Of a DNA stretch of 64,000 bases, positions 1-64,000 are shown piece after piece. Under the pieces are notes generated by a model, which worked only from the letters and a program-made list of their open reading frames with translations, was not told the origin of the DNA and made no database searches. A program made the translations under genes and the position numbers. Every line of letters starts with the position of its first letter. The stretch's first letter is position 1. Location of the stretch: assembly GCA_021777755.1 (NCBI GenBank), contig JAJYDE010000001.1, positions 62,001-126,000 on the forward strand, in the 5' to 3' direction. This stretch comes from Deltaproteobacteria bacterium (lineage in GTDB: Bacteria > Desulfobacterota > Syntrophobacteria > Syntrophobacterales > Syntrophobacteraceae).

Positions 1-324
1 TCCATGCGCCGGGCCATACAGGAGACCGACCGGCGGAGGCAAAAGCAGCTCGAATACAATGCCGCAAACAACATCGTCCCCAAATCGGTGGAAAAGGACA
101 TTACGGACATCCTGGCCGAATACCGGATGAAGCCGCGCGACTCCGAATTTGTTTTCGAAGCGCAGGCCGATTTCGATTCGGAGGGCGAGGTCTCAGCCGA
201 CCAGAAGATCGCCGCCCTCGAAAAGGAGATGAAAGAGGCCGCCTCGCGGCTCGAATTCGAACGAGCGGCCGCCCTTCGAGATGAAATAAAACGGCTCAGG
301 GAAAAACAGCTGATACTGCAATAG
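1..324 (+). CDS. uvrB: Excinuclease ABC subunit B, C-terminal fragment
   Basis: This is the last 107 codons of UvrB, the helicase-like damage-recognition subunit of nucleotide excision repair, cut by the window edge. The reading frame is open from base 1, and the ATG at position 4 is an internal Met of the usual 'S-M-x-R-A-I-x-E-T-x-R-R-R' stretch. Family features visible are that stretch, 'YNAANNIVPKSV', and a C-terminal UVR domain (roughly the last 40 residues, 'KIAALEKEMKEAASRLEFERAAALRDEI'-like, shown here only in part), which contacts UvrC. The frame stops with TAG and there is about 50 bp before the next gene. Functional assignment is firm; only the 5' part is missing because of the window. 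Confidence 0.93.
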   Translation, partial: SMRRAIQETDRRRQKQLEYNAANNIVPKSVEKDITDILAEYRMKPRDSEFVFEAQADFDSEGEVSADQKIAALEKEMKEAASRLEFERAAALRDEIKRLREKQLILQ

Positions 325-376
325 GCAGCGGTTATGCGAGGCTCATCGGCTCTAACTTAGTGCGAGGAGGAGAAAC

Positions 377-2053
377 ATGGGTTTGCAATTGATCAGAGGT
401 TTTCCGGCCACAACGGGGGATGATTACCAACTGAACACCATCTCTGTTCTAAGATTTGCATCCGAGGTCTATCCGGAGGTGGAAGTCGCATCGAGACGAG
501 ATGACGGGACGCTTTTCAGGTATTCTTACCAGGCGGCTTACGAGAGGGTATGCAGGCTGGCAAACGCACTCGACCGGTTGGGCATCAGGCCCGGCGACCG
601 GGTAGGCGTCATGGACTGGAACACCTACCGCCATTTCGAACTGTATATGGCCATATCGGGGATCGGGGCGGTGATACTGCAGATGAACCCCAGGCTTGCG
701 GCCGAAGATATCGCCTATGTTGTGGGCCATAGCGAGGCGAGGTTCATTTTCGTAGCCGATTCGCTGATGCCGGTAATCGAATCGATCGCGGGCAAAGTCG
801 GTAGGGTGGAAGGATTCATCGTTATTACCGACAAGGCCTCGGGGACGATCGAAACCACGCTCTCTCCCCTCGCGAGCTATGAAGAACTCCTCGGGGTCGA
901 AAAACCCGATTACCCTTGGCGGATGATAGACGAAAAGTCGGCCTACAGCGCCTGTTACACTTCCGGAACGACCGGCAGGCCCAAGGGGGTGTACTATTCC
1001 CACCGATCGGTCTACCTTCACACAACGGCGGTTGCTCTGACCTTTGGCATAAACGTTGCGGACGTACTGCTCCAGATGGTTCCCATGTTCCACGCCCAGG
1101 GGTGGGGCTTCTGGCTGGCGGGTCCAATGACCGGGGCGAAGCTGGTCTTTAGCGGCCGATATACCTTGGAGACCACCCGCGCTCTGGTGGATTTGATCGT
1201 GGCCGAAAAAGCCACAGTGACGGCCGGGGCACCCGCGCTTTTCATGCCCATGCTCCAATATATCCGGACGATGGAGAAAAAGCCCGACTTGAGTGGGCTG
1301 CGGATAGCTTCGGGTGCCACCGAGCCTCCCTTGGCAATGATGAGAGAATTCTGGGAGCTTTGCGGGGCCGAATTCATCCATGCCTATGGCGCCACGGAGA
1401 CCTCTCCCGTAGTGACGGCAAACCGATTGAAGCCTTCGCTTCTTTCCTGGCCGAAAGAGCGGCAGTGGGAGAATCAAAAAAAACAGGGACTCCCGGTGGC
1501 GGGAATCGAAATACGGATCCTGGGGGCGGACGGCAAGGAGACGGCCCGTGACGGCAAGAGCGTGGGCGAGGTGCTGATAAGGGGACCGTGGATCGCCACG
1601 AGCTATTACAACGACCCGCGCACGGCCGATTGTTTCCGCGATGGCTACTGGATCAGCGGAGACGCCGGGGTTATCGACGAGCATGGCTACATAAAGATAA
1701 CCGACAGGGTGAAGGACATGATCAAGAGCGGGGGGGAGTGGATATCTTCGATCGATCTTGAAAACGCCATCATGGCCCACCCGGAGGTTGTGGAGGCAAG
1801 CGTGGTCGGCCTGCCCCATCCGAAGTGGCAGGAGAGGCCACTGGCGCTTGTGGTCCTCAGGCCGGAGGCGAAGGGCAAGACCAGCGGGAAGGACATCCTG
1901 GAATTTATCGGGACAAAGTTCGCCAGATGGCAACTGCCCGACGAAGTGCTCTTCGTCGCTTCCATTCCGAAAACGAGCGTTGGAAAATTCAGCAAGAAGA
2001 CGATGCGCGAGCGGTATGCTGATTTTTTTACGTCCCGGGCCGAAGGGGCGTGA
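377..2053 (+). CDS. Medium/long-chain fatty acid--CoA ligase (AMP-forming)
   Basis: A 558-residue acyl-CoA synthetase of the ANL superfamily, which activates a fatty acid with ATP and CoA in the cytoplasm for beta-oxidation. The ATP-binding loop YTSGTTGRPKG is at residues 194-204, 'YGATETSP' is the A5 motif, 'DGYWISGDAG' carries the hinge-side Asp, and the C-terminal adenylation lysine is in 'PKTSVGK' (K537). Length fits the family. The start has a strong Shine-Dalgarno AGGAGG at 365-370. It converges on an acyl-CoA dehydrogenase and enoyl-CoA hydratase pair on the other strand, which fits a fatty-acid role. Exact chain-length preference cannot be read from sequence. A paralogue lies at 40246-41901. 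Confidence 0.9.
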   Translation: MGLQLIRGFPATTGDDYQLNTISVLRFASEVYPEVEVASRRDDGTLFRYSYQAAYERVCRLANALDRLGIRPGDRVGVMDWNTYRHFELYMAISGIGAVILQMNPRLAAEDIAYVVGHSEARFIFVADSLMPVIESIAGKVGRVEGFIVITDKASGTIETTLSPLASYEELLGVEKPDYPWRMIDEKSAYSACYTSGTTGRPKGVYYSHRSVYLHTTAVALTFGINVADVLLQMVPMFHAQGWGFWLAGPMTGAKLVFSGRYTLETTRALVDLIVAEKATVTAGAPALFMPMLQYIRTMEKKPDLSGLRIASGATEPPLAMMREFWELCGAEFIHAYGATETSPVVTANRLKPSLLSWPKERQWENQKKQGLPVAGIEIRILGADGKETARDGKSVGEVLIRGPWIATSYYNDPRTADCFRDGYWISGDAGVIDEHGYIKITDRVKDMIKSGGEWISSIDLENAIMAHPEVVEASVVGLPHPKWQERPLALVVLRPEAKGKTSGKDILEFIGTKFARWQLPDEVLFVASIPKTSVGKFSKKTMRERYADFFTSRAEGA

Positions 2054-2103
2054 TATTTGGCCGGGGTGGAAAGCGGTGGCGAGGCTCGGTTTTTGTCAAA
2101 CTC

Positions 2104-2148
2104 CGCCCCTCGCAGCGGCGGGGATGACCCCGCCGCTGTGAAGGGGCG
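2104..2148. terminator. Bidirectional hairpin between convergent genes
   Basis: An 11-bp perfect stem CAGCGGCGGGG/CCCCGCCGCTG with an ATGA loop sits inside an outer 7-bp stem CGCCCCT/AGGGGCG. It lies between the convergent acyl-CoA ligase and acyl-CoA dehydrogenase genes. There is no strong T-run on either side, so it may act as a stem-loop end rather than a classic intrinsic terminator. Confidence 0.6.
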
Positions 2149-2153
2149 CCGAT

Positions 2154-3302
2154 TTACTTGTTCTTGAGAATGTTTCGCGCAATCACAAGGCGCATGATTT
2201 CATTTGTGCCCTCATAGATCTGGGTGATTTTGGCATCTCGCATATGTCTTTCCATCGGGTATTCCTTGCAATACCCGTAGCCGCCCAGAATCTGAACTCC
2301 CTCCACGGCCGCCCACATGGCGGTATCCGAAGCCAGCAGCTTGGCCATGGCGGATTCCTTCTCGTAGGGCTTCTTTTGGCTTTCGTGCCATGCGGCGCGA
2401 AGAACGAGCAGTTCGGCCGCATCGAGTTGGGTGGCCATGTCGGCAAGCTTCCACTGGATGGCTTGAAAATTGGCGATGGGCTGATTGAACTGCTCGCGGG
2501 TCTTACTGTAGTCAACGGATTCTTCCAGGGTGGCCCTGCCGATGCCGATGGCCTGGGAGGCGATCCCGATGCGGCCTCCATCCAGGGTTGTGAGCATCTG
2601 CTTAAAGCCTTCCCCGGGTTTTCCGAGCAGATTTTGCGCCGGAACCCGGGCGTCTTCAAAAACCAGTTCGGCTGTGCCCGAGGCGCTTATGCCAAGTTTT
2701 TCCTCGACCTTGCCCACATGGAAGCCGGGGGTGTTTTCGAAATCGATTATGAACGAGCTTATGCCCTTATAACCCGCGGACCTGTCGGTAACGGCGGCAA
2801 GCACGCAGTAGCGCGCCACATTGCCGTTGGTGATGAAGCGCTTCGTGCCGTTTATGACCCATTCATCGCCTTTTTTGACCGCTGTTGTAAGCATCTTCGC
2901 CGGGTCTGAACCCGCGCCGGCCTCGGTCAGCCCGTAACAGCCCAGGGCTTCGCCGCTCGCAACGGGCCGCAGGAACTTCTGCTTTTGCTCCTCGGTGCCG
3001 TAGGCATACACGGGGAAATCGTAGAGGCTGTTGCAAACGCTCATGATCACGCCGCAGGAAGCGCACGCCTTCGATATTTCGATTACCCCCAGGGCATAGC
3101 AGATGTAGTCCATGCCCGCCCCGCCGTACTCCTCGGGGATCGTTACGCCCATTAGGCCCAGTTCGCCCATTTTTGCGCAGATATCGGCCGGGTGGGCGTG
3201 GGTCCGGTCGAGTTCGGAAGCAACGGGCCTGATTTCGCGTTCGGCGAATTTACGGGCCATTTCCTGGATCATCTTTTGTTCTTCGCTCAATTCGAAATTC
3301 AT
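2154..3302 (-). CDS. Short/medium-chain acyl-CoA dehydrogenase
   Basis: A 382-residue FAD flavoenzyme that oxidises acyl-CoA to trans-2-enoyl-CoA and hands electrons to electron-transfer flavoprotein. Visible family marks are 'CYGLTEAGAGSD' near residue 120 (flavin and substrate binding), 'RFITNG', and the catalytic Glu in 'QIYEGTNEIMR' (E364). The length is that of short-chain and butyryl-CoA dehydrogenases. It is followed 23 bp downstream by the stop side of no other gene, and upstream on the same strand lies the enoyl-CoA hydratase gene ending 24 bp before this start, so the two are probably one operon. Substrate range is inferred only as short to medium chain. Confidence 0.92.
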   Translation of the reverse strand: MNFELSEEQKMIQEMARKFAEREIRPVASELDRTHAHPADICAKMGELGLMGVTIPEEYGGAGMDYICYALGVIEISKACASCGVIMSVCNSLYDFPVYAYGTEEQKQKFLRPVASGEALGCYGLTEAGAGSDPAKMLTTAVKKGDEWVINGTKRFITNGNVARYCVLAAVTDRSAGYKGISSFIIDFENTPGFHVGKVEEKLGISASGTAELVFEDARVPAQNLLGKPGEGFKQMLTTLDGGRIGIASQAIGIGRATLEESVDYSKTREQFNQPIANFQAIQWKLADMATQLDAAELLVLRAAWHESQKKPYEKESAMAKLLASDTAMWAAVEGVQILGGYGYCKEYPMERHMRDAKITQIYEGTNEIMRLVIARNILKNK

Positions 3303-3325
3303 ATTCCAAGCTCCCTGTGGGGTAT

Positions 3326-4117
3326 CTATCTTGTCAAGCCGCCCTTGAACTGTGGTTTCCGTTTTTCGAGAAAGGCCGAAACACCCTCACGCATGTCTTC
3401 GCCTCCAAAGCAGGCGCCAAAGGCTTCGGCTTCCAGCGCGCAGCCGCTTCGAAGATCGATGTCCGAGCCCAGATCGACGACCTTCTTTATCGACCCCAAG
3501 GCTGCCGCCGGTTTGGAGGCCAGAAGACGGGCGAGCTTCATGGTTTCATCGAAAAGCCGGTCGGAGGGGAAAACTCTCGCCGCCAGGCCAAGCTCTTTTG
3601 CCTGCTGGGCGTCGATGATTTCCCCGCTCATGCACAATTCCTTTGCCCTGGCTCGGCCTACCAGGCGTACGAGTCTTTGGGTGCCGCCAAAACCCGGTAT
3701 GATGCCCAGATTAATTTCGGGCTGGCCGAACCTGGCAGTGTCGGAAGCATAGATGAAATCGCAGGCCATGGCGATTTCGCAGCCCCCTCCCAGCGCAAAG
3801 CCGTTAACGCAGGCTATGACCGGCTTGGGGAGTCGCTCGAGACCGAAGAAGATCTCCTGGCCCCTTTGGGCAAAAAAACGGGCGCCCAGGGTGGTGAAAT
3901 TGAGAAACTCGTTTATGTCGGCGCCCGCGACGAAGGCCTTGTCGCCCGCCCCGGTCAGCACGAGGACCCTAATCTGCTCCTCCCGTTCCGCCCGCCCGAC
4001 AACATCGGCAATTTCTTCCAGGGTGGCCGGATTGAGAGCGTTCATCACTTTTGGCCTGTTGAAGGTCAGGAGCCCCACGCCGTCTTGAATTTCAAAAAGA
4101 ATGTTTTCGTAGCTCAT
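3326..4117 (-). CDS. Enoyl-CoA hydratase (crotonase family)
   Basis: A 263-residue crotonase that hydrates trans-2-enoyl-CoA to 3-hydroxyacyl-CoA. Both catalytic glutamates of true hydratases are present: one in 'GFALGGGCEIAMACD' and one in 'FGQPEINLGIIPGFGGTQR'. The oxyanion-hole segment 'FVAGADI' is also there. A longer frame runs upstream to 4258, but I chose the ATG at 4117 because it follows an AAAGGAT Shine-Dalgarno and begins 'MSYENILFEI', which is where family homology normally starts. It lies just upstream of the acyl-CoA dehydrogenase gene on the same strand, giving two consecutive steps of beta-oxidation. Confidence 0.92.
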   Translation of the reverse strand: MSYENILFEIQDGVGLLTFNRPKVMNALNPATLEEIADVVGRAEREEQIRVLVLTGAGDKAFVAGADINEFLNFTTLGARFFAQRGQEIFFGLERLPKPVIACVNGFALGGGCEIAMACDFIYASDTARFGQPEINLGIIPGFGGTQRLVRLVGRARAKELCMSGEIIDAQQAKELGLAARVFPSDRLFDETMKLARLLASKPAAALGSIKKVVDLGSDIDLRSGCALEAEAFGACFGGEDMREGVSAFLEKRKPQFKGGLTR

Positions 4118-4299
4118 GATTGGGATATCCTTTCGGATTTGATGCGTTGAGGTTTTTGGGGCACGCGCCCCTCGACAGGGACAGGCTCGCTTTGCGATGG
4201 CAAAAAAGGGCGGATTCGTGCTTGAACGCGCCTGACATGTCTTGGAAAACCATATCACTATAAGGTTGGCTGCCCCGTCTTGTCAAATCGCGTCAGCGG

Positions 4300-5349
4300 C
4301 TAAAGGCGCTCCGGATCGAAGTCGGGATAGTCGTCGCTGCAAAGCTCCCTGCCAAAGCGCGTCAGGTTTTCAATCGCTCCTATCGCCACGAGGATATCTC
4401 CGGCCCTGAAGAGCTCATTTGGTGGCGGGTTGAACACCATCGTGCCTTCGGCCCGTTTTATGGCCACTATGATAAGATTGTATTTGTTGCGAATGGCCGA
4501 GGCCGCAAGGTCCAGGCCGATCAGCTTCGAATCGCCGGGAATGAGTATCTCCTCCATGCTCAGCCCCATTCCCTCCCCGGAAAGGGCCAGTTCGAGAAAA
4601 TCGGTGACGGTTGGCCTCAAAATGTTAAGGGCGATTCGGGCCGCACCGAAGGCGTAAGGGGAGACGACCCGGTTGGCGCCGGCCTTGAGCAGCCGTTTTT
4701 CGGTCCCCGGAGAACCCGCCCGGGCAAATATGTGCAGCTCCTTGTTCAGATCGCGCGCCGTGAGCACTATGAAGACATTTTCCGAGTCCTTTGCCACAAC
4801 GGTAACCAACCCTTTGGCCCGGCCAACACCGGCCATGATCAGATTTTCTTCCTCCTTGGCGTCGCCCGAGAGATGAACGAGTCTTTTTTCCCTCAGCCGT
4901 GCGAGCGCCGATTCATCGGATTCGATGATCACAACCGGGACCTTGTTTGCATGAAGCCGGTCGGCGATAATTTCTCCCATCCGCCCGTAGCCGCAAACGA
5001 TGTAATGGTTTTCCATCTGATCGAGCTTTTTTGTCAATCTGCGCCTCCGATACGCTTCCAGAACGTCTCCGTCCAGTACGATCTGGCTGACATAGGCAAG
5101 GGCGAAGGCGACGAACCCGGCGCCCGTAAAAATCAGCACGATTGTGAAAATACGGCCCGCGGTGTCGAGCGGGCGCACTTCGGAAAAGCCGACCGTTGAA
5201 AGGGTGATGACGGTCATGTAAAGAGCTTCGATGAAAGTATAATGTTGCAACCACATGTAGCCGGTCGTGCCGAAGCCAAGGATTGCGACCGAGATTGCCG
5301 CGATCACCACGATCCTTCGCCCGATTGCTGAATTCCAGAACCCTCTCAT
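4300..5349 (-). CDS. Two-TM potassium channel with RCK (TrkA-N/TrkA-C) domains
   Basis: A 349-residue ligand-gated K+ channel of the MthK type. The N-terminus has a TM helix (about 13-33), a pore loop with filter TVGFSE (52-57), and a second TM helix (about 66-90). A Rossmann RCK_N domain begins at 'YIVCGYGRMGEI' (about 115-125), and a TrkA-C domain follows near residues 260-335. The filter reads TVGF rather than TVGY and has Ser-Glu in place of the usual Gly-Asp, a variation seen in other bacterial two-TM channels. The gene stands alone between the enoyl-CoA hydratase gene and the divergent aprBA promoter region. The ligand cannot be told from sequence. Confidence 0.88.
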   Translation of the reverse strand: MRGFWNSAIGRRIVVIAAISVAILGFGTTGYMWLQHYTFIEALYMTVITLSTVGFSEVRPLDTAGRIFTIVLIFTGAGFVAFALAYVSQIVLDGDVLEAYRRRRLTKKLDQMENHYIVCGYGRMGEIIADRLHANKVPVVIIESDESALARLREKRLVHLSGDAKEEENLIMAGVGRAKGLVTVVAKDSENVFIVLTARDLNKELHIFARAGSPGTEKRLLKAGANRVVSPYAFGAARIALNILRPTVTDFLELALSGEGMGLSMEEILIPGDSKLIGLDLAASAIRNKYNLIIVAIKRAEGTMVFNPPPNELFRAGDILVAIGAIENLTRFGRELCSDDYPDFDPERL

Positions 5350-5860
5350 GTAAAAACTTCTCCCTTTTTATCTGCCCGCGTGACAAGCGCCGGGGAGCCT
5401 GGCGTGCCCCTTGCCAACCATGGCGGCCACGCGGGGAAACCGGGGGGAAGTATCTCAAAATTTTCTTGACATAGCCAGCATCTTCGTATAATTAGGCCTG
5501 CGTAACTATTCGCACAAACCCCTTGACCGGCAAGGCAGTTGCAGCGGGATCGAAGCCGGGGAAGGCGCCTGACAGCCTCTTCGGTGCGGCAGGGAAGGTT
5601 TAAATCTCAAGCTGGTTCTTAGTGTCAGGAGAAACTGCACATCAGCCGCATGAGGTCACGAAATGCCCCTCAGTTAAAAATCTTCGACTATGATCTCCGA
5701 TAATCAATTATTGGCTGTCTGTGGTAACTGTGAAGACAAGGAAGTTGTTTGCCTATCCCCACCGGCAGACAGACGAGAGGAAGGAGGTGTGGAGGCTCGC
5801 GTTCAATCTGGAATTTTGTTGGTCAGGCAGTTCATTCGACTAACCTTTAGGAGGTAAATC
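5350..5860 (+). other. Intergenic region carrying the aprBA promoter and leader
   Basis: About 510 bp without a gene separates the divergent K+ channel and aprB. It holds the candidate promoter at 5466-5492, so the aprBA message would have a leader of roughly 360 bases. An AAGGAGG-like purine stretch at about 5779-5786 lies 75 bp before aprB but no convincing small reading frame follows it. The real aprB ribosome site, TAGGAGGT, is at about 5848-5855. I recognise no known riboswitch. Confidence 0.6.
5466..5492 (+). promoter_or_regulatory. Candidate sigma-70-type promoter for aprBA
   Basis: A consensus -35 hexamer TTGACA (5466-5471) and a consensus -10 hexamer TATAAT (5487-5492) are separated by 15 bp, shorter than the usual 17. 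It is the only near-perfect pair in the 510-bp gap before aprB and points the right way. The short spacer lowers confidence. Confidence 0.5.
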
Positions 5861-6307
5861 ATGCCAAGTTATGTAATGACTGAGAAGTGTGACGGCTGCA
5901 AGGGCCAGGACAAGACCGCTTGCATGTATATATGCCCAAACGACCTGATGGCGCTCGATAAGGACAGGATGAAGGGCTACAATCAGGAGCCCAATTACTG
6001 CTGGGAATGTTACTGCTGTGTTAAAATCTGTCCTCAGCAGGCCATGGACGTAAGAGGCTACGCCGACTTCATGCCTCTTGGCGCCGCTTCCACCCCGCTT
6101 CGCGGCTCCCAGGACATCATGTGGACCATCAAGTTCAGGGACGGCAGGATCAAAAGATTCAAGTACGCCACCAGGACGACGCCAGAGGGTTCTATTAAGC
6201 CCTTCGACGGATTCGCCGAGGCTAATCCAGCAGATCTGGACAATGGATTCCTCCTTGGTGAGCCCAGCATCATGGGTATGACAGAACTCCTGACAATCAA
6301 GAAATAA
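5861..6307 (+). CDS. aprB: Adenylylsulfate (APS) reductase, beta subunit
   Basis: A 148-residue iron-sulfur subunit of dissimilatory APS reductase, which feeds electrons to the FAD of AprA in the cytoplasm. Two [4Fe-4S] sites are visible: C10, C13, C21, C25, with the 7-residue insertion between the second and third Cys that is typical of AprB, and C47, C50, C53, C57. The C-terminal tail after residue 65 is the part that wraps around AprA in known structures. It has a strong Shine-Dalgarno (AGGAGGT) and aprA follows after 12 bp. Length and motifs match the family closely. Confidence 0.97.
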   Translation: MPSYVMTEKCDGCKGQDKTACMYICPNDLMALDKDRMKGYNQEPNYCWECYCCVKICPQQAMDVRGYADFMPLGAASTPLRGSQDIMWTIKFRDGRIKRFKYATRTTPEGSIKPFDGFAEANPADLDNGFLLGEPSIMGMTELLTIKK

Positions 6308-6319
6308 GGAGACATAAAA

Positions 6320-8236
6320 ATGAGAGATTTCGCTACAGAGGTTGTCGAAACTGACGTGTTGATCCTTGGTGGTGGTATGTCCGGCTGTGGCGCCGCGGTT
6401 GAGGCCGCTTACTGGGCCAAGCCGCTGGGCTTGAAAGTGACTCTTGTCGATAAGGCTGCAATCGATCGAAGCGGTCCTGTGGCGATGGGTCTTTCGGCCA
6501 TCAACACCTACATGGGGTTGGACGGCAAAGTTACCCAGAATCCCCGCAAGCCCGAAAGATTTGCCGAGTACGTCACCAACGATCAGTGCGGTATGGCTCG
6601 CCAGGACCTCGTCTATGACGTGGCCCGCCATGTCGACTCCTCTGTGAAACACTTCGACAAGTGGGGTCTGCCGATTTGGAAAGATGAATCGGGAAATTAT
6701 GTAAAGTCCGGTGAGTGGCAGGTCATGATCGCCGGTGAGTCCTACAAGATCCTCGTGGCCGAAGCCGCCAAGTCCGCATTGGCCGCTATGGGCGATAAAG
6801 GCCAGCTCATGGAGAGGATCATGATCACGCACCTGGTAAAAGACGACAAGGATCCCAGCCGGATCGCCGGTGCTGTCGGCTTCTCCGTGCGTGAAGACAA
6901 GTTCTACGTCTTCAAAGCCAAGGTTACCCTGGCCCTTATGGGTGGCGCGGTTCACGTTTTCCGTCCCAGGTCCCAGGGCGAAGCTTTCGGCCGCTCCTGG
7001 ATGCCTCCGTTTGTTTCCGGCTCCGTCTATGCCCTGGTGTTGCAGGCTGGGGGCGAGCGTACCCAGATGGACAACACCTTTGTTCCTCCGCGGTTCAAGG
7101 ACTCCTACGGTCCGGTTGGAACCTTCTTCCTGCTCTTCAAGACCCCGGCCACCAACGGCGAGGGCGGATCTTACATCGGCGCTTATCCCGACGAGCTGGC
7201 AAAATGGGCTCCTTACTCCAATGCCAAGCCCTGCCCGACCCCGATCCGCAACTACGAAATGATTCTGTGCCAGAGGGAAGGCAAGCTGCCTTTCATTATG
7301 CATACGGAAGCGGTCGTGGAGAGATTCAAGAAGGAAATCTCCGATCCCAAGGAACTCAAAAAGAAGATCAAGGCCTACGAAAGCGAAGCCTGGGAAGACT
7401 TCCTGGATATGACAATCGCTGGCGCCACCAACTGGGCGGCCCACAATGTCGATCCGCTCGAGAAACCCATGGAACTTCAGCTTTCCGACTCGGTCTTCAT
7501 CGGTTCGCATGCATGCTCCTGCGGTTCTTGGACCTGTGGCCCCGCAGACCTTATGCCTGCTGAATTCAAGGATGCCTTCCCCGCACAGTACAACCTGATG
7601 ACGACCGTTAAGGGTCTTTTCACGGCTGGGTGCGGTGTTGGCGCCTGTGCTCACAAGTTTTCGAGCGGCTCGCACGTACAGGGCAGGATCGCCGGCAAGT
7701 CGGTTGTGAAGTTCGTCAATGACGAAAAGGCCTACTCTCCGACGATTTCCGACGCTACCGTTGCCAAGTACAAGGAAATCATCTTCAAGCCTTTCGTAAC
7801 CTATGATACGAACAAGGATTTCACCACCACCCCCGATGTCAACCCCAACTACATTTCTCCCCATAACTTCCTGTTCAGACTCCAGAAGATCATGGGCGAG
7901 TATGCCGGTGGCTGGGAGACCCTGTACGGAACATCGGACAAACTGCTTGAGACCGGCCTTTGGAAGCTTGGTCTTCTCGGCGAAGACATCGAGAAGCTGG
8001 CCGCCAAGGATTCGCATGAACTGATGAGAGCATGGGAATCGGTCCACAGGTACTATGTCGGCGAGGCGTGTTCCCGGTCCAGACTGGCTCGTAAAGAGTC
8101 CAGGTGGCCTGGCTACTACTACAAGTTCGACTACCTGAAGCTCGATGACAGCCAGAAGCACTTCGTCAACGTGAAGTTCGACGAAGCCACGAATGAATGG
8201 ACCGTTCTGACTCGTCCGATGATCTCCATCGTCTAG
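6320..8236 (+). CDS. aprA: Adenylylsulfate (APS) reductase, alpha subunit
   Basis: A 638-residue FAD flavoprotein that reduces APS to sulfite and AMP, the second step of dissimilatory sulfate reduction. The dinucleotide-binding motif 'ILGGGMSGCGAA' lies near residues 15-27, and the 'DKAAIDRSGPVAMGLSAIN' segment and the conserved 'CSCGSWTCG' region are AprA-specific. It belongs to the fumarate reductase/succinate dehydrogenase flavoprotein superfamily and is co-transcribed with aprB. Codon use and the strong ribosome site suggest high expression. A 773-codon open frame on the opposite strand spans aprBA and is a coding shadow. Confidence 0.97.
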   Translation: MRDFATEVVETDVLILGGGMSGCGAAVEAAYWAKPLGLKVTLVDKAAIDRSGPVAMGLSAINTYMGLDGKVTQNPRKPERFAEYVTNDQCGMARQDLVYDVARHVDSSVKHFDKWGLPIWKDESGNYVKSGEWQVMIAGESYKILVAEAAKSALAAMGDKGQLMERIMITHLVKDDKDPSRIAGAVGFSVREDKFYVFKAKVTLALMGGAVHVFRPRSQGEAFGRSWMPPFVSGSVYALVLQAGGERTQMDNTFVPPRFKDSYGPVGTFFLLFKTPATNGEGGSYIGAYPDELAKWAPYSNAKPCPTPIRNYEMILCQREGKLPFIMHTEAVVERFKKEISDPKELKKKIKAYESEAWEDFLDMTIAGATNWAAHNVDPLEKPMELQLSDSVFIGSHACSCGSWTCGPADLMPAEFKDAFPAQYNLMTTVKGLFTAGCGVGACAHKFSSGSHVQGRIAGKSVVKFVNDEKAYSPTISDATVAKYKEIIFKPFVTYDTNKDFTTTPDVNPNYISPHNFLFRLQKIMGEYAGGWETLYGTSDKLLETGLWKLGLLGEDIEKLAAKDSHELMRAWESVHRYYVGEACSRSRLARKESRWPGYYYKFDYLKLDDSQKHFVNVKFDEATNEWTVLTRPMISIV

Positions 8237-8266
8237 TCAGGTCTGTGTCTTGGAATGTGTATGAAA

Positions 8267-8303
8267 GGGGGCGGCCTCCGGGTCGTCCCCAATACTTTTA
8301 TTT
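8267..8303 (+). terminator. Terminator-like hairpin after aprA
   Basis: A 10-bp stem GGGGGCGGCC/GGTCGTCCCC (two G-U pairs, loop TCCG) is followed by AATACTTTTATTT. It ends 30 bp downstream of aprA and 41 bp before the first YkgJ-type gene, so aprBA is probably mostly a separate transcript with partial read-through. Confidence 0.55.
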
Positions 8304-8343
8304 AAAGGCCGTAAAATAACGTGGGTTGTTTGGAGAGTTTTAT

Positions 8344-9120
8344 ATGAGCGAGCAAAATGATAACAAATTCCTGTATACCCTGGATGAAGAATTCACCTTC
8401 TCATGCGAAAATACGCTTCCGTGCTTCAACACCTGCTGCCGTGATATAAATATTTTCCTTACCCCCTACGATGTTTTGAGAATGAGAAAAAGCCTGTGGA
8501 TTCCATCGGAAGACTTCCTTAGAAAGTATACGGTCGCGCTTCTGGGAGACGACGGCATACCCCTTGTTGTGCTCAAGATGCGGGAAGATGAGGAAAAGAC
8601 CTGCCCCTTCGTCGGACCTGACGGGTGTACTATCTACCAGGACAGGCCCTGGTCGTGCAGAATGTTTCCGGTTTTTCCGGTCTCAGCCGAGGAAGAGGAA
8701 TTCCTGATCGAAGAGAAAATTTCCTGCCATGGGTTCCGGGTTAAGAAAACATCGACTGTCAGGCGGTGGAAAAACGAGCAGGATATAGCCAAATATGATT
8801 CCATGAATGAAGGGTATAAAAAGATCACCCTTCATGAATTTTTCCAGAATGGAAACAAGATCGAATCGGGCATGTCCAAGCTGGTCTACAACACCTGCTA
8901 TGATCTGGATGCATTCAAAAGATTCATCTTCGGCTCCAGGTTCTTCGATATCTATGACATCGACGTGCAGACTATCGAGGCGATAAAAAACGATGATGAG
9001 GAGCTGCTCAAATTCGCCTATCGCTGGGTGGAATTCAATCTTTTTTCCACAGGGGATCTGAGACTCAAAGACAAGGAGATGGACAAGCTTCTGCAAGCCA
9101 GGAACAAGGCCACATCCTGA
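8344..9120 (+). CDS. YkgJ-type CxxxCC cysteine-cluster protein, copy 1
   Basis: A 258-residue protein of the YkgJ/FliB-like cysteine-cluster family (PF03692 pattern), of unknown biochemical function, presumed to bind an Fe-S cluster or zinc. Cysteines are C21, C27, C31-C32, C87, C95, C105 and C128, with 'CPFVGPDGCTIYQDRP' as the family signature. No signal peptide or TM is seen. I use the ATG at 8344, eight bases after GGAG; a TTG six codons earlier is open but has no ribosome site. It is a paralogue of the next gene with identical spacing of all eight cysteines. Its position between aprBA and sat suggests a link to sulfate reduction, for example cofactor maturation, but this is inference. 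Confidence 0.8.
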   Translation: MSEQNDNKFLYTLDEEFTFSCENTLPCFNTCCRDINIFLTPYDVLRMRKSLWIPSEDFLRKYTVALLGDDGIPLVVLKMREDEEKTCPFVGPDGCTIYQDRPWSCRMFPVFPVSAEEEEFLIEEKISCHGFRVKKTSTVRRWKNEQDIAKYDSMNEGYKKITLHEFFQNGNKIESGMSKLVYNTCYDLDAFKRFIFGSRFFDIYDIDVQTIEAIKNDDEELLKFAYRWVEFNLFSTGDLRLKDKEMDKLLQARNKATS

Positions 9121-9350
9121 TCCGTTTTGGCCGATGCCCGGGTCTATCGCGCCTGTTTTACTGAAAATCCTGTTTTTTGCGCCGGCGGGTATGGCCATTT
9201 GTGTGGTGAGCGGTTAGAATCGACAAGCCAATCGCGGAATAGCCTTCGTCGGGGCGGTCCCAACCGCCCCCTGGCGATCTTGTTATCCGCATCCTCCCGG
9301 ATCGGAAATCGCTCCATGTTGTCTATTTAGTGTACAGAAAGGATTGATCG

Positions 9351-10148
9351 ATGCTACCCAGTACCGAGTATGTTGAGGCCGTCGAACGTTCCCTGGATTC
9401 GAAGTTCACTTTCCAGTGCCATAAAGATATCAGTTGCTTCAACAAGTGTTGCCACCACACGGACATGCTCCTTACGCCCTACGATATTATAAGGATCAAG
9501 AAAAGGCTCGGGATTTCCTCCACCGAGTTTCTTGAAAAATATACATATACTCATATCGATGAAAAGTCTTCTCACCCCTTTGCCGTTCTTACAATGAACC
9601 AGGACGAAGAGGGTGCCTGCCGTTTTCTGACTTCCGAAGGCTGTAGTATTTACGAGGATCGTCCCGAGAACTGCAGATATTATCCGGTGGGCAAGGGACT
9701 GATGATCAGGGATACGGTCGATGGGCCGGCTCCGGTTGATTTCTATTTCTTCATTCGTCAGCCGAGCTGCCGCGGCTACGAAGGCGGAAGGGAGTGGACC
9801 ATCGCCGAATGGAGGGCCGCCCAGGGCGCCGAGCTCTATGACGAGATGAACAGGGAATGGCAGGAGATTCAACTAAGAAGAGACAATCCTGGAAAACCCA
9901 AACTGGACGACAAGAAGCAGTCGCTCATGTACATGGCAAGCTATGATGTGGATAAATTCAGGCAATTCGTCTTTGATAGCGGATTTCTCGACTTGTTCGA
10001 TTTGGAAACAGACGAAATTGAAAAGATTCGCGGCGACGAGGTAGCCTTGATGAAGTTTGGTTTCAAATATCTGAAATATATGCTCATGCTTGAAGAGACA
10101 TTGAAAATTAAGGACAAACACATTAAGGAAACAAAGTCGGTCGGTTAA
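9351..10148 (+). CDS. YkgJ-type CxxxCC cysteine-cluster protein, copy 2
   Basis: A 265-residue paralogue of the preceding gene. Cysteines C23, C29, C33-C34, C90, C98, C108 and C140 follow the same pattern (C-x5-C-x3-CC, then C-x7-C-x9-C, then C), and both proteins share 'LTPYD(V/I)xRxxK' and a C-terminal 'YDxDxFRxFxF' block. It begins at an ATG with a GAAAGGAT ribosome site. It lies 230 bp after copy 1, and that gap holds no gene I can support. The duplicate has diverged well beyond recent tandem duplication, so the two likely have distinct retained roles, possibly as a heterodimer. Confidence 0.8.
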   Translation: MLPSTEYVEAVERSLDSKFTFQCHKDISCFNKCCHHTDMLLTPYDIIRIKKRLGISSTEFLEKYTYTHIDEKSSHPFAVLTMNQDEEGACRFLTSEGCSIYEDRPENCRYYPVGKGLMIRDTVDGPAPVDFYFFIRQPSCRGYEGGREWTIAEWRAAQGAELYDEMNREWQEIQLRRDNPGKPKLDDKKQSLMYMASYDVDKFRQFVFDSGFLDLFDLETDEIEKIRGDEVALMKFGFKYLKYMLMLEETLKIKDKHIKETKSVG

Positions 10149-10177
10149 GATTTTCACGGCCCCGGCTGAAGATATTG

Positions 10178-10205
10178 ACCGGGCGGGCTCGTGAGCCCGC
10201 CCGGT
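10178..10205. terminator. Perfect 13-bp GC hairpin
   Basis: ACCGGGCGGGCTC is followed by GT and its exact reverse complement. It lies 30 bp after the second YkgJ-type gene and just beyond the end of the small convergent reading frame at 10241-10465. There is no T-run on the plus side; it may serve both strands. Confidence 0.55.
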
Positions 10206-10240
10206 TGTCGGGATTCTCCTTTCGGCCGTATCCGCAAGTT

Positions 10241-10465
10241 CTAGTTGGCCGGCGACCGCGGTTGTTCATGATTTATCCCGGTAATGGTTATTGTTTCGAT
10301 TTCTTCGGAAAACAGATCCAGCGGGAAATGGTCCACTCCGGGATCTCCGGCCCCGCCCAGATTCATCCAGTCCGCCCAGGGTTCATAGCTTCGGGCTACG
10401 TTTAAAAGTTTTTCCCTCAGGGCATCACGTTCCTCTTGACTCATATTTTCAATATCGAGCAGCAT
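10241..10465 (-). CDS. Small hypothetical protein (74 residues)
   Basis: An acidic, 74-residue frame beginning 'MLLDIENMSQEERDALRE'. I do not recognise a family. Support for it being real is a strong Shine-Dalgarno (GGAGG about ten bases before the ATG), an amphipathic helical N-terminus of normal composition, and a hairpin at 10178-10205 just after the stop. Overlapping plus-strand frames look like shadows. It is convergent with the second YkgJ-type gene and divergent from the sat leader. Confidence 0.45.
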   Translation of the reverse strand: MLLDIENMSQEERDALREKLLNVARSYEPWADWMNLGGAGDPGVDHFPLDLFSEEIETITITGINHEQPRSPAN

Positions 10466-10853
10466 TGGCTGTATACCTCCGATTCAAGCAAACTATTCAA
10501 ACAAATAACTCATTGATTATTGTAAAATAAGTCGGCCACGGGGAGAGCGCAAGCAAGCTCGAAAAATCGAGGCGCGATTCCATGGGCTCCGCTTTGGAAA
10601 GATATCCCCGAAAATGGACGAAGCAGTCCTCGCCGGGAACTCACTTTTTTGTTGCACACCCAAAGGTTACGTGTTAAGTAGTGAGATGCGGGAAGACATT
10701 CCCGTGCCGACTATCCCGAGACTTACGAGAAGGACGGCAAGTGCTTTTGAGAGTTACTCCAAAAATCATCGACCGGCGTGTGAGTTCCGGAATAAATGAG
10801 CATCGTCGATTCTCCGGGCCCCGCCATTTGAATTTTTAATCTGGAATACAGGA

Positions 10854-10887
10854 ACCTCCGGTGCATGGCGCCAGGAGGTGTTTTTTT
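10854..10887 (+). terminator. Intrinsic terminator upstream of sat
   Basis: Stem ACCTCC-GGTGC with loop ATG pairs with GCGCC-(A)-GGAGGT, followed by GTTTTTTT. No protein gene ends directly before it, so it either insulates sat, ends a small RNA, or acts as an attenuator in a longer sat leader. Confidence 0.7.
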
Positions 10888-10897
10888 ACCCTGGTGC

Positions 10898-10926
10898 TTG
10901 AATTTGTTCGATATTTTGGTTATTTT
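10898..10926 (+). promoter_or_regulatory. Candidate promoter for sat
   Basis: TTGAAT (-35) and TATTTT (-10) are 17 bp apart and start 10 bp after the terminator T-run. Transcription would begin about 80 bases before the sat ATG. Match to consensus is moderate. Confidence 0.4.
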
Positions 10927-11014
10927 CGATGTGATTGAGGCGTGCAGTCGTGGGGCTTTCCCACGTCACGGTAATTGATTGAACATTTCGCTAACTTTAA
11001 GGAGAAAGAGACTA

Positions 11015-12289
11015 ATGTCACAACTACTCCCCCCTCATGGTGGAAAGGGCTTGACCTGCTGTTTGCTGGAAGGCGCCGAGCTGCAAGCTGAACTCAAAAA
11101 AGCTCAAGGTCTCAAAAAAATCGAAATCTCTCCTCGTGAAAAGGGCGACCTTATCATGATGGGCATCGGCGGCTTCAGCCCGCTGACCGGGTTTATGACC
11201 AAGGCCGACTGGAAGGGCGTTTGCGAAAAATTCCTGATGGCTGACGGGACCTTCTGGCCCATCCCCGTGACCCTTTCGGCCAGCAAGGACGATGCTGCCG
11301 CAATCTCTTTGGGCGATGAAATTGCTCTTTTCGACCCTGAGCGCCAGGAGATCATGGCCACTATGAAGGTCACCGAAAAATTCGAGATGACCGAGGCCGA
11401 TAAGAAGTTTGAATGTGAAAAAGTCTATATGGGCGAAGGCACCAAGACGGCCGATGAATTTTGGAAGATCGCCAAAGACGATCATCCGGGCGTCAAGATG
11501 GTCATGGAACAAAAGGCCTTCAACCTGGCCGGTCCGGTAAAGGTTTTGAGCGAAGCCGAATATCCGACCAAGTACGCTGGCGTCTACATGAGACCTGCGG
11601 AATCCAGAAAGATTTTCGAGGAAAGAGGCTGGAGCGAGATTGCCGCCCTTCAGTTGCGCAACCCCATGCACCGTTCGCACGAATATCTTTGCAAGATCGC
11701 AGTTGAAGTGTGCGATGGCGTTTTCATCCACTCTCTGGTCGGCAACCTGAAGCCCGGCGACATCCCGGCCGAGGTTCGCGTCAAGTGTATCGATGTTTTG
11801 GTGAAGAATTACTTTGTGGAAGACAAGGTCCTCCAGGGCGGCTATCCTCTGGATATGCGTTATGCCGGTCCCCGCGAAGCTTTGCTTCACGCCACTTTCC
11901 GCCAGAACTACGGCTGCTCGCGCATGATCATCGGCCGCGACCATGCCGGTGTTGGCGATTTCTACGGGATGTTCGAAGCTCAGACCATTTTCGACAAAAT
12001 CCCCAAGCCGGCGGGTGGTAAGGGCCTTCTGTGCACCCCGCTCAAAATCGACTGGACTTTCTACTGCCATAAGTGCGACGGCATGGCCTCTCTTCGCACC
12101 TGCCCCCACGGCAAGGCCGACCGCGTTCTGCTGAGCGGCACCGCCCTTCGCAAGGGACTTTCCGAAGGTACCACGATTCCCGATCACTTCGGTCGTGAGG
12201 AAGTTCTCGATATTCTCCGCGAATACTACGCGGGTCTGGAAGAAAAGGTCGAGATCAAGCTGCACGCGGCCGCGACCGGTAACAAATAA
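11015..12289 (+). CDS. sat: Sulfate adenylyltransferase (ATP sulfurylase)
   Basis: A 424-residue enzyme that activates sulfate with ATP to APS and pyrophosphate, the first step of sulfate reduction. The ATP-site '[13 protein letters not shown]' has its HxxH-type signature at H219-H222, and '[12 protein letters not shown]' is the second conserved site. A zinc-binding Cys set at C351, C354 and C363 followed by His ('CPH') is typical of dissimilatory and archaeal enzymes. No APS-kinase domain follows. I start at the ATG at 11015, preceded by AAGGAG, rather than the frame opening at 10979. It supplies substrate for AprBA encoded upstream. Confidence 0.97.
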
Positions 12290-12314
12290 GGTCGGAACTT
12301 TATTTTGAACCATG

Positions 12315-12350
12315 GGAGACGCACTGAAAAGTGTGTCTCCTCTTTTTTTT
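12315..12350 (+). terminator. Intrinsic terminator after sat
   Basis: An 11-bp stem GGAGACGCACT/AGTGTGTCTCC (one G-U pair) with a GAAA loop is followed by TCTTTTTTTT. It separates sat from qmoA, whose ATG is 55 bp further on, so qmoAB needs its own promoter or read-through. Confidence 0.92.
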
Positions 12351-12404
12351 GTAACGGATTTACAGGGCTTTCCACGTTAAAATTGTATGTTACGGAGGAG
12401 TGGT

Positions 12405-13673
12405 ATGGCTGATGCTAAAGATAGCTCCCGGACAATTGTTGTCGCAGGCGGCGGAATAGCCGGGCTGAGCGCCGCTGTTGAAGCCGCGGAAGCCGGCTTC
12501 AAAGTTATCCTGGTCGAACGGGAACCGTTTCTTGGCGGTCGCGTGGCTCGCATGAACAAGTACTTCCCAAAACTTTGCCCTCCGCAATGCGGTCTGGAGA
12601 TCAATTTCCGCCGCATTCGCAGCAATCCCCTCATCGAGGTCATGACGATGTCGGAGGTGGAGAAAATAGAGGGAGAGGCGGGCAATTTTGCGGTCTCGAT
12701 TCGTGTATATCCCCGGTTCGTAAATGAGAAGTGCACCGGCTGCGGCAAGTGCTCGGAAGCCGCCCGAACGCTGATCCCCAATCCTTTCGACTACGGTCTG
12801 AGTTCGGTAAAGGCCGCCTATCTGCCCCATGAATTCGCCTATCCGATGCGCTACGTCATAGCCCCCGAGGTCGCGGCCACCGAGGAGGTCAAGGCGATCG
12901 AGGCTGCCTGCGAGTACGGGGCCGTTGAGCCGGATATGGCCTCACGCAGCGTTGAAATCAAGGCCGGGGCCATCATTTGGGCAACCGGGTGGAAGCCCTT
13001 CGATATCTCGGCGATTTCTTACTACGGGGGCGGAAAGCACCGAAACGTGGTTTCCAACGTTGTGATGGAGCGGCTTGCCTCCGCCAATGGTCCCACCAAG
13101 GGTGTGATAGCGAGGCCTTCGGACGCGAGGCCGGTGAAAAAAATCGCTTTCGTACAGTGCGCGGGGTCCAGAGACGAGAACAATTTGCCTTACTGTTCGA
13201 GCGTGTGCTGCCTTGCCTCTCTGAAGCAGGCGACTTATTTGCTCGACCGGGAGCCCGAGGCGGAGGTTGCCATCTTTTATATTGATATTCGCGCTCTTGG
13301 TCGCCAGGAAGGCTTTTTCGATAAAGTCCGCCAGGACGGCCGTGTTCGTTTGGTAAAGGGCAAGCCCGGCGAAATCACCGAGAATCCGGAGACGGGTATG
13401 GTCACCGTGCAGGTCGAAGATCAGGAGACAGGCAAGATTCTAAGGGACGAATTCGACCTGGTCGTGCTGGCCGCCGGTATGGAACCTTCCACCGCGGGGG
13501 AGAAAATCCCCGCGGCCGGCGTCGTCTACGACGAAAATGGCTTCGTTGTCTCAAACGGCCCGGTTCCAGGCATTATCGGCGCTGGTTGCAGCAGAAGGCC
13601 CGCCGATGTTTCATCGACCGTTCAGGATGCGACCGCGGCCGTTCTTAGGGCTATCCAGGCTTGCAGGAGGTAG
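12405..13673 (+). CDS. qmoA: QmoA, HdrA-like flavoprotein of the Qmo complex
   Basis: A 422-residue FAD protein related to heterodisulfide reductase subunit A, part of the Qmo complex that delivers electrons to APS reductase. Seen are an N-terminal FAD motif 'VVAGGGIAGLSAAVEAAEAG', 'YFPKLCPPQCGLEINFRR', an Fe-S site around 'CTGCGKCSEAAR', and 'AFVQCAGSRD...YCSSVCC', hallmarks of HdrA/QmoA proteins. The ATG at 12405 follows GGAGGAG; an ATG six codons earlier is less likely because the ribosome site lies inside that extension. qmoB follows after 3 bp. Confidence 0.94.
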   Translation: MADAKDSSRTIVVAGGGIAGLSAAVEAAEAGFKVILVEREPFLGGRVARMNKYFPKLCPPQCGLEINFRRIRSNPLIEVMTMSEVEKIEGEAGNFAVSIRVYPRFVNEKCTGCGKCSEAARTLIPNPFDYGLSSVKAAYLPHEFAYPMRYVIAPEVAATEEVKAIEAACEYGAVEPDMASRSVEIKAGAIIWATGWKPFDISAISYYGGGKHRNVVSNVVMERLASANGPTKGVIARPSDARPVKKIAFVQCAGSRDENNLPYCSSVCCLASLKQATYLLDREPEAEVAIFYIDIRALGRQEGFFDKVRQDGRVRLVKGKPGEITENPETGMVTVQVEDQETGKILRDEFDLVVLAAGMEPSTAGEKIPAAGVVYDENGFVVSNGPVPGIIGAGCSRRPADVSSTVQDATAAVLRAIQACRR

Positions 13674-13676
13674 AGG

Positions 13677-15893
13677 ATGGAAAAGAAAATCGGCGTATAT
13701 ATCTGTTCGGGCTGCGGGATCGGCGGGAGCCTCGATGTGGAAGCGCTGTCGGCGGTGGCCGGGGAACACAAGGCGGCGGTTTGCCGCACGGACCCTTTCC
13801 TGTGTGGGGGTGAAGGCGTCGGGCGCATCAAGGCCGATATAGAGACCGAAGGAATTGATCGGATTGTGATTGCGGCCTGCTCTCCGCGTGTTATGGCCGA
13901 CGTTTTCGATTTCGGGCCGCGGATGGTGCTGGAAAGGGTCAACTTTCGCGAGCAGCTTGCATGGTGTCAGCCGGCGGGGGAAGAAGACACCCGCATGATG
14001 GCTGAGGACGCTTTGCGGATGGGTCTTGTCAAAGTCGGCGACTCCGAGCCCCTGGAGCCCTTCATCGCCGAGGATATCAGCAAGAAAATCCTGGTGGTGG
14101 GCGGCGGGCTGACCGGAATGACGGCCGCGCTGGAAGCCGCAAGAGCCGGATATGAAACGGTCCTGGTGGAAAAGGGTGAAAAACTGGGAGGCTATCTCAA
14201 GGATGTGTATCGCCTTCCGCCGAGTGGGCCTCCCTATGAAAATCTCGATGATTTCGATTTGGAGGCGATGAGGGCCGCTATTTCGAACGAACCGGGAGTC
14301 AAGGTCTATACGGGCGCGATGGTCTCATCGGTCTCAGGGGCGCCCTGCATGTTCGACGTCGAGGTTAGCCAAAACGGGGCGACATGCGGCGAACGGGTCG
14401 GCGCCATAATCCTGGCCACGGGTTCTGTGCCCTACGATGCCTCAAGGCTGACCAAGCTTTCCTACGGGACTTCGCCCGATATCGTAACGGCCCTGGAGCT
14501 CGAAGTCATGTTCAAGGAAGGCGCGGTGAAAAAGCCTTCCAACGGGCAACCGGTCGGGTCCGCGGCTTTCGTTCTTTGCGCCGGTTCGCGAGATCCGGAG
14601 CACCTGGCCTACTGTTCTTCGGCGTGCTGCGTCGAATCTCTTAAGCAGGCGCGATACTTCAAGGAAGCCAACCCGCAGACACCTGTTTATATTTTCTACA
14701 AAGACATGCGGTCCACCGGAAACTATGAACTGCTCTACAAGCAACTCCAGAAGGACGGCGTTATCTTTGTGCGCGGCAATGTCACCGGAATCGATGACGA
14801 TGGCTCGGGCGGCCTGGTGGTCACTTGCGATGACGTGCTTACCCGCTCGCCGGTCATCTCGGAGAGCGTGGACCTTGTGGTGCTGGCAACGGGAATGGTT
14901 CCGACGAGCGCTCTTGGTGAGCCTTTCAAGGTGGCTGCCCCGCAGCAGGGTGCGGAACCCGCGCCGATCGCCTCGGACGCCATTTTGGTCTCCAATCTGC
15001 TCAACCTCAAATACAGGCAGGGGCCGGAGTTGCCCGGGCTCGAATATGGATTTCCCGATTCGCATTTCATCTGCTTTCCCTATGAATCGCGGCGCACGGG
15101 AATTTACCCGGCGGGAACCGTGCGTGCCCCGATGGATTACCAGCAGGCCGGGACCGATGCAATGGGCGCGGCTCTAAAAGCGATCCAGTGCGTTGAAATG
15201 GTCTCGGTCGGGCAGGCCGTGCATCCCAGGGCCGGTGACCGGAGCTATCCGGAGTTTTTCATGCAGCGTTGCACCCAGTGCAAGCGTTGCACGGAGGAAT
15301 GTCCCTTTGGCGCGATAAATGAAGACGAAAAGGCCAATCCCCTGCCCAATCCCACCCGGTGCCGCCGGTGCGGGGTATGCATGGGGGCGTGCCCGGAGAG
15401 GATTATTTCCTTTAAAAATTTCTCCGTGGGCATGATTGGAAACATGATCAAGAATATCAACGTTCCGGACGAATACGACGAAAAGCCAAGGATCCTGGTG
15501 CTGGCGTGCGAAAACGACGCCTATCCGGCCCTTGACATGGCGGGGATTTCGGGACTTTCTTTCAACCCGTGGGTCAGAATCATCCCGGTGCGCTGCCTTG
15601 GGTCGGTGAACCTGGTCTGGATCGCCGATGCGCTCTCCAAGGGAATCGACGGCATCCTTCTACTCGGATGCAAGCACGGAAACGATTACCAGTGCCATTT
15701 CATCAAGGGTAGTGAGTTGGCCAACACGCGCATGACCAAGATCCAGGAAACCCTTGACAGGCTGGCCTTGGAATCCGACCGGGTGAAGATGGAACAGGTC
15801 GCGATTACCGACTTCAACCTGGTGCCTAAGATGCTGGACGAATTTGCTGAAAAGATAAACAGCCTTGGACCCAACCCGTACAAAGGGTTCTGA
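13677..15893 (+). CDS. qmoB: QmoB, HdrA/MvhD-like flavoprotein of the Qmo complex
   Basis: A 738-residue second HdrA-like subunit. The N-terminal part (1-130) is an HdrA N-terminal module starting 'IGVYICSGCGIGGSLD', followed by an FAD motif 'ILVVGGGLTGMTAALEAARAG', the Cys block 'LCAGSRDPEHLAYCSSACC', two [4Fe-4S] motifs 'CTQCKRCTEECP' and 'CRRCGVCMGACP', and a C-terminal MvhD-like domain ('VLACENDAYPALDMAG...GCKHGNDYQCHFIKG', given in parts). This order is that of QmoB. The gene is coupled to qmoA and followed by the HdrD-like gene after 65 bp. Confidence 0.94.
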   Translation: MEKKIGVYICSGCGIGGSLDVEALSAVAGEHKAAVCRTDPFLCGGEGVGRIKADIETEGIDRIVIAACSPRVMADVFDFGPRMVLERVNFREQLAWCQPAGEEDTRMMAEDALRMGLVKVGDSEPLEPFIAEDISKKILVVGGGLTGMTAALEAARAGYETVLVEKGEKLGGYLKDVYRLPPSGPPYENLDDFDLEAMRAAISNEPGVKVYTGAMVSSVSGAPCMFDVEVSQNGATCGERVGAIILATGSVPYDASRLTKLSYGTSPDIVTALELEVMFKEGAVKKPSNGQPVGSAAFVLCAGSRDPEHLAYCSSACCVESLKQARYFKEANPQTPVYIFYKDMRSTGNYELLYKQLQKDGVIFVRGNVTGIDDDGSGGLVVTCDDVLTRSPVISESVDLVVLATGMVPTSALGEPFKVAAPQQGAEPAPIASDAILVSNLLNLKYRQGPELPGLEYGFPDSHFICFPYESRRTGIYPAGTVRAPMDYQQAGTDAMGAALKAIQCVEMVSVGQAVHPRAGDRSYPEFFMQRCTQCKRCTEECPFGAINEDEKANPLPNPTRCRRCGVCMGACPERIISFKNFSVGMIGNMIKNINVPDEYDEKPRILVLACENDAYPALDMAGISGLSFNPWVRIIPVRCLGSVNLVWIADALSKGIDGILLLGCKHGNDYQCHFIKGSELANTRMTKIQETLDRLALESDRVKMEQVAITDFNLVPKMLDEFAEKINSLGPNPYKGF

Positions 15894-15958
15894 TTCGATT
15901 TTTTTCGCGCCGCCGGTCTTTCCGGCGGCTTTGAATCAGACTGCAAGGAGCGCTCTTT

Positions 15959-17119
15959 ATGGAACCGAAAAACATCCTGCTCGAAATGAAGGACTATATA
16001 GTTGAAATGGGGGCTGAGACCATCAACTGGTGCATGCAGTGCGGTCTTTGCACCAATCTTTGCCCCTGGAGGCTGGTGCCGGGGCAGACCGGCGAAGAAT
16101 TTAACATCCGCTACATGCAGCGTTTGGGACAGATGGGAATTGAGGGTTTCGAGGACGAAAACATGCTTTTCGCCTGTTCGACCTGCGGCATGTGCCAAAA
16201 CAATTGCCCGAGGGGTGTGAAGATCATCGACAATGTGCGGGCCATGCGGGCCGGCATTGTTGGCGGAGGCATGGCGCCTTCGGGTTTGCGCCCGATTCTG
16301 GGGAGCTGTCACGCCAACGGAAATCCCTGGTCTGGCCCCAGGGAGAACAGGACCAAGTGGCAGGAGGGACTCGATATCCCGCGGTTCGGACCGGATACCG
16401 AATACTTCCTGTTCGTGTGCTGCCACTCCTGCTATGATCCTCGCGGGATGAAGATCGCCCGAAGCATCGCTTCTTTGCTGCAAAAGGGCGGGGTGAGCTT
16501 CGGAGTGATCGGGACCGAGGAAAGCTGCTGCGGTGAAAGCATGCGCAAGGTTGGCGACGAGGAGCTTTTCCAAAAGCTTGCCGGTGCCAATATCGAGCTT
16601 TTCAACGGCAAGGGGGTAAAAAAGATCATCACCACATCCCCCCATTGTCTGTGGAGCTTCAAAAACGATTACGCTCAGCTCGGGGCCCAATGGGAAGTGG
16701 TCCATTACACAGAAGTGCTGGCCGGGCTTGTTGCCGAGGGTAGAATTGTCCCGGCCAAAAAATCCGCCAGGAAGGTGTCTTTCCACGATCCCTGTTATCT
16801 GGGAAGGCACAGCGATATTTACGACGCTCCGAGGGAACTGCTCAGCTCCATTCCCGGAATGGAATTGAGAGAACTTGCCCGTTCGCGCGAGTCCAGCCTT
16901 TGTTGCGCCGGGGGCGGCGGGCGCATCTGGGCTGAAGTGCCCATGGGGGAGCGCTTCGGTGAGTTGCGGGTGCTCGATGCCGAGGCGAGCGGGGCGCAGG
17001 TGCTTGCCACCTCGTGTCCTTATTGCGTGAATATGCTGAGCGATGCCTGCGCCAGCCTTGGCAAACAGGATAGCCTCGAGATCATGGAACTCTCGGAGTT
17101 GCTGGCGGACAGTCTGTAA
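15959..17119 (+). CDS. HdrD-like (HdrC+HdrB) soluble iron-sulfur protein in the QmoC position
   Basis: A 386-residue protein with no hydrophobic helix. Residues 1-100 hold an HdrC-like pair of [4Fe-4S] sites (C25, C28, C31, C35 and C73, C76, C79, C83). Residues 150-360 hold two CCG modules of the HdrB/GlpC/LdhA type: C154-C155/C158 with CCG at 190-192 and C230, and C279 with C315-C316 and C353/C356. This is the HdrD layout. Normal QmoC has an HdrC part fused to a membrane cytochrome b; that half is absent here and no TM gene follows. The likely role is electron transfer to QmoAB from a soluble or other partner (inference), as proposed for the qmoAB-hdrBC arrangement of Gram-positive sulfate reducers. 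Confidence 0.85.
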   Translation: MEPKNILLEMKDYIVEMGAETINWCMQCGLCTNLCPWRLVPGQTGEEFNIRYMQRLGQMGIEGFEDENMLFACSTCGMCQNNCPRGVKIIDNVRAMRAGIVGGGMAPSGLRPILGSCHANGNPWSGPRENRTKWQEGLDIPRFGPDTEYFLFVCCHSCYDPRGMKIARSIASLLQKGGVSFGVIGTEESCCGESMRKVGDEELFQKLAGANIELFNGKGVKKIITTSPHCLWSFKNDYAQLGAQWEVVHYTEVLAGLVAEGRIVPAKKSARKVSFHDPCYLGRHSDIYDAPRELLSSIPGMELRELARSRESSLCCAGGGGRIWAEVPMGERFGELRVLDAEASGAQVLATSCPYCVNMLSDACASLGKQDSLEIMELSELLADSL

Positions 17120-17159
17120 CGGAAAAGTTGGGCGCCGCCCGGCATTCCTCCAAATATAG

Positions 17160-17215
17160 CCGGCCGCACTTCCAGTACCTGATTGAGCCGGAAGTGCGGC
17201 CGGAACCTCTTTTTT
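17160..17215 (+). terminator. Intrinsic terminator closing the qmo operon
   Basis: A 14-bp perfect stem CCGGCCGCACTTCC/GGAAGTGCGGCCGG with a 16-base loop is followed shortly by TTTTTT. It lies 40 bp after the HdrD-like gene, so no membrane subunit gene belongs to this transcript. Confidence 0.93.
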
Positions 17216-17472
17216 ATTCTTCATGTCCACCCCTGAGTGGTGTTTAAATCAGTCTTGATTCCAACCTGATCTTCGACTATACGTTTCACAAAGCCTCAAA
17301 AGAAGTGAGATCCTCGGCTCCGAACCATTTGTGCGGCGGTTAAAAAAAGTTGCGCCAAAGATGGTCGTCTGTAGACTTATTGCTCCAGTCATTCGTTATC
17401 TCATTCGAAGCTGACGGGTGTGAAGCTCCAATTGTTGATACTTTATGACAGAAGTGGAAAAGGGAGAAGCTT
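17216..17472 (+). other. Intergenic region before the DUF3300 gene
   Basis: About 257 bp with no gene I can support. The last bases carry AAAGGGAGAAGC, the ribosome site of the next gene. I see no repeat or clear promoter pair. Confidence 0.4.
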
Positions 17473-19164
17473 ATGAAGTCGAAAGCACTTTTAGCCCTGG
17501 CGTTACTGGGCGTTTTGATCGTCACCGCCGCCCCTTGTGCTGTCTTCGCGCAAGGCCCCGAAGGCGGTGTCACCTTCAGCCGGGAGCAACTGGACCAAAT
17601 GCTGGCCCCAGTTGCCCTGTATCCGGATTCCCTGCTGGCGCAAATCCTTATAGCGGCCACTTATCCCGACCAGGTGATGGATGCGGATCAATGGTTGCAT
17701 GCCAACCCCGGGCTAAGGGGGCGCGCGCTCAACGCCGAACTCGACCGGATGCGCTGGGATCTTAGCATCAAGGCGCTCGTGCCTTTCCCGGCGGTGCTCG
17801 ACATGCTGGCCCAGCAGCCGGATTGGGCCCAACGGTTGGGTGAAGCTTTCATGGCCCAGCAGGCCGATGTCATGGACTCTGTTCAAAGACTGCGCAGAAA
17901 AGCGCAGGAGGCCGGCAATCTCAGGACGACCCCCCAGCAGAGGGTGGTTGTAACCGACGATTATGTGGAGATCCAGCCCGTTGATCCGGACATGGTCTAT
18001 ATCCCGCGCTATGACCCCGCGGTGGTCTACGGCAGTTGGTGGTGGCCGTCTTATCCTCCTTATGCTTATTATCCCGTTTGGCCGGGGCCGGTCATTGGTT
18101 TTGCCCCGGTTGTGGGGGCTTTCGGGTTTTGGGGCGGCATAACCGTCGGACCGGCCTGGGGCTGGGGCTGGGGCAGTTGGGGTTGGGGGGGGGGCAATGT
18201 GTTCCTCAATGTCAACCGGAACATTAATATCAACACCACGAACGTTACGGTCATAAACAGTTGGCACAACAATTTCCGCTACGCCAACGCACATAATTTG
18301 GCAGTGGCGGGCCGTGTAGGTTCCCCCACGATCCGGACGAGGGCCTTGGGAACAAGCAGAGTAAATCCCGCCGCCCTGCAGGGCCATATCCAAACAGGCC
18401 GGATCACTCACGGCCAGCTTGTAACACGCACAGGCGCACGTCCGGGCATGGCCGGTGCGGCCGCGGGCCGCCATCCGGGCTACGGCAATAACGGTTTCGG
18501 GGCTCCGGGAAAAATGAACGCACCCGGTCAGCATCCGGGGTATGGCAAAAACGGTTACGGGGCTCCGGGAAAAATGAACGCACCCGGTCAGCATCCGGGG
18601 TATGGCAAAAACGGTTTCGGGGCTCCGGGAAAAATGAACACACCCGGTCAGCATCCCGGGTATCGAAATAACGGTTTCGGGGCTCCGGGAAAAATGAACG
18701 CTCCCGGTCAGCATCCCGGACGACCTTCGGCAAACCAGGTCATGCAGGAACTGCATGGCGGCAAGACCGGGGCGGGGGGCTCACAGGGTCGGGGCGGCTA
18801 CGGCAACACCTCTCACGGTGTTTCCCGCGGAAGCTACGGCGGGGCCAACCGGGGCGGCTACGGGCAGCAGCACAATAGCGGCTACCGAGGCGGCTACGGC
18901 AACACCTCGCACGGTGTTTCCCAGGGAAGCTACGGCGGGGCCAATCGCGGCGGCTACGGACAGCACAATAACGCTCCTCACGGAGGGTATGGCGGTGCTG
19001 CTCCCCGCGGTGGTTTTGCCGCTCCGCACAATAACTTTGGAGGCGCTCCCCGCGGTGGTTTTGCCGCTCCGCACAATAACTTTGGAGGCGCTCCCCGCGG
19101 TGCTCCTCATGGCGGTGTAGGCGCTCCCCACGGCGGTGTAGGCCAAAACCAGAAAAAGAAATAG
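17473..19164 (+). CDS. DUF3300 exported protein with Gly-rich repeat tail
   Basis: A 563-residue secreted protein of unknown function. It has a Sec signal peptide (residues 1-27, ending 'CAVFAQG'), then a DUF3300 domain (about 30-190) with 'LDQMLAPVALYPDSLLAQIL', 'WDLSIKALVPFP' and 'RYDPAVVYGSWWWP', then aromatic/Gly-rich segments (195-240). From about residue 334 on there are low-complexity repeats: four 20-residue units built on 'GAPGKMNAPGQHPGYGKN', then two 32-residue Gly-rich units and two 15-residue units. It ends in a Lys-rich tail. A paralogue lies at 23404-24675. The tail suggests a cell-envelope or surface role, which is inference. Confidence 0.82.
   Translation: MKSKALLALALLGVLIVTAAPCAVFAQGPEGGVTFSREQLDQMLAPVALYPDSLLAQILIAATYPDQVMDADQWLHANPGLRGRALNAELDRMRWDLSIKALVPFPAVLDMLAQQPDWAQRLGEAFMAQQADVMDSVQRLRRKAQEAGNLRTTPQQRVVVTDDYVEIQPVDPDMVYIPRYDPAVVYGSWWWPSYPPYAYYPVWPGPVIGFAPVVGAFGFWGGITVGPAWGWGWGSWGWGGGNVFLNVNRNININTTNVTVINSWHNNFRYANAHNLAVAGRVGSPTIRTRALGTSRVNPAALQGHIQTGRITHGQLVTRTGARPGMAGAAAGRHPGYGNNGFGAPGKMNAPGQHPGYGKNGYGAPGKMNAPGQHPGYGKNGFGAPGKMNTPGQHPGYRNNGFGAPGKMNAPGQHPGRPSANQVMQELHGGKTGAGGSQGRGGYGNTSHGVSRGSYGGANRGGYGQQHNSGYRGGYGNTSHGVSQGSYGGANRGGYGQHNNAPHGGYGGAAPRGGFAAPHNNFGGAPRGGFAAPHNNFGGAPRGAPHGGVGAPHGGVGQNQKKK
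18472..18720 (+). repeat. Four in-frame 60-bp tandem repeats
   Basis: Units start at 18472, 18532, 18592 and 18652, with a partial fifth from 18712. They differ at only a few bases each and code for a 20-residue motif with HPGY, GAPGKMN and PGQ. The high nucleotide identity suggests recent expansion by slippage or unequal recombination. Confidence 0.92.
18793..19100 (+). repeat. Two further tandem repeat sets in the same gene
   Basis: A 96-bp unit is repeated twice (starts 18793 and 18889), coding for Gly/Tyr-rich residues with 'GGYGNTSHGVS'. A 45-bp unit is repeated twice from about 19006, coding for 'GGFAAPHNNFGGAPR'. Both stay in frame. Confidence 0.85.
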
Positions 19165-19187
19165 TCGACCAAAACTTTCCTGTCTCA

Positions 19188-19229
19188 GGTTTGCATGTTC
19201 GGGAGCGCCTGCTCCCGGCCATGCAAACC
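19188..19229. terminator. Long hairpin between convergent genes
   Basis: GGTTTGCATG and CATGCAAACC (10 bp) enclose CGGGAGC-GCCT-GCTCCCG (7 bp), followed by GGTTTT. It lies between the DUF3300 gene and the convergent small membrane protein gene and can serve both. Confidence 0.65.
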
Positions 19230-19251
19230 GGTTTTGAATCGCCGACGCCGA

Positions 19252-19647
19252 TTATTCCCAAATGCCCCGGTTCGATTTTTTCAGGTCGATGTAGCCGATC
19301 CCGCCTCTTTCATTTACAAACGAGCTCAGAAGCCAGCTCACAAGGCTTATGACCAGGGAACCGAAAAGAGCGGCCCAGAAGCCGCTCACGTAGAAGCCCG
19401 AGACCACTCCCGAGACCATCAGAAGAAGCACCGCGTTGATTACGAAGGTAAAAAGGCCCAGGCTCAGGATATTGATCGGCAGGGTTATGAGGATCAGTAT
19501 CGGACGAAACAGGGCATTTAGTACGCCAAGGACCATCGCGGCGAAAAAGGCTGAAAAAAAGCTTCTCACGTGAATGCCGACTCCGAAATAGGATGTGATG
19601 ATGATCGCAATCGTGAGAAGGAGCCATCGTAGCAGAAGACCTTTCAT
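19252..19647 (-). CDS. YvlD/phage holin 4-type small membrane protein
   Basis: A 131-residue protein with four hydrophobic segments (about 5-25, 32-52, 55-75 and 84-112) and the family motif 'LGVLNALFRPILILITLPINILSLGLFTFVINAVL' (seen from residues 40-75, given here only in part as LNALFRPIL and LPINILSLGLF). This matches the YvlD (PF04020) family, whose members are widespread in bacteria and not confined to phages. Function unknown. It follows the DUF362 gene on the same strand after 21 bp and has a GGAGG ribosome site. Confidence 0.85.
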   Translation of the reverse strand: MKGLLLRWLLLTIAIIITSYFGVGIHVRSFFSAFFAAMVLGVLNALFRPILILITLPINILSLGLFTFVINAVLLLMVSGVVSGFYVSGFWAALFGSLVISLVSWLLSSFVNERGGIGYIDLKKSNRGIWE

Positions 19648-19668
19648 TTGGAGCCTCCTTTTGGGAAA

Positions 19669-20736
19669 TCACTGCAGCGCCATGGCCTTTTCCGGGCACA
19701 GCTCCTGGCAGCAAAAGCAACTGATGCAGACCTCGGGATCGACAACGGGAATGGCTTCCAGAATTTCGAGTGCCGAGACCGGGCATTGATCGACACAGGC
19801 GCCGCAGCCGGTGCACAGCCCCGGGTTTGCCAGGGGGCGCAGGATGGTGCGGCTTTCGATGAGTTGTTGCACATGTGGGTTGTTGATATTGGCCTCGCCG
19901 CCCAGGGGCGGGAGTTTGAAATCGGGGATTGCCTTCAGAGTCCCGATCAGTTCGATAGCCGCGAGGTCGAAATCACCGAGGCCAAGTTCGCGTGCTTTCT
20001 GAAGAAATCGAAGCCGGCCGGGATCGCAACCCATGAGGGTCGCAACAACCGAGTCCATGGCCACGCCGTTATCGGAGGCCAGTATGAGACCAATGTCGCG
20101 CAGCTCGGGTGAGGCCGGACCGTTACCTTCCATTCCGACCACAGCGTCCATGATGAAAAGATCGGGGACCCTCAGCCGGTAGACTTCGACCAGCAGTTCG
20201 TGAAACCGGACCGGGCTGCCCGCGGCCTTGTGGAGCATGGCTTTTTGCGCGCCGGGCAAAATCCCGTAGGAATTTTTGAGCGCTCCCGACATGACGGTCA
20301 GTCCGTGGGTCTTGAATTTGGGAAGGCTGATGAGGACCTCGGCTTCAATGACTGCCCTGGAGACGCTCACCGCGGGCATGAAATCAGGGTCGAAGGCGAC
20401 CTTGAGCGAATCGAGTCCGATATTTTCATACCGGCCAAGACAGGCTTCCATAAGACCTGTCGAGATGAAGCTTTCTTCATTTGCTCCGTAGCTGAACATC
20501 CCGGGGTTGTCGCCCACGACAATGGAAGCGGGCCTGAGCGTCTCGACCTTTTCGAGGACAGCCCGAAGCACCTCCGGATGGGTTACAATGGCTTCCTCGG
20601 CTTTCGATACTCTGAGTACGTTGGGCTTTATCAAAACCTTCCTGCCTGTTATCTCCACCGGGAAAAGTTCGAAGGCCCGGTCCACGGCTTCACGAACATT
20701 GTGATAGCCGGCGGGATGAATCAAGACTTTCGACAT
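19669..20736 (-). CDS. DUF362 protein with C-terminal 2[4Fe-4S] ferredoxin domain
   Basis: A 355-residue cytoplasmic protein. Residues 1-290 form a DUF362 domain ('VLIKPNVL', 'VVGDNPGM', 'LPKFKTHGLTVMSGALKNSYG'), and the C-terminus has two cluster motifs, 'CTGCGACVDQCP' and 'CISCFCCQELCP'. Family members are common in strict anaerobes and are presumed redox or cluster-handling proteins, but no reaction is established here. A longer frame reaches 20982; I choose the ATG at 20736 because AAGGAG precedes it and homology begins there. It is divergent from the phosphorylase gene. Confidence 0.82.
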   Translation of the reverse strand: MSKVLIHPAGYHNVREAVDRAFELFPVEITGRKVLIKPNVLRVSKAEEAIVTHPEVLRAVLEKVETLRPASIVVGDNPGMFSYGANEESFISTGLMEACLGRYENIGLDSLKVAFDPDFMPAVSVSRAVIEAEVLISLPKFKTHGLTVMSGALKNSYGILPGAQKAMLHKAAGSPVRFHELLVEVYRLRVPDLFIMDAVVGMEGNGPASPELRDIGLILASDNGVAMDSVVATLMGCDPGRLRFLQKARELGLGDFDLAAIELIGTLKAIPDFKLPPLGGEANINNPHVQQLIESRTILRPLANPGLCTGCGACVDQCPVSALEILEAIPVVDPEVCISCFCCQELCPEKAMALQ

Positions 20737-20944
20737 CTTCGCTTCTCCTTTGAGCGCCTCAAAGGCGCCAGTCCGGTTTTCGTTCCAATATCCATATACC
20801 GGTATACACGCAAAGGACAGGAAAAATTGTGCCGGAACAGAATGCCCCCCGGGGGGCTTGCATGTTTTTTTGGAAAACGGGGGGCGATATGGTATACATT
20901 TCAACTGGAAACCATCCAACCCGCAGAGGAGCCAATCAGCCACG

Positions 20945-22576
20945 ATGAAAGTCGCATACTTCAGCATGGAAATCGGCCTCACCGAGAATATCCCGACCTA
21001 CAGCGGGGGCCTTGGCATCCTGGCCGGCGACCACATCAAATCAGCCGCGGATCTGAACATCCCCCTGGTCGCCATAACGCTCCTGTACAAACGGGGCTAT
21101 TTCATTCAGAACATCAATCCGTTCGGGCAGCAGGAAGAGATGTATCCTTATTTCGACCCGCGCGCCTTCATGGAGCCGCTGCCCCTCAAGGTGAGGGTAA
21201 GACTCGAGGGGCGTGACGTCCAGATCGGCGTATGGAAGCACAACGTGCGGGGAGCCGGCAACGGAGAGGGAAATTCACGCGTTTCGGTCTATTTTCTGGA
21301 CACGGACCTTCCGGACAACGCCCCCGCCGACCGGCTCATTACGCAATACCTCTACGGAGGCGACCAGCACACGAGGATATCGCAGGAAGCGGTTCTGGGA
21401 ATCGGGGGCTATCTTGCGATGAAACGGCTCGAGCCCAATATCACAACCTATCACATGAACGAGGGACATGCTGTTTTTCTCACCCTGGCCATGCTCAAGG
21501 ATTTCAACGGAGAGGGCGAGCAGGTGAAGTCGAGGTGTATCTTCACCACCCACACCCCCGTTCCCGCAGGCCACGACAAGTTCGATTACGATCTTGCCCG
21601 GAAGGTTATCGGCGATTATCTGCCGGCCAACATAAAGAGCCTTGCCGGAGAAGATTTGCTGAACACCACGGTGCTGGCACTTAATTGCTCGCGCGCCGCA
21701 AATGGAGTCAGCCAGTTGCACGGAGAGATCTCGCGGCTCATGTTTCCCGGCTACAACATCGGCCACATCACCAACGGGGTGCACCACTTGAGCTGGACCG
21801 GCCCGGAATTTAAAAAGCTCTATGATAAATATATTCCGACCTGGCGTAACGACCCCCAACAACTGGCCGATATTTCGCAGATTCCGGACAGCGAAATCGT
21901 GGCTGCAAAAAAGGGGGCCAAAAAACGGCTCATCAGCTACATTAACTCTCTTTCCGACGCGGGATTTACGGACGAACGTCTGACCATTTGCTTTGCGCGG
22001 CGAGCCGCGGCCTATAAACGCGCAACGCTCATTTTGAGCGACCTGGAATTTTTGTTCAACCTGTCCTACGACCGGGTTCAGTTCGTATTCGCGGGCAAAG
22101 CCCATCCGCAGGATGAGGCGGGAAAAGAGCTGATAAAGCAGATCGTCAATACCGGCAAGCAATATGAAAATCAGCTCCGGCTGGTCTTCGTACCGAACTA
22201 TAACATCTGGGTGGCCTCCCTCATGACAGCGGGGGCCGACGTCTGGCTCAACACACCTCGCCGTCCAAGGGAGGCGAGCGGTACGAGCGGCATGAAGGTC
22301 TGCTTCAACGGCGGGGTCAACATGAGCGTTCTCGACGGATGGTGGCGGGAGGCGTGCAAAAACCGTGTGAACGGATGGGCGATCGGCGACGATGAAGACC
22401 AGGACGACGAGGAGGCGGCCTCCGATTTGTACCAGGACCTCGAAGACATGGTCACCACCTATTACGCAAACCCCCGGAAGTGGCTGTCCGTCATGAGGCA
22501 CTCCATCTGCGACATAACTCCTTACTTCAATACCCACCGGATGGTGCTGGAGTATTATCGAAACTATTACAGGTGA
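20945..22576 (+). CDS. glgP: Alpha-glucan phosphorylase (short GT35 type)
   Basis: A 543-residue phosphorylase that releases glucose 1-phosphate from glycogen-like glucans. It begins 'MKVAYFSMEIGLTENIPTYSGGLG', which I give only in part as MKVAYFSMEIGL and YSGGLG, the glucan-binding N-terminus, and carries the pyridoxal-phosphate lysine in 'EASGTSGMK' (K451). It is shorter than the roughly 800-residue classical enzyme and fits the compact TIGR02094-like group common in archaea and anaerobes. The frame is open from 20750, but homology starts at the ATG at 20945; an AGAGGAG lies 13 bases before it. It overlaps the next gene by 4 bp. Confidence 0.9.
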   Translation: MKVAYFSMEIGLTENIPTYSGGLGILAGDHIKSAADLNIPLVAITLLYKRGYFIQNINPFGQQEEMYPYFDPRAFMEPLPLKVRVRLEGRDVQIGVWKHNVRGAGNGEGNSRVSVYFLDTDLPDNAPADRLITQYLYGGDQHTRISQEAVLGIGGYLAMKRLEPNITTYHMNEGHAVFLTLAMLKDFNGEGEQVKSRCIFTTHTPVPAGHDKFDYDLARKVIGDYLPANIKSLAGEDLLNTTVLALNCSRAANGVSQLHGEISRLMFPGYNIGHITNGVHHLSWTGPEFKKLYDKYIPTWRNDPQQLADISQIPDSEIVAAKKGAKKRLISYINSLSDAGFTDERLTICFARRAAAYKRATLILSDLEFLFNLSYDRVQFVFAGKAHPQDEAGKELIKQIVNTGKQYENQLRLVFVPNYNIWVASLMTAGADVWLNTPRRPREASGTSGMKVCFNGGVNMSVLDGWWREACKNRVNGWAIGDDEDQDDEEAASDLYQDLEDMVTTYYANPRKWLSVMRHSICDITPYFNTHRMVLEYYRNYYR

Positions 22577-23304
22577 GCAGGATAAATCTTGAACACATAG
22601 CCGTTGTGCTGGTCGAGCCGCATTACCCGGAAAATATAGGCGCCGCGGTACGGGCGGCCAAGAACATGGGCATCTCGCGGGTCCTTGTGGTAAAGCCTTA
22701 CCAGTGCGATCTAACGCGCATCTTGAAAACCGCCACGCACCACGCCGAAGAACTCGTTTTGGGCATCGAAGTCCACGACCGGCTCGAACAGGCCTTGGAG
22801 CCGTTCCAATACGTGGTGGGTACCTCCGCGCGTCACGGCTCTCACCGCCAGTCGGTTAGAAATCCCCGCCAGCTTGCCCTGGAACTTATCCCCGTAAGCC
22901 GAAAAAACCGGGTGGCCCTTCTTTTCGGTCCCGAGGCGAGTGGCCTGGCAAATGAACACATCAGGTACTGCGATGTGCTCGTCACCATTCCGACCTCCGA
23001 GTTTTCTTCCATAAACCTTGCCCAGGCGGTCATGATAATGGTCTACGAAATTTTCACCGCGACCGCGGAAAAAAAGGAGCACTTCGTCCCGCGCCTGGCC
23101 ACCCGCTCGGAACTCGAAGCGATGTATGCGCACCTTAAGGAAACCCTTACCAAGATCAATTTCTTGAGCCCTGAAAACCCGGACTACCGCATGGAGAGCC
23201 TTCGACGGTTCTTCAGCCGGATGCAGGTCCGCGGACGCGATGTGCAGCTTATCCGCGGAGTTTGCAGGCAAATCGAGTGGTACACTTCCAGAAGACGTTC
23301 TTGA
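22573..23304 (+). CDS. trmJ: TrmJ/SpoU-family RNA 2'-O-methyltransferase
   Basis: A 243-residue SPOUT methyltransferase, most like TrmJ, which methylates the 2'-O of tRNA position 32. Motifs are 'VVLVEPHYPENIGAAVRAAKNMG' (read as PENIGAAARA-type motif 1), 'LLFGPEASGL' (motif 2) and 'SSINLAQAVMIMVYE' (motif 3), which build the SAM-binding knot. The C-terminal ~70 residues are the TrmJ-type extension. The start is GTG at 22573 inside the phosphorylase stop (GTGA), so translation is likely coupled. The tRNA target is inferred from family only. Confidence 0.85.
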   Translation: MSRINLEHIAVVLVEPHYPENIGAAVRAAKNMGISRVLVVKPYQCDLTRILKTATHHAEELVLGIEVHDRLEQALEPFQYVVGTSARHGSHRQSVRNPRQLALELIPVSRKNRVALLFGPEASGLANEHIRYCDVLVTIPTSEFSSINLAQAVMIMVYEIFTATAEKKEHFVPRLATRSELEAMYAHLKETLTKINFLSPENPDYRMESLRRFFSRMQVRGRDVQLIRGVCRQIEWYTSRRRS

Positions 23305-23403
23305 GTGGTGTTGCGCGGACCGGAGGGGGGAGGGTACACACGGGCCCTCCGACGCCCGCGGGAGGCAGGCCCCCGTTTCCGGGTGCCCGCCCATCTTGTC
23401 TTG

Positions 23404-24675
23404 TTACCTGCGACCGCCACCACCCAAATGTGCGCCGCCACCGCCGAAATGAGCCCCGCCTTCGAAGTGAGGCGCTCCACCCCTGAAGCCCGGCGATGCG
23501 CCGAAGTGAGGCGCGCCACCGACGGGGCCGCGGAAGCCGCCGCCGCTAAACCCCGGAGCTCGGCCGACGTTGGCCTTGGGGGCGGCAACACCATGGCCCC
23601 GGAAGTTTCCCGTGCCCGCCAAGCCGTGGTTTGGAACCGCGCGCCCGCCGGTCACACCCGGTGCAGGGGGAACCGCCGCCCCCCTGTTTGCCGCAACGCC
23701 CGGGCCGCGGCCGGCAAAACCGTGGGCTGCTCCGGCCGGTGGCCTTGCGATGCCCCTTTGGACCGAGGACGCCGAGGGTCTATTGAAAGCGCCGGGGCGA
23801 GTGCTGTGGCCGACAGCGCCGGGCACCCTGCCAAGACCCGCCACCTGATGCCGGGCAAAGGAATTGAAATTGGCGGTTCTCATGGTCCTTTGATTGATCC
23901 GGGCATGAGGATCGTTGATGTTTACGGTTCGGTTGGTGTTGACGTAAAGGTCTCTGTGATGCCAGTTCCAATGTCCCCAACCCCAGTTCCAGTAGGGACC
24001 CACGCTCACGGCCGCGGCAAACCCGAACAGACCGAAGGAGAGGAAGGGGCCCGCATAGGGATAGAAGGCAAAGGGAGGATATCCCGGCCACCACCATGAC
24101 CCGTAGACATCCCAGGGATCGTAATAGGGTACGTAGACGACTTCGGGATTTACGGGTTCGATCGCGATATCGTTGTTCTGATCGACCACGCTTTGTTGCG
24201 GGGTGGTTTTGAGGTTGCCGGCGGCGTAAGCCTTTTGCCGCAACACCTGCACCTGCGCCATGACCTCGGATTGCTGCCCGAGGAAGGCCTCACCCAAATT
24301 CGTCGTCCAGTCAAGTTGACTATTCATCATGTCCAGCACTTTGGGAAAGGGAACAAGGGCTTTGACGCTGAGATCCCAGTTTTTCTTGTTCAAGGCCTCA
24401 TTGATGCGAGTCTTGCTCCAACCCTTGCGGGACTTGACCCATCTGTCGGCCTGCACTACCTGGGACGGATAGGTCGAGGCCAAAAGAATCTGGGCCAAAA
24501 GCGAATCGGGGTACAAAGCGATCGGAGCCAGCATCTGGTCGATTTGAGCCCGGCTGAAGCCTTGCGGAGCACCCCGGGTGTTCGGAGCAGTTTGAGCCAA
24601 TGCTGCGACCGGGGCCGTCAGCAACACTGACAGGAACCCGATCAACAAGCGAGTCCATATATTTTTTCGGATCAT
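23404..24675 (-). CDS. DUF3300 exported protein, second copy
   Basis: A 423-residue secreted protein with signal peptide (1-28, ending 'VAALAQ') and a DUF3300 domain (35-200) sharing 'IDQMLAPIALYPDSLLAQILLAS', 'WDLSVKALVPFPKVLDMM' and 'PYYDPWDVYGSWWWPGYPP' with the gene at 17473 (motifs given in part). The tail is Gly/Ala/Pro-rich with His, ending in 'GGAHFGGGGAHLGGGGRR', and lacks the long near-identical repeats of the other copy. It has a GGGGAGGA ribosome site and its ATG overlaps the stop of the decayed CheB frame by one base (TAATG). It converges with trmJ. Confidence 0.8.
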   Translation of the reverse strand: MIRKNIWTRLLIGFLSVLLTAPVAALAQTAPNTRGAPQGFSRAQIDQMLAPIALYPDSLLAQILLASTYPSQVVQADRWVKSRKGWSKTRINEALNKKNWDLSVKALVPFPKVLDMMNSQLDWTTNLGEAFLGQQSEVMAQVQVLRQKAYAAGNLKTTPQQSVVDQNNDIAIEPVNPEVVYVPYYDPWDVYGSWWWPGYPPFAFYPYAGPFLSFGLFGFAAAVSVGPYWNWGWGHWNWHHRDLYVNTNRTVNINDPHARINQRTMRTANFNSFARHQVAGLGRVPGAVGHSTRPGAFNRPSASSVQRGIARPPAGAAHGFAGRGPGVAANRGAAVPPAPGVTGGRAVPNHGLAGTGNFRGHGVAAPKANVGRAPGFSGGGFRGPVGGAPHFGASPGFRGGAPHFEGGAHFGGGGAHLGGGGRR

Positions 24676-25256
24676 TACCGGTCCTCCCCGTAATCAACGC
24701 GTTCAATCGTGTACATCCGGAAACGCGGGTCACCGGATGCAAAAACACAGATCGTTAATATCTCAATATAAATTAATGTTTGAAAGGGAGGATAAAAGGT
24801 GGGCCAAATCAAATTGTCCGATCTTTTTCCACTTTGCCGTGATTTTTGTGCCAGCCGAAGGATACTGCCTCGCTTTTGTTCCTTCAGTCGAAAGGAGTCG
24901 CCTTCCAGGTCCCGGTTGGACGGGGGCGGATAGACCGTATCGGATTCGGCTATCATGCCCTCTTTTGTTTCCACCACGGTAATGTTGGCGCGACGCTGGA
25001 TGAGCTCCGGAAGAAGGCTGGAGCGCGTTGGGTCCGTGCGGGTTATGATGACGCAGGCCATGCAGCTTTTTTCGGGAACGTGATGGAAAAATTCCACGAG
25101 GGCTTCGAGTCCGCCTGCCGAAGCGCCCATGCCGATGATCGCAAACAGCCTTTTTGCGGCCTCTTTGCCTGTTGCACCGTCGTTGTCGGGAGCGGACCGG
25201 GCCTGCTCCTTTGATGGGTTGAAAACCGGGATCTCTCGATTATCGGTACTTTCCAC
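24675..25256 (-). pseudogene. Decayed CheB methylesterase domain (CheB/CheR-fusion type)
   Basis: A 193-residue frame whose residues 38-128 (about 24873-25145) match the N-terminal half of a CheB methylesterase of the CheB-CheR hybrid kind: 'IIGMGASAGGLEALVEFF' with the catalytic Ser at 46, 'LLPELIQRR', and 'MIAESDTVYPPPSNRDLEG'. The segment that normally reads 'QHLDPTHxS' is here 'TRTDPTRSS', so the catalytic His is gone, and the domain stops before the final Asp region. After residue 130 the frame is unrelated Trp/Arg-rich sequence. It is best read as a remnant. Nearby sensory genes (26-31 kb) may be its former partners. Confidence 0.65.
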
Positions 25257-26225
25257 GGGATTTCGCGCCCCCTCATCCGGGCGGCCTTCTTTGCGAACCA
25301 GTGACTTTTTCTTCCCGGCTTTCGATTTTTTTTCTTCTTTATCCGGTATGGCGGCTCTTTAAGACAGAAAACTAATACCGAAGAGGTTGAAATTATAGCC
25401 GGAGAGCGGACTCATAAGAACATCTATTGCCAGGCCGACTCTTTGCGTTCGCCCGGGGCGTGCCACCAATGGCATGAAATTGATCCGGGAGTTGTATCCC
25501 CGTTTTTGCAATTATGGCCGATCCGGCGAGAGACTCAAGCTGTTATTGGAAAAATATTTTTTTGATCGGTTTGCTTAACAGTTCGATTTAACGAATATTT
25601 CGGGATTTCGGGGTAAAAATTAACAGCGCGGGAACAGCATGGGAACAGCGGGGATAACAGCATGAATAACAGCAGAGGTAACAGCATGGGTAACAGCATG
25701 ATAACAGCATGGGAACAGCAAGGGGAAAAAGGGCGAAAAGCGAAGGAGAAGAGCGAAGCGCGTAAATAGGCGATAGTACGGGGGGATGGACGAAGAATTA
25801 GTGTCGTGTCCGTCCGCAAACTGCGGGATTCGGAAGGGCGATTTGAGTTCGAGGCGTCCTTAACCAATGTGGGGTTCAGGTGGGAGCCAGGGATTTTTGC
25901 CAATAAATCGGGTGCGAGCTTGTGCAAAATCCCCCCCGTCCCGCCTTTTCAAAGGGGGCGAAACCATAGCCGGTTTATTCAGTTTTCAAAGAACCCTGTC
26001 GTCGGGTCCGCGGGTCGAAAGGCCCGGCGGGCGATAACGGTGGAATCCCACCGTGTTTGATATCACAAAAGGATTTGGAACCGCAAAGCGGCACCCTGAA
26101 GCGGCAAATAGGGGCGGCAATGGAAACGGCAACCAGAAGGGGAAAATGGTGGGTCGATGTGTGGAGGATTGGAAACAAGCTTTGTCGATCTGAATTTCAT
26201 TGCGATCGCCCCGGCCGCCGCAGGG
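25257..26225 (+). other. Gene-poor region with repeat array
   Basis: About 970 bp with no gene I can support. It contains the AACAGC array (25622-25719). Short frames on either strand, including a 130-codon minus-strand frame through the array, have skewed low-complexity composition and no ribosome site. A short hairpin CGGTGG-AATC-CCACCG lies near 26038-26053. No tRNA or known riboswitch is seen. Confidence 0.5.
25622..25719 (+). repeat. Nine AACAGC-based direct repeats at 11-12 bp spacing
   Basis: The hexamer AACAGC occurs at 25622, 25633, 25644, 25656, 25668, 25680, 25692, 25703 and 25714, mostly followed by ATGGG or a variant. The steps are 11, 11, 12, 12, 12, 12, 11 and 11 bp, close to one helical turn. 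It is not CRISPR: units are far too short and there are no spacers. Confidence 0.9.
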
Positions 26226-27494
26226 TCAGACCTGTTTTACCGGCAGGGTAATGGTAAAATCGGCTCCTTTTCCCGGGAGCCCTCGGGCCGCGATCGAGCC
26301 ACCGTGGCGCTCGACGATACGCCTGCAAATGGCAAGGCCCATTCCCGTGCCTTCATAAGCGCCCCTGCCGTGCAGACGTTCGAAAAGCCGGAAAATGCGT
26401 TCGGCATGTGCATCCTCGAAACCGATGCCGTTGTCTTCGACAATGATCTGCCGGTATTCGCTCTCATTTTCAATGAAGCCGTCAGTCGGGCTGGATATTC
26501 GTAGCCTGACCGGCTTATTACCGTGAAATTTCAAGGCATTGGATATTAAATTCTGAAAAAGGCGACGCAATTGGTCCGGATCGGCCTCAAGGGTGGGAAG
26601 CTCCTCCAAGATAACCCTTGCCTCATTTTTTTCTATTTGCCACTCCAGATCGGACAGAACTCCGCGAACCAGGGGCTCCAGGGCGACCGGCACGAAGCCG
26701 CCCCGGGCCGAGCAGACCCGTGAATATTCGAGAAGTCCCCGGGTCATATCCCGCAGCCTTTGGGCCGCCGCGCGCATCCTTTGAACGTATTCGAGGCCTT
26801 CTTGTCCGAGGCCTGGCCCACACCTGCTTTGCAACCGATCGCCGAAGGCTTCGATTTTTCGAAGAGGCTCATTGAGGTCGTGAGAGGCAATGAAAGCGAA
26901 GTCCTGCAATTCCTGGTTGCTGCGCTCCAGTTTGGCGGTATATTTTTTCAGGTTCTCTTCGTTTGCCTTTTGGGCGGATATATCCGTGAAGGCGACTCGA
27001 AAGCCGTCCGATCCACCCCGGTCGTCCGTGACGTCCAACAGATCGACGCGAGCATAAAACGGTGCCGCTTTGCCTGCTAGAAGCCGCATTTCTCCGGTGC
27101 GCCGGCCGCCTTTGGCCCCGGCCGGCCCGCGCGCCAGAGCCCAATAAGACTCAAGATCGGCCCGATGGATAAAGCGTGAAAATTCCTGTCCGATCAACTC
27201 CGGCCCCGTCATGAGCAGCAAATCGCAAGCCACGGGATTGGTCATCACAATGGCCCCGCGTTCATCCAGCCACAGGTATCCGAAAGGCGCAAAATCAAAG
27301 AGCTCCCTGTACACTTTTTCGGATTTCTCCAGTCCACCGCGCGCCCGCCCTATTTGCTCCTTTCGAGCTTGCAGATCATGAATCAGTGCCCGCAACTCAC
27401 GGACCATTTCCTCGGCATCCTCTCCCCTTTTTTCGACGATCTCCTCGATTTGCCGCCGAAGTTCCCCCGACTCGCCCCGCGCAGTATTATTCAT
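26226..27494 (-). CDS. PAS-domain sensor histidine kinase
   Basis: A 422-residue cytoplasmic kinase without TM segments. Order: N-terminal coiled coil (10-60), PAS domain (60-175, 'ELFDFAPFGYLWLDERGAI' region), a linking coil, HisKA with the phospho-accepting H205 in 'FIASHDLNEPLRK', and HATPase_c with N-box 'LFQNLISNALKFHG', 'DNGIGF' and 'GTGMGLAICRRIVERHGG'. The 'SHDLNEPLR' H-box is typical of the phytochrome-related kinase class. No response regulator gene is directly adjacent; one lies at 28708-29391 on the same strand. The signal is unknown. Confidence 0.9.
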   Translation of the reverse strand: MNNTARGESGELRRQIEEIVEKRGEDAEEMVRELRALIHDLQARKEQIGRARGGLEKSEKVYRELFDFAPFGYLWLDERGAIVMTNPVACDLLLMTGPELIGQEFSRFIHRADLESYWALARGPAGAKGGRRTGEMRLLAGKAAPFYARVDLLDVTDDRGGSDGFRVAFTDISAQKANEENLKKYTAKLERSNQELQDFAFIASHDLNEPLRKIEAFGDRLQSRCGPGLGQEGLEYVQRMRAAAQRLRDMTRGLLEYSRVCSARGGFVPVALEPLVRGVLSDLEWQIEKNEARVILEELPTLEADPDQLRRLFQNLISNALKFHGNKPVRLRISSPTDGFIENESEYRQIIVEDNGIGFEDAHAERIFRLFERLHGRGAYEGTGMGLAICRRIVERHGGSIAARGLPGKGADFTITLPVKQV

Positions 27495-27996
27495 CTTTGT
27501 GTCTTTTCAGTTTTGATGTGGTCGGACCTGCCTCTTTGATAAAAGCAAGGGTAATCATCCCTCCAATGTTAGGAAACGGGCTGGGAGTTAAATTAAGGCG
27601 TGCCATTTATTAAATTCCGATATCAAGGCAAAAGGTCTTCGCGGAGGAAGACGATCGATATGGGTGGCGGGCCGGAGCCGGGCGGCTCACGTGAGTCATC
27701 CTTTAACGGGCAGGCTATTTTTACGAAAAAAGGCCGGAATCATGAAAAATCGTGAAAACGGGCGGAATACATCGAGGCTTTGGGATTGCCCGGCGGGTTG
27801 GATCGACCGGCCTCTGCCCGGAATAGAGCCTTCCGGCCGCCATTGGCACCAAATCTGCATTTTTGTCGCCGCGATTTAATTTCGAAACCGGTGCGCCCCC
27901 CGAAGGGGCGGAAGGTTCAAAGGAGATTAACCATGTTGTCAAGGGTCGTACCACCTTCAGGGCGGCCGGCAACACCAGTCACAGGAGCCTTGCCCG
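27495..27996 (+). other. Intergenic region before the 3D-domain gene
   Basis: About 500 bp between divergent genes. Near its end, AAAGGAGATTAACC precedes an ATG at 27933 that opens a 79-codon frame running out of phase into the next gene (to 28169). That frame has Arg/Ser/Pro-rich composition and looks like a leader or chance frame. No other gene, repeat or terminator is supported. Confidence 0.4.
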
Positions 27997-28401
27997 ATGA
28001 GTCCAAAACTCAAATGGCCGGCCCTTGCCGTCTGCGTGCTCTCATTCGCGCTGCCCGTTCAAGCTCATGGGTTTCAGGTAAGAGTCAGTGCCTACGCTGC
28101 CGATCGACGCTGTACGAAGCGGTTTCATCCTCGCATCACAGCCTCCATGCATCGTATAACAAGCCGTGATTACTACAGCCTGGTCGCGCTATCGCCCGAT
28201 CTTGCCAAACACTTCCGATTCGGAGATCGCTTCCGCCTGAGGATAAACCACAAGGTCTATACCGTCCGATATCAGGACAAGATGCCGAGAAGCAGACCGG
28301 GCCGAGTGGATTTTCTTTTGCCCTCATACGGGAGTTGCAGAAAGTTTGGCATCAAAAGAGCAACCCTTACGCCGCTAAAAGGTGGAGGGCCCCGAACCTG
28401 A
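27997..28401 (+). CDS. Small exported 3D/RlpA-like double-psi barrel protein
   Basis: A 134-residue protein with a signal peptide (residues 1-23, 'MSPKLKWPALAVCVLSFALP' then VQAHG). The mature part resembles the 3D (three-Asp) barrel of MltA/YuiC/RlpA-like proteins: 'VRVSAYAAD', 'VALSPDLAKHFRFGDRFRL', 'YQDKMPRSRPGRVDFLL' and 'SCRKFG'. Such domains act on or bind peptidoglycan in the envelope. Two mature Cys residues could form a disulfide. It starts at ATG with AGGAG nine bases upstream. The match is by pattern only, so the specific activity is not established. Confidence 0.6.
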   Translation: MSPKLKWPALAVCVLSFALPVQAHGFQVRVSAYAADRRCTKRFHPRITASMHRITSRDYYSLVALSPDLAKHFRFGDRFRLRINHKVYTVRYQDKMPRSRPGRVDFLLPSYGSCRKFGIKRATLTPLKGGGPRT

Positions 28402-28707
28402 CCCGGTCCGGGCGCCTGCTCCAAGGCCGCAGGGTTCAGGCAGCCGGGAAATGGAGAATTCCTGCTTCTCGTTCGTTTAACCGCCAGCGGCCCTTTGCGG
28501 TTCCCGCTGATGACGGGTGAGCAGGCCCTCCACGCCCGGCATGCCTTTGAACTCTTTTTTGCCGTACATGATTACCATGAACAGGGCGCCAAGAGGCGCC
28601 GGGGATACCAAGCCGGAAGGGGGAGCCATCCCGGCGAACTCGCAAGCGGGGGGACCGGTTGTTGGCCAGGGGGAAGCCCGCCAATCAGGGTCTTATTCGC
28701 TCTTTAC
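28402..28707 (-). other. Gap with a possible small membrane-peptide frame
   Basis: About 300 bp. On the minus strand an ATG at 28629 opens a 50-codon frame with a hydrophobic stretch 'GLVSPAPLGALFMVIMYG' followed by 'KKEFKGMPGVEGLLTRHQR'. It looks protein-like but has no ribosome site, so it may be a remnant or a small membrane peptide. Nothing else is seen. Confidence 0.25.
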
Positions 28708-29391
28708 TCAAACCCGATGATTGGCGAGGCGGGAAATCTTATCGGCGAGATGATAATTTTCATCTTTTTTCGGAAGGCCCGCTTTCAGCCGTTCGGAAAG
28801 GCTGGCAATACGGGAGAGCGCTTCACGTTCGGCAAGAAGTATCTTTTCGCTCTCTTTTAGCAGAGCGAACAACTTGTCGATCTCATCGTTTAACGTTATC
28901 AAGGATTGCTCCAGGCCGCGATCGGACATTTTCGACACGCGCTCGACCACATCGAGCATTCTTCGCTGCAACCCCCGGTAGAACCCGATGGTCAGTTCCG
29001 GATTGACGAAATTCTTGTACTGCGACAGCCGCCTGATTTTAAGCCGAAGGTCTTTAAGGGAAAAGGGTTTGCTTATGTAATCGAAGGCGCCCAGCTTCAT
29101 GGCTTCGATAGCCGTTTCAACCGTCGGATCCCCTGTCATCATGATCACTTCGGAGGGCAGGGACAAAGAGCGCACGTGTTTTAACAAGTCGATGCCCCCT
29201 TCGGGATTTGCGTTCATGCCGGGGAAATTCTTGTCGAGCAGCATGATCTCGTAGTCGCCCGATCCCATGAAACTGAGGGCTGTATCCATGTCCGGTGCCG
29301 AATCGACGGCATATCCGTCGGCTTTTAAAATGGATTCAAGCATGGAGCGAAGATCTTCATCGTCGTCAACAAGCAAGATCCTTTGTGTCAT
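28708..29391 (-). CDS. Response regulator with coiled-coil output
   Basis: A 227-residue protein. Residues 1-120 are a CheY-like receiver with acidic pocket 'VDDDED', phospho-accepting D53 ('LLDKN'), T86 ('MMTGD') and K108 ('SKPF'). The C-terminal ~100 residues are helical and likely coiled coil, with no DNA-binding, GGDEF or kinase domain, so output is probably by protein contact. It is divergent from the chemoreceptor gene at 29678 and may be phosphorylated by the PAS kinase at 26226 (inference). Confidence 0.88.
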   Translation of the reverse strand: MTQRILLVDDDEDLRSMLESILKADGYAVDSAPDMDTALSFMGSGDYEIMLLDKNFPGMNANPEGGIDLLKHVRSLSLPSEVIMMTGDPTVETAIEAMKLGAFDYISKPFSLKDLRLKIRRLSQYKNFVNPELTIGFYRGLQRRMLDVVERVSKMSDRGLEQSLITLNDEIDKLFALLKESEKILLAEREALSRIASLSERLKAGLPKKDENYHLADKISRLANHRV

Positions 29392-29677
29392 TTTCGAGGA
29401 CCTTTCATTTGGAATCGGGGCCGAAAGAGCACAGGAGTCATTCAGCTATCGGCGGGGAAAAGACCGTGAGACAGCCCACTTCATCCCAGTCTATATGGGA
29501 TCGCCGCAGCCTTGTCAATGCCTTTCGCCGTGGACCTGCAAACGCCTGCGGGACATCCTCCGGGCGCCTTGGAAACGATCGGGAGTACAAAAAAACCTCA
29601 AGAAAATTCGTCCTTGTGCCGACAAACCTGTTTAGCACGGTCGAGATCGCAATCGCAGACGAAAAGAAGGAATGCTA
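29392..29677 (+). other. Divergent intergenic region
   Basis: About 286 bp between the response regulator and chemoreceptor genes. It holds the chemoreceptor ribosome site AGAAGGA at 29665-29671. No gene or clear promoter pair is identified. Confidence 0.4.
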
Positions 29678-31345
29678 ATGGAAGCCAAACTGACAATTGG
29701 AAAACGTATAACGATCGGTTTTGCAACAGTCCTTGTCCTTGCGGTCCTAACCGGCGCCACAGGCTACTTGAGCGTGCGCTCCATTTCAAATGACGCCATA
29801 ACCCGATTCGATCGGATGCTCCACACCGACGGGGCGCTTGCCGGATATGCGGCCGCAACCGGGGAAGGCATTCTGTCGATGAGGCGCTTTGAGAAGGACA
29901 TGTTTATCAGTATCGAATCCAAAGAGGCCACGGCGAAATATCACGCACAATGGCAAAAGAAATCAAAAGAGCTTTTGGAAAAGCTCGATGCCATGGAGAA
30001 GGTGGCCACGCGGGCAAAAGAGCGAAACAGCCTGAAGGCTATGCGAGTGGAGTTTGGCAAGTATGAGGCGGGCTTCGCCGGGGTTTTTGCCAAAATCGAC
30101 TCGGGCGAGATAAAGACCTCCGATGCGGCCCAGGCGGCAAGCCTGCAGTACAAGAGCGTTGTCGAGGACTTCGAGCGGGCGGCCAGGAGTTTTTCCGATC
30201 AAAGCGAGCGGCGCATGGCGGCCATCGAGACTTCGCTTGGCACAAAGGCTTCCCGCACCCAATTTCTGATGCTGCTGTTTTCCCTGCTGTGCCTCGTGCT
30301 TGGCGCCGGGATCTGCGCGTTTATCACCCTGAGCACCACGCGGGTTTTAAAACACGCCGTAAACGGGCTTAGCGAAAGCGCCGAACATGCATCCACGGCC
30401 TCAAACCAGATTTCATCGACCAGCCAGCAATTGGCTGAAGGTGCATCCGAGCAGGCGGCTTCCATAGAGGAGACTTCTTCGTCGCTTGAGGAAATGGCCT
30501 CGATGACCAAACAAAACGCCGACCATTCGCACCAGGCAAGCGTGCTGATGAGCGAAACGGCTGGAATCGTCTCGGAAGCCAATGTTTCGATGAACCACCT
30601 GACACAGTCGATGGCTGAAATCTCCTCGGCCAGTGAGGAAACTTCCAAAATAATCAAGACGATCGACGAAATAGCCTTTCAGACAAACCTTTTGGCTCTC
30701 AATGCCGCGGTTGAAGCCGCGCGGGCCGGAGAGGCCGGAGCAGGCTTTGCCGTTGTTGCCGATGAAGTGCGAAATCTGGCCATGCGCGCCGCTGAAGCGG
30801 CGCAAAACACCGCTCATCTCATCGAGGGCACGGTTAAAAAAATACGAGACGGTTCGGAGATCGTGAGCAAAACAGGCGTTCAATTTTCCAGGGTCTCCGA
30901 CAGCTCTTCCAAAATGCGCGAACTCATAGGTGAGATATCCGCGGCTTCGGCCGAACAGGCCCAGGGTATCGAGGAGATCAACAGGGCGGTAAACCAGATG
31001 GACAAGGTCGTGCAACAAAACGCGGCAAACGCCGAGGAATCGGCCTCGGCGGCCGAAGAGATGAGCGCCCAGGCCCGACGCGTAAGACACTTCGTCTTTG
31101 AAATAGCCGCCTTTGCCGGCCTTAAGGTCGATGGAACCGAAAGGGAGCGCGGAGAAGCCGACGCCCAGGGTCAAAAGCCGCTAAAAGAGGCCAGGGCCAA
31201 AGGCTCCAAACCCCTGCCTCGGACCGTTTCGGGTGGTGAGAGTGCGCGAAACGCCAACGGGAAAAGCGCCCCCCGCAACGGCAAGGCGGAAATCGAGCCC
31301 AGACATGTGCTGCCGCTCGACGATTCGGAAATATCGCAATTCTAA
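29678..31345 (+). CDS. Methyl-accepting chemotaxis protein
   Basis: A 555-residue chemoreceptor. It has an N-terminal TM helix (about 10-32), a periplasmic four-helix-bundle-type sensor (about 33-195), a second TM helix (about 197-220), and a cytoplasmic signalling domain with the tip '[21 protein letters not shown]' (shown here as [17 protein letters not shown]) that contacts CheA/CheW. No clear HAMP motif is recognised between TM2 and the signalling helices. The tail after residue 490 is Lys/Arg/Gly-rich and ends 'DDSEISQF', without the NWETF-type CheR tether. ATG at 29678 is preferred to 29672 because the ribosome site is six bases away. A terminator follows. Confidence 0.92.
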
Positions 31346-31637
31346 AATGGGCTCTCTTGACGTGGAGGTTATAATTTCAATTGGAAAGAAAACTCTTTCC
31401 TCCTCTGGAGAGCCAGGTTCCCTTCCTCCTCCTTTCCTGGCTCTCCTCTTTCAATTTTTGCAGCTTGTTGCAAAAAATACAGTATTCCCCCCATGCGAAC
31501 TGGGGTCTTCACCCTATTTCAACTTCCATTCGCGATGTCTATATGAGTATCATAGCCATCGGCTGCGCATTAATCCGGCCGACTCTTCCGCCCGAAAAGC
31601 CATCGATCCACTTTTTACCTGCACCCTGGAGGTTGCG
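31346..31637 (+). other. Intergenic region with terminator
   Basis: About 290 bp holding two hairpins: GGAAAGA-AAAC-TCTTTCC at 31383-31400 and the stronger terminator at 31407-31457. The open frame continuing from the chemoreceptor side through here is not used because its ribosome site and normal composition appear only at 31638. Confidence 0.5.
31407..31457 (+). terminator. Terminator of the chemoreceptor gene
   Basis: An 11-bp perfect stem GGAGAGCCAGG/CCTGGCTCTCC with an 18-base pyrimidine loop is followed by TCTTTCAATTTTT. It lies 62 bp after the chemoreceptor stop. Confidence 0.75.
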
Positions 31638-32114
31638 ATGGAGCTTATCAAGGGTCATTACGATGCCAATAACTCTTTGGAGCGTCCGGCTCTTTGCGAG
31701 ACGTTACGCTCGGCAGTCATTTCGACCTATCTGAAGGTGCTGGAAGATACCAAGGGGCTGCTGGCCTCCGAACTGGCGCTGCCTTTTCCCAAGGAGCAGA
31801 TCGGGCGGGCGATTCTTGGCGAATTGGCCAATGATCCCGAGTGCGATTGGAAAAAGCAGCTTGAAATCGGCTACGTGCTGCTTGAGTCCTTTGTTTCCCA
31901 CGAAGAATATCGGACGGTGGAAGACTTCAAGAATGCGAGTTCTTGTGCCGAAAAGACGGCCGATCTGCGCAATCCCTCCTCGATACTCAAATCGGCCCGG
32001 ATCATGAGAGGGGCCAGGGGGGAAAGAGCCTTAAGTGTCCAGGAGCGGGTTCACGAAAGGATGCAGAAAAGAAAGTCGGACCTTTTGGAGTTGCAAAAGG
32101 GGGAGGCGGCTTAA
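31638..32114 (+). CDS. Hypothetical helical protein
   Basis: A 158-residue soluble protein beginning 'MELIKGHYDANNSLER', preceded by GGAGG at 31628-31632, which decides the start over a longer open frame from 31233. I do not recognise a family. Predicted mostly helical, charged C-terminus ('RVHERMQKRKSDLLELQ'), two Cys at mid-length. It sits alone between the chemoreceptor terminator and the convergent recJ gene. Confidence 0.6.
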   Translation: MELIKGHYDANNSLERPALCETLRSAVISTYLKVLEDTKGLLASELALPFPKEQIGRAILGELANDPECDWKKQLEIGYVLLESFVSHEEYRTVEDFKNASSCAEKTADLRNPSSILKSARIMRGARGERALSVQERVHERMQKRKSDLLELQKGEAA

Positions 32115-32254
32115 AGGGGCTCCTTCGGGGAGGAGGAGCGAACCATCCACGGGTGGCTCACCGGCCCGGAGATCCGAGGGCGCGCGCGGAAATTTTCAAG
32201 AAGTCTTTCCGCGCCCGGCCGGCCACTGAGTAAGGCCCTTGATCCCGGTCTGAA

Positions 32255-33970
32255 TCACTCCGTTCGAGAGGCGAACAAGTCGCCGAGATCCAAAATTTCC
32301 AAGGTTGCCTTTTTGCGAAAATCGTTCCAGCCTGTTCGAAAGACAATATCCCGAGTTTTCCCGATATCCCGCCTGCCGGGAAAGCGGTTTGCCCCGCGCC
32401 ACCAGACCCCCTCGATACCGTTTGGGAATTCGATCCTCAGATGATTTTGTTCTTTTCCGAAAGTCTTTACAGAGGTAGGCTTTGCGCCGCGAAGGCAGAA
32501 AACAGGGGTGGGGTTTCCAATGCCGTGGGGTTCGAGTTGCTCGAGTGTTCTGATGAGAGGGGGCCCCACGAGGGTCAAGGGCAGTTCGAGATCGACTTTG
32601 CCGCGTTGGACAAAGATGTCCGCCGGCTGCTCGCTGGCAATTGCTTCCATCCTCTCGGTGAATTGTTCGATCCGGTTGGCGGCAATTGTCAGGCCGGCGG
32701 CCGCCTTGTGGCCCCCCCACCTGACGAGCAGATCGGAGCAAAGAGAGAGGGCGTGGTGCATGTCGAAGCCGGGAATGCTTCTTGCCGACCCCCTTGCGGT
32801 TCCGTCTGTCGGGTCTATGGCAAGGACCACCACGGGACCGTAAAAGTGGTCTTGCTGGACCCTTGAGGCGGCAATGCCCACGACTCCGGGCAGCCACTCG
32901 GGGCTGGCCAAAACGAGCGTTCTACTTGCGGGCGGGTTATGAGTCAGCCGGGAGGCGATCTCGGCCACAATTTTGCTCTCCTGTGCCCGTCTGAGCCCAT
33001 TTAGTTCTTCGAGTCGCGCGGCCAGCCGGGTCAGTTCGGCCGGTTCCCGCGAAGTCAAAAGATCGTAGGCGATTTGCCCCTCGGAAACTCGGCCCGCGGC
33101 ATTGATGCGCGGGCCGAGATAAAAACCTATGTGGCCGGCTGTGAGGGTCTTGCCCGCGAGCCCCGCCCCCTCGGCAAGCCGGCAGAGAGGGGCGAAGCTG
33201 TTTGCGTTCAGATTTCGAAGACCCGTTCGAGCAAGAATCCTGTTTGCCGAAACGAGGGGAACGAGGTCGGAAACGGTCCCGGTAGCCGCAAGGGCCAGGT
33301 ATTTTCCGCCAAGGCGGGGAAGCAAGGGGCTGGCGGGCAGCCTTTTCAAGGCTTGCCTGAGTGCTGCCAGAAAAAGGAAAGTCAGTCCCGAGGCGCAGAA
33401 CTCCTTGAAATGAGAACAGCAGTCGGGGTGTTTGGGGTTTATCAGCACGGTGGCCGGAGCATGGTTGAGGCCGCCCTTGTCGGCGGGGACCTCGTGGTGG
33501 TCTATGACGATAAAGTCGGCTCCCATGGAGCAGGCGCTTATCACGGGCTCGAAATCGAGAGTGCCGCAATCGAGAGCGACAAACACTTTTGCATCGGGAT
33601 TTTGCGTCACGGCCCGTTCCGGGACCCCGTAGCCTTCGAGGCGGGAAGGGATCAGGACCTGGAAGTTGGGGTAGGCGATATCTTGAAGGAAGAGGGCCAT
33701 TTGCGCCGCGGAGGTGATTCCATCGCAATCGTAGTCGGCGACAATCACTATTTTGTGGCCGAGGGTGATGTGTTTTGCCAGTAGCTCCGCGCCCTCGGAC
33801 ATGCCCCGAATGCTCAGGTGCTCGGCAAGATCCTTCAGGTCTCCCGAAAAAGCCGAAGCGTCCAGGTTGCGATTTCGCAAAACGATGTCTATCACCTCAG
33901 AGACGGATGCGGGGATGCGACTGTGCACGATCTTCCAGCGCGGCCGGGTAAAGTTATCTTGTGCCATCAT
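32255..33970 (-). CDS. recJ: Single-stranded-DNA-specific exonuclease RecJ
   Basis: A 571-residue DHH-family 5'-3' exonuclease in recombination and mismatch repair. Seen are motif I 'VIVADYDCDGITSAA' (about 73-87), the DHH motif 'IVIDHHE' (about 153-159), 'GPRINAAGRV' at mid-protein, and DHHA1 'WLPGVVGIAASR' with 'GGHKAAAG' (Gly-Gly-His nucleic acid site), then a C-terminal OB-like region. Length fits RecJ. Start follows GGAGGAGG; ATG ATG gives two nearly equal starts. Confidence 0.92.
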   Translation of the reverse strand: MMAQDNFTRPRWKIVHSRIPASVSEVIDIVLRNRNLDASAFSGDLKDLAEHLSIRGMSEGAELLAKHITLGHKIVIVADYDCDGITSAAQMALFLQDIAYPNFQVLIPSRLEGYGVPERAVTQNPDAKVFVALDCGTLDFEPVISACSMGADFIVIDHHEVPADKGGLNHAPATVLINPKHPDCCSHFKEFCASGLTFLFLAALRQALKRLPASPLLPRLGGKYLALAATGTVSDLVPLVSANRILARTGLRNLNANSFAPLCRLAEGAGLAGKTLTAGHIGFYLGPRINAAGRVSEGQIAYDLLTSREPAELTRLAARLEELNGLRRAQESKIVAEIASRLTHNPPASRTLVLASPEWLPGVVGIAASRVQQDHFYGPVVVLAIDPTDGTARGSARSIPGFDMHHALSLCSDLLVRWGGHKAAAGLTIAANRIEQFTERMEAIASEQPADIFVQRGKVDLELPLTLVGPPLIRTLEQLEPHGIGNPTPVFCLRGAKPTSVKTFGKEQNHLRIEFPNGIEGVWWRGANRFPGRRDIGKTRDIVFRTGWNDFRKKATLEILDLGDLFASRTE

Positions 33971-34176
33971 GGGTCTATTCCTCCTCCGCGGCGCCTTTAT
34001 ACCACTGTTGTACGAGGGGGTCGAGCGGGAGCTGTCGAGCCGCTCGAAAATTAAATGTGGCCGGCTGTGCGTAAATTTCTTTCATAATCGAAGGATAGCT
34101 GGTATAAGGGCCGCCGAAGCCCGAAGGGGAAAAGAGCCTGTTTGATCTGAAAACAGTTGGCAGGAGCATGCTGGAA

Positions 34177-34743
34177 ATGGATACATTCGTTTACATAATG
34201 AACTTTATCAGGGACAAAAATGTTGCTTCGATAACTCCCACATCCACAGTCGGCGTGAAGAAGGTCTGCAGCAAGATAGATTTCAGCCATAGCGACCTGA
34301 TCGTGGAATACGGTCCCGGCACGGGTGTTTTTTCAAAGTATCTGCTGGGGCAGATGGGGGAAGAGTCCCGGTTGATCCTTATCGAGCGCAATCGGCATTT
34401 CAACTCCTTTTTGAAAAGGAAAATCAGCGATCCCAGAGTCGTGCTGGTTCAGGACAGTTGTGAAAACGTGCTGGACACGCTGAGGAAGTGCAAGGAATCG
34501 GAGGCCGACTACATCATCTCCGGCATCCCGTTTGCCTTTCTGGACCACGACCTGAAACACAGGATTCTCTATAATACCCATAGAGCGCTCAAGAAGGGCG
34601 GTAAGTTTCTTGCCTACCAGACCTGTTTTCAGACGAACAATCACCTGAAAAACCACCTGAAACAATATTTTCCGATAGTACGTTCGAAATACGAACTGGC
34701 CAATATCCCGCCCATGAGGACCTACGAGGCGATCAAGGCCTGA
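34177..34743 (+). CDS. SAM-dependent methyltransferase (phospholipid N-methyltransferase/KsgA-like fold)
   Basis: A 188-residue class I methyltransferase. SAM-binding motif I is 'IVEYGPGTGVFSKYL', followed by 'LILIERNRHF' (acidic residue after strand 2) and a motif IV region 'YIISGIPFAFLDHD'. The pattern resembles PmtA-like phospholipid N-methyltransferases and RrnaAD proteins, but the substrate cannot be fixed. ATG at 34177 is preferred (AGGAG ten bases away) to the ATG at 34168, which almost touches the ribosome site. A 10-bp GC hairpin follows its stop. Confidence 0.75.
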   Translation: MDTFVYIMNFIRDKNVASITPTSTVGVKKVCSKIDFSHSDLIVEYGPGTGVFSKYLLGQMGEESRLILIERNRHFNSFLKRKISDPRVVLVQDSCENVLDTLRKCKESEADYIISGIPFAFLDHDLKHRILYNTHRALKKGGKFLAYQTCFQTNNHLKNHLKQYFPIVRSKYELANIPPMRTYEAIKA

Positions 34744-34786
34744 GAGCTTTGCGTCATCAAGAACAGGAAATCCACTGCGGAGACGG

Positions 34787-34810
34787 GGGCGGGCGCGCAT
34801 GCGCCCGCCC
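34787..34810. terminator. GC-rich hairpin
   Basis: GGGCGGGCGC-GCAT-GCGCCCGCCC, 10 bp perfect, 45 bp after the methyltransferase and 9 bp beyond the stop of the broken gene copy on the other strand. No T-run. Confidence 0.5.
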
Positions 34811-34818
34811 GTGGAACA

Positions 34819-35103
34819 TTACCGCGCGGCCTTTTTCTGCGTTTCCACGATGTGTTCGATCCCGGATTGGATCAGTGGGCCATGTCCGTGCGACTCCTGT
34901 TGGGCCAGGTCGCTGTAAGGGCTTGCCCGGCTGTGGAGGGAAAAAAGTCCCGGGCCGGTTGCCAGTGCCTCGCGAACCCCATGCGGCCCATGACCGCAGG
35001 GCATCCTCGTCCTCGGAAAGCAGGCGGGTGATGGTTATATCGCCCGCCATGCCGGCCGTTTCCCTGTCCGAATCGATCCGGGCCACGAGCGCCTCATCGC
35101 CAG
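34819..35103 (-). pseudogene. Truncated, frameshifted copy of the unknown gene at 38237
   Basis: About 285 bp strongly similar to the 3' half of the intact gene at 38237-38758, covering 'DEALVA(R/Q)I(D/N)SD' to the shared end 'ETQKKAAR'. One extra C in the run at 34978-34981 (CCCC, against CCC in the intact copy) breaks the frame, so translation shifts after 'DALRSWAAWG'. The 5' half with the CxxC motif is absent: homology stops at about 35103, where a different truncated gene begins. Even the 10 bp past the stop (TGGAACATTA) match the other copy. Confidence 0.8.
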
Positions 35104-35240
35104 CGCCTTTGACTTGCGGCTTTGCCGGCCTTCCGGCACTCGGGCTTGGAGCAGAATCTGCGGCGTCGCTGGTTCCGGCGATCTGGTGTGAAGAAAATCC
35201 CGCAACACAGGCACCTTCGCTTTCCGATCCCTTTTCCCAT
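35094..35240 (-). pseudogene. Truncated zinc-ribbon-like protein
   Basis: A 48-residue frame starting 'MGKGIGKRRCLCCG' after GGAGG ten bases upstream, with Cys pattern C-x2-C...C-x4-C ('CLCCGIFFTP', 'FCSKPECRKA'), then stopping just after 'KAASQRRWR'. I recall longer proteins of this Cys pattern in Desulfobacterota that continue past the same SQRRW point, so this copy looks cut. The cut coincides with the 5' edge of the broken gene copy at 34819-35103, which suggests a recombination junction. The frame opens further to 35357 but without a ribosome site. Confidence 0.5.
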
Positions 35241-35539
35241 CGGCCACTGACCTCCGCCGATCAATGCATCGATTGAAGAAGAAAAGGAATTAAGGAAGAA
35301 AAACGAGTTGGAATAAGACTTTATCCGGAATTTGGGGAAGAAAATAGAGGGGGACATTCAACAGTTTCAAGTCGCCAGCTTTAGTTCAGTTCCAGAGCGC
35401 CGGTTACAGGACCGGGCCAACGAAATCGCCTCCCGCAAAATGGGGAATGCATCGCATTTCCACCCATGATCTTGATAGCTTGAGTTGGTCATACTCCGGG
35501 CGCTGCGACTAGCGCGCGGACTGCCTTGAGGAGGATAAA
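35241..35539 (+). other. Intergenic region
   Basis: About 300 bp with no supported gene. It ends with the AGGAGG ribosome site of the ASCH-domain gene. Confidence 0.4.
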
Positions 35540-36247
35540 ATGAAAGCAATAACGATTCCCCAGCCTTACGCCTTCGAAATTCTCAGCGGCCGGAAGACGA
35601 TCGAGGCCACGGAGTGGGACAGTCTGCACAGAGGCGATATCCTTATCTGTTCAGCCCGCAAACCCGCTTTTTCCAACGAGGAGATGGAGGAGATCGAAGA
35701 CGAGTACGGGACACTGTTCCTGTACGGACACGCACTTTGCATCGCTCGCGTCGTAGACGTGCGTCCCATGAGAGATGGAGACGAGGAAAAGGCCCTGATG
35801 GAGGAAATCGATCCCGATGCCTACGCTTGGGTCTTCGAGGAGATCCGTCCGGTCGTCCCTTGCCCGGCAAAAGGGAAACAGGAATTCTTCGAGGTTGACG
35901 ACAGTCTCATTGAGGCTTCTCCGTTCAAATTCAATGAACCGGTTGCGGTAAAAGAGGGGACGGCGGCTCAGGAGTTCGGGGTCGACTTCTCGGGTTGGCA
36001 CGGCCGGGCCGCGGATATTTATAATGAGGAGGGAGAACCCAGGATACGGGTGGCTTGGGACAGCCTGTCTTTAAAAATGATTCCACTTTCGATTCTGCAA
36101 AGATGCGAAAAAGAAGGGATCGACTGGACGGGGGCGCTCCTGCGCTTTCCTCAGATCGAATCTTCGCAGGCTCGCGACACGTTCGACGATGTCGAGGAAG
36201 CAATCGAGGAAATTATTGAGAGTAACCCGTCCATTTTCGGATCGTAG
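35540..36247 (+). CDS. ASCH-domain protein
   Basis: A 235-residue protein. Residues 1-110 form an ASCH domain of the PUA-like fold ('MKAITIPQPYAFEILSGRKTIE' start, read here as PQPYAFEILSGRKTIE, and 'GDILICSARKP'), a group thought to bind RNA or modified nucleic acids. Residues 125-235 form a second acidic module starting 'WHGRAADIYNEEGEPRIRVAWDS', which looks like a small beta barrel. I do not recognise the fusion. The start has AGGAGG upstream. It lies between the two copies of the repeated unknown gene and 180 bp before the dynamin-like gene, same strand. Confidence 0.75.
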   Translation: MKAITIPQPYAFEILSGRKTIEATEWDSLHRGDILICSARKPAFSNEEMEEIEDEYGTLFLYGHALCIARVVDVRPMRDGDEEKALMEEIDPDAYAWVFEEIRPVVPCPAKGKQEFFEVDDSLIEASPFKFNEPVAVKEGTAAQEFGVDFSGWHGRAADIYNEEGEPRIRVAWDSLSLKMIPLSILQRCEKEGIDWTGALLRFPQIESSQARDTFDDVEEAIEEIIESNPSIFGS

Positions 36248-36429
36248 CGAGTCTTATCGGCTGTTGACATCGCCGCTTCCTGCTGCTACTTTGGTCTGAA
36301 AGGTGATGAAGTTCCACCTCAAGCGCCCCTGCCCGGCAGGGGATGATGACTTCTGCTTCTTAAACTGGAGGCGGAAGTTTTTTTTGGGGGGGGAAACGGT
36401 TGGGGACCAAAGCCTTTGGAGGGTATCCC

Positions 36430-38190
36430 ATGTTCGACTACGGGCGGCTGCTAGACGGTTTGTTCGAAATTATCACCCGGCTGGAGGGAAGCGTAGGCGA
36501 CGCCGGTGCCAAATCGCTTGGAAAAACGAGGAGAAAGCTCGAAGAAGAAGCCTTCAACCTCGTGGTCCTCGGCGAGTTCAAGCGGGGGAAATCCACCTTC
36601 ATAAACGCTCTTTTGGGCGAAAAGATCCTGCCCACCGCCATCGTGCCGCTTACCTCCGTTGTCACGATCCTTCGATACGGACGGGAGCGGACGGCCGAGG
36701 TCGAATATCTGAGCGGCCGGTGTGAATCGGTCGAGCTTTCCGCCCTCCCCTCCTTCATAACGGAACGCGAAAATCCGCAGAACAAAAAAGGGGTCAAGGA
36801 AGTCACGGTTTTCCACCCTTCGGAATATCTGAGGGGAGGGGTACGCATCATCGATACCCCCGGCGCCGGATCGGTCTACAGCCACAATACCGAGGTCGCC
36901 TACGCCTATCTCCCCTGCGTTGATGCGGGAATATTCGTGGTATCGGTCGATCCGCCCCTTTCCAAGAGCGAACACCAATTTCTCAAAGATGTCCGGGAAT
37001 TTGTGGACAAGGTTTTTTTCGTCCTGAACAAAATAGATCAGGCTGATGAAAACGAGCGGCAGGAGTCGCTCGAATTTACGACGCGAGTCATAGAAGAAGA
37101 AGTCGGGCAGGGGAAAGTCAGGATCTATCCGCTTTCGGCCCGCTACGCGCTCGAGGCGAAAAGCGCGGGCGATGAGCATTTACTCAAGCGCAGTCTTTTG
37201 CCCGAATTCGAAAAGCAGCTCCTCGATTTTCTTACCCGTGAGAAGGGCGGAGTTTTTCTCAAATCGGTGGTAAACAACCTGCTCAAAGTGATCTCCGACG
37301 AAACCATCTCCTTTCAACTCGAGCAGGAAGCCATAAAGCTTCCTGTCGAAGAACTCAAAACCAAGATCGGGCGATTCGAGCAGGAAATGGGAACTATCGC
37401 CAAGGAGCGCGAAAACAACCAGTTTTTGCTAAAGGGCCATCTGGGAAAGATTACCTGCGAACTCGACGAAGAGATCCAGGCCTTTAAAAAGGACACCTTG
37501 CCCCGGCTCCAGCAGGCACTGGATGAAAAGTACCTCGAACTCGTGCGTTGCGGAACAGGCGGACTGCGGGAAGAACTCGAGCAATTCGTCTTCGATTCCA
37601 TCCGGGAAACCTTCACCCCTTGGCGCCAGAGTGCAGCCGGAAATATATCAAAGAGGCTCGAAGAGGCTCACGGGGAATTCGCACACAAGATAAACGACAT
37701 CATCGAGCGCATCTTGACCCTGACCGGGGATATCTTCGAACTGAGGCTCAAGCCCTTTACCTCGGTGGAAGGATTGAGCAAGAAGAGCGATTTTTATTTT
37801 CTGTTAAAAGACGATCCGGTCGGGCTGGAGTTGATTCAGCTCGCGGCAACCTCGGCCATTCCGCAGTTTCTGGCCAAAAGAATGATCCTGAGGAACATGA
37901 AGGAGTCTTTGACCGAGCTTTTGGAAAGGCATTGCGGAAGGGTGCGCTACGACCTCCTGAACAGGGTGAACAACACCATAAGGGATTTCCGGAACTCGCT
38001 TACGGAAAAGATCGACATTACGCTTTCCGGCATTCGCATCTCGTTTGAAAAGGCTCTGGCCCTCCACCCGGCGGGGAAAATCAACGTGGAAAAAAGCCTC
38101 GGAGACCTCAGCCGGAAGCTCGATTCCATCTCGGCCGTCCGGGCGGAACTGCTGGTCTGCGCGGCTGTGCTGGATGAAGAGGGAGAATAG
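36430..38190 (+). CDS. Bacterial dynamin-like GTPase
   Basis: A 586-residue dynamin-superfamily GTPase. The G domain (about 40-270) has P-loop 'LGEFKRGKSTFINALLG', a conserved Thr in 'PLTSVVT' (G2), 'DTPGAGS' (G3) and 'LNKID' (G4). A long helical stalk follows (280-480), and a hydrophobic helix pair around residues 450-490 ('VGLELIQLAATSAIPQFLAKR') could be the membrane-binding tip. Such proteins remodel membranes or protect them under stress; some act in phage defence. ATG at 36430 follows GGAGGG. No dynamin partner gene is next to it. Confidence 0.85.
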   Translation: MFDYGRLLDGLFEIITRLEGSVGDAGAKSLGKTRRKLEEEAFNLVVLGEFKRGKSTFINALLGEKILPTAIVPLTSVVTILRYGRERTAEVEYLSGRCESVELSALPSFITERENPQNKKGVKEVTVFHPSEYLRGGVRIIDTPGAGSVYSHNTEVAYAYLPCVDAGIFVVSVDPPLSKSEHQFLKDVREFVDKVFFVLNKIDQADENERQESLEFTTRVIEEEVGQGKVRIYPLSARYALEAKSAGDEHLLKRSLLPEFEKQLLDFLTREKGGVFLKSVVNNLLKVISDETISFQLEQEAIKLPVEELKTKIGRFEQEMGTIAKERENNQFLLKGHLGKITCELDEEIQAFKKDTLPRLQQALDEKYLELVRCGTGGLREELEQFVFDSIRETFTPWRQSAAGNISKRLEEAHGEFAHKINDIIERILTLTGDIFELRLKPFTSVEGLSKKSDFYFLLKDDPVGLELIQLAATSAIPQFLAKRMILRNMKESLTELLERHCGRVRYDLLNRVNNTIRDFRNSLTEKIDITLSGIRISFEKALALHPAGKINVEKSLGDLSRKLDSISAVRAELLVCAAVLDEEGE

Positions 38191-38236
38191 CAAGTCCGGG
38201 GGGGAGGAGGCCGAAGGCCGATAGGCCCCTGGAACA

Positions 38237-38758
38237 TTACCGCGCGGCTTTTTTCTGCGTTTCCATGATGTATTCGATCCCGGATGCGATCAGCGGGCCA
38301 TGCCCGAGCGCCTCCTGTTCGTCGAGGTCGAAATCAAGGCTTGCCGGGCTGTGGACGGAAAGAAGCCCCAACCCGGTTGCCAGGGCCTCGCGAACCCATG
38401 CGGCCCAAGACCGCAGGGCATCCTGGTCCTCATCGGAAAGCAGGCGGGCGATGGTAATATCGCCCGCCATGCCAGCCATTTCCATGTCCGAATTGATCTG
38501 GGCCACGAGCGCCTCATCCAATCCCGGACGCCTCACCAGGACGGACGCAACGGTCACCTCCAGGTAGACGACAAAAGGCTCCGGGCCGGCCAGAGCCGCA
38601 TTGCACACGGCGCACCGATCGCGGTCGTGGGCAAGGGTTGCGTTTTCTGCGAACCGATTTTGCCTGGCTATTTCCTGGAAGTGCTCAATCGTATATTGAA
38701 TCGAGTCGTCACTGTCTTGGCCGCGCATCGGGATCAACACCTCCATTTTCAGGCGCAT
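38237..38758 (-). CDS. Unknown protein with CxxC motif, intact copy
   Basis: A 173-residue acidic protein I do not recognise. It has one CxxC ('RDRCAVCNAAL', about residues 47-57), 'GMAGDITIARLLSDEDQDALRSWAAW', and ends 'ETQKKAAR'. No signal peptide or TM. Start is uncertain: ATG at 38758 lacks a clear ribosome site, while ATG at 38728 has GGAGGTG about ten bases before it (163 residues). The 3' half is duplicated as a broken copy at 34819-35103. It lies 21 bp after the FadL gene on the same strand and may be read with it. Confidence 0.6.
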   Translation of the reverse strand: MRLKMEVLIPMRGQDSDDSIQYTIEHFQEIARQNRFAENATLAHDRDRCAVCNAALAGPEPFVVYLEVTVASVLVRRPGLDEALVAQINSDMEMAGMAGDITIARLLSDEDQDALRSWAAWVREALATGLGLLSVHSPASLDFDLDEQEALGHGPLIASGIEYIMETQKKAAR

Positions 38759-38779
38759 TCGCCGCCCGGGTCGTTCGGA

Positions 38780-40090
38780 TTACCAGAACCTGTAAGTTAT
38801 GTCCCCGGCGATCATACTGGCATTCTCGCCGCCCTGATGGGTGGGATTGAGATAGCCCAGGGAGCCTGAATTGGTCACATCGCGGCTTTCGATCATGATG
38901 TATGTGTAGGAAAGATCCAGGGCCACATTGCCATAATGGATGCCGGTGCCGAAGGAGAAATAATTACGGTTGTTGGACGGAAGCACATAGTCGGCAAAGT
39001 CGTTGGGTATGGCTTCCTCATCGTAGATATAGCCCGCGCGCAGATCCACATGGGGTGTCAAATGATATTCGACCCCGGTTTGAAGTCGCCAGGTGTCGTT
39101 CCAGTTCTTCTGGACGGTAAGCGGGTTATTCGCCGGTCCGTAGATGGGGGCGTTCAAAGCGAACTGCATCGACTGGAAATTGCTCCACCTGGTCCACATC
39201 CCTCCGATTTCCCAGCTCCATGCGTCCGCGGGATAGAACACCACGCCCATATCGAGCGAATCGGGGAGGGTGGTGCTGGAATGGGCAACCGTGTAGGCGG
39301 CCTGAGCGCCACTGGCCAAATGGATGTAGTCGTTCATGTCCCCGCCCTCGGTTATCTGGCTGCGGTAGGATATGCCCATGGCCATCCATTTGCACGGCTT
39401 GTAGTGGACGGCGAGGTTGTAGCCATAACCCCAAGTATCGCCCTTGATCTGGCTAATAGGCGACAGCCCTATGGGGAGGAGAGCACCGCCGACAACTTCG
39501 GGCAAGCGGTTCTGGAGATCGAGGCCGAACTCCATGGCGTCAAGGCCCGCGGCGACAGAGAGTTGATCGTTGATTTTGAAGGCAATGTTCGGGTTAACGT
39601 CCACCGACTGGACCTCGGAGTAGAAGCTGTTGTAAGCCCCGAACCAGTTGCTGGGGAAAGCCACCGACAAGCCGAAGGGCGAAAAAATGCCAAGGCCCAG
39701 CCAGATCCGATCGCTCGCCTGGTAAGTAGCGTACATGTTGGGCACCAGTGCCCATTCGTTTATGACGTTCTGACTTTCCGCCGCGTTTGAAAGCGGCAGC
39801 ACTCCGCCTGTGCCTTGGAGCGTGGCGTTGGCGGGCACACTTATCGTCCCGGCTGTCCGGATCCCCGTTGCTCCGGACTCCACCTGCAGACCCGGCAACT
39901 GGGTGATGCCTGCGGGGTCGTACATGATCGCGGAAGGATCATCTGCCCGCCCGACCACCGCATCGCCAAGAGCGTTGGCGCGCGCCGAGCCCTCCCAAAG
40001 CGCAAAGCCTGCCGCAAAGCACTGACTGGAGACCAGCAGTGATGCGACCATTCCCAAAAACCATCCAGCCAACCATACTTTTGCCCTCAT
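38780..40090 (-). CDS. fadL: FadL/OMPP1-type outer membrane fatty-acid transporter
   Basis: A 436-residue outer membrane beta-barrel protein with a signal peptide (1-26, ending 'SSQCFA'). The mature N-terminus 'AGFALWEGSARANALGDAVVG' and 'ADDPSAIMYDPAGITQL' are the FadL hatch-domain signature, and the chain ends 'GDITYRFW' with the terminal aromatic typical of barrel proteins. It would import long-chain fatty acids or other hydrophobic compounds. It is the last main gene of the fatty-acid operon, 155 bp after the acyl-CoA ligase gene. Confidence 0.92.
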   Translation of the reverse strand: MRAKVWLAGWFLGMVASLLVSSQCFAAGFALWEGSARANALGDAVVGRADDPSAIMYDPAGITQLPGLQVESGATGIRTAGTISVPANATLQGTGGVLPLSNAAESQNVINEWALVPNMYATYQASDRIWLGLGIFSPFGLSVAFPSNWFGAYNSFYSEVQSVDVNPNIAFKINDQLSVAAGLDAMEFGLDLQNRLPEVVGGALLPIGLSPISQIKGDTWGYGYNLAVHYKPCKWMAMGISYRSQITEGGDMNDYIHLASGAQAAYTVAHSSTTLPDSLDMGVVFYPADAWSWEIGGMWTRWSNFQSMQFALNAPIYGPANNPLTVQKNWNDTWRLQTGVEYHLTPHVDLRAGYIYDEEAIPNDFADYVLPSNNRNYFSFGTGIHYGNVALDLSYTYIMIESRDVTNSGSLGYLNPTHQGGENASMIAGDITYRFW

Positions 40091-40245
40091 CTTTCCTCCT
40101 CCTCACTTGTTTGGTTAATTCCCCCCCAATTACACCCCCAACCGCAAACGGCCAAGGCACAGGCGGTTTCCCCACCCGTGCCGGGCCAAAATAACGGCTT
40201 TATATAAAGAGCGCTCACCGCAAAGCGGCCCTCGCTCATAACAGC

Positions 40246-41901
40246 TCATCGGCCAAATTCGGCATGGAGCTGCCTGATTTGCCTTTTGTTCTGCTTTCCC
40301 ACGCTGGTCTTCGGGATCGATTCGACAATCATCACTTTGTCGGGAACCCCCCACTTGGAAATGGCGCCCTTTTCCACAAAAGTGGTGAAAAAGGCCTTGA
40401 GTTCCTCTTCGGAGACCTTCCCCTTGTACTGTTCTTTCAGGGTCACAACCGCGCAGGGCCTCTCCCCCCACACATCGTGGGGGATTCCGATGACCGCGGC
40501 TTCGCTCACCGCCTCGTGCATGGTGATTATGTTTTCGATTTGCAGAGAAGAAATCCATTCTCCCCCGGTTTTGATCGCGTCCTTGATCCGATCGGTCACC
40601 TGGAGATAACCTTCTTTGTCTATCGAGCCGATATCGGCGGTGTGAAGGTAGCCGCCGGCCCAAAGCTCCTCGGAGCGTTCCCTCTCCTTGAAGTAGCCCT
40701 GGGTAAGCCAAGGGCTTCTCACAACGATCTCTCCCACGCTCACGGCGTCGTGGGGTACCTGGCTGCCGTCGAGGTCAACGATTTGAACATCGACCAGGGG
40801 AATCGGCAGTCCGGTTTTGCAGCGGACGGCGACCTGCTCGTCTTCGCTCCAGTCGAGCATGTGCGGCTTGATATGAGCGAGTGTAAGCACGGGGCAGGTC
40901 TCTGACATTCCGTAGCCGGTATAGGTGCGGATGCCCAGTTTCCCGGCCGCCTTGCAAAGCGATCTTGGCAGGGCCGAGCCTCCGATGATGAGCGTCAATT
41001 TGGAAAGGTCCAGGGAAGACACCACGGGGCTTCCGAGCAGCATGTGCAGGATGGTGGGAACGCAGTGGGAAAACGTGACGCCTTCCTTCACGATCAGTCC
41101 CAGCAGCACCTCGGGGATGTAGCGGCCCGGATAGACCTGTTTCAGGCCAAGCATGGTGGCAAGATAAGGCATGCCCCAGGCATGGACGTGAAACATGGGT
41201 GTCAAAGGCATGTAGACACTGCTCGGGTCAAGGGCTCCCTGGCAGGTAAGGGGCATGGAGGCGGCAATGGAGAGCGTGTGGAGCACGAGTTGGCGATGGC
41301 TGAAATAGACCCCTTTGGGGTCGCCCGTGGTCCCGGTGGTATAGAAGGTGGTGGCCATCGAGTCTTCGTCGAAATCCGGGAAATCAAAGCCCTCGGGGCT
41401 TTTCGACAAAAGCGCCTCGTATTCGCCCGCCGCTTCGAAGCCGGTTTCGGGCGCCGGCCCCTTGTCGGTCAAAACAACTATCGTTTTTACCGTTTTCATT
41501 CCCGGACGCAGTTTTTCCACCAGGGGCAGGAACTCGGAGTTGACCAGGAGCACCTTGTCCTCGGCATGGTTTATGGTGTAGAGGATCTGCTCGGGAGAAA
41601 GCCGCACGTTTACGGTATGAAGAACCGCGCCCATCATCGGGACGGCGAAGAAGCATTCGAGATACCTGTGAGAGTCCCAATCCATCATGCCCACGGTATC
41701 GCCCTGCTCCAGGCCCAAAGATGACAGGGCGTTGGCCAGTCGGCCGATCCTTTTGTAGAGCGTCGCATAATCGTAGCGCGAGATGTCCCGGTAGACGATT
41801 TCCTGATGCGGGCAGCTTCGAAGAGGGGTGTGGAGCAGGTGCTTTATGAGAAGGGGATACGCATAAGCTGACGGGGTATGTTCGATCAGCTTGGTAGCCA
41901 T
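40246..41901 (-). CDS. Fatty acid--CoA ligase (AMP-forming), second copy
   Basis: A 551-residue ANL-superfamily ligase. ATP loop 'FYTTGTTGDPKGVYFSHR' lies near residue 185, 'GYGMSETCP' is motif A5, 'YLHTADIGS' the hinge region, and the catalytic Lys is K536 in 'TSVGK'. It resembles the ligase at 377 and the family of medium-chain enzymes. ATG at 41901 follows AAGGAGG; the frame is open further back to 42057 over the preceding gene. It follows the hydroxyacyl-CoA dehydrogenase gene by 65 bp and precedes fadL, placing activation next to uptake. Confidence 0.92.
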   Translation of the reverse strand: MATKLIEHTPSAYAYPLLIKHLLHTPLRSCPHQEIVYRDISRYDYATLYKRIGRLANALSSLGLEQGDTVGMMDWDSHRYLECFFAVPMMGAVLHTVNVRLSPEQILYTINHAEDKVLLVNSEFLPLVEKLRPGMKTVKTIVVLTDKGPAPETGFEAAGEYEALLSKSPEGFDFPDFDEDSMATTFYTTGTTGDPKGVYFSHRQLVLHTLSIAASMPLTCQGALDPSSVYMPLTPMFHVHAWGMPYLATMLGLKQVYPGRYIPEVLLGLIVKEGVTFSHCVPTILHMLLGSPVVSSLDLSKLTLIIGGSALPRSLCKAAGKLGIRTYTGYGMSETCPVLTLAHIKPHMLDWSEDEQVAVRCKTGLPIPLVDVQIVDLDGSQVPHDAVSVGEIVVRSPWLTQGYFKERERSEELWAGGYLHTADIGSIDKEGYLQVTDRIKDAIKTGGEWISSLQIENIITMHEAVSEAAVIGIPHDVWGERPCAVVTLKEQYKGKVSEEELKAFFTTFVEKGAISKWGVPDKVMIVESIPKTSVGKQNKRQIRQLHAEFGR

Positions 41902-41966
41902 AACTGTTTCCTCCTTGCGGTAAGACCGGTGCGGCCCGGCATGAAGCGCCGGGCCGCGCCGGGCTG

Positions 41967-44009
41967 TTAGAGGCTGAAAAAGACTTTCTGGAGCGTCTTG
42001 GCGGAGATCCCGGCAAGATCGAGATACATCGTGAGACCGCCGGTGAAAAAGGGCCACCCGGCACCCATGATCATGCCCAGATCGATTTCCTTGGTACCGG
42101 CAACGACCTTTTCGGACAGGATGAGGTCGGCTTCCCTGGCCAGATTGGCCAGGGCGATGTCGCGGATTTCCTCCGGGCGGAAGGAGCGGGTGTTATCCTT
42201 GACCCAGAGTTTTTCCACCTCGGGGGCCACCTGGCGGCCTCCGCCGGGAAGATAAATTTTAGGCTGACCCGCCTCCACGAGCTTTTTGAGGTTCGGGCTC
42301 AAAGGAAATCTCTCGGCCCCGAAGGCTTTGTTCAGGGTTTCGTTAACGTGCAGGGCGATCGGCAACCCGGTCATGTCCATCAGTTCGAAGGGCGCCATGG
42401 GCAGTCCCAGTGCAAGAAGAGCATCGTCGACTTCCTGGAAGGTCGCCCCCTGGTCCACCAGGGAGACGCAGTCGCAAAGATTTCGAACCAGGATTCGATT
42501 GACCAGGAAGCCGGGGGAATCCTTTACCAGAAGAGCGGTCTTCCTGAGCTTCTTTGCGAGATCGAAAGCCGTTGCCAGAGCCAGTTCACCCGTTGTCTCA
42601 CTTTTTATTATTTCGATCAAGGGCATAACAGCAACGGGATTGAAAAAGTGAAAGCCAACGACCCGTTCGGGATTTTTCAGCTCGGAGGCCATTTGCGCCA
42701 CGCTCAAAGAGGAGGTGTTGGTTGCAAGGATGGCCTCGGGCTTCATGACCGACTCGGCTTCGGCAAACACCTTCTTTTTGACCGACATCTCCTCGAAGAC
42801 CGCCTAGATGACGAAATCGCAGTCGGCGAAGTCGTTGATATCGAGCGTTCCGCGAACCAGGCTGCCCAGATAAGCCGCACGAGCCGAGGAGATTCTGCCC
42901 TGGGCGGCGGTCTTTTCGAACTGGGCGCGAACATAGCCCACGCCCTTGTCCACAAATTCCTGCTTGACATCTTTCATCACCACCGGAACCCCCAGGCGGC
43001 GAATGAAAAGGTGGGCCAACTGGGAAGCCATGAGGCCGGCGCCGATGACGCCCACTTTTGCGATCTTGCCGGGCTTGGTTTCGGGAACTCCTCTGGGCTT
43101 TTTCGCATGCCGGTTCACAAGGTCGAATGAATAGATCGAGGCCTTGCACTGGCGGGTCTTGATGAGATCGCCCAGGGCTTTGTTTTCTTCTTCGAAACCC
43201 TGCTCGATATCCCTCGACCCCGCGCCCCGGATCAATTCCAACGCCCGATAAGGAGCGGGGGCGGCCCCGTGCACCCTCGAATCGACAAACTCTTTTGCCT
43301 TGGCGACAAGGCCCTCGATGCCGTCGAAGGAAGCCGGCTGTCTTTCCACTTTTTCCTTCCCCGCCACGATCGCGAGCAGAAAATCCATGGATTCATCCAA
43401 AAAATCGGCTGAATCGAACAACCTGTCGGCAAGGCCCAGTTCGAAGGCTTCCTTGCCCCCGATCATCCGGTTTTGCCGCATGGTGTTATAGATGATGAGT
43501 TGGAGCGCTTTTTCCGGCCCGAGGAGCTTGGGGGTCAGGGTGCAGCCTCCCCAGCCCGGGATCAGGCCAAGAAAGCATTCGGGAAATCCGATCATGCCCA
43601 CGCTTCGCGATACGGTTCGGTACTTGCAGTAGAGCGATATTTCGAGCCCCCCGCCAATTGCTGCGCCGTTGATGGCTGCCAGGGTGGGAAAATCGAATTC
43701 CATGAGGCGCTTCATCGCGTCGTGGCCGGCTTTCCCGGTCGCGTAGCCCTGCTGGAAAGTGGCGATGAAGGGCACCTGGCTAAGATCTGCCCCGGCGGCA
43801 AAGACGTAGGGCTTTCCGGTCAGCATCAGCCCCTTTACGCCATCTTCGGCTTTGACTCGATCGATGGCTTTTACCAGGGAGGCCATCGCCCCTTCGCTGA
43901 AAGTGTTGGGTTTTTTGTAGTCCTGACCGTTATCCATCGTCAGGATGGCTATCTTTCCTACCGGCGACTGGTAGAACTGTGTATAGAAAACGGTAATCGG
44001 TTCGGCCAT
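41967..44009 (-). pseudogene. Enoyl-CoA hydratase/3-hydroxyacyl-CoA dehydrogenase (FadB-type) interrupted by one in-frame TAG
   Basis: A 680-codon two-domain beta-oxidation enzyme. Residues 1-300 are crotonase-like with both Glu residues ('GGGLEISLYC' and 'FPECFLGLIPGWGG'). From about 318, 'VGVIGAGLMASQLA' is the NAD-binding motif, and the second part has 'NTSSLSVAQMA' and the catalytic His/Glu in 'HFFNPVAVMPLIEI'. The frame is interrupted once, by TAG at 42804-42806 (codon 402), where family members read Glu in 'DFVIEAVFE'. No frameshift accompanies it and both halves look under selection. Options are a recent nonsense mutation, a sequencing error, or read-through. A restart at ATG 42788 (GAGGAG directly before it) would give the C-terminal domain alone. 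Confidence 0.85.
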
Positions 44010-44046
44010 TGTAAACTCCGTGATGAGTGGATCCAGTAAAGAGCGA

Positions 44047-45228
44047 TCAGTGACTAATGTTTTCCCAGATGGCGGTGGCGCCCTGTCCCAGACCCACGCA
44101 CATGCTGGTCATACCGTAGCGGACATCGGGGCGTTCGGCGAACTGGTTCAAAAGATGAATGACAAGCCTCGGGCCGGAGGCCGCAAGGGGATGGCCGAAG
44201 GCAATCGCCCCGCCCAGACGGTTCAACCGCTCGTCGGTGGGGAACTTCAACCCGAATTCCTTCATGAATATGATGGCCTGAACCGCAAAAGCTTCGTTCA
44301 GTTCGATCAGTCCGATATCGTCGATACTGAGGCCGGTATTTTTCAACGCTTTTTTGGTGGCCGGGATGGGACCGTAGCCCATGATCTCGGGTTTTACCCC
44401 GGCATAGGCGTAGCCCTTGAGGCGCATAACGGGCTTGATTCCGAGTTCGGCCGCCTTCTCGGCGCTCATGAGAAGCACCCCGGAGGCGCCGTCGTTAAGA
44501 CCCGAGGCATTGCCGGGCGTAACATTGCCCTGCACGCGAAAAGGGGTCTTGAGGCCCGCCAGCCCTTCCATGGTGGTCGGACGGGGCTGCTGGTCGCGAT
44601 CGGCGACAATCCAGCCTTCCTTGGTATAGACCGTCATGGGGACGATCATCTTTTGGATTTTGCCGTCCTCATAGCCCTTGGCGGTCTTCAGCTGGCAATG
44701 GAGGGAGTACTCGTCGGCCATCTCCTTGGTAATCTCAGGGAAAAGATCATGGAGGTTTTCGGCCGTTTTGCCCATCACCAAGGCGTCTTCGGACACCAGC
44801 TTGTCGGTTAGAAAGCGCGGGTTCGGGCTCGCTGTGGCCCCCATGGGATGGTGGCCCATGTGCTCGACGCCTCCGGCGATCGCGATGTCGCAGGCCCCAA
44901 GAGCTACTTCAGAGGCCGCCGTGGTGACCGCGGTAAGGCCGCCCGCACACATCCTGTCCACGGAAAACCCGGAGCAACTGTCGGCCAGTCCCGCGAGCAG
45001 CGCGCTCGTTCGCCCCAGGGTAAGGCCCTGGTCGCCTTCCTGGGTCGTTGCGCCCCAGACGTTTTCTTCCACCATTTCCGGCTTGACCTTGGGGTTTCTG
45101 CGCATCAACTCGCGAATCACCCGCACCGCCATATCATCGGCCCGCGTATTCCAGAAAAAGCCCTTTTCTCCGGCCTTTCCGAAAGCAGTCCTTATTCCAT
45201 CCACTACTACCACGTCTCTGGCTTTCAT
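44047..45228 (-). CDS. fadA: Acetyl-CoA acyltransferase (3-ketoacyl-CoA thiolase)
   Basis: A 393-residue thiolase that cleaves 3-ketoacyl-CoA to acetyl-CoA and a shortened acyl-CoA. The nucleophile is C94 in 'DRMCAGGLTA', the base His lies in 'GGAIAFGHPLAASG', and the second catalytic Cys in 'MTSMCVGLGQG'. 'ELNEAFAVQ' is also present. It sits 37 bp before the hydroxyacyl-CoA dehydrogenase gene and 24 bp after the acyl-CoA dehydrogenase gene. The small departures (Phe and Ala in the His loop) remain within the family range. Confidence 0.94.
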   Translation of the reverse strand: MKARDVVVVDGIRTAFGKAGEKGFFWNTRADDMAVRVIRELMRRNPKVKPEMVEENVWGATTQEGDQGLTLGRTSALLAGLADSCSGFSVDRMCAGGLTAVTTAASEVALGACDIAIAGGVEHMGHHPMGATASPNPRFLTDKLVSEDALVMGKTAENLHDLFPEITKEMADEYSLHCQLKTAKGYEDGKIQKMIVPMTVYTKEGWIVADRDQQPRPTTMEGLAGLKTPFRVQGNVTPGNASGLNDGASGVLLMSAEKAAELGIKPVMRLKGYAYAGVKPEIMGYGPIPATKKALKNTGLSIDDIGLIELNEAFAVQAIIFMKEFGLKFPTDERLNRLGGAIAFGHPLAASGPRLVIHLLNQFAERPDVRYGMTSMCVGLGQGATAIWENISH

Positions 45229-45252
45229 CGGCCTATTCTCCTTTTTTATGAT

Positions 45253-47115
45253 CTAGTCCGCCACGAATGCAAGATCGGGCATCTCGAGGGCGGATTTGTC
45301 GTCGTTCATGATGCCGCGGGCCTTCCCCTGCGCCTGGGTAAGAACCTGGTTTACGAAGAAACGGGCCGAGGCGATTTTGCCGAAGTAGAAGGCCGCACCG
45401 CGGTTTTCGCTCACCAACCGGCTCCGGGAGCCTTCATCGTTTGCGCCCTGTTCGGCAAAGAGCTGCTCGAGCTTCTTTCCGGCAATGGCCGCCTGCCAGA
45501 TGAGCAAAAATCCCATCACCACATCGCCGAATATATCCAGGAAGGGTTTGGCGTAGAGGACGGGGACCTTGAAATCCTCTGTGATGCTTTTCATGGCAAA
45601 AAATTTGGTGACCTGGATGAGGCTTTCCTGCGCTTCATCGTAGACTTTCAAGAGGTCTCGCAGGCTGTAATCCTCCCGAGCCCCGGCCAGGACCTTGGCA
45701 ACGGCCTTGAGACCGTTTTTCAGAAGAAGCCCCTGCTTGTAGGCGAGCTTTCTGCCCACCAGGTCGAGGGCCTGGATTCCGTTGGTTCCCTCATAGAGGG
45801 AGGCTATCTTGCAGTCTCTCATGAACTGCTCGACGGGGTATTCCTGGATGAAGCCGTAGCCGCCGTAGACCTGGATGGCGGTCTCGCAGACCCTGAAGCC
45901 CAAATCGCTTCCAACCGATTTGCAGATCGGAATCAAAAGGTCCACATAGCCCTGGAAAAGGTCCTTTTCCTCCTGGTTTTCGGCGATCCTTACCCGGTCG
46001 ATGCAGTAAGCGGTCACGTAGAGCATGGCGCGCATGCCTTCGGTGCTGCTCTTCATCGACAGGAGCATGCGTCTTACGTCGGGGTGCTCGATAATGGCCA
46101 CCCTGGGGGCGTTGTCGTCTTTCATGTTCTCGACCGCCGAGCCCTGGAAACGCTCCTTGGCGTACTGCAGAGCATGCAGATAGGCGGCCGATCCGTGGCA
46201 GAGTCCCTGCATGCCCACGAAAAGCCGGGCTTCGTTCATCATGTCGAACATGATTCGCATGCCCTTGTTTTCCTCACCCATGAGGTAACCCGTGCTGCCG
46301 CCGTTTTCACCGAAGTTTAGAACGCAGGTGGCCGAGCCGTGGATGCCCATCTTGTGTTCGATGCCCGCGCATGCCACGTCGTTTGCGACCAGCTCCGCGG
46401 ATTCGGTCACGCGAAGCCGCGGGACAAGAAAGATGGAAATTCCCCGGGTTCCCGCCGGTGCGCCCTCGATGCGTGCAAGCACCATGTGAATGATGTTGTC
46501 GGTAAGATCGTGCATGCCCGAGGAGATAAACATCTTGGAGCCGGTAATCGTGTATGTGCCGTCAGAATTTCGAACGGCCCTTGTCCTCAAATTTCCAACA
46601 TCGCTTCCCGCGCCCGGTTCGGTAAGGCACATCGTCCCGCCCCATTCGCCGGAAAACATCTTTTCCATGTAAATTTCCCGGAGTTCGGGAGTCCCGTACT
46701 TTTCCAGAAGCAGCGCCGCCCCGTGGGTGAGACCCGGATACATGAGAAGCGACCAGTTGGCCGCGCCCATCATTTCCACGCAGGGCTGGCCTACAACGAT
46801 CGGCAACCCCTGGCCTCCCACCTCCTGGGGATCCGACATGGCCAGCCAGCCCCCCTCGCGGTGCAGACGGTAGGGCTCGTGAAAACAGTCTGGGACCTTG
46901 ACCTGCCCGTTTTCGAACCGGCAGCCCTGCTGGTCGCCCGGTTTGTTGGTCGGATAGAAAGCCCGCTCGGAAAGTTTTGCGGCCTCTTCTATGACCATAT
47001 CGAAGGTTTCCCGCGAAAACTCGGAATACAGGGGCGCCTTGCACAGTTTTTCCTCAATATCCAATTGTTCGTAAAGGATAAACTTCGCGTCTCTTTCATC
47101 AATGAGCAGCTTCAT
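45253..47115 (-). CDS. Large acyl-CoA dehydrogenase with C-terminal extension
   Basis: A 620-residue dehydrogenase of the long (about 600 residue) ACAD group, with an extra C-terminal helical domain (about 470-610). The flavin site is 'MCLTEPGAGSDVGNLRT', the central region 'GIEHKMGIHGSATC', and the catalytic Glu sits in 'SLYEGTNGIQALDLVGRK'. This type includes DmdC-like and long-chain enzymes; chain length is not readable. It overlaps the regulator gene by 4 bp (ATGA), so translation is probably coupled. Confidence 0.92.
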   Translation of the reverse strand: MKLLIDERDAKFILYEQLDIEEKLCKAPLYSEFSRETFDMVIEEAAKLSERAFYPTNKPGDQQGCRFENGQVKVPDCFHEPYRLHREGGWLAMSDPQEVGGQGLPIVVGQPCVEMMGAANWSLLMYPGLTHGAALLLEKYGTPELREIYMEKMFSGEWGGTMCLTEPGAGSDVGNLRTRAVRNSDGTYTITGSKMFISSGMHDLTDNIIHMVLARIEGAPAGTRGISIFLVPRLRVTESAELVANDVACAGIEHKMGIHGSATCVLNFGENGGSTGYLMGEENKGMRIMFDMMNEARLFVGMQGLCHGSAAYLHALQYAKERFQGSAVENMKDDNAPRVAIIEHPDVRRMLLSMKSSTEGMRAMLYVTAYCIDRVRIAENQEEKDLFQGYVDLLIPICKSVGSDLGFRVCETAIQVYGGYGFIQEYPVEQFMRDCKIASLYEGTNGIQALDLVGRKLAYKQGLLLKNGLKAVAKVLAGAREDYSLRDLLKVYDEAQESLIQVTKFFAMKSITEDFKVPVLYAKPFLDIFGDVVMGFLLIWQAAIAGKKLEQLFAEQGANDEGSRSRLVSENRGAAFYFGKIASARFFVNQVLTQAQGKARGIMNDDKSALEMPDLAFVAD

Positions 47116-47786
47116 CCATTTCTCCTTCTATATTCAACTTGATGCTCCGCGGGGCCGCTGTCGGCCGTAGTGCCCCGGTCGGAAATTTCAGTCACGCACG
47201 GCCCAATGCCGTTAATGAGAAGACCCACCAACTGGTCGGTAAGAGAGATGAGGTTGTATTTCATGCCGGTCATCACCCAGGTCGAGACCACCTCGTCAAG
47301 AGCGCCGAAAATGAGGTGGGTGACAAGCCCCGGGGATACCTCCTTGCGAAAGACTCCCTCCTTGCGACCGAACTCCACAACTTCCCTGATCAGCCCCAGG
47401 TATTGCTGAAGCCCGCTTTTGACGCCCCGGCGCATGAAGCGTCCGCTCTGGCGCAACTCGACCTGGAAGCAGGCCGCAAGCTCGGGGTCCGCCTGAAAAT
47501 CGGAGAGGTGCATACGCACCAGACATTCCAGCCGGGACCTGGCATCTTGTTTTTCCATCACCGCCACGCGAAACCTCGAGACGATTTCTTCCATCCTGAC
47601 TTCAAAAATCGAGATGAGCAGATCCTCTTTGTTTTTGAAGTACAGGTAGACGGTCCCCGGAGCGAGTCCGGCGTCCTCGGCGATCTGGGAGACCTTGGCC
47701 TTGAAAAAGCCTTCCCTGGCAAATACCCTGACGGCCGAATCCAGGATGCGGAGGCGTTTATCGGGAGCTTTGACGCGCATGAGCAA
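47112..47786 (-). CDS. TetR-family fatty-acid regulator (FadR-like)
   Basis: A 224-residue repressor. The N-terminal HTH (about 12-55) reads 'RILDSAVRVFAREGF' and 'IAEDAGLAPGTVYLYFKNKEDLL'-like (in parts), and the C-terminal ligand domain resembles the Bacillus FadR/YsiA class ('MHLSDFQADPELAACFQVELRQS'-like, in part), which senses acyl-CoA. It is the first gene of the operon that holds acyl-CoA dehydrogenase, thiolase, hydroxyacyl-CoA dehydrogenase, ligase and fadL, and a 32-bp palindrome lies 28 bp upstream of its ATG. Acyl-CoA as ligand is inference from family and context. Confidence 0.88.
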   Translation of the reverse strand: MLMRVKAPDKRLRILDSAVRVFAREGFFKAKVSQIAEDAGLAPGTVYLYFKNKEDLLISIFEVRMEEIVSRFRVAVMEKQDARSRLECLVRMHLSDFQADPELAACFQVELRQSGRFMRRGVKSGLQQYLGLIREVVEFGRKEGVFRKEVSPGLVTHLIFGALDEVVSTWVMTGMKYNLISLTDQLVGLLINGIGPCVTEISDRGTTADSGPAEHQVEYRRRNG

Positions 47787-48542
47787 TGCCTTTTTTGGCC
47801 AGAGAGTCGGTTTCTTAAAATGAATGAATCATCATTCATTTTAAGCCCGTATAACACCGCCCTCTTTTGCGTGTCAATAAAAAAATTCATTTTTTTGTGG
47901 GGGCACCGACCGGGGATTTAGTGGCCGGCAGGCTCCCTCGGTAAATCCGTAAGGTTTACTTTACTATACCTGTTTGAAAAGCTCAAGAATCTGCAACGGA
48001 ATCTTTGAAGGAATCTTCATTGGCGCCTGGAACCGTGAGGGTGCTCGACTCGCTTCTTAATCGGCTATGAACGGGGCGGGGGGCTTTGGCCCCCGAGGGG
48101 CTCAAAAACCGGGAAAACCCTCGCTCGCAATGTGGACGTCCTGCCAAAGATTTCACTTCAGCTTCCTTATCAAAGTGCCGATCTAGATAGCTTGAGACGG
48201 GATGCCAAGGGCTGTTGCGAATCGAGTGTATATGATTTCGCTCGAGCATGGCAGGCAGGTATGAGAGGGGATTTCGCGCCTGTACCAAGAAAGAGCCTTG
48301 GAATTGTCTGACAGGGTGCTGCAATGGCGAAAAATGGCTTAAGCAATGGCGCACTGGAACGGAGAGCGACTCATCTCGCCATGCCCGGAGCGCTTTCAAC
48401 TGAAAATCCGTGGACCTCGAACCAGGACGATCCTTTTAAGTTACGCAAAATCATCTCTTTTAGGATGCTGAAAGGAGATGAGTGCTATATGACGCCCCGA
48501 CTTCGGGGCATATCCGGTAACTGTCGACCAAAGGAGCGGATC
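47787..48542 (+). other. Intergenic region with the FadR-like operator and SBP leader
   Basis: About 756 bp between the TetR gene and the solute-binding protein gene. It contains the operator at 47814-47845. Further on, AAAGGAG near 48470 precedes an ATG at 48489 that is in frame with the binding protein, and GCCCCGA-CT-TCGGGGC forms a short hairpin at 48494-48509. A 138-codon minus-strand frame at 47983-48399 has no ribosome site and I reject it. Confidence 0.5.
47814..47845. promoter_or_regulatory. FadR-like operator palindrome
   Basis: Perfect 14-bp arms, CTTAAAATGAATGA and TCATTCATTTTAAG, flank ATCA. The core TGAATGA-N4-TCATTCA matches the FadR box I recall for the Bacillus TetR-type regulator at nearly every position. 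It is 28 bp before the TetR gene, so autoregulation of the whole fatty-acid operon is likely. Confidence 0.82.
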
Positions 48543-50054
48543 GTGAAAAAATGTCGATTATGTTGTCTGGTCATATTGTTCCTGGTGTTTTGCCAGGTAA
48601 GGGTCTCCATTGCGAAAACCCTGCGGGTGGCGAGCTTCGAAACCGACGTGCCGGGGATCACGCCGCTGGCCCAAAGCTTTGATCCGGATTCATACATCCT
48701 CATAAGCCAAATTTTCAACAGCCTGATCGAATTCGATCTGAACGGCAAGAAGGTCCCGGCTTTGGCCATCTCGTGGAAGCAGGTGAACCCTACCACCTAT
48801 CAATTCGATTTGAGAAAGGGCGTAAAGTTTCAGAACGGAGACGACTTCACCGCACAGGACGTCAAATATACTTTCGAGACGGCGGTCGATCCCAAGACGA
48901 AGGCCGGCAGCGCCTGGATTCTAAACACGATAAAAAAAGTCGACATAATCGACCCGTACAAGGTGAACATTGAACTGACGCACCCGGACGGAATGTTTTT
49001 ATACCGCATCACCATGTTTGGCGCGATCTGTCCCGGAAACTACATAAAGAAGGTGGGGTTGGACGAGTTCAATAAGAACCCGATAGGCACCGGTCCGTTC
49101 AAGTTCGTGCGATGGGACAAGGGAAAGGAGATCGTCCTGGCGAAGAATCCAGGGTACTGGAAGACCGGGCTGCCCCACTATGACGAACTGGACTTCATGA
49201 TCATGCCCGAGGCGCAATGGGCGGGCGCACTGGCTGCTGGAAAGGTCGACCTCATCACCGACGTTCCCCTCGCGGACCGCGCCGCCGTGGCAGGCAACAA
49301 AAATCTCAAGACTATGCAGAGACTGGTTTTGGAATCTTATTGGGCGATGCTCAGAAACAAGGGCCCGCTGGCCCATGTCAGGGTGAGGCAGGCGCTCAAC
49401 CATGCCTTGAACAAGGACGAGCTGATAAAGGTCCAGGCAGGCGGCCAGGGGGTCCCCATGGCGTCTTTGGGCATGGAGCACGAGGAGGGCCAAAACCCGA
49501 ATTTGAAGCCCTATCCATATGACGTGGCCAAGGCCAAAAGCCTCATGGCGGCCGCCGGATACCCGAACGGCTTTACAATTAAAGCCATTTCCATCGATGA
49601 CGCCACTCCCTTGAATGAGGTCATTGTAAAAGACCTTGCGGCGATAGGGGTCAAGGTGGAGATGGAAACGGTGAGCCGTCCCGATTTCGCCAAAAGAGTT
49701 GTCGTCGGCAAGATTACGGGACATCCCTACGAAGGGGACATGGCCATAGACCTCGTGGACAACCCGATCATCGACATGTCTTTTCACGCCGGCCTGTTTT
49801 TGGCCTCAAGCAGTCCCTGGGCGCTATTGAATGATCCGGCATACGACAAGAAGTTCCTGTGGACCCAGCTCATGGCCGATCCCGCGCAACACATCAGCGC
49901 GCTGCAAGCCCTTGACCAGTATATCCACGACCAGGCCCTGATGCTCTTCACCATTCAGCCCGTCAGGATGTTTGCAATGAAAAAGGAGGTAACCATTCCG
50001 GGCATAGGACTCAACGGGCATATAGATTACGTCGTCTTCAGCGAAGCCAACTAG
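48543..50054 (+). CDS. ABC-type solute-binding protein, family 5 (peptide/nickel type)
   Basis: A 503-residue exported protein (SBP_bac_5, DppA/OppA type). A signal peptide covers about residues 1-22 ('CCLVILFLVFCQVRVSIAKT' region); C7-C8 in it are not a clear lipobox. 'GVKFQNGDDFTAQDVKYTFE', 'GTGPFKFVRW' and 'RVRQALNHALNKDELI' are family marks (in parts). I choose GTG at 48543 with AAGGAG six bases before, because it places the signal peptide at the N-terminus; an in-frame ATG at 48489 also has a ribosome site. No permease or ATPase genes are nearby, and a chemoreceptor gene follows, so it may serve sensing. Ligand unknown. Confidence 0.88.
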   Translation: MKKCRLCCLVILFLVFCQVRVSIAKTLRVASFETDVPGITPLAQSFDPDSYILISQIFNSLIEFDLNGKKVPALAISWKQVNPTTYQFDLRKGVKFQNGDDFTAQDVKYTFETAVDPKTKAGSAWILNTIKKVDIIDPYKVNIELTHPDGMFLYRITMFGAICPGNYIKKVGLDEFNKNPIGTGPFKFVRWDKGKEIVLAKNPGYWKTGLPHYDELDFMIMPEAQWAGALAAGKVDLITDVPLADRAAVAGNKNLKTMQRLVLESYWAMLRNKGPLAHVRVRQALNHALNKDELIKVQAGGQGVPMASLGMEHEEGQNPNLKPYPYDVAKAKSLMAAAGYPNGFTIKAISIDDATPLNEVIVKDLAAIGVKVEMETVSRPDFAKRVVVGKITGHPYEGDMAIDLVDNPIIDMSFHAGLFLASSSPWALLNDPAYDKKFLWTQLMADPAQHISALQALDQYIHDQALMLFTIQPVRMFAMKKEVTIPGIGLNGHIDYVVFSEAN

Positions 50055-50080
50055 TGTGCATCCGCGGAGCCTTTTCGTTG

Positions 50081-50111
50081 CGGCGGCAGGTGCCCAGCGG
50101 GTCTGCCGCCG
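50081..50111 (+). terminator. Hairpin between SBP and chemoreceptor genes
   Basis: CGGCGGCAG and CTGCCGCCG (9 bp) with a 13-base loop, 26 bp after the binding-protein stop. No T-run, so at most partial termination. Confidence 0.35.
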
Positions 50112-50223
50112 TTGCCGGGAGGGGCTCCAAGACGAGATGGGCGCAATTTTGCCGCACCCGTTTCCGGGTGGAGGCCGGGTGGGCGGACAAGTAGCGAGAA
50201 TGTAGAAAAAGAGGTCGCCAATT

Positions 50224-52275
50224 ATGCAGGGCCTAAATAAATCCATCAGTCTTAGAACGAAGATGTTGGTAGGGGTGCTTATTCCTTTGGTACCCATGTT
50301 CGCCATCATAGGGATCAACTATCACTCCGGGCGCGAGACGACGCTGCGCCACTGCTCCAGCATCATGAAGCTCCTGGGTCGCAATGGCGCCGATGATATG
50401 GGCAATTTCATGGATGCTCAGGCGAGAGTCTTCAGGACATGGACCAAGCAGGACATATTTGGAATGGCTATCGAGTTCAGTTCCGTCAGCGAACTGAAAG
50501 ACCAGGTGGCCAACTTTTTGAATGGCCAGGAAGGAATAGAGCTTCTTCTGCTTACCGATCCCGGAGGCAAAATCCTTTATGCGGCAACCAACGGACAGTT
50601 GAACTCCCGATATGTCGGCGGGCTGCCGGGAAAAGAAGTGCCGCATATGATCAAGCCTGCAGGCGAGGGCCGCTATGGATGCGCCTTCGTCAAAGCTCAA
50701 ATCCTTAAAGGCTCGGGAGTCAAAGACCCTACCACCTTGGCCTTTTCCTTCCAAACCAGAGACTCCTCCAACAAGCCAAACGGCTTCCTGCTCGGGTACG
50801 TGAACTGGTCGGTGGTCGAACAAAAAACGATTGCCCTGGTGGCAAACGCCAGGGCAAACGGGTTTAAATCGGCAGGGGCCGCGGTGATCGAAAGAGCAAC
50901 GGGGCGCGTGCTGTCCAACTCCGGGCTTCAACCGCAAGGGAGCTTCACGGGTCTCGCAGCTGTTCTGAAGTCTCGCTTGAGCGCCAGAGGAGCAACGGAT
51001 GTCAGGTCGGTTTACTTGGACAAAAGAATTGAGTACCTGGAAACCGAGCCGGTCGGAGCCCCTTCAGCCATTCTTGGGAAACATTCCCGCTCAAAGGATG
51101 CTTCCGGCGCGGTCCTGGCAATACTCGTTCCTGAAAGCGACATATTGTCCGACCTGCGAGCGGCGCTCATAAACTCCTCTTTTATCGTTTTGGCCGCCAT
51201 AGGCGTCATTGCCCTGCTCGGCCTGTTCATGGTCCGCACCATTTTCGGCCCCATCGAGAAAACCAATTCCATGTTGAAAGACATTGCCCGGGGCGAGGGG
51301 GATTTGACCAGACGCCTTGACTCCTCCAGAGGTGATGAGATTGGCCAAATGGCGGGCTGGTTCAATCTTTTCGTCGAAAAGATCCAAAATATCATAAAAG
51401 AGATGTCCGGCAATGCGGAGGTCCTGGCGGCCTCGGCCGCGGAACTCTCGGCGGTGTCGGGCAAGATGGAGGCCGGGGTGAAAGAGATTTCCGAGATGTC
51501 GAACACCGTTGCGGCCGCCGCCGAAGAGGCCAGCGCCAACAACACCTCCATAGTCGGCAACATGGAGGGGGCCGCGGCGAGCTTGACCACGGTGGCGGGC
51601 GCCACGGAAGAAATGAGCGCAACGGTGGGCGAGATCGCCTCCAACACCGCGAAAGCCAGGGCTATAAGCAGTGAGGCTACCGAGCAAGCCGGCGCCGTAT
51701 CGGAGATGATGAAAAATCTGGGCAGAAGTGCGCAGGAAATAGGCTTGGTGACCGAGGTCATAAACAGTATTTCGGCCCAGACAAACCTTCTTGCGCTAAA
51801 CGCCACCATTGAGGCGGCGCGAGCCGGCGCCGCGGGCAAAGGATTTGCGGTGGTGGCCAATGAGATAAAGGAGTTGGCCCAGCAGACGGCCGTGGCCACC
51901 GAGGACATCAAGAGCAAGATTTCCAGCATCCAGGCCTCCACCGGAGGAGCGATCGCGGACATCGAGAAGATCGCCGGCGTCATCGGCCAGGTCGGGGGTG
52001 TCGTATCCACAATAGCGGCCGCCATTGAGCAACAGTCGGTGGTTACCCGCGATGTGGCATCCAACATAGCGCAGGTGTCCGAGGGTGTGAGGGATTCCAA
52101 TGAGCGCGTGGGGCAAACGGCCTCGGTTTCAAAGAGCATTGCACGGGACATGGCCGAAGTAAATTCGAAGATCGATGAAATCAGCCAGGGCGGGGCCAGG
52201 GTCGAGACCAGCGCCATGGAACTGTCGAGGCTGGCCGGGCAGCTCAAGCAGGTAGTGGGCAGGTTCAGGGTGTGA
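50224..52275 (+). CDS. Methyl-accepting chemotaxis protein with large periplasmic sensor
   Basis: A 683-residue chemoreceptor. TM1 is about residues 14-33, the periplasmic sensor about 34-318 (size of a double Cache domain), TM2 about 320-341, then a HAMP domain ('[20 protein letters not shown]' region) and signalling helices with tip '[19 protein letters not shown]'. A weak ribosome site AAGAGGT precedes the ATG. The gene follows the orphan binding protein by 169 bp in the same direction, suggesting the pair may work together. It ends 'KQVVGRFRV' without a CheR-binding pentapeptide. Confidence 0.93.
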
Positions 52276-52462
52276 GGCGGGGCTTGGTCAACCGCGCCGA
52301 TTGAACCCGTTCATGGCGTGAGCCGGGCCGTCGGCAAGGAGGGCCCGGGCGGTTTCCGCAGCACAGGGCGCGGCCTGCGAATCTAAACCGGAGGGCCGAA
52401 TCGGCCGGGGACGACAAACCGGAGAACCGGGGAGAGTTCGGCCATATTTGGCCCCCATAGCC

Positions 52463-53560
52463 TCAGACTTTGCCAATGAGCTTTCGGTGCAAATTGACCA
52501 CGAAATCCTGGGCGTTTGTAAGAATCGAGCGTGCTGTAAGGGAGCCGCGGTCGGCGAGCTTGTTGGCGGCAAATTCGGACATGTCGATCACGAAAAAATA
52601 GACGGGTCGGATCGAGCCGTCCTCCATTACCCGGTAGGAGGGGGTCATGTTGCCGGTGGCGATCGAGTGAAGCTGGGTGGCCATGGAGATAACCGTTGTG
52701 GCTTTTCTGGCAAGAGCGCGCATCCGGTCCTGGGCTTCACTCACGTTTGCAAAAACATCGGGCAGCGGGCCGTCGTCACGGATGGAGCCAGCCAGCACGA
52801 AGGGAATGGAGCGTCTGACCAGGGAGGCCATGATACCATCTTTCAACTCTCCGCTTTCCACCGCCGCCTTGATCGAACCGATTCGCCCGATGCGGTTGAT
52901 CGTGTCGAGATGTTTGTAATGGCCCAGGGAGGCATGCTTTTTTGTGTAAATATCCTGCCCGAGAGCCGTGCCGAAAAGAGCGGCCTCCATATCGTGGGTG
53001 GCCAGGGCGTTTCCGGCAAGAACCCCGTGTACGAATCCCGCGTCTATAATGGCTGCGAGGCAATCGCGCGAATCCTTGTCGAAGGCCACCGCCGGTCCGA
53101 GCACCCACAGAAGGAAGCCCTTCTCGCGGTCATGTTCGAGAAGGTTGTAGAGTTCGTCATAGTCGCAGGAAAAGGAGGTCTCCCTGGAGATCCCGGTGCG
53201 AAAGGCGAATTTTTCATGGCTCGAGCGCTGCCGTTTGAAAGCTTCGGTATGGACCAGTATCCCGTCTTCGCCGTTTTCCCGCCGTCCGCAGGCGACGAGT
53301 TCTCCGGGGCTGAGGCGCCGGAACTCCTTGATTTCTATCGCGATCTCATCCCGCAAAACCGCCACGCAGTCCATGCGTGAATCCTTCGCAAGGACCCACT
53401 TGCCTTTTTGAACATGGAAATATTCGGGGTAGATCGAAGTGGCGTGATAGCCCCTCGGGGCAATCCCCGGCTTTTTCACCTCCTTAAATTGCACAAGGGG
53501 AGCTTCGAGTAGTCGCGGCGAGTTGAATGCGGGCGGAATGAATTCCGGCAGCTTGAACAT
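52463..53560 (-). CDS. ArgZ/TIGR00300-type protein (LOR/SDH-related, putative ornithine cyclodeaminase)
   Basis: A 365-residue protein of the TIGR00300 family, which covers archaeal ornithine cyclodeaminases and the C-terminal part of cyanobacterial ArgZ/AgrE. Seen are 'GYHATSIYPEYF' and 'SRMDCVAVL' in the N-terminal domain, 'GRRENGEDGILVH', a nucleotide-binding region around 'HGVLAGNALATHDMEAALFG', and 'PFVLAGSIRDDGPLPDV', which I recall as a strong family mark. The reaction would be ornithine to proline with NAD, but function in bacteria is not settled. ATG at 53560 follows AGAGGA; the frame opens further back inside pgsA. It is 8 bp after pgsA. Confidence 0.7.
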   Translation of the reverse strand: MFKLPEFIPPAFNSPRLLEAPLVQFKEVKKPGIAPRGYHATSIYPEYFHVQKGKWVLAKDSRMDCVAVLRDEIAIEIKEFRRLSPGELVACGRRENGEDGILVHTEAFKRQRSSHEKFAFRTGISRETSFSCDYDELYNLLEHDREKGFLLWVLGPAVAFDKDSRDCLAAIIDAGFVHGVLAGNALATHDMEAALFGTALGQDIYTKKHASLGHYKHLDTINRIGRIGSIKAAVESGELKDGIMASLVRRSIPFVLAGSIRDDGPLPDVFANVSEAQDRMRALARKATTVISMATQLHSIATGNMTPSYRVMEDGSIRPVYFFVIDMSEFAANKLADRGSLTARSILTNAQDFVVNLHRKLIGKV

Positions 53561-53568
53561 TTTATCCT

Positions 53569-54171
53569 CTAATTGCCGGGTTGGCCTTGTCGTCGCGCCT
53601 CCCTGAAAAAATTGACGAAGTAATCCAATGCGGAGGCATAGCCCAGGAGCAGCGATGCCCACAGGAAAAAAACCCCTATGGGAGTCAAGACCCAGTGCAG
53701 CTTAGGGATCGCCGGCAGCAAAAACATAAGGGCCAGGGTCTGGGATACCATTTTGTTTTTGCCCATCCGGCTCGCGTTGATCATAAGTCCGTTTGCGGCC
53801 GCAATCGAGCGCAGCCCCGTTATGGCGATCTCCCGGCCCACGATCAGAAAAACCAGCCAGGCGTAAACGTAGGGGACCTTCGGGATCAGCATGATGAGCA
53901 CGGCCGTTGTCAGAAGCTTATCGGCGAGCGGATCGAGCAGTTTGCCTATCGAGGTGACGGTGTTGGAGCGTCGTGCCAGATGACCGTCGAGGTAGTCGGT
54001 AATCGAGGCTATGCAGTAGAATACAAAGGCGACATTTTGAGCGACTATGGATGACCGGGGAGCAAGGAGCGCCACAATCAATGGAATTGTAGCCATCCTG
54101 GAATAGGTCAGGACGTTGGGCAAAGTCGTAAGGCTCTGCCTGGACAGATCACTTCGTTTCAAAAGGACCAT
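53569..54171 (-). CDS. pgsA: CDP-diacylglycerol--glycerol-3-phosphate 3-phosphatidyltransferase
   Basis: A 200-residue integral membrane enzyme making phosphatidylglycerophosphate. The CDP-alcohol phosphotransferase motif D-G-x2-A-R-x8-G-x3-D-x3-D is complete in 'DYLDGHLARRSNTVTSIGKL' followed by LDPLADK. Several TM helices are evident, and 'TTLPNVLTYSRM' is the usual N-terminal region. The ribosome site is weak. It is followed at 8 bp by the ArgZ-like gene. Confidence 0.93.
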   Translation of the reverse strand: MVLLKRSDLSRQSLTTLPNVLTYSRMATIPLIVALLAPRSSIVAQNVAFVFYCIASITDYLDGHLARRSNTVTSIGKLLDPLADKLLTTAVLIMLIPKVPYVYAWLVFLIVGREIAITGLRSIAAANGLMINASRMGKNKMVSQTLALMFLLPAIPKLHWVLTPIGVFFLWASLLLGYASALDYFVNFFREARRQGQPGN

Positions 54172-54230
54172 AAGTCAAACTCTCAGATTCCAACGCCCGC
54201 GGCACTGAGTCCCTAAACCAATCCTCCCGA

Positions 54231-54881
54231 TTAGTAACGGTATCGATCGTAAAAGTCCATAACTCTCTTAACATAAAGTTGGGTTTGCCCGAAGGGCGGA
54301 ACTCCTCCCCAGGCGATCACCGCCTCCGGGCCGGCATTGTAGGCGGCCAGAGCAAGAAGCGTGTTGTTGCCGAACATGTCGAGCATCATCTTGAGATACC
54401 GCGCCCCGCCGTCGATATTTTCCCTGGGATCGAAGGGATCCGACACTCCAAGGTCGCGCGAGGTCCCGGGCATGAGTTGCATGAGGCCCATGGCGCCTTT
54501 GGAGGACACCGCGGAAGGGTTGAAGCCCGACTCGGCCCGAATGACCGCCTTTACCAGATTGCAATCCACGCCGTAGAGGCTGCATATCTGCTTTATGTTG
54601 AGATCGTAGGCCGCCTGGTTCATATGGTAAAAGGTCGCCGGGCGGATCCCCCTGCCGTACGAGTAGGAGGGGAAATATTTGCGAAAGTTGGCCTGGTTTA
54701 GAGGCGGCAGACTTACCTCTTTTGACTGCGTATAAGTTGGAGTGTTGGTGTAGTGAATTGTGCCGTCTTTATCAACATACTTGTATATTTCAGCCCGCAG
54801 AGCCAACGGGAAGGAAACTGTCAAAACAATGATCAACACCGCGAAAACGACATACGGGGACCTCAATGCCGTTTGCTTCAT
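54231..54881 (-). CDS. Lytic murein transglycosylase (SLT domain, DUF4124 N-terminus)
   Basis: A 216-residue exported enzyme that cleaves peptidoglycan. It has an N-terminal signal helix (about 8-28), a DUF4124 segment 'EIYKYVDKDGTIHYTN', and an SLT catalytic domain: Glu in 'VIRAESGFNPSAVSSKGAMG' with 'GLMQLMPGT', 'ENIDGGARYLKMML' and 'ALAAYNAGP'. ATG at 54881 follows AGGAGG; a GTG six codons earlier would put the ribosome site inside the gene. It stands between transaldolase and pgsA genes. Confidence 0.9.
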   Translation of the reverse strand: MKQTALRSPYVVFAVLIIVLTVSFPLALRAEIYKYVDKDGTIHYTNTPTYTQSKEVSLPPLNQANFRKYFPSYSYGRGIRPATFYHMNQAAYDLNIKQICSLYGVDCNLVKAVIRAESGFNPSAVSSKGAMGLMQLMPGTSRDLGVSDPFDPRENIDGGARYLKMMLDMFGNNTLLALAAYNAGPEAVIAWGGVPPFGQTQLYVKRVMDFYDRYRY

Positions 54882-54974
54882 AGCTCCTCCTGTTTTCACA
54901 ACCCGGAAAACCCGCGCCGGCCGGCTTCCTTGACCGGGGCGGTTCGGGATCTGCCCCGTTGCCCCCCGTGCCCC

Positions 54975-55631
54975 TTACTTTTCAACTTTTTTCCAGTCTT
55001 GCGAAAACATCTCCATGCCCTTGTCGGTCAACGGATGGCGCGCAAGCTGTTCGATAACCTTGAATGGAATGGTTGCAATATCCGCGCCCAAGCGCGCGGC
55101 CTCAAGCACATGCACCGGATGCCTGATGCTGGCCACAATCACTTCGGTTTCGAAAAGGTAATTGGAAAAGATCTCAAGAATATCGCCAACCAGGCTCATG
55201 CCGTTTTGAGAAATATCGTCGAGTCTACCCACGAAAGGGCTGATGTAGGTCGCGCCGGCCTTGGCCGCAAGAAGTGCCTGAAGAGCAGAAAAGACCAGGG
55301 TGACATTAGTATTGATCCCTTCGCCCGACAGGATTTTGACCGCCCTTAAACCCGTTGTGGTCATGGGTACTTTTACGACCACGTTTTCGCTTATGGCCGA
55401 AAGCTCCCTGGCTTCGGCGAGCATACCGTCGAGTTCCTCGGCGACGCATTCCGCGCTGACCGGGCCTGCGGCCACTTCGCAAATCTTGCGTATATGGTCC
55501 TTGAAAGCCTCCCTGCCGTTTATTCCCTCCCTGGCAATCAGGCTCGGATTTGTTGTGACCCCGTCAAGGACACCCAAATTGAAAGCATTGCGTATTTCTT
55601 CAAGATTGGCCGTATCGATAAAAAATTTCAC
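54975..55631 (-). CDS. tal: Transaldolase / fructose-6-phosphate aldolase-like
   Basis: A 218-residue small transaldolase of the TalC/MipB group. The start '[14 protein letters not shown]' and '[14 protein letters not shown]' are typical, and the Schiff-base lysine is K87 in 'VVVKVPMT'. It lacks the extra helices of the long transaldolases. Transaldolase and fructose-6-phosphate aldolase activities cannot be separated by this reading. It is 30 bp after the YHS gene. Confidence 0.92.
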
Positions 55632-55661
55632 ATCATTCTCCCGATATGGAAAGTTTCTTTC

Positions 55662-55919
55662 CTACTTGGCGCTTCGACTCTTGAGATAGCGCTCGTAGCA
55701 TTGTTTACTGCAAAAATAGAGCTCGCGACCGTCGACGACTCCCCTTACCCCTTTTTGTTTCATAAAGTAGACGCCGCATTGCGGATCCCGTATCAGTTCC
55801 GTATCCGAGCCCTTCTCGCGCGGCTCTTGCCTGGAATAATCCAAGTAGGCCTTCGTCATGATTTTTATCAGATGATAGACGCCCCATAGCAATAGGAGGA
55901 AGATAAGGAGATCGGCCAT
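55662..55919 (-). CDS. Small membrane-anchored YHS/TRASH-like protein
   Basis: An 85-residue protein with one N-terminal TM helix ('LLIFLLLLWGVYHLI') and a C-terminal YHS-like metal-binding segment with Cys in 'DPQCGVYF' and 'YFCSKQCYERY'. Such domains bind metal ions, but the role is unknown. It starts one base after the folK stop (TGA-A-ATG), so it is coupled with folK. Confidence 0.78.
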   Translation of the reverse strand: MADLLIFLLLLWGVYHLIKIMTKAYLDYSRQEPREKGSDTELIRDPQCGVYFMKQKGVRGVVDGRELYFCSKQCYERYLKSRSAK

Positions 55920-55920
55920 T

Positions 55921-56418
55921 TCAGTTTTCCAGTTTTTCTATCCGCTGCCCGTGATCGGTTTTAAGAAGCAGGGCCAGCATTTCACGCACCGAGCGCCCGG
56001 TGGCCGGATCAATCCAATCAGGCTCGATTTCGGCAAGGGGCATCAGGACGAAAAGCCGCTCACTCATAAGCGGGTGAGGCGTCTTGAGCTGTGGAAGATC
56101 GATTTGGCGGTCCTCATAGAAAAGAATGTCCAAATCCAGGGTCCTGGGCCCCCATTTTATCGTCCGGACCCTGCCGAAGCTCCTCTCCATATCGAGCAAA
56201 AAATCGAGCAGTGCGGGCGGCTCAAGGATGGTCTCGAGCACAACGGCCGCATTTACAAACCAGCCCCCGGCCGAACTGCCGACAGGGCTGGTTCTGTAGA
56301 GGGAGGAAATTCTAACATTATCAATGGCCGGGTGATTTCGCAACTGGTTAAAAACATCCCGGCATATTCGGACCGAGTCCCCGATATTGCTTCCAACCCC
56401 GATGGCCGCTTTTTTCAC
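55921..56418 (-). CDS. folK: 2-amino-4-hydroxy-6-hydroxymethyldihydropteridine pyrophosphokinase
   Basis: A 165-residue HPPK enzyme of folate synthesis, transferring pyrophosphate from ATP to the pterin. Family marks are 'AAIGVGSNIGD', 'SSLYRTSPVG', 'FVNAAVVLET' and the signature 'KWGPRTLDLDILFYED'. The frame opens well upstream inside dapL; I use GTG at 56418, five bases after the dapL stop, because it gives the normal N-terminus 'VKKAAIGVGSN'. No clear ribosome site, so coupling to dapL is likely. Confidence 0.9.
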   Translation of the reverse strand: MKKAAIGVGSNIGDSVRICRDVFNQLRNHPAIDNVRISSLYRTSPVGSSAGGWFVNAAVVLETILEPPALLDFLLDMERSFGRVRTIKWGPRTLDLDILFYEDRQIDLPQLKTPHPLMSERLFVLMPLAEIEPDWIDPATGRSVREMLALLLKTDHGQRIEKLEN

Positions 56419-56423
56419 GGGCG

Positions 56424-57599
56424 TCAGGGCTTTTTCAGGTCGAGGCGGCAAATCCGCTCCACGGCCTCTTGAAGGCGCTCGGCGCAAACGGTGAGCGCCA
56501 TGCGCACATATCCTTCCCCCGGTTCGCCAAAACCGCTGCCCGGAGTGGTCACTATCCCGGTTTCCCGCAAAAGAAGGGCGGTAAAATCCTTTGAACCATA
56601 TCCGGGCGGGGTGGGACACCAGATATAGAAGGTGGCTCTTGGGACCGCGGGATGCAGGCCTGCTTTTTCCAGGCCGGCAATCAAAATGTCGCGCCTTTGC
56701 TCATAGACCTTGCGCATTTGCTCCACCGCATCCTGATCGCCCTCCAGGGCCGCAATGCCGGCCCACTGCACAGCGTTGAAGGCCCCCGAGTCGATATTGC
56801 TCTTAATCTCTCCAAGAGCGGCTATAATCTCACGGTTTCCGACCGCAAAGCCGAGTCTCCACCCGGTCATGTTGTAGGTCTTGGACAGAGAATGAAATTC
56901 GACGCCCACTTCCTTGGCCCCCGGGACTTCCATGAAGCTCATCGGCCGGTAGCCTCCGAAAGACATCTCCGAGTAGGCGGCGTCATGGCAGACCACGATG
57001 TCGTAGTTTCGGGCAAAGCGCACCACCCGTTCGTAGAAGTCCCTGTCCGCGGTTGCCCCGGTAGGGTTGTTGGGATAATTCAAAAACATGAGTTTTGCCC
57101 GCCGGGCGATTTCCGGCGAAATTGCCTCGAGGTCGGGCAAAAATCCGTTTTCCTTCAAAAGAGGCATGAGGTGGCATTCACCTCCCGCAAACATGGTGGC
57201 GATCTGGTAGACCGGATAGGCCGGGGAGGGAACCAGTGCAAGGTCTCCGGGGTTTATCACGGCAAGGGGCAGGTGCGCCAGACCTTCCTTGGAGCCGATG
57301 AGCGTCAGAGTCTCAGCCATGGGTTCGAGCTCGACTCCGAATCTTCTCCCGTACCATTTGGCCACGCTTACCCGAAAGTCGTTCATGCCCGAATAGGATG
57401 GATACTGGTGGTTGGCGGGATCTTTTGCGCTCTGCGCCAATTTTTCAATAATATGGGGCGGAGTCGGTAAGTCGGGATCTCCCACCCCCAGGTTGATAAC
57501 ATCGACTCCCTTTGCGATCAGTTCGGCCTTGAGCCGGTCGATTTCGGCGAAAAGATAGGGCGGAAGCCTTCGCACCCGCTCGGCTTTCACAAATGACAT
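56424..57599 (-). CDS. dapL: LL-diaminopimelate aminotransferase (class I/II aminotransferase)
   Basis: A 391-residue PLP enzyme. '[21 protein letters not shown]' (in part), 'YPNNPTGA', and the PLP lysine in '[16 protein letters not shown]' are class I/II aminotransferase features of the DapL-like group. Its place next to dapB, dapA, dapF and lysA, with no dapD or dapE in the cluster, supports direct conversion of tetrahydrodipicolinate to LL-diaminopimelate. ATG at 57599 follows AAGGAGG. Starts 11 bp after dapB. Confidence 0.88.
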
Positions 57600-57610
57600 C
57601 AGTTGCCTCC

Positions 57611-58414
57611 TTACTTTATTCCCAGCACATCGCCCATTTCGTAGACGCCGTGGGGCCGGGTGATCACCCATATCGCGGCGCGCACGGCTCCCCTGGCAAA
57701 ATTGTCCCGGTTATGGGCCTTGTGAACGAGTTCGATTCTTTCGCCGAGCGAGGCAAAAATGACGGTGTGCTCGCCCGTTATGTCGCCGCCGCGAATGGTC
57801 TGAATGCCGATCTCGGTTCCCGTGCGCTCCCCGATGATGCCGTGGCGTGCATAGACACCGACTTCGTCGAGTTGCCTGCCCAAGGCTTGGGCCGCCACCC
57901 GGGCCAACTTCAGCGCCGTTCCGCTGGGGGCGTCTTTTTTGAACCGATGATGGGCCTCGATGATCTCTATATCGCAATCCTCTCCGAGCAGCCGTGTGGC
58001 TTCGGCCACGAGTCTGAACAAAATATTTACTCCCACGCTCATATTGGGTGAAATGACGCACGGGACCGAAACAGCCAGTTTTTTTGCTTCCTCGAGCTGT
58101 TGGGGCGTAAATCCGGTCGAACCGATCACCATGGGAGTGCCTCGCGCCGAGGCCGCCCTCAGGTTTTCCAGAGACGATGCGGGATTGGTAAAATCGATCA
58201 AGACGTCCGCACAATCGAGCACCTCTTCGACCCGGCCGCCTATCTTTTTACCGGTCGGAGCCCCCCCGACGGCTTGAGCCAAATCTTTTCCAACCAGTGG
58301 GTGGCCCGAGAACTCGAAGCCTGCCGAGAGTTCCACGCCCTCAGTTTCACCGAGGATCTGCGCCACCCGCGATCCCATCCTTCCGGCAATGCCGGCAACC
58401 GCTACGCGTATCAT
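57611..58414 (-). CDS. dapB: 4-hydroxy-tetrahydrodipicolinate reductase
   Basis: A 267-residue reductase of lysine synthesis. The NAD(P)-binding motif '[11 protein letters not shown]' opens the chain, 'VIGSTGF' and 'SPNMSVGVN' follow, and the substrate signature '[15 protein letters not shown]' is complete with catalytic His and Lys. It lies 31 bp after dapA and 11 bp before dapL in the same operon. Confidence 0.96.
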
Positions 58415-58445
58415 ACTGAAATCCCTCGTACGGAAACGATCTCGG

Positions 58446-59321
58446 TTAAAGAAGCCCCTGGGCTTGGAGCACCTGCCGCAGCCGCTCCCTGTTAATATCC
58501 GACATGGTTACCAGCGGCAGCCTCACTTCCTCGGAGCCAATTTTTCCCATCATGGCCAGAGCGGCTTTTACAGGTGCCGGGTTGGTTTCGATGAAAAGGA
58601 TGTGAAGAAGTGGCAGCAGCTTGTAATAGAGCTTGCGCGATTCCTCGAAGCGGCCTTGAAGGAAAAGAGCGCAGAGATCGGCCATTTGCCGGGGGGCAAC
58701 ATTTGACACCACTGATATGACCCCTTTACCCCCCACGCACAGAAGCGGGAAGGTAAGAAAGTCCTCGCCGGAGAGCACCGTGAAGTCCTCGGCGCAAAGC
58801 GAAATAATATCTGTGATCTGTTTCATCGAACCGGCGGATTCCTTGACCCCGACGATGTTGTCTATTCTTGAGAGCCGCTCCATGGTGGCCGGTTCGATGT
58901 TGGTCGCCGTGCGCCCCGGTATGTTGTAGACCACTATGGGAATATCGACGGCCTTTGCCACCGCCTCGAAATGGCGGTAGATCCCTTCCTGCGTGGGCTT
59001 GTTGTAGTAGGGAGTGATCAAAAGGGCCGCGTCGGCGCCTGCCTTTTTGGCATGGGCGGTAAGCGAGATCGCTTCCGCCGTGGAGTTGGAGCCGGTGCCG
59101 GCAATGACGGGTACGCGCCCCGCGGCCTGCTCGATGACGATTTCGACAACGCGCGCGTGCTCCTCATGGGATAGAGTCGGGGATTCGCCGGTTGTTCCGC
59201 AGGGTACTATGCCCCTGGTCCCGTTTTCTATCTGGAAATCGACCAGGCTTCTAAGGCCCGCCTCATCGACCGTACCGGCCTTAAAAGGCGTTACAATCGC
59301 CACAATCGCGCCGCTAAACAT
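58446..59321 (-). CDS. dapA: 4-hydroxy-tetrahydrodipicolinate synthase
   Basis: A 291-residue (beta/alpha)8 aldolase that condenses pyruvate with aspartate semialdehyde. The Schiff-base lysine is K160 in 'NIVGVKESAG', the catalytic Tyr is Y132 in 'VVYNIPGRT', and 'GTTGESPTL' is the pyruvate-binding motif. The length is that of bacterial enzymes. It follows dapF by 13 bp. Confidence 0.96.
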   Translation of the reverse strand: MFSGAIVAIVTPFKAGTVDEAGLRSLVDFQIENGTRGIVPCGTTGESPTLSHEEHARVVEIVIEQAAGRVPVIAGTGSNSTAEAISLTAHAKKAGADAALLITPYYNKPTQEGIYRHFEAVAKAVDIPIVVYNIPGRTATNIEPATMERLSRIDNIVGVKESAGSMKQITDIISLCAEDFTVLSGEDFLTFPLLCVGGKGVISVVSNVAPRQMADLCALFLQGRFEESRKLYYKLLPLLHILFIETNPAPVKAALAMMGKIGSEEVRLPLVTMSDINRERLRQVLQAQGLL

Positions 59322-59334
59322 CGCAACCTCCTTC

Positions 59335-60186
59335 TTATCTCAAGGTTTCGTCCCAAAGTTCGGCATCGTAGACAACCTTGGCGTCGCCTTCCAGGAAAAC
59401 GGCCGAGAAACTTGTTACACCGCCTTGTGAAATCTTTTCGAAATGAATGGTCAGGGTCTCGCCGCTCAGGGTGAGCACATCGACGGGAGATTCCGTGTAA
59501 TTTCTGGCCGCGGCCACAAGGGCCGCCGCAATGCACCCCGTGCCGCAGGCAAGGGTCTCGCCCTCCACGCCGCGCTCGTAGGTCCTGATTTGCAGGCCGT
59601 GAGGGCCTGTCACAACGACGAAATCGGCGTTGGTGCCGGCGGGCGCAAAGCGTTCGTGGCGCCTGATGGCCCGCCCGCGCTCGTGGACATCCATTGCTTC
59701 GAGGTGCTCGGGCGAGTCGGCAAAATCCACCGCGTGGGGAACTCCGGTATTGATGAAATCCAGGCTTATCGGGTGCCCGTTGAGATCTATAGCGATATCG
59801 AGCTCCAGGCCGTGGGGTCGAGGCATAGCCACCCTGGCTCCCTGGCCCATGATCGTGGCTTCGACCACGCCGGCAAGGGTCCTGAAAGAAAACCGCTCCT
59901 TGTTCGTTACTCCCTTGAGCAAGGCGAAACGGGCCGCACAGCGCGCTCCATTGCCGCACATTTCGGCTTCGGAGCCGTCGGCGTTGAAAAATCGCCAGGC
60001 GAAATCGACCTCAGGATCGTTTTCTATGAGAATCAGGCCGTCGCCCCCCGCGGAGAGCTTCCTGCGGCAGGCAAGCCGTGCCAGGTCGCGCCCGTGCTCC
60101 CCGGACAATTTGAGTTCCCGGTTGTCTATAAGCAGAAAATCGTTTCCGCTGCCGGTCATTTTCGTAAAAGGAATTTTATTCGTCAT
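59335..60186 (-). CDS. dapF: Diaminopimelate epimerase
   Basis: A 283-residue PLP-independent epimerase converting LL- to meso-diaminopimelate. The two catalytic cysteines are C77 in 'MCGNGARC' and C214 in 'ACGTGC', and 'MTGSGNDFLLID' is the N-terminal mark. The start overlaps the end of lysA by 11 bp, consistent with one transcript. Confidence 0.96.
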   Translation of the reverse strand: MTNKIPFTKMTGSGNDFLLIDNRELKLSGEHGRDLARLACRRKLSAGGDGLILIENDPEVDFAWRFFNADGSEAEMCGNGARCAARFALLKGVTNKERFSFRTLAGVVEATIMGQGARVAMPRPHGLELDIAIDLNGHPISLDFINTGVPHAVDFADSPEHLEAMDVHERGRAIRRHERFAPAGTNADFVVVTGPHGLQIRTYERGVEGETLACGTGCIAAALVAAARNYTESPVDVLTLSGETLTIHFEKISQGGVTSFSAVFLEGDAKVVYDAELWDETLR

Positions 60187-61459
60187 TTCGCCCGCCTTGG
60201 TCCTCTTCGGGAAAATCGGGGACGGTTTCGGGCCCGACCAGATCCTCCCAGGTTTCCCTTCGCCTGATGACGTGGTAATGTTCGCCGTCCACGAGCACCT
60301 CCGCGGCCCGGGGCCGCGAATTGTAATTGGAGGACATGCTGAAGCCGTAGGCCCCGGCGCTCATAACCGCCAGATAGTCGCCCTGGGCGGTAAGCGGCAG
60401 TTCTCGTTCCCTGGCCAGAAAGTCCCCCGACTCGCAGATGGGACCCACCACATCGACCATTTCGGTTTCCTGGAGGCTTCTTGCCACCGGCTGCACGGTA
60501 TGGTAGGAACCATAGAGGCTGGGGCGAATAAGATCGTTCATGGCCCCGTCGCAAATCACGAAATTTTTGGCCTGGGTTCGTTTCGTATAGAGCACCTTGG
60601 TGACAAAAATACCGGCGTTTCCGACAATTACGCGCCCCGGCTCCAAGATCAGCTTGCAGTCGATATCTCCGAGTTCCTGCAAAAGGGCCCTGGCATATTC
60701 GTGCGGCTGGGGAGGGGCTTCCTGATCGTAGACGATGCCCAGCCCTCCGCCCAGATCGAGGTAGCGAATTTGTGCCCCGCGCAGGCGAAAGCGGTCGATA
60801 AGGGCGCGAAGCCGCTGTAGCGCGTCAACAAAAGGTGTGACGTCGGTAAGCTGGCTGCCGATATGGCAGTCAAGGCCCACCAGATCGATGTTTTTGAGGC
60901 TTTTTGAATCTTCAAAGGCTCGCAGAGCGCTTTCGGCCGATATTCCGAATTTATTCTTCTTCATCCCCGTGGAAATATAGGGGTGAGTATTGGGATCGAT
61001 GTCGGGATTTACCCGCAGGGAAACCGATGCCTTTAAGTTCATCGCCTCGGCGCGCCGGTTGATCTGTTCGAGTTCCTGGATGGATTCGATATTGAACATC
61101 AGGATCTTTTCGCGCAGAGCAAAGTCGATTTCTTCCACCGTCTTGCCCACTCCCGAATAGACGATGCGATCCGAGGGGATCCGGGCCTTCAGCGCGCGGT
61201 AGAGTTCGCCCCCCGAGACGATATCGACCCCTCCGCCCATCGAGCCGAACAGTTTCAAAATGGCTATGTTGGAATTGGCCTTCACCGAATAACAGGTCAG
61301 GTGCTCCGCATTGGCAAAGGCCGAATCAAAGGTCAGGAAATGGTGCTTAAGAGTTGCCATACTGTAGATATAGCAGGGTGTGCCGACTTGTCGGGCTATC
61401 ACCCTGACGGGCACATCCTCGCAGTAGAGTTCCTCTGCTTTGTATTGAAAATGGTGCAT
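60176..61459 (-). CDS. lysA: Diaminopimelate decarboxylase
   Basis: A 427-residue fold-III PLP enzyme, the last step to lysine. The PLP lysine is K60 in 'TCYSVKANSN', and 'LDLGGGLGI', 'EPGRVIVGNAG' and 'CESGD' follow the family order. ATG at 61459 is chosen by homology with a weak AAGGGA site; the frame is open 15 codons further into the upstream lipoprotein gene. It overlaps dapF by 11 bp. Confidence 0.95.
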   Translation of the reverse strand: MHHFQYKAEELYCEDVPVRVIARQVGTPCYIYSMATLKHHFLTFDSAFANAEHLTCYSVKANSNIAILKLFGSMGGGVDIVSGGELYRALKARIPSDRIVYSGVGKTVEEIDFALREKILMFNIESIQELEQINRRAEAMNLKASVSLRVNPDIDPNTHPYISTGMKKNKFGISAESALRAFEDSKSLKNIDLVGLDCHIGSQLTDVTPFVDALQRLRALIDRFRLRGAQIRYLDLGGGLGIVYDQEAPPQPHEYARALLQELGDIDCKLILEPGRVIVGNAGIFVTKVLYTKRTQAKNFVICDGAMNDLIRPSLYGSYHTVQPVARSLQETEMVDVVGPICESGDFLARERELPLTAQGDYLAVMSAGAYGFSMSSNYNSRPRAAEVLVDGEHYHVIRRRETWEDLVGPETVPDFPEEDQGGRNDE

Positions 61460-61470
61460 GGAGTCATCCC

Positions 61471-62535
61471 TTAATGCGTCGGCAGGTTTCTCAACTCGAC
61501 CCACTTGGAAAGCAGGCCTTCTTCATGCTTGTGCCCCGGGCTCACCGCGGAGACCGCGTAACGGTATGTCACCCCGCCTTGTGCGCGGTGATCGACAAAA
61601 GGCGGGTGCAACACCGGGTTTGCCGTCAGCCTGACAATTTCTTTGCCCTGCTTGCGGTAGACGTGGTAGCCGGCGGTTTTGCCTTCGTCTTCGAGCCAGT
61701 GCACTTCGATGCCGCCATGGACCGGTACCGCCCAGACTTTGCCGGGAGGAGGCGGAGGCGCGGAGCGCGGCCCCATGACCGAAATTTTTCCGGAAGGCTC
61801 ACCGTAGACATTTTCCGCGTCGATATGGCGAACCGGCACCACCCGGTAGACCGATTTTTGACCCGGGATGACCTGCCGATCGTAATAGGCGTCCCCTTTG
61901 ACCAGCGGGGATACATCCTTCCAGATATCGGTGCTCGAAAGCCTTTGTACTCGAAAAGAAAGGGTGAAGGGCTTTATGTCATGGCCTTCAATGTCCTTGG
62001 GCGATTGTTTCCACTCGATCAGGATTCCCTGCTGCTGCGTTGCAGCCCTCAGACCCACCGGAGCGACCGGACCGGGGTAGATTTTGGCAATGACCGGATT
62101 GGAGTGGCTGACCGTGTTGCCCTTGTCGTCGATGATGGCGATCTGGTAACGAAACGCCTTGTGATCGCAGACCTTGTGATCGCTCCACCCAAGCCTGCCG
62201 TCGGGGCCGGGCTTTGCGGTCGCCCCGTCCATGGTCTCCACCTGCAGTTGTGCCGGGGGTGGGCATTCGAGACAATTGCGCTTGGCCCAGTCGACATCGT
62301 TTTTAAGAATGGAGTAGCGAATTTTCCTGGCTGCCCCGGCAGGAAGAGCGCTCCAGGAAATCTCCACGGCCCCGGGTTCGACCCTGGCGCTCAGATCGTT
62401 TATCCTCGGAGGAGGCGCGGAGCCTATGGGGCTTGGAAAGGTTTGATGCCCGCAACCTGAAAGAAGAGCGCTCAGAGCGCAAATCAAGATGCTCCCAAAC
62501 CGCCCGTGTCTTGTTAAATCAGGCATAATTCGCAT
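61471..62535 (-). CDS. Lipoprotein with fibronectin type III-like repeats
   Basis: A 354-residue protein with signal peptide and lipobox 'ALLSGCGHQ' (Cys about 28), so anchored in the membrane. The rest is beta-rich with Fn3-like units ('VEISWSALPAG', 'GILIEWKQSP', 'GIEVHWLEDEG ... AGYHVYRK' in parts) separated by Pro-rich linkers. The role is unknown. It sits between argH and lysA, 7 bp and 11 bp away, in what looks like one operon, which is an odd place for an envelope protein. Confidence 0.75.
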   Translation of the reverse strand: MRIMPDLTRHGRFGSILICALSALLSGCGHQTFPSPIGSAPPPRINDLSARVEPGAVEISWSALPAGAARKIRYSILKNDVDWAKRNCLECPPPAQLQVETMDGATAKPGPDGRLGWSDHKVCDHKAFRYQIAIIDDKGNTVSHSNPVIAKIYPGPVAPVGLRAATQQQGILIEWKQSPKDIEGHDIKPFTLSFRVQRLSSTDIWKDVSPLVKGDAYYDRQVIPGQKSVYRVVPVRHIDAENVYGEPSGKISVMGPRSAPPPPPGKVWAVPVHGGIEVHWLEDEGKTAGYHVYRKQGKEIVRLTANPVLHPPFVDHRAQGGVTYRYAVSAVSPGHKHEEGLLSKWVELRNLPTH

Positions 62536-62542
62536 ACTCTCC

Positions 62543-63961
62543 CTATTCTTCCATCTGAGTGTTCTTTTTTGAACTCGCCTCGCGCGAGGCCAACTCAGCT
62601 TTCGCCCGAGCTATGGCTTCGGCTACCCTTGGAGCCCCCGTTCCCCCGACCGATTGCCTGCGTCCGACGATGCTTGAGATATCAAGGTAGGAGAAAACGT
62701 CCTCATCGAAGGCCATATGGAAAGTTTTGAGTTCGTCGAGCGAGCACTCGCCCAGTTCCTTGCCGGCCTGAATGCAGTATTGAACGATTCGCCCCGCCAC
62801 ATGATGGGCTTTGCGAAAAGGAACGCCACGCCTGGCCAGGTAATCGGCCAGATCGGTTGCCGCGGTAAAACCCTGCCCGGCCATCAGCGCCATTTTGTCT
62901 TTGTTGATGCGGATTTGGGGAAGCATTTTGCCAAGCAGGCGCAATGTTGCCCCGACCGTATCGACGGAATCGAAAACCGGTTCCTTGTCTTCCTGCAGGT
63001 CGCGGTTATAAGCCAGCGGCAGCCCTTTTGCGATCGTAAGAAGCGCAAACAGGTTCCCGTAAACCCGACCGGTCTTGCCCCGCATCAACTCGGGCACATC
63101 CGGGTTTTTCTTCTGGGGCATGATGCTCGATCCGGTGCAAAACGCATCGCTTATCTCGACAAAGGCGAATTCGGCGCTCGACCAGATGACAAGCTCCTCG
63201 GCCATGCGACTGACGTGCATCATGAGGATTGCCGCGGTCGAACAAAACTCGATCATGTAGTCGCGGTCGCTTACCGCGTCCATCGAATTTCCAATGACCC
63301 GGGGGAAACCAAGCTCGCGGGCGGTCCATTCCATATCGGTGGGAAAGGCTGTGCCCGCAAGGGCCGCGCTGCCAAGAGGCATGACGTCGGTGCGGACCGA
63401 ACACTCGCCAAGCCTGGCGAAATCGCGGCCGAACATTTCATAGTAAGCCATCAGGTGATGGGAGAAAAGTACCGGTTGGGCATGCTGCAGATGCGTAAAA
63501 CCCGGCATGATCACATCGAGGTTTTCTTCCGCCATCTCCACCAGGGTCGATTGAACAAGGCTCACCAGGTCTCGTATTTCGTTCAGCGCTTCGCGCATAT
63601 AAAGCCGCATATCGAGCGCCACCTGGTCGTTTCGGCTCCTGGCTGTGTGGAGTTTGCCGCCGGTCTCGCCGATCCGGGCGGTAAGCTCGTTTTCGATCGC
63701 CATGTGGATGTCCTCCTGGGAGGCATCCAGCTTGATCTTTCCCCGTTCGATGTCACGAAGAATTTCACCGAGGGTTTGCACGATCAGGGAAGCCTCTTCG
63801 TGGGGGATTATCCCGCATTCGGCCAGCATGCGGCAGTGCGCAATGCTCCCCTCGATATCATGTCGATAGAGCCGGCTGTCGAAGTGAATCGAGGCGGTGT
63901 ATTCCTCCACCAGTTTGTCGGTGGGCTGTTCGAAACGCCCATTCCACAGCTTTTCGGTCAT
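62543..63961 (-). CDS. argH: Argininosuccinate lyase
   Basis: A 472-residue lyase that splits argininosuccinate to arginine and fumarate. The start 'LWNGRFEQPTDKLVEEY' and the signature 'GSSIMPQKKNPD' with catalytic Ser are clear, and 'HTARSRNDQVALD' is present. The ATG overlaps the stop of an upstream gene by one base (TGATG), so it is translationally coupled to the preceding gene, cut off by the window. Confidence 0.96.
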   Translation of the reverse strand: MTEKLWNGRFEQPTDKLVEEYTASIHFDSRLYRHDIEGSIAHCRMLAECGIIPHEEASLIVQTLGEILRDIERGKIKLDASQEDIHMAIENELTARIGETGGKLHTARSRNDQVALDMRLYMREALNEIRDLVSLVQSTLVEMAEENLDVIMPGFTHLQHAQPVLFSHHLMAYYEMFGRDFARLGECSVRTDVMPLGSAALAGTAFPTDMEWTARELGFPRVIGNSMDAVSDRDYMIEFCSTAAILMMHVSRMAEELVIWSSAEFAFVEISDAFCTGSSIMPQKKNPDVPELMRGKTGRVYGNLFALLTIAKGLPLAYNRDLQEDKEPVFDSVDTVGATLRLLGKMLPQIRINKDKMALMAGQGFTAATDLADYLARRGVPFRKAHHVAGRIVQYCIQAGKELGECSLDELKTFHMAFDEDVFSYLDISSIVGRRQSVGGTGAPRVAEAIARAKAELASREASSKKNTQMEE

Positions 63962-64000
63962 CAGCTTTTAAAGCCCTTCTTCACAAGGGTTTCGATCCTC
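63961..64000 (-). CDS. 3' end of an unidentified gene upstream of argH
   Basis: Only the last 12 codons are in the window, ending 'IETLVKKGFKS' and TGA at 63961-63963, which shares one base with the argH ATG. Position before argH suggests another arginine gene such as argG, but too little sequence is present to tell. Confidence 0.4.
   Translation of the reverse strand, partial: RIETLVKKGFKS

Follow-up and report, generated by a model that had tools for sequence, protein, structure and literature searches.

FliB is a [4Fe-4S], S-adenosylmethionine (SAM)-dependent lysine methyltransferase acting on flagellin; it carries a CX4CX3CC motif and eight conserved cysteines, and the authors who described it likened the motif to PF03692 (PMC8598068). 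In a quadruple cysteine mutant of CX4CX3CC, both the [4Fe-4S] cluster and flagellin methylation were lost (PMC8598068). In D. vulgaris, methylated lysines were reported in ApsA, ApsB and DsrC with no methylase named, and SAM synthetase and adenosylhomocysteinase co-purified with ApsA (PMC3125180).

In the 64,000-nucleotide stretch of DNA analysed here (the window), two PF03692 proteins, Y1 (258 aa, 8344–9120) and Y2 (265 aa, 9351–10148), are encoded inside a sulfate-reduction locus whose genes, from aprB to an HdrBC-like gene (5861–17119), all lie on the + strand. The locus starts with aprB (APS reductase beta subunit, 5861–6307; TIGR02060, 205.6 bits against a cut-off of 135.65) and aprA (alpha subunit, 6320–8236; TIGR02061, 781 bits against 641.75). 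Y1 and Y2 follow, each preceded by a ribosome-binding-site-like sequence, and then come sat (ATP sulfurylase, 11012–12289; NF003166/TIGR00339 above cut-off), qmoA (12387–13673; best match HdrA-like, named from its position and 63–83% identity to related qmo loci) and qmoB (13677–15893; HdrA2-like). The qmoC position (15959–17119) is occupied by an HdrBC-like Fe-S protein with CCG and Fer4 domains that is 73–77% identical to same-position proteins of related loci. This soluble, TfrB-like protein replaces the membrane protein QmoC, as it does in ten other Syntrophobacterales loci. A terminator-like hairpin with a 10-pair stem and a T-rich tail lies in the gap between aprA and Y1 (8267–8290, + strand; predicted fold −23.1 kcal/mol, z = −2.7); terminator-like matches around it showed no excess over shuffle expectation. 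The hairpin may keep Y1/Y2 expression below that of aprBA. The gap between Y2 and sat holds what is probably a real small gene, a 74-aa ORF on the − strand (10241–10465) with 69–76% identity to ORFs at the same place in relatives of the genus and no Pfam match. A DUF3300 protein with C-terminal 60-bp (20-aa) tandem repeats is encoded just 3' of the sulfate-reduction locus (17473–19164), and a short array of 11-bp tandem repeats (consensus TAACAGCATGG) occurs at 25621–25720.

The sequence-only reading had described Y1 and Y2 as paralogues of YkgJ type that keep all eight cysteines at the same spacing. Their paralogy and their family were borne out: the two + strand ORFs encode proteins with 34% identity over 245 aa (E = 7e-57), and these scored 41.1 and 46.8 bits, respectively, against the PF03692 gathering cut-off of 23. 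All eight cysteines are kept in both and were invariant in an alignment of relatives (82 of 82). The spacing, however, differs between Y1 and Y2 at two places, C4–C5 (54 versus 55 residues, respectively) and C7–C8 (22 versus 31), and is identical elsewhere. Across the subfamily it reads CX5CX3CC-X54/55-C-X7-C-X9-C-Xn-C, nearly fixed from C1 to C7 and variable at C8, with CX5CX3CC present in all 80 distinct relatives. L-x-P-x-D, GC, RP-x2-CR and CxG were the other invariant motifs of the 82 relatives. The YkgJ label thus holds for the domain but not for the motif, which in YkgJ proteins in the narrow sense is CX2CX2CC; the other two PF03692 proteins of this genome have that ordinary form (CARCGQCC and CNKCGLCC). 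The PF03692 domain was detected in each of the 23 subfamily members scanned, and no family was recognised beyond it in these members or in Y1 and Y2. AlphaFold models of Y1 and Y2 were of modest confidence (pLDDT 76 and 74), poorest near the cysteines. Searches with the models gave no PDB match at E ≤ 0.001 in Foldseek and nothing above Z 2.4 in VIA-align, which does not make the fold new; a PDB sequence search found no solved structure related to either protein. Among papers accessible without subscription, none was found on this family in sulfate reducers or on its link to apr.

To define the distribution of the subfamily, its profile (A1) was searched against 247 Desulfobacterota genomes of at least 85% completeness. 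Y was detected in 100 genomes and aprA above its cut-off in 95 (both, 93; Y only, 7; aprA only, 2; neither, 145), which places Y in 93 of 95 genomes with aprA versus 7 of 152 without (Fisher p = 1e-56, the genomes not being independent). dsrA was present in every Y-carrying genome, and when only dsrA-positive genomes were considered the contrast persisted (93 of 95 with aprA, 7 of 28 without). Because 21 dsrA-positive, aprA-negative genomes have no Y, aprA is the better predictor of Y. Dsr as the main driver was rejected on the same ground, yet some paralogues lie near dsrA. Among families with dsrA, tallied by hand, 39 had both Y and aprA, one aprA only, none Y only and seven neither (p = 1e-7). 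A similar pattern was observed in 148 Nitrospirota genomes of unstated completeness, where four partial aprA matches were counted as aprA: Y occurred in 55 of 65 genomes with aprA versus 2 of 83 without (p = 1e-27). One genome, G250, has kept dsrA and lacks both aprA and Y, whereas its congeners G230 and G269 carry all three. As for the seven Y-only Desulfobacterota, G127 has aprB, and the other six have neither apr subunit above cut-off. G154, G159 and G240 are draft assemblies, and apr occurs in their families; genuine exceptions seem to be G137, G231 and G265. Apparent Y pairs without apr in G042, G044 and G046 proved to be an artefact of the aprA search, aprB being above cut-off in all three. 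We conclude that Y is linked to AprBA, and that it co-occurs with aprA independently of dsrA, as expected of an AprBA-dedicated accessory.

Gene neighbourhoods agree with a functional link to the core sulfate-reduction locus, which the sequence-only reading had suspected and which both surveys strongly support; the lack of such a link in related genomes, which that reading would have taken as refutation, was not observed. A distance of no more than 10 kb separates Y from aprA in at least 37 genomes of Desulfobacterota and at least 20 of Nitrospirota, compared with expected numbers of about 1.6 and 0.5; Y lies within 7 kb of dsrA in 7 genomes among the matches listed. The place between aprBA and sat is correct for the window but is a local arrangement, the commonest being after qmoABC. 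In the Syntrophobacterales the commonest order is sat-aprBA-qmoAB-HdrBC-Ya-Yb, with the Y pair after the qmo genes, and in other classes one or two Y genes often lie near aprBA-qmoABC. The order aprBA-Y1-Y2 was found in the genus of the window, in three genomes of families f43 and f75 (G091, G125 and G221), and in Nitrospirota (L039 and G430). That two roles are kept, as the first reading supposed, is plausible: the upstream and downstream copies form mostly two separate lineages in a quick tree with some unresolved groups, and Syntrophobacterales and related classes keep them in a fixed order. A single copy, however, is all that Desulfovibrio-type genomes and most Nitrospirota have. At five loci in the vicinity of dsrAB a Y gene is paired with an opposite-strand 344-aa gene, which in L097, the one checked, belongs to the DHDPS family.

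Phylogenies separate the history of aprBA and Y from that of the surrounding genes. In the aprA tree the window clusters with Nitrospirota and f43/f75 (12 rows, support 1.0), whereas in the qmoB tree it falls within its own order (support 0.996–1.0) and in the sat tree its sat is of the native type, within its own genus. Y1 and Y2 are 53–63% and 64% identical, respectively, to Nitrospirota proteins, versus roughly 35–42% to Syntrophobacterales copies. Because Y and aprA differ in this way from qmoB and sat, aprBA-Y1-Y2 must have arrived as a unit in a native sat/qmo locus; we infer the direction of this transfer. In G019, besides the cassette, a single Ya of native type has remained behind the HdrBC gene. 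Movement of the cassette with aprBA into a locus whose sat and qmo genes are native suggests that the Y pair is suited to AprBA and not to Qmo. A genome of the same genus, G001, has two aprBA copies on separate contigs, one of the ordinary Desulfobacterota type and one of the window type, and a Y pair was detected only with the latter.

What Y1 and Y2 do for AprBA can be read in several ways. They might be redox or electron-transfer accessories acting between Qmo and AprBA, or might sense the state of clusters or of sulfite, as the presence of qmoABC in the same locus, their richness in cysteines and cluster binding by analogy with FliB would allow. We consider such roles improbable: the cassette travelled with aprBA while native qmo genes stayed in place, some Y copies are distant from qmo or beside dsrAB, and no ferredoxin-like domain was recognised in Y. 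Several Y copies near dsrAB or unrelated genes, and retention of Y in a few apr-negative genomes, would instead suit a general gene of sulfate reducers for metal or sulfide handling, associated with apr through lifestyle and gene clustering only. This, too, is an unlikely account, given the absence of Y from the 21 dsrA-positive genomes without apr and the joint transfer and joint loss of aprBA-Y1-Y2.

The main alternative, which we regard as possible though doubtful, is that Y1 and Y2 are maturation factors of AprBA: their eight cysteines would hold iron or a cluster for transfer, and the proteins would supply or shield the [4Fe-4S] clusters of AprBA, or assist in FAD insertion or subunit assembly. 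AprB holds two [4Fe-4S] clusters, and the domain PF03692 is annotated as a putative chelator of zinc or iron. The strict linkage to aprBA, travel with aprBA and not with qmo, and the hairpin after aprA, which may lower expression, would fit a dedicated chaperone needed at low dose. However, no Y was found in 10 of the 65 apr-carrying Nitrospirota genomes or in G079, some of them incomplete, so that such a factor is probably not strictly needed; moreover, among proteins with a related motif FliB has been studied best, and it is a methyltransferase.

The reading that we tentatively prefer, at less than even chances, is that Y1 and Y2 represent an AprBA-dedicated PF03692 Fe-S subfamily that methylates AprBA lysines in the manner of FliB. 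Our confidence in it is modest because maturation fits the linkage nearly as well. Each Y protein would bind one [4Fe-4S] cluster through CX5CX3CC and would use SAM to methylate lysines of AprBA, as FliB does with flagellin. The fuller version, a lysine methyltransferase system of two genes that is sensitive to oxygen, relies on a [4Fe-4S] cluster and SAM, and acts on APS reductase near the substrate pocket and on Dsr proteins via paralogues, is put forward with more reserve. The two paralogues could then correspond to two sites or to two subunits, and those beside dsrAB perhaps take DsrC/DsrAB lysines as substrate. The best candidate site would be the lysine in GPVGxxFLLFK of AprA, which adjoins APS-binding residues. 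Counting along the alignment places it at Lys281 of the Archaeoglobus fulgidus AprA; the stretch also holds Gly274 and Leu278, two residues that we take to be APS contacts.

The lysines methylated in D. vulgaris ApsA and ApsB are kept in the window (GPVGTFFLLFK in aprA and IMWTIKFR in aprB). The AprA site is K in 80 of 80 sequences, including nine loci from genomes in which no Y was detected, so that its conservation is no proof of a Y role. At the AprB site 5 of 68 sequences have T, and all five loci carry Y1 and Y2, which counts against the methyltransferase reading. The methylated lysines did not co-vary with Y in a discriminating way. Also counting against methylation are the six genomes with Y but neither apr subunit detected, the lack of a recognised SAM-binding signature or fold match for Y, and the fact that no Desulfovibrio protein is known to have been linked to the methylation. 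Family f44, which its ApsB peptide and very high scores against TIGR02061 lead us to regard as Desulfovibrio-like, has one Y per genome, in line with presence of the gene in the species whose lysines are methylated; the position of the Y gene in f44 genomes was not found. The FliB model NF038110 (cut-off 85 bits) did not match Y1 or Y2, and its best value among the 23 members scanned was E = 0.32, for a single protein, so Y falls outside that family as modelled and its sequence relation to FliB is marginal, which also counts against the methyltransferase reading. The same model, run without a positive control, found no FliB in Desulfobacterota, and no FliB sequence was found in the fliA-fliC regions of E. 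coli.

Sulfate respiration operates on a major scale worldwide, and the list of its core enzymes is regarded as complete. A subfamily that tracks APS reductase in two phyla, sharing both its movement and its loss, probably represents a component absent from that list. The association of Y with APS reductase points to a dedicated helper, possibly its methylating enzyme. Which enzyme methylates the lysines of ApsA, ApsB and DsrC has been a question since 2011, and Y is a concrete candidate for it; if the proposal is true, protein methylation would be built into the sulfate respiration of Desulfobacterota and Nitrospirota.

QmoD (DVU0851) resembles Y as an uncharacterised product in the context of a Desulfovibrio apr/qmo locus, where it stands at the locus end (PMC3125180, PMC10920352). 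It was rejected as the Desulfovibrio counterpart: proteins at the QmoD position have neither PF03692 nor the cysteine pattern, and the Y model does not retrieve the proteins after qmoC in Desulfovibrio. With YkgJ-type PF03692 proteins the Y subfamily has the domain in common, but it adds a conserved C-terminal region of about 100 residues and, among the genomes surveyed, is confined to those with dsrA (sulfate/sulfite reducers). From FliB, compared by its published description, Y differs in genomic partners and in being shorter than the 373-position NF038110 model. The N-terminal motif is CX5CX3CC in Y and CX4CX3CC in FliB; FliB is described with a PF03692-like motif and eight conserved cysteines, and Y has eight invariant ones.
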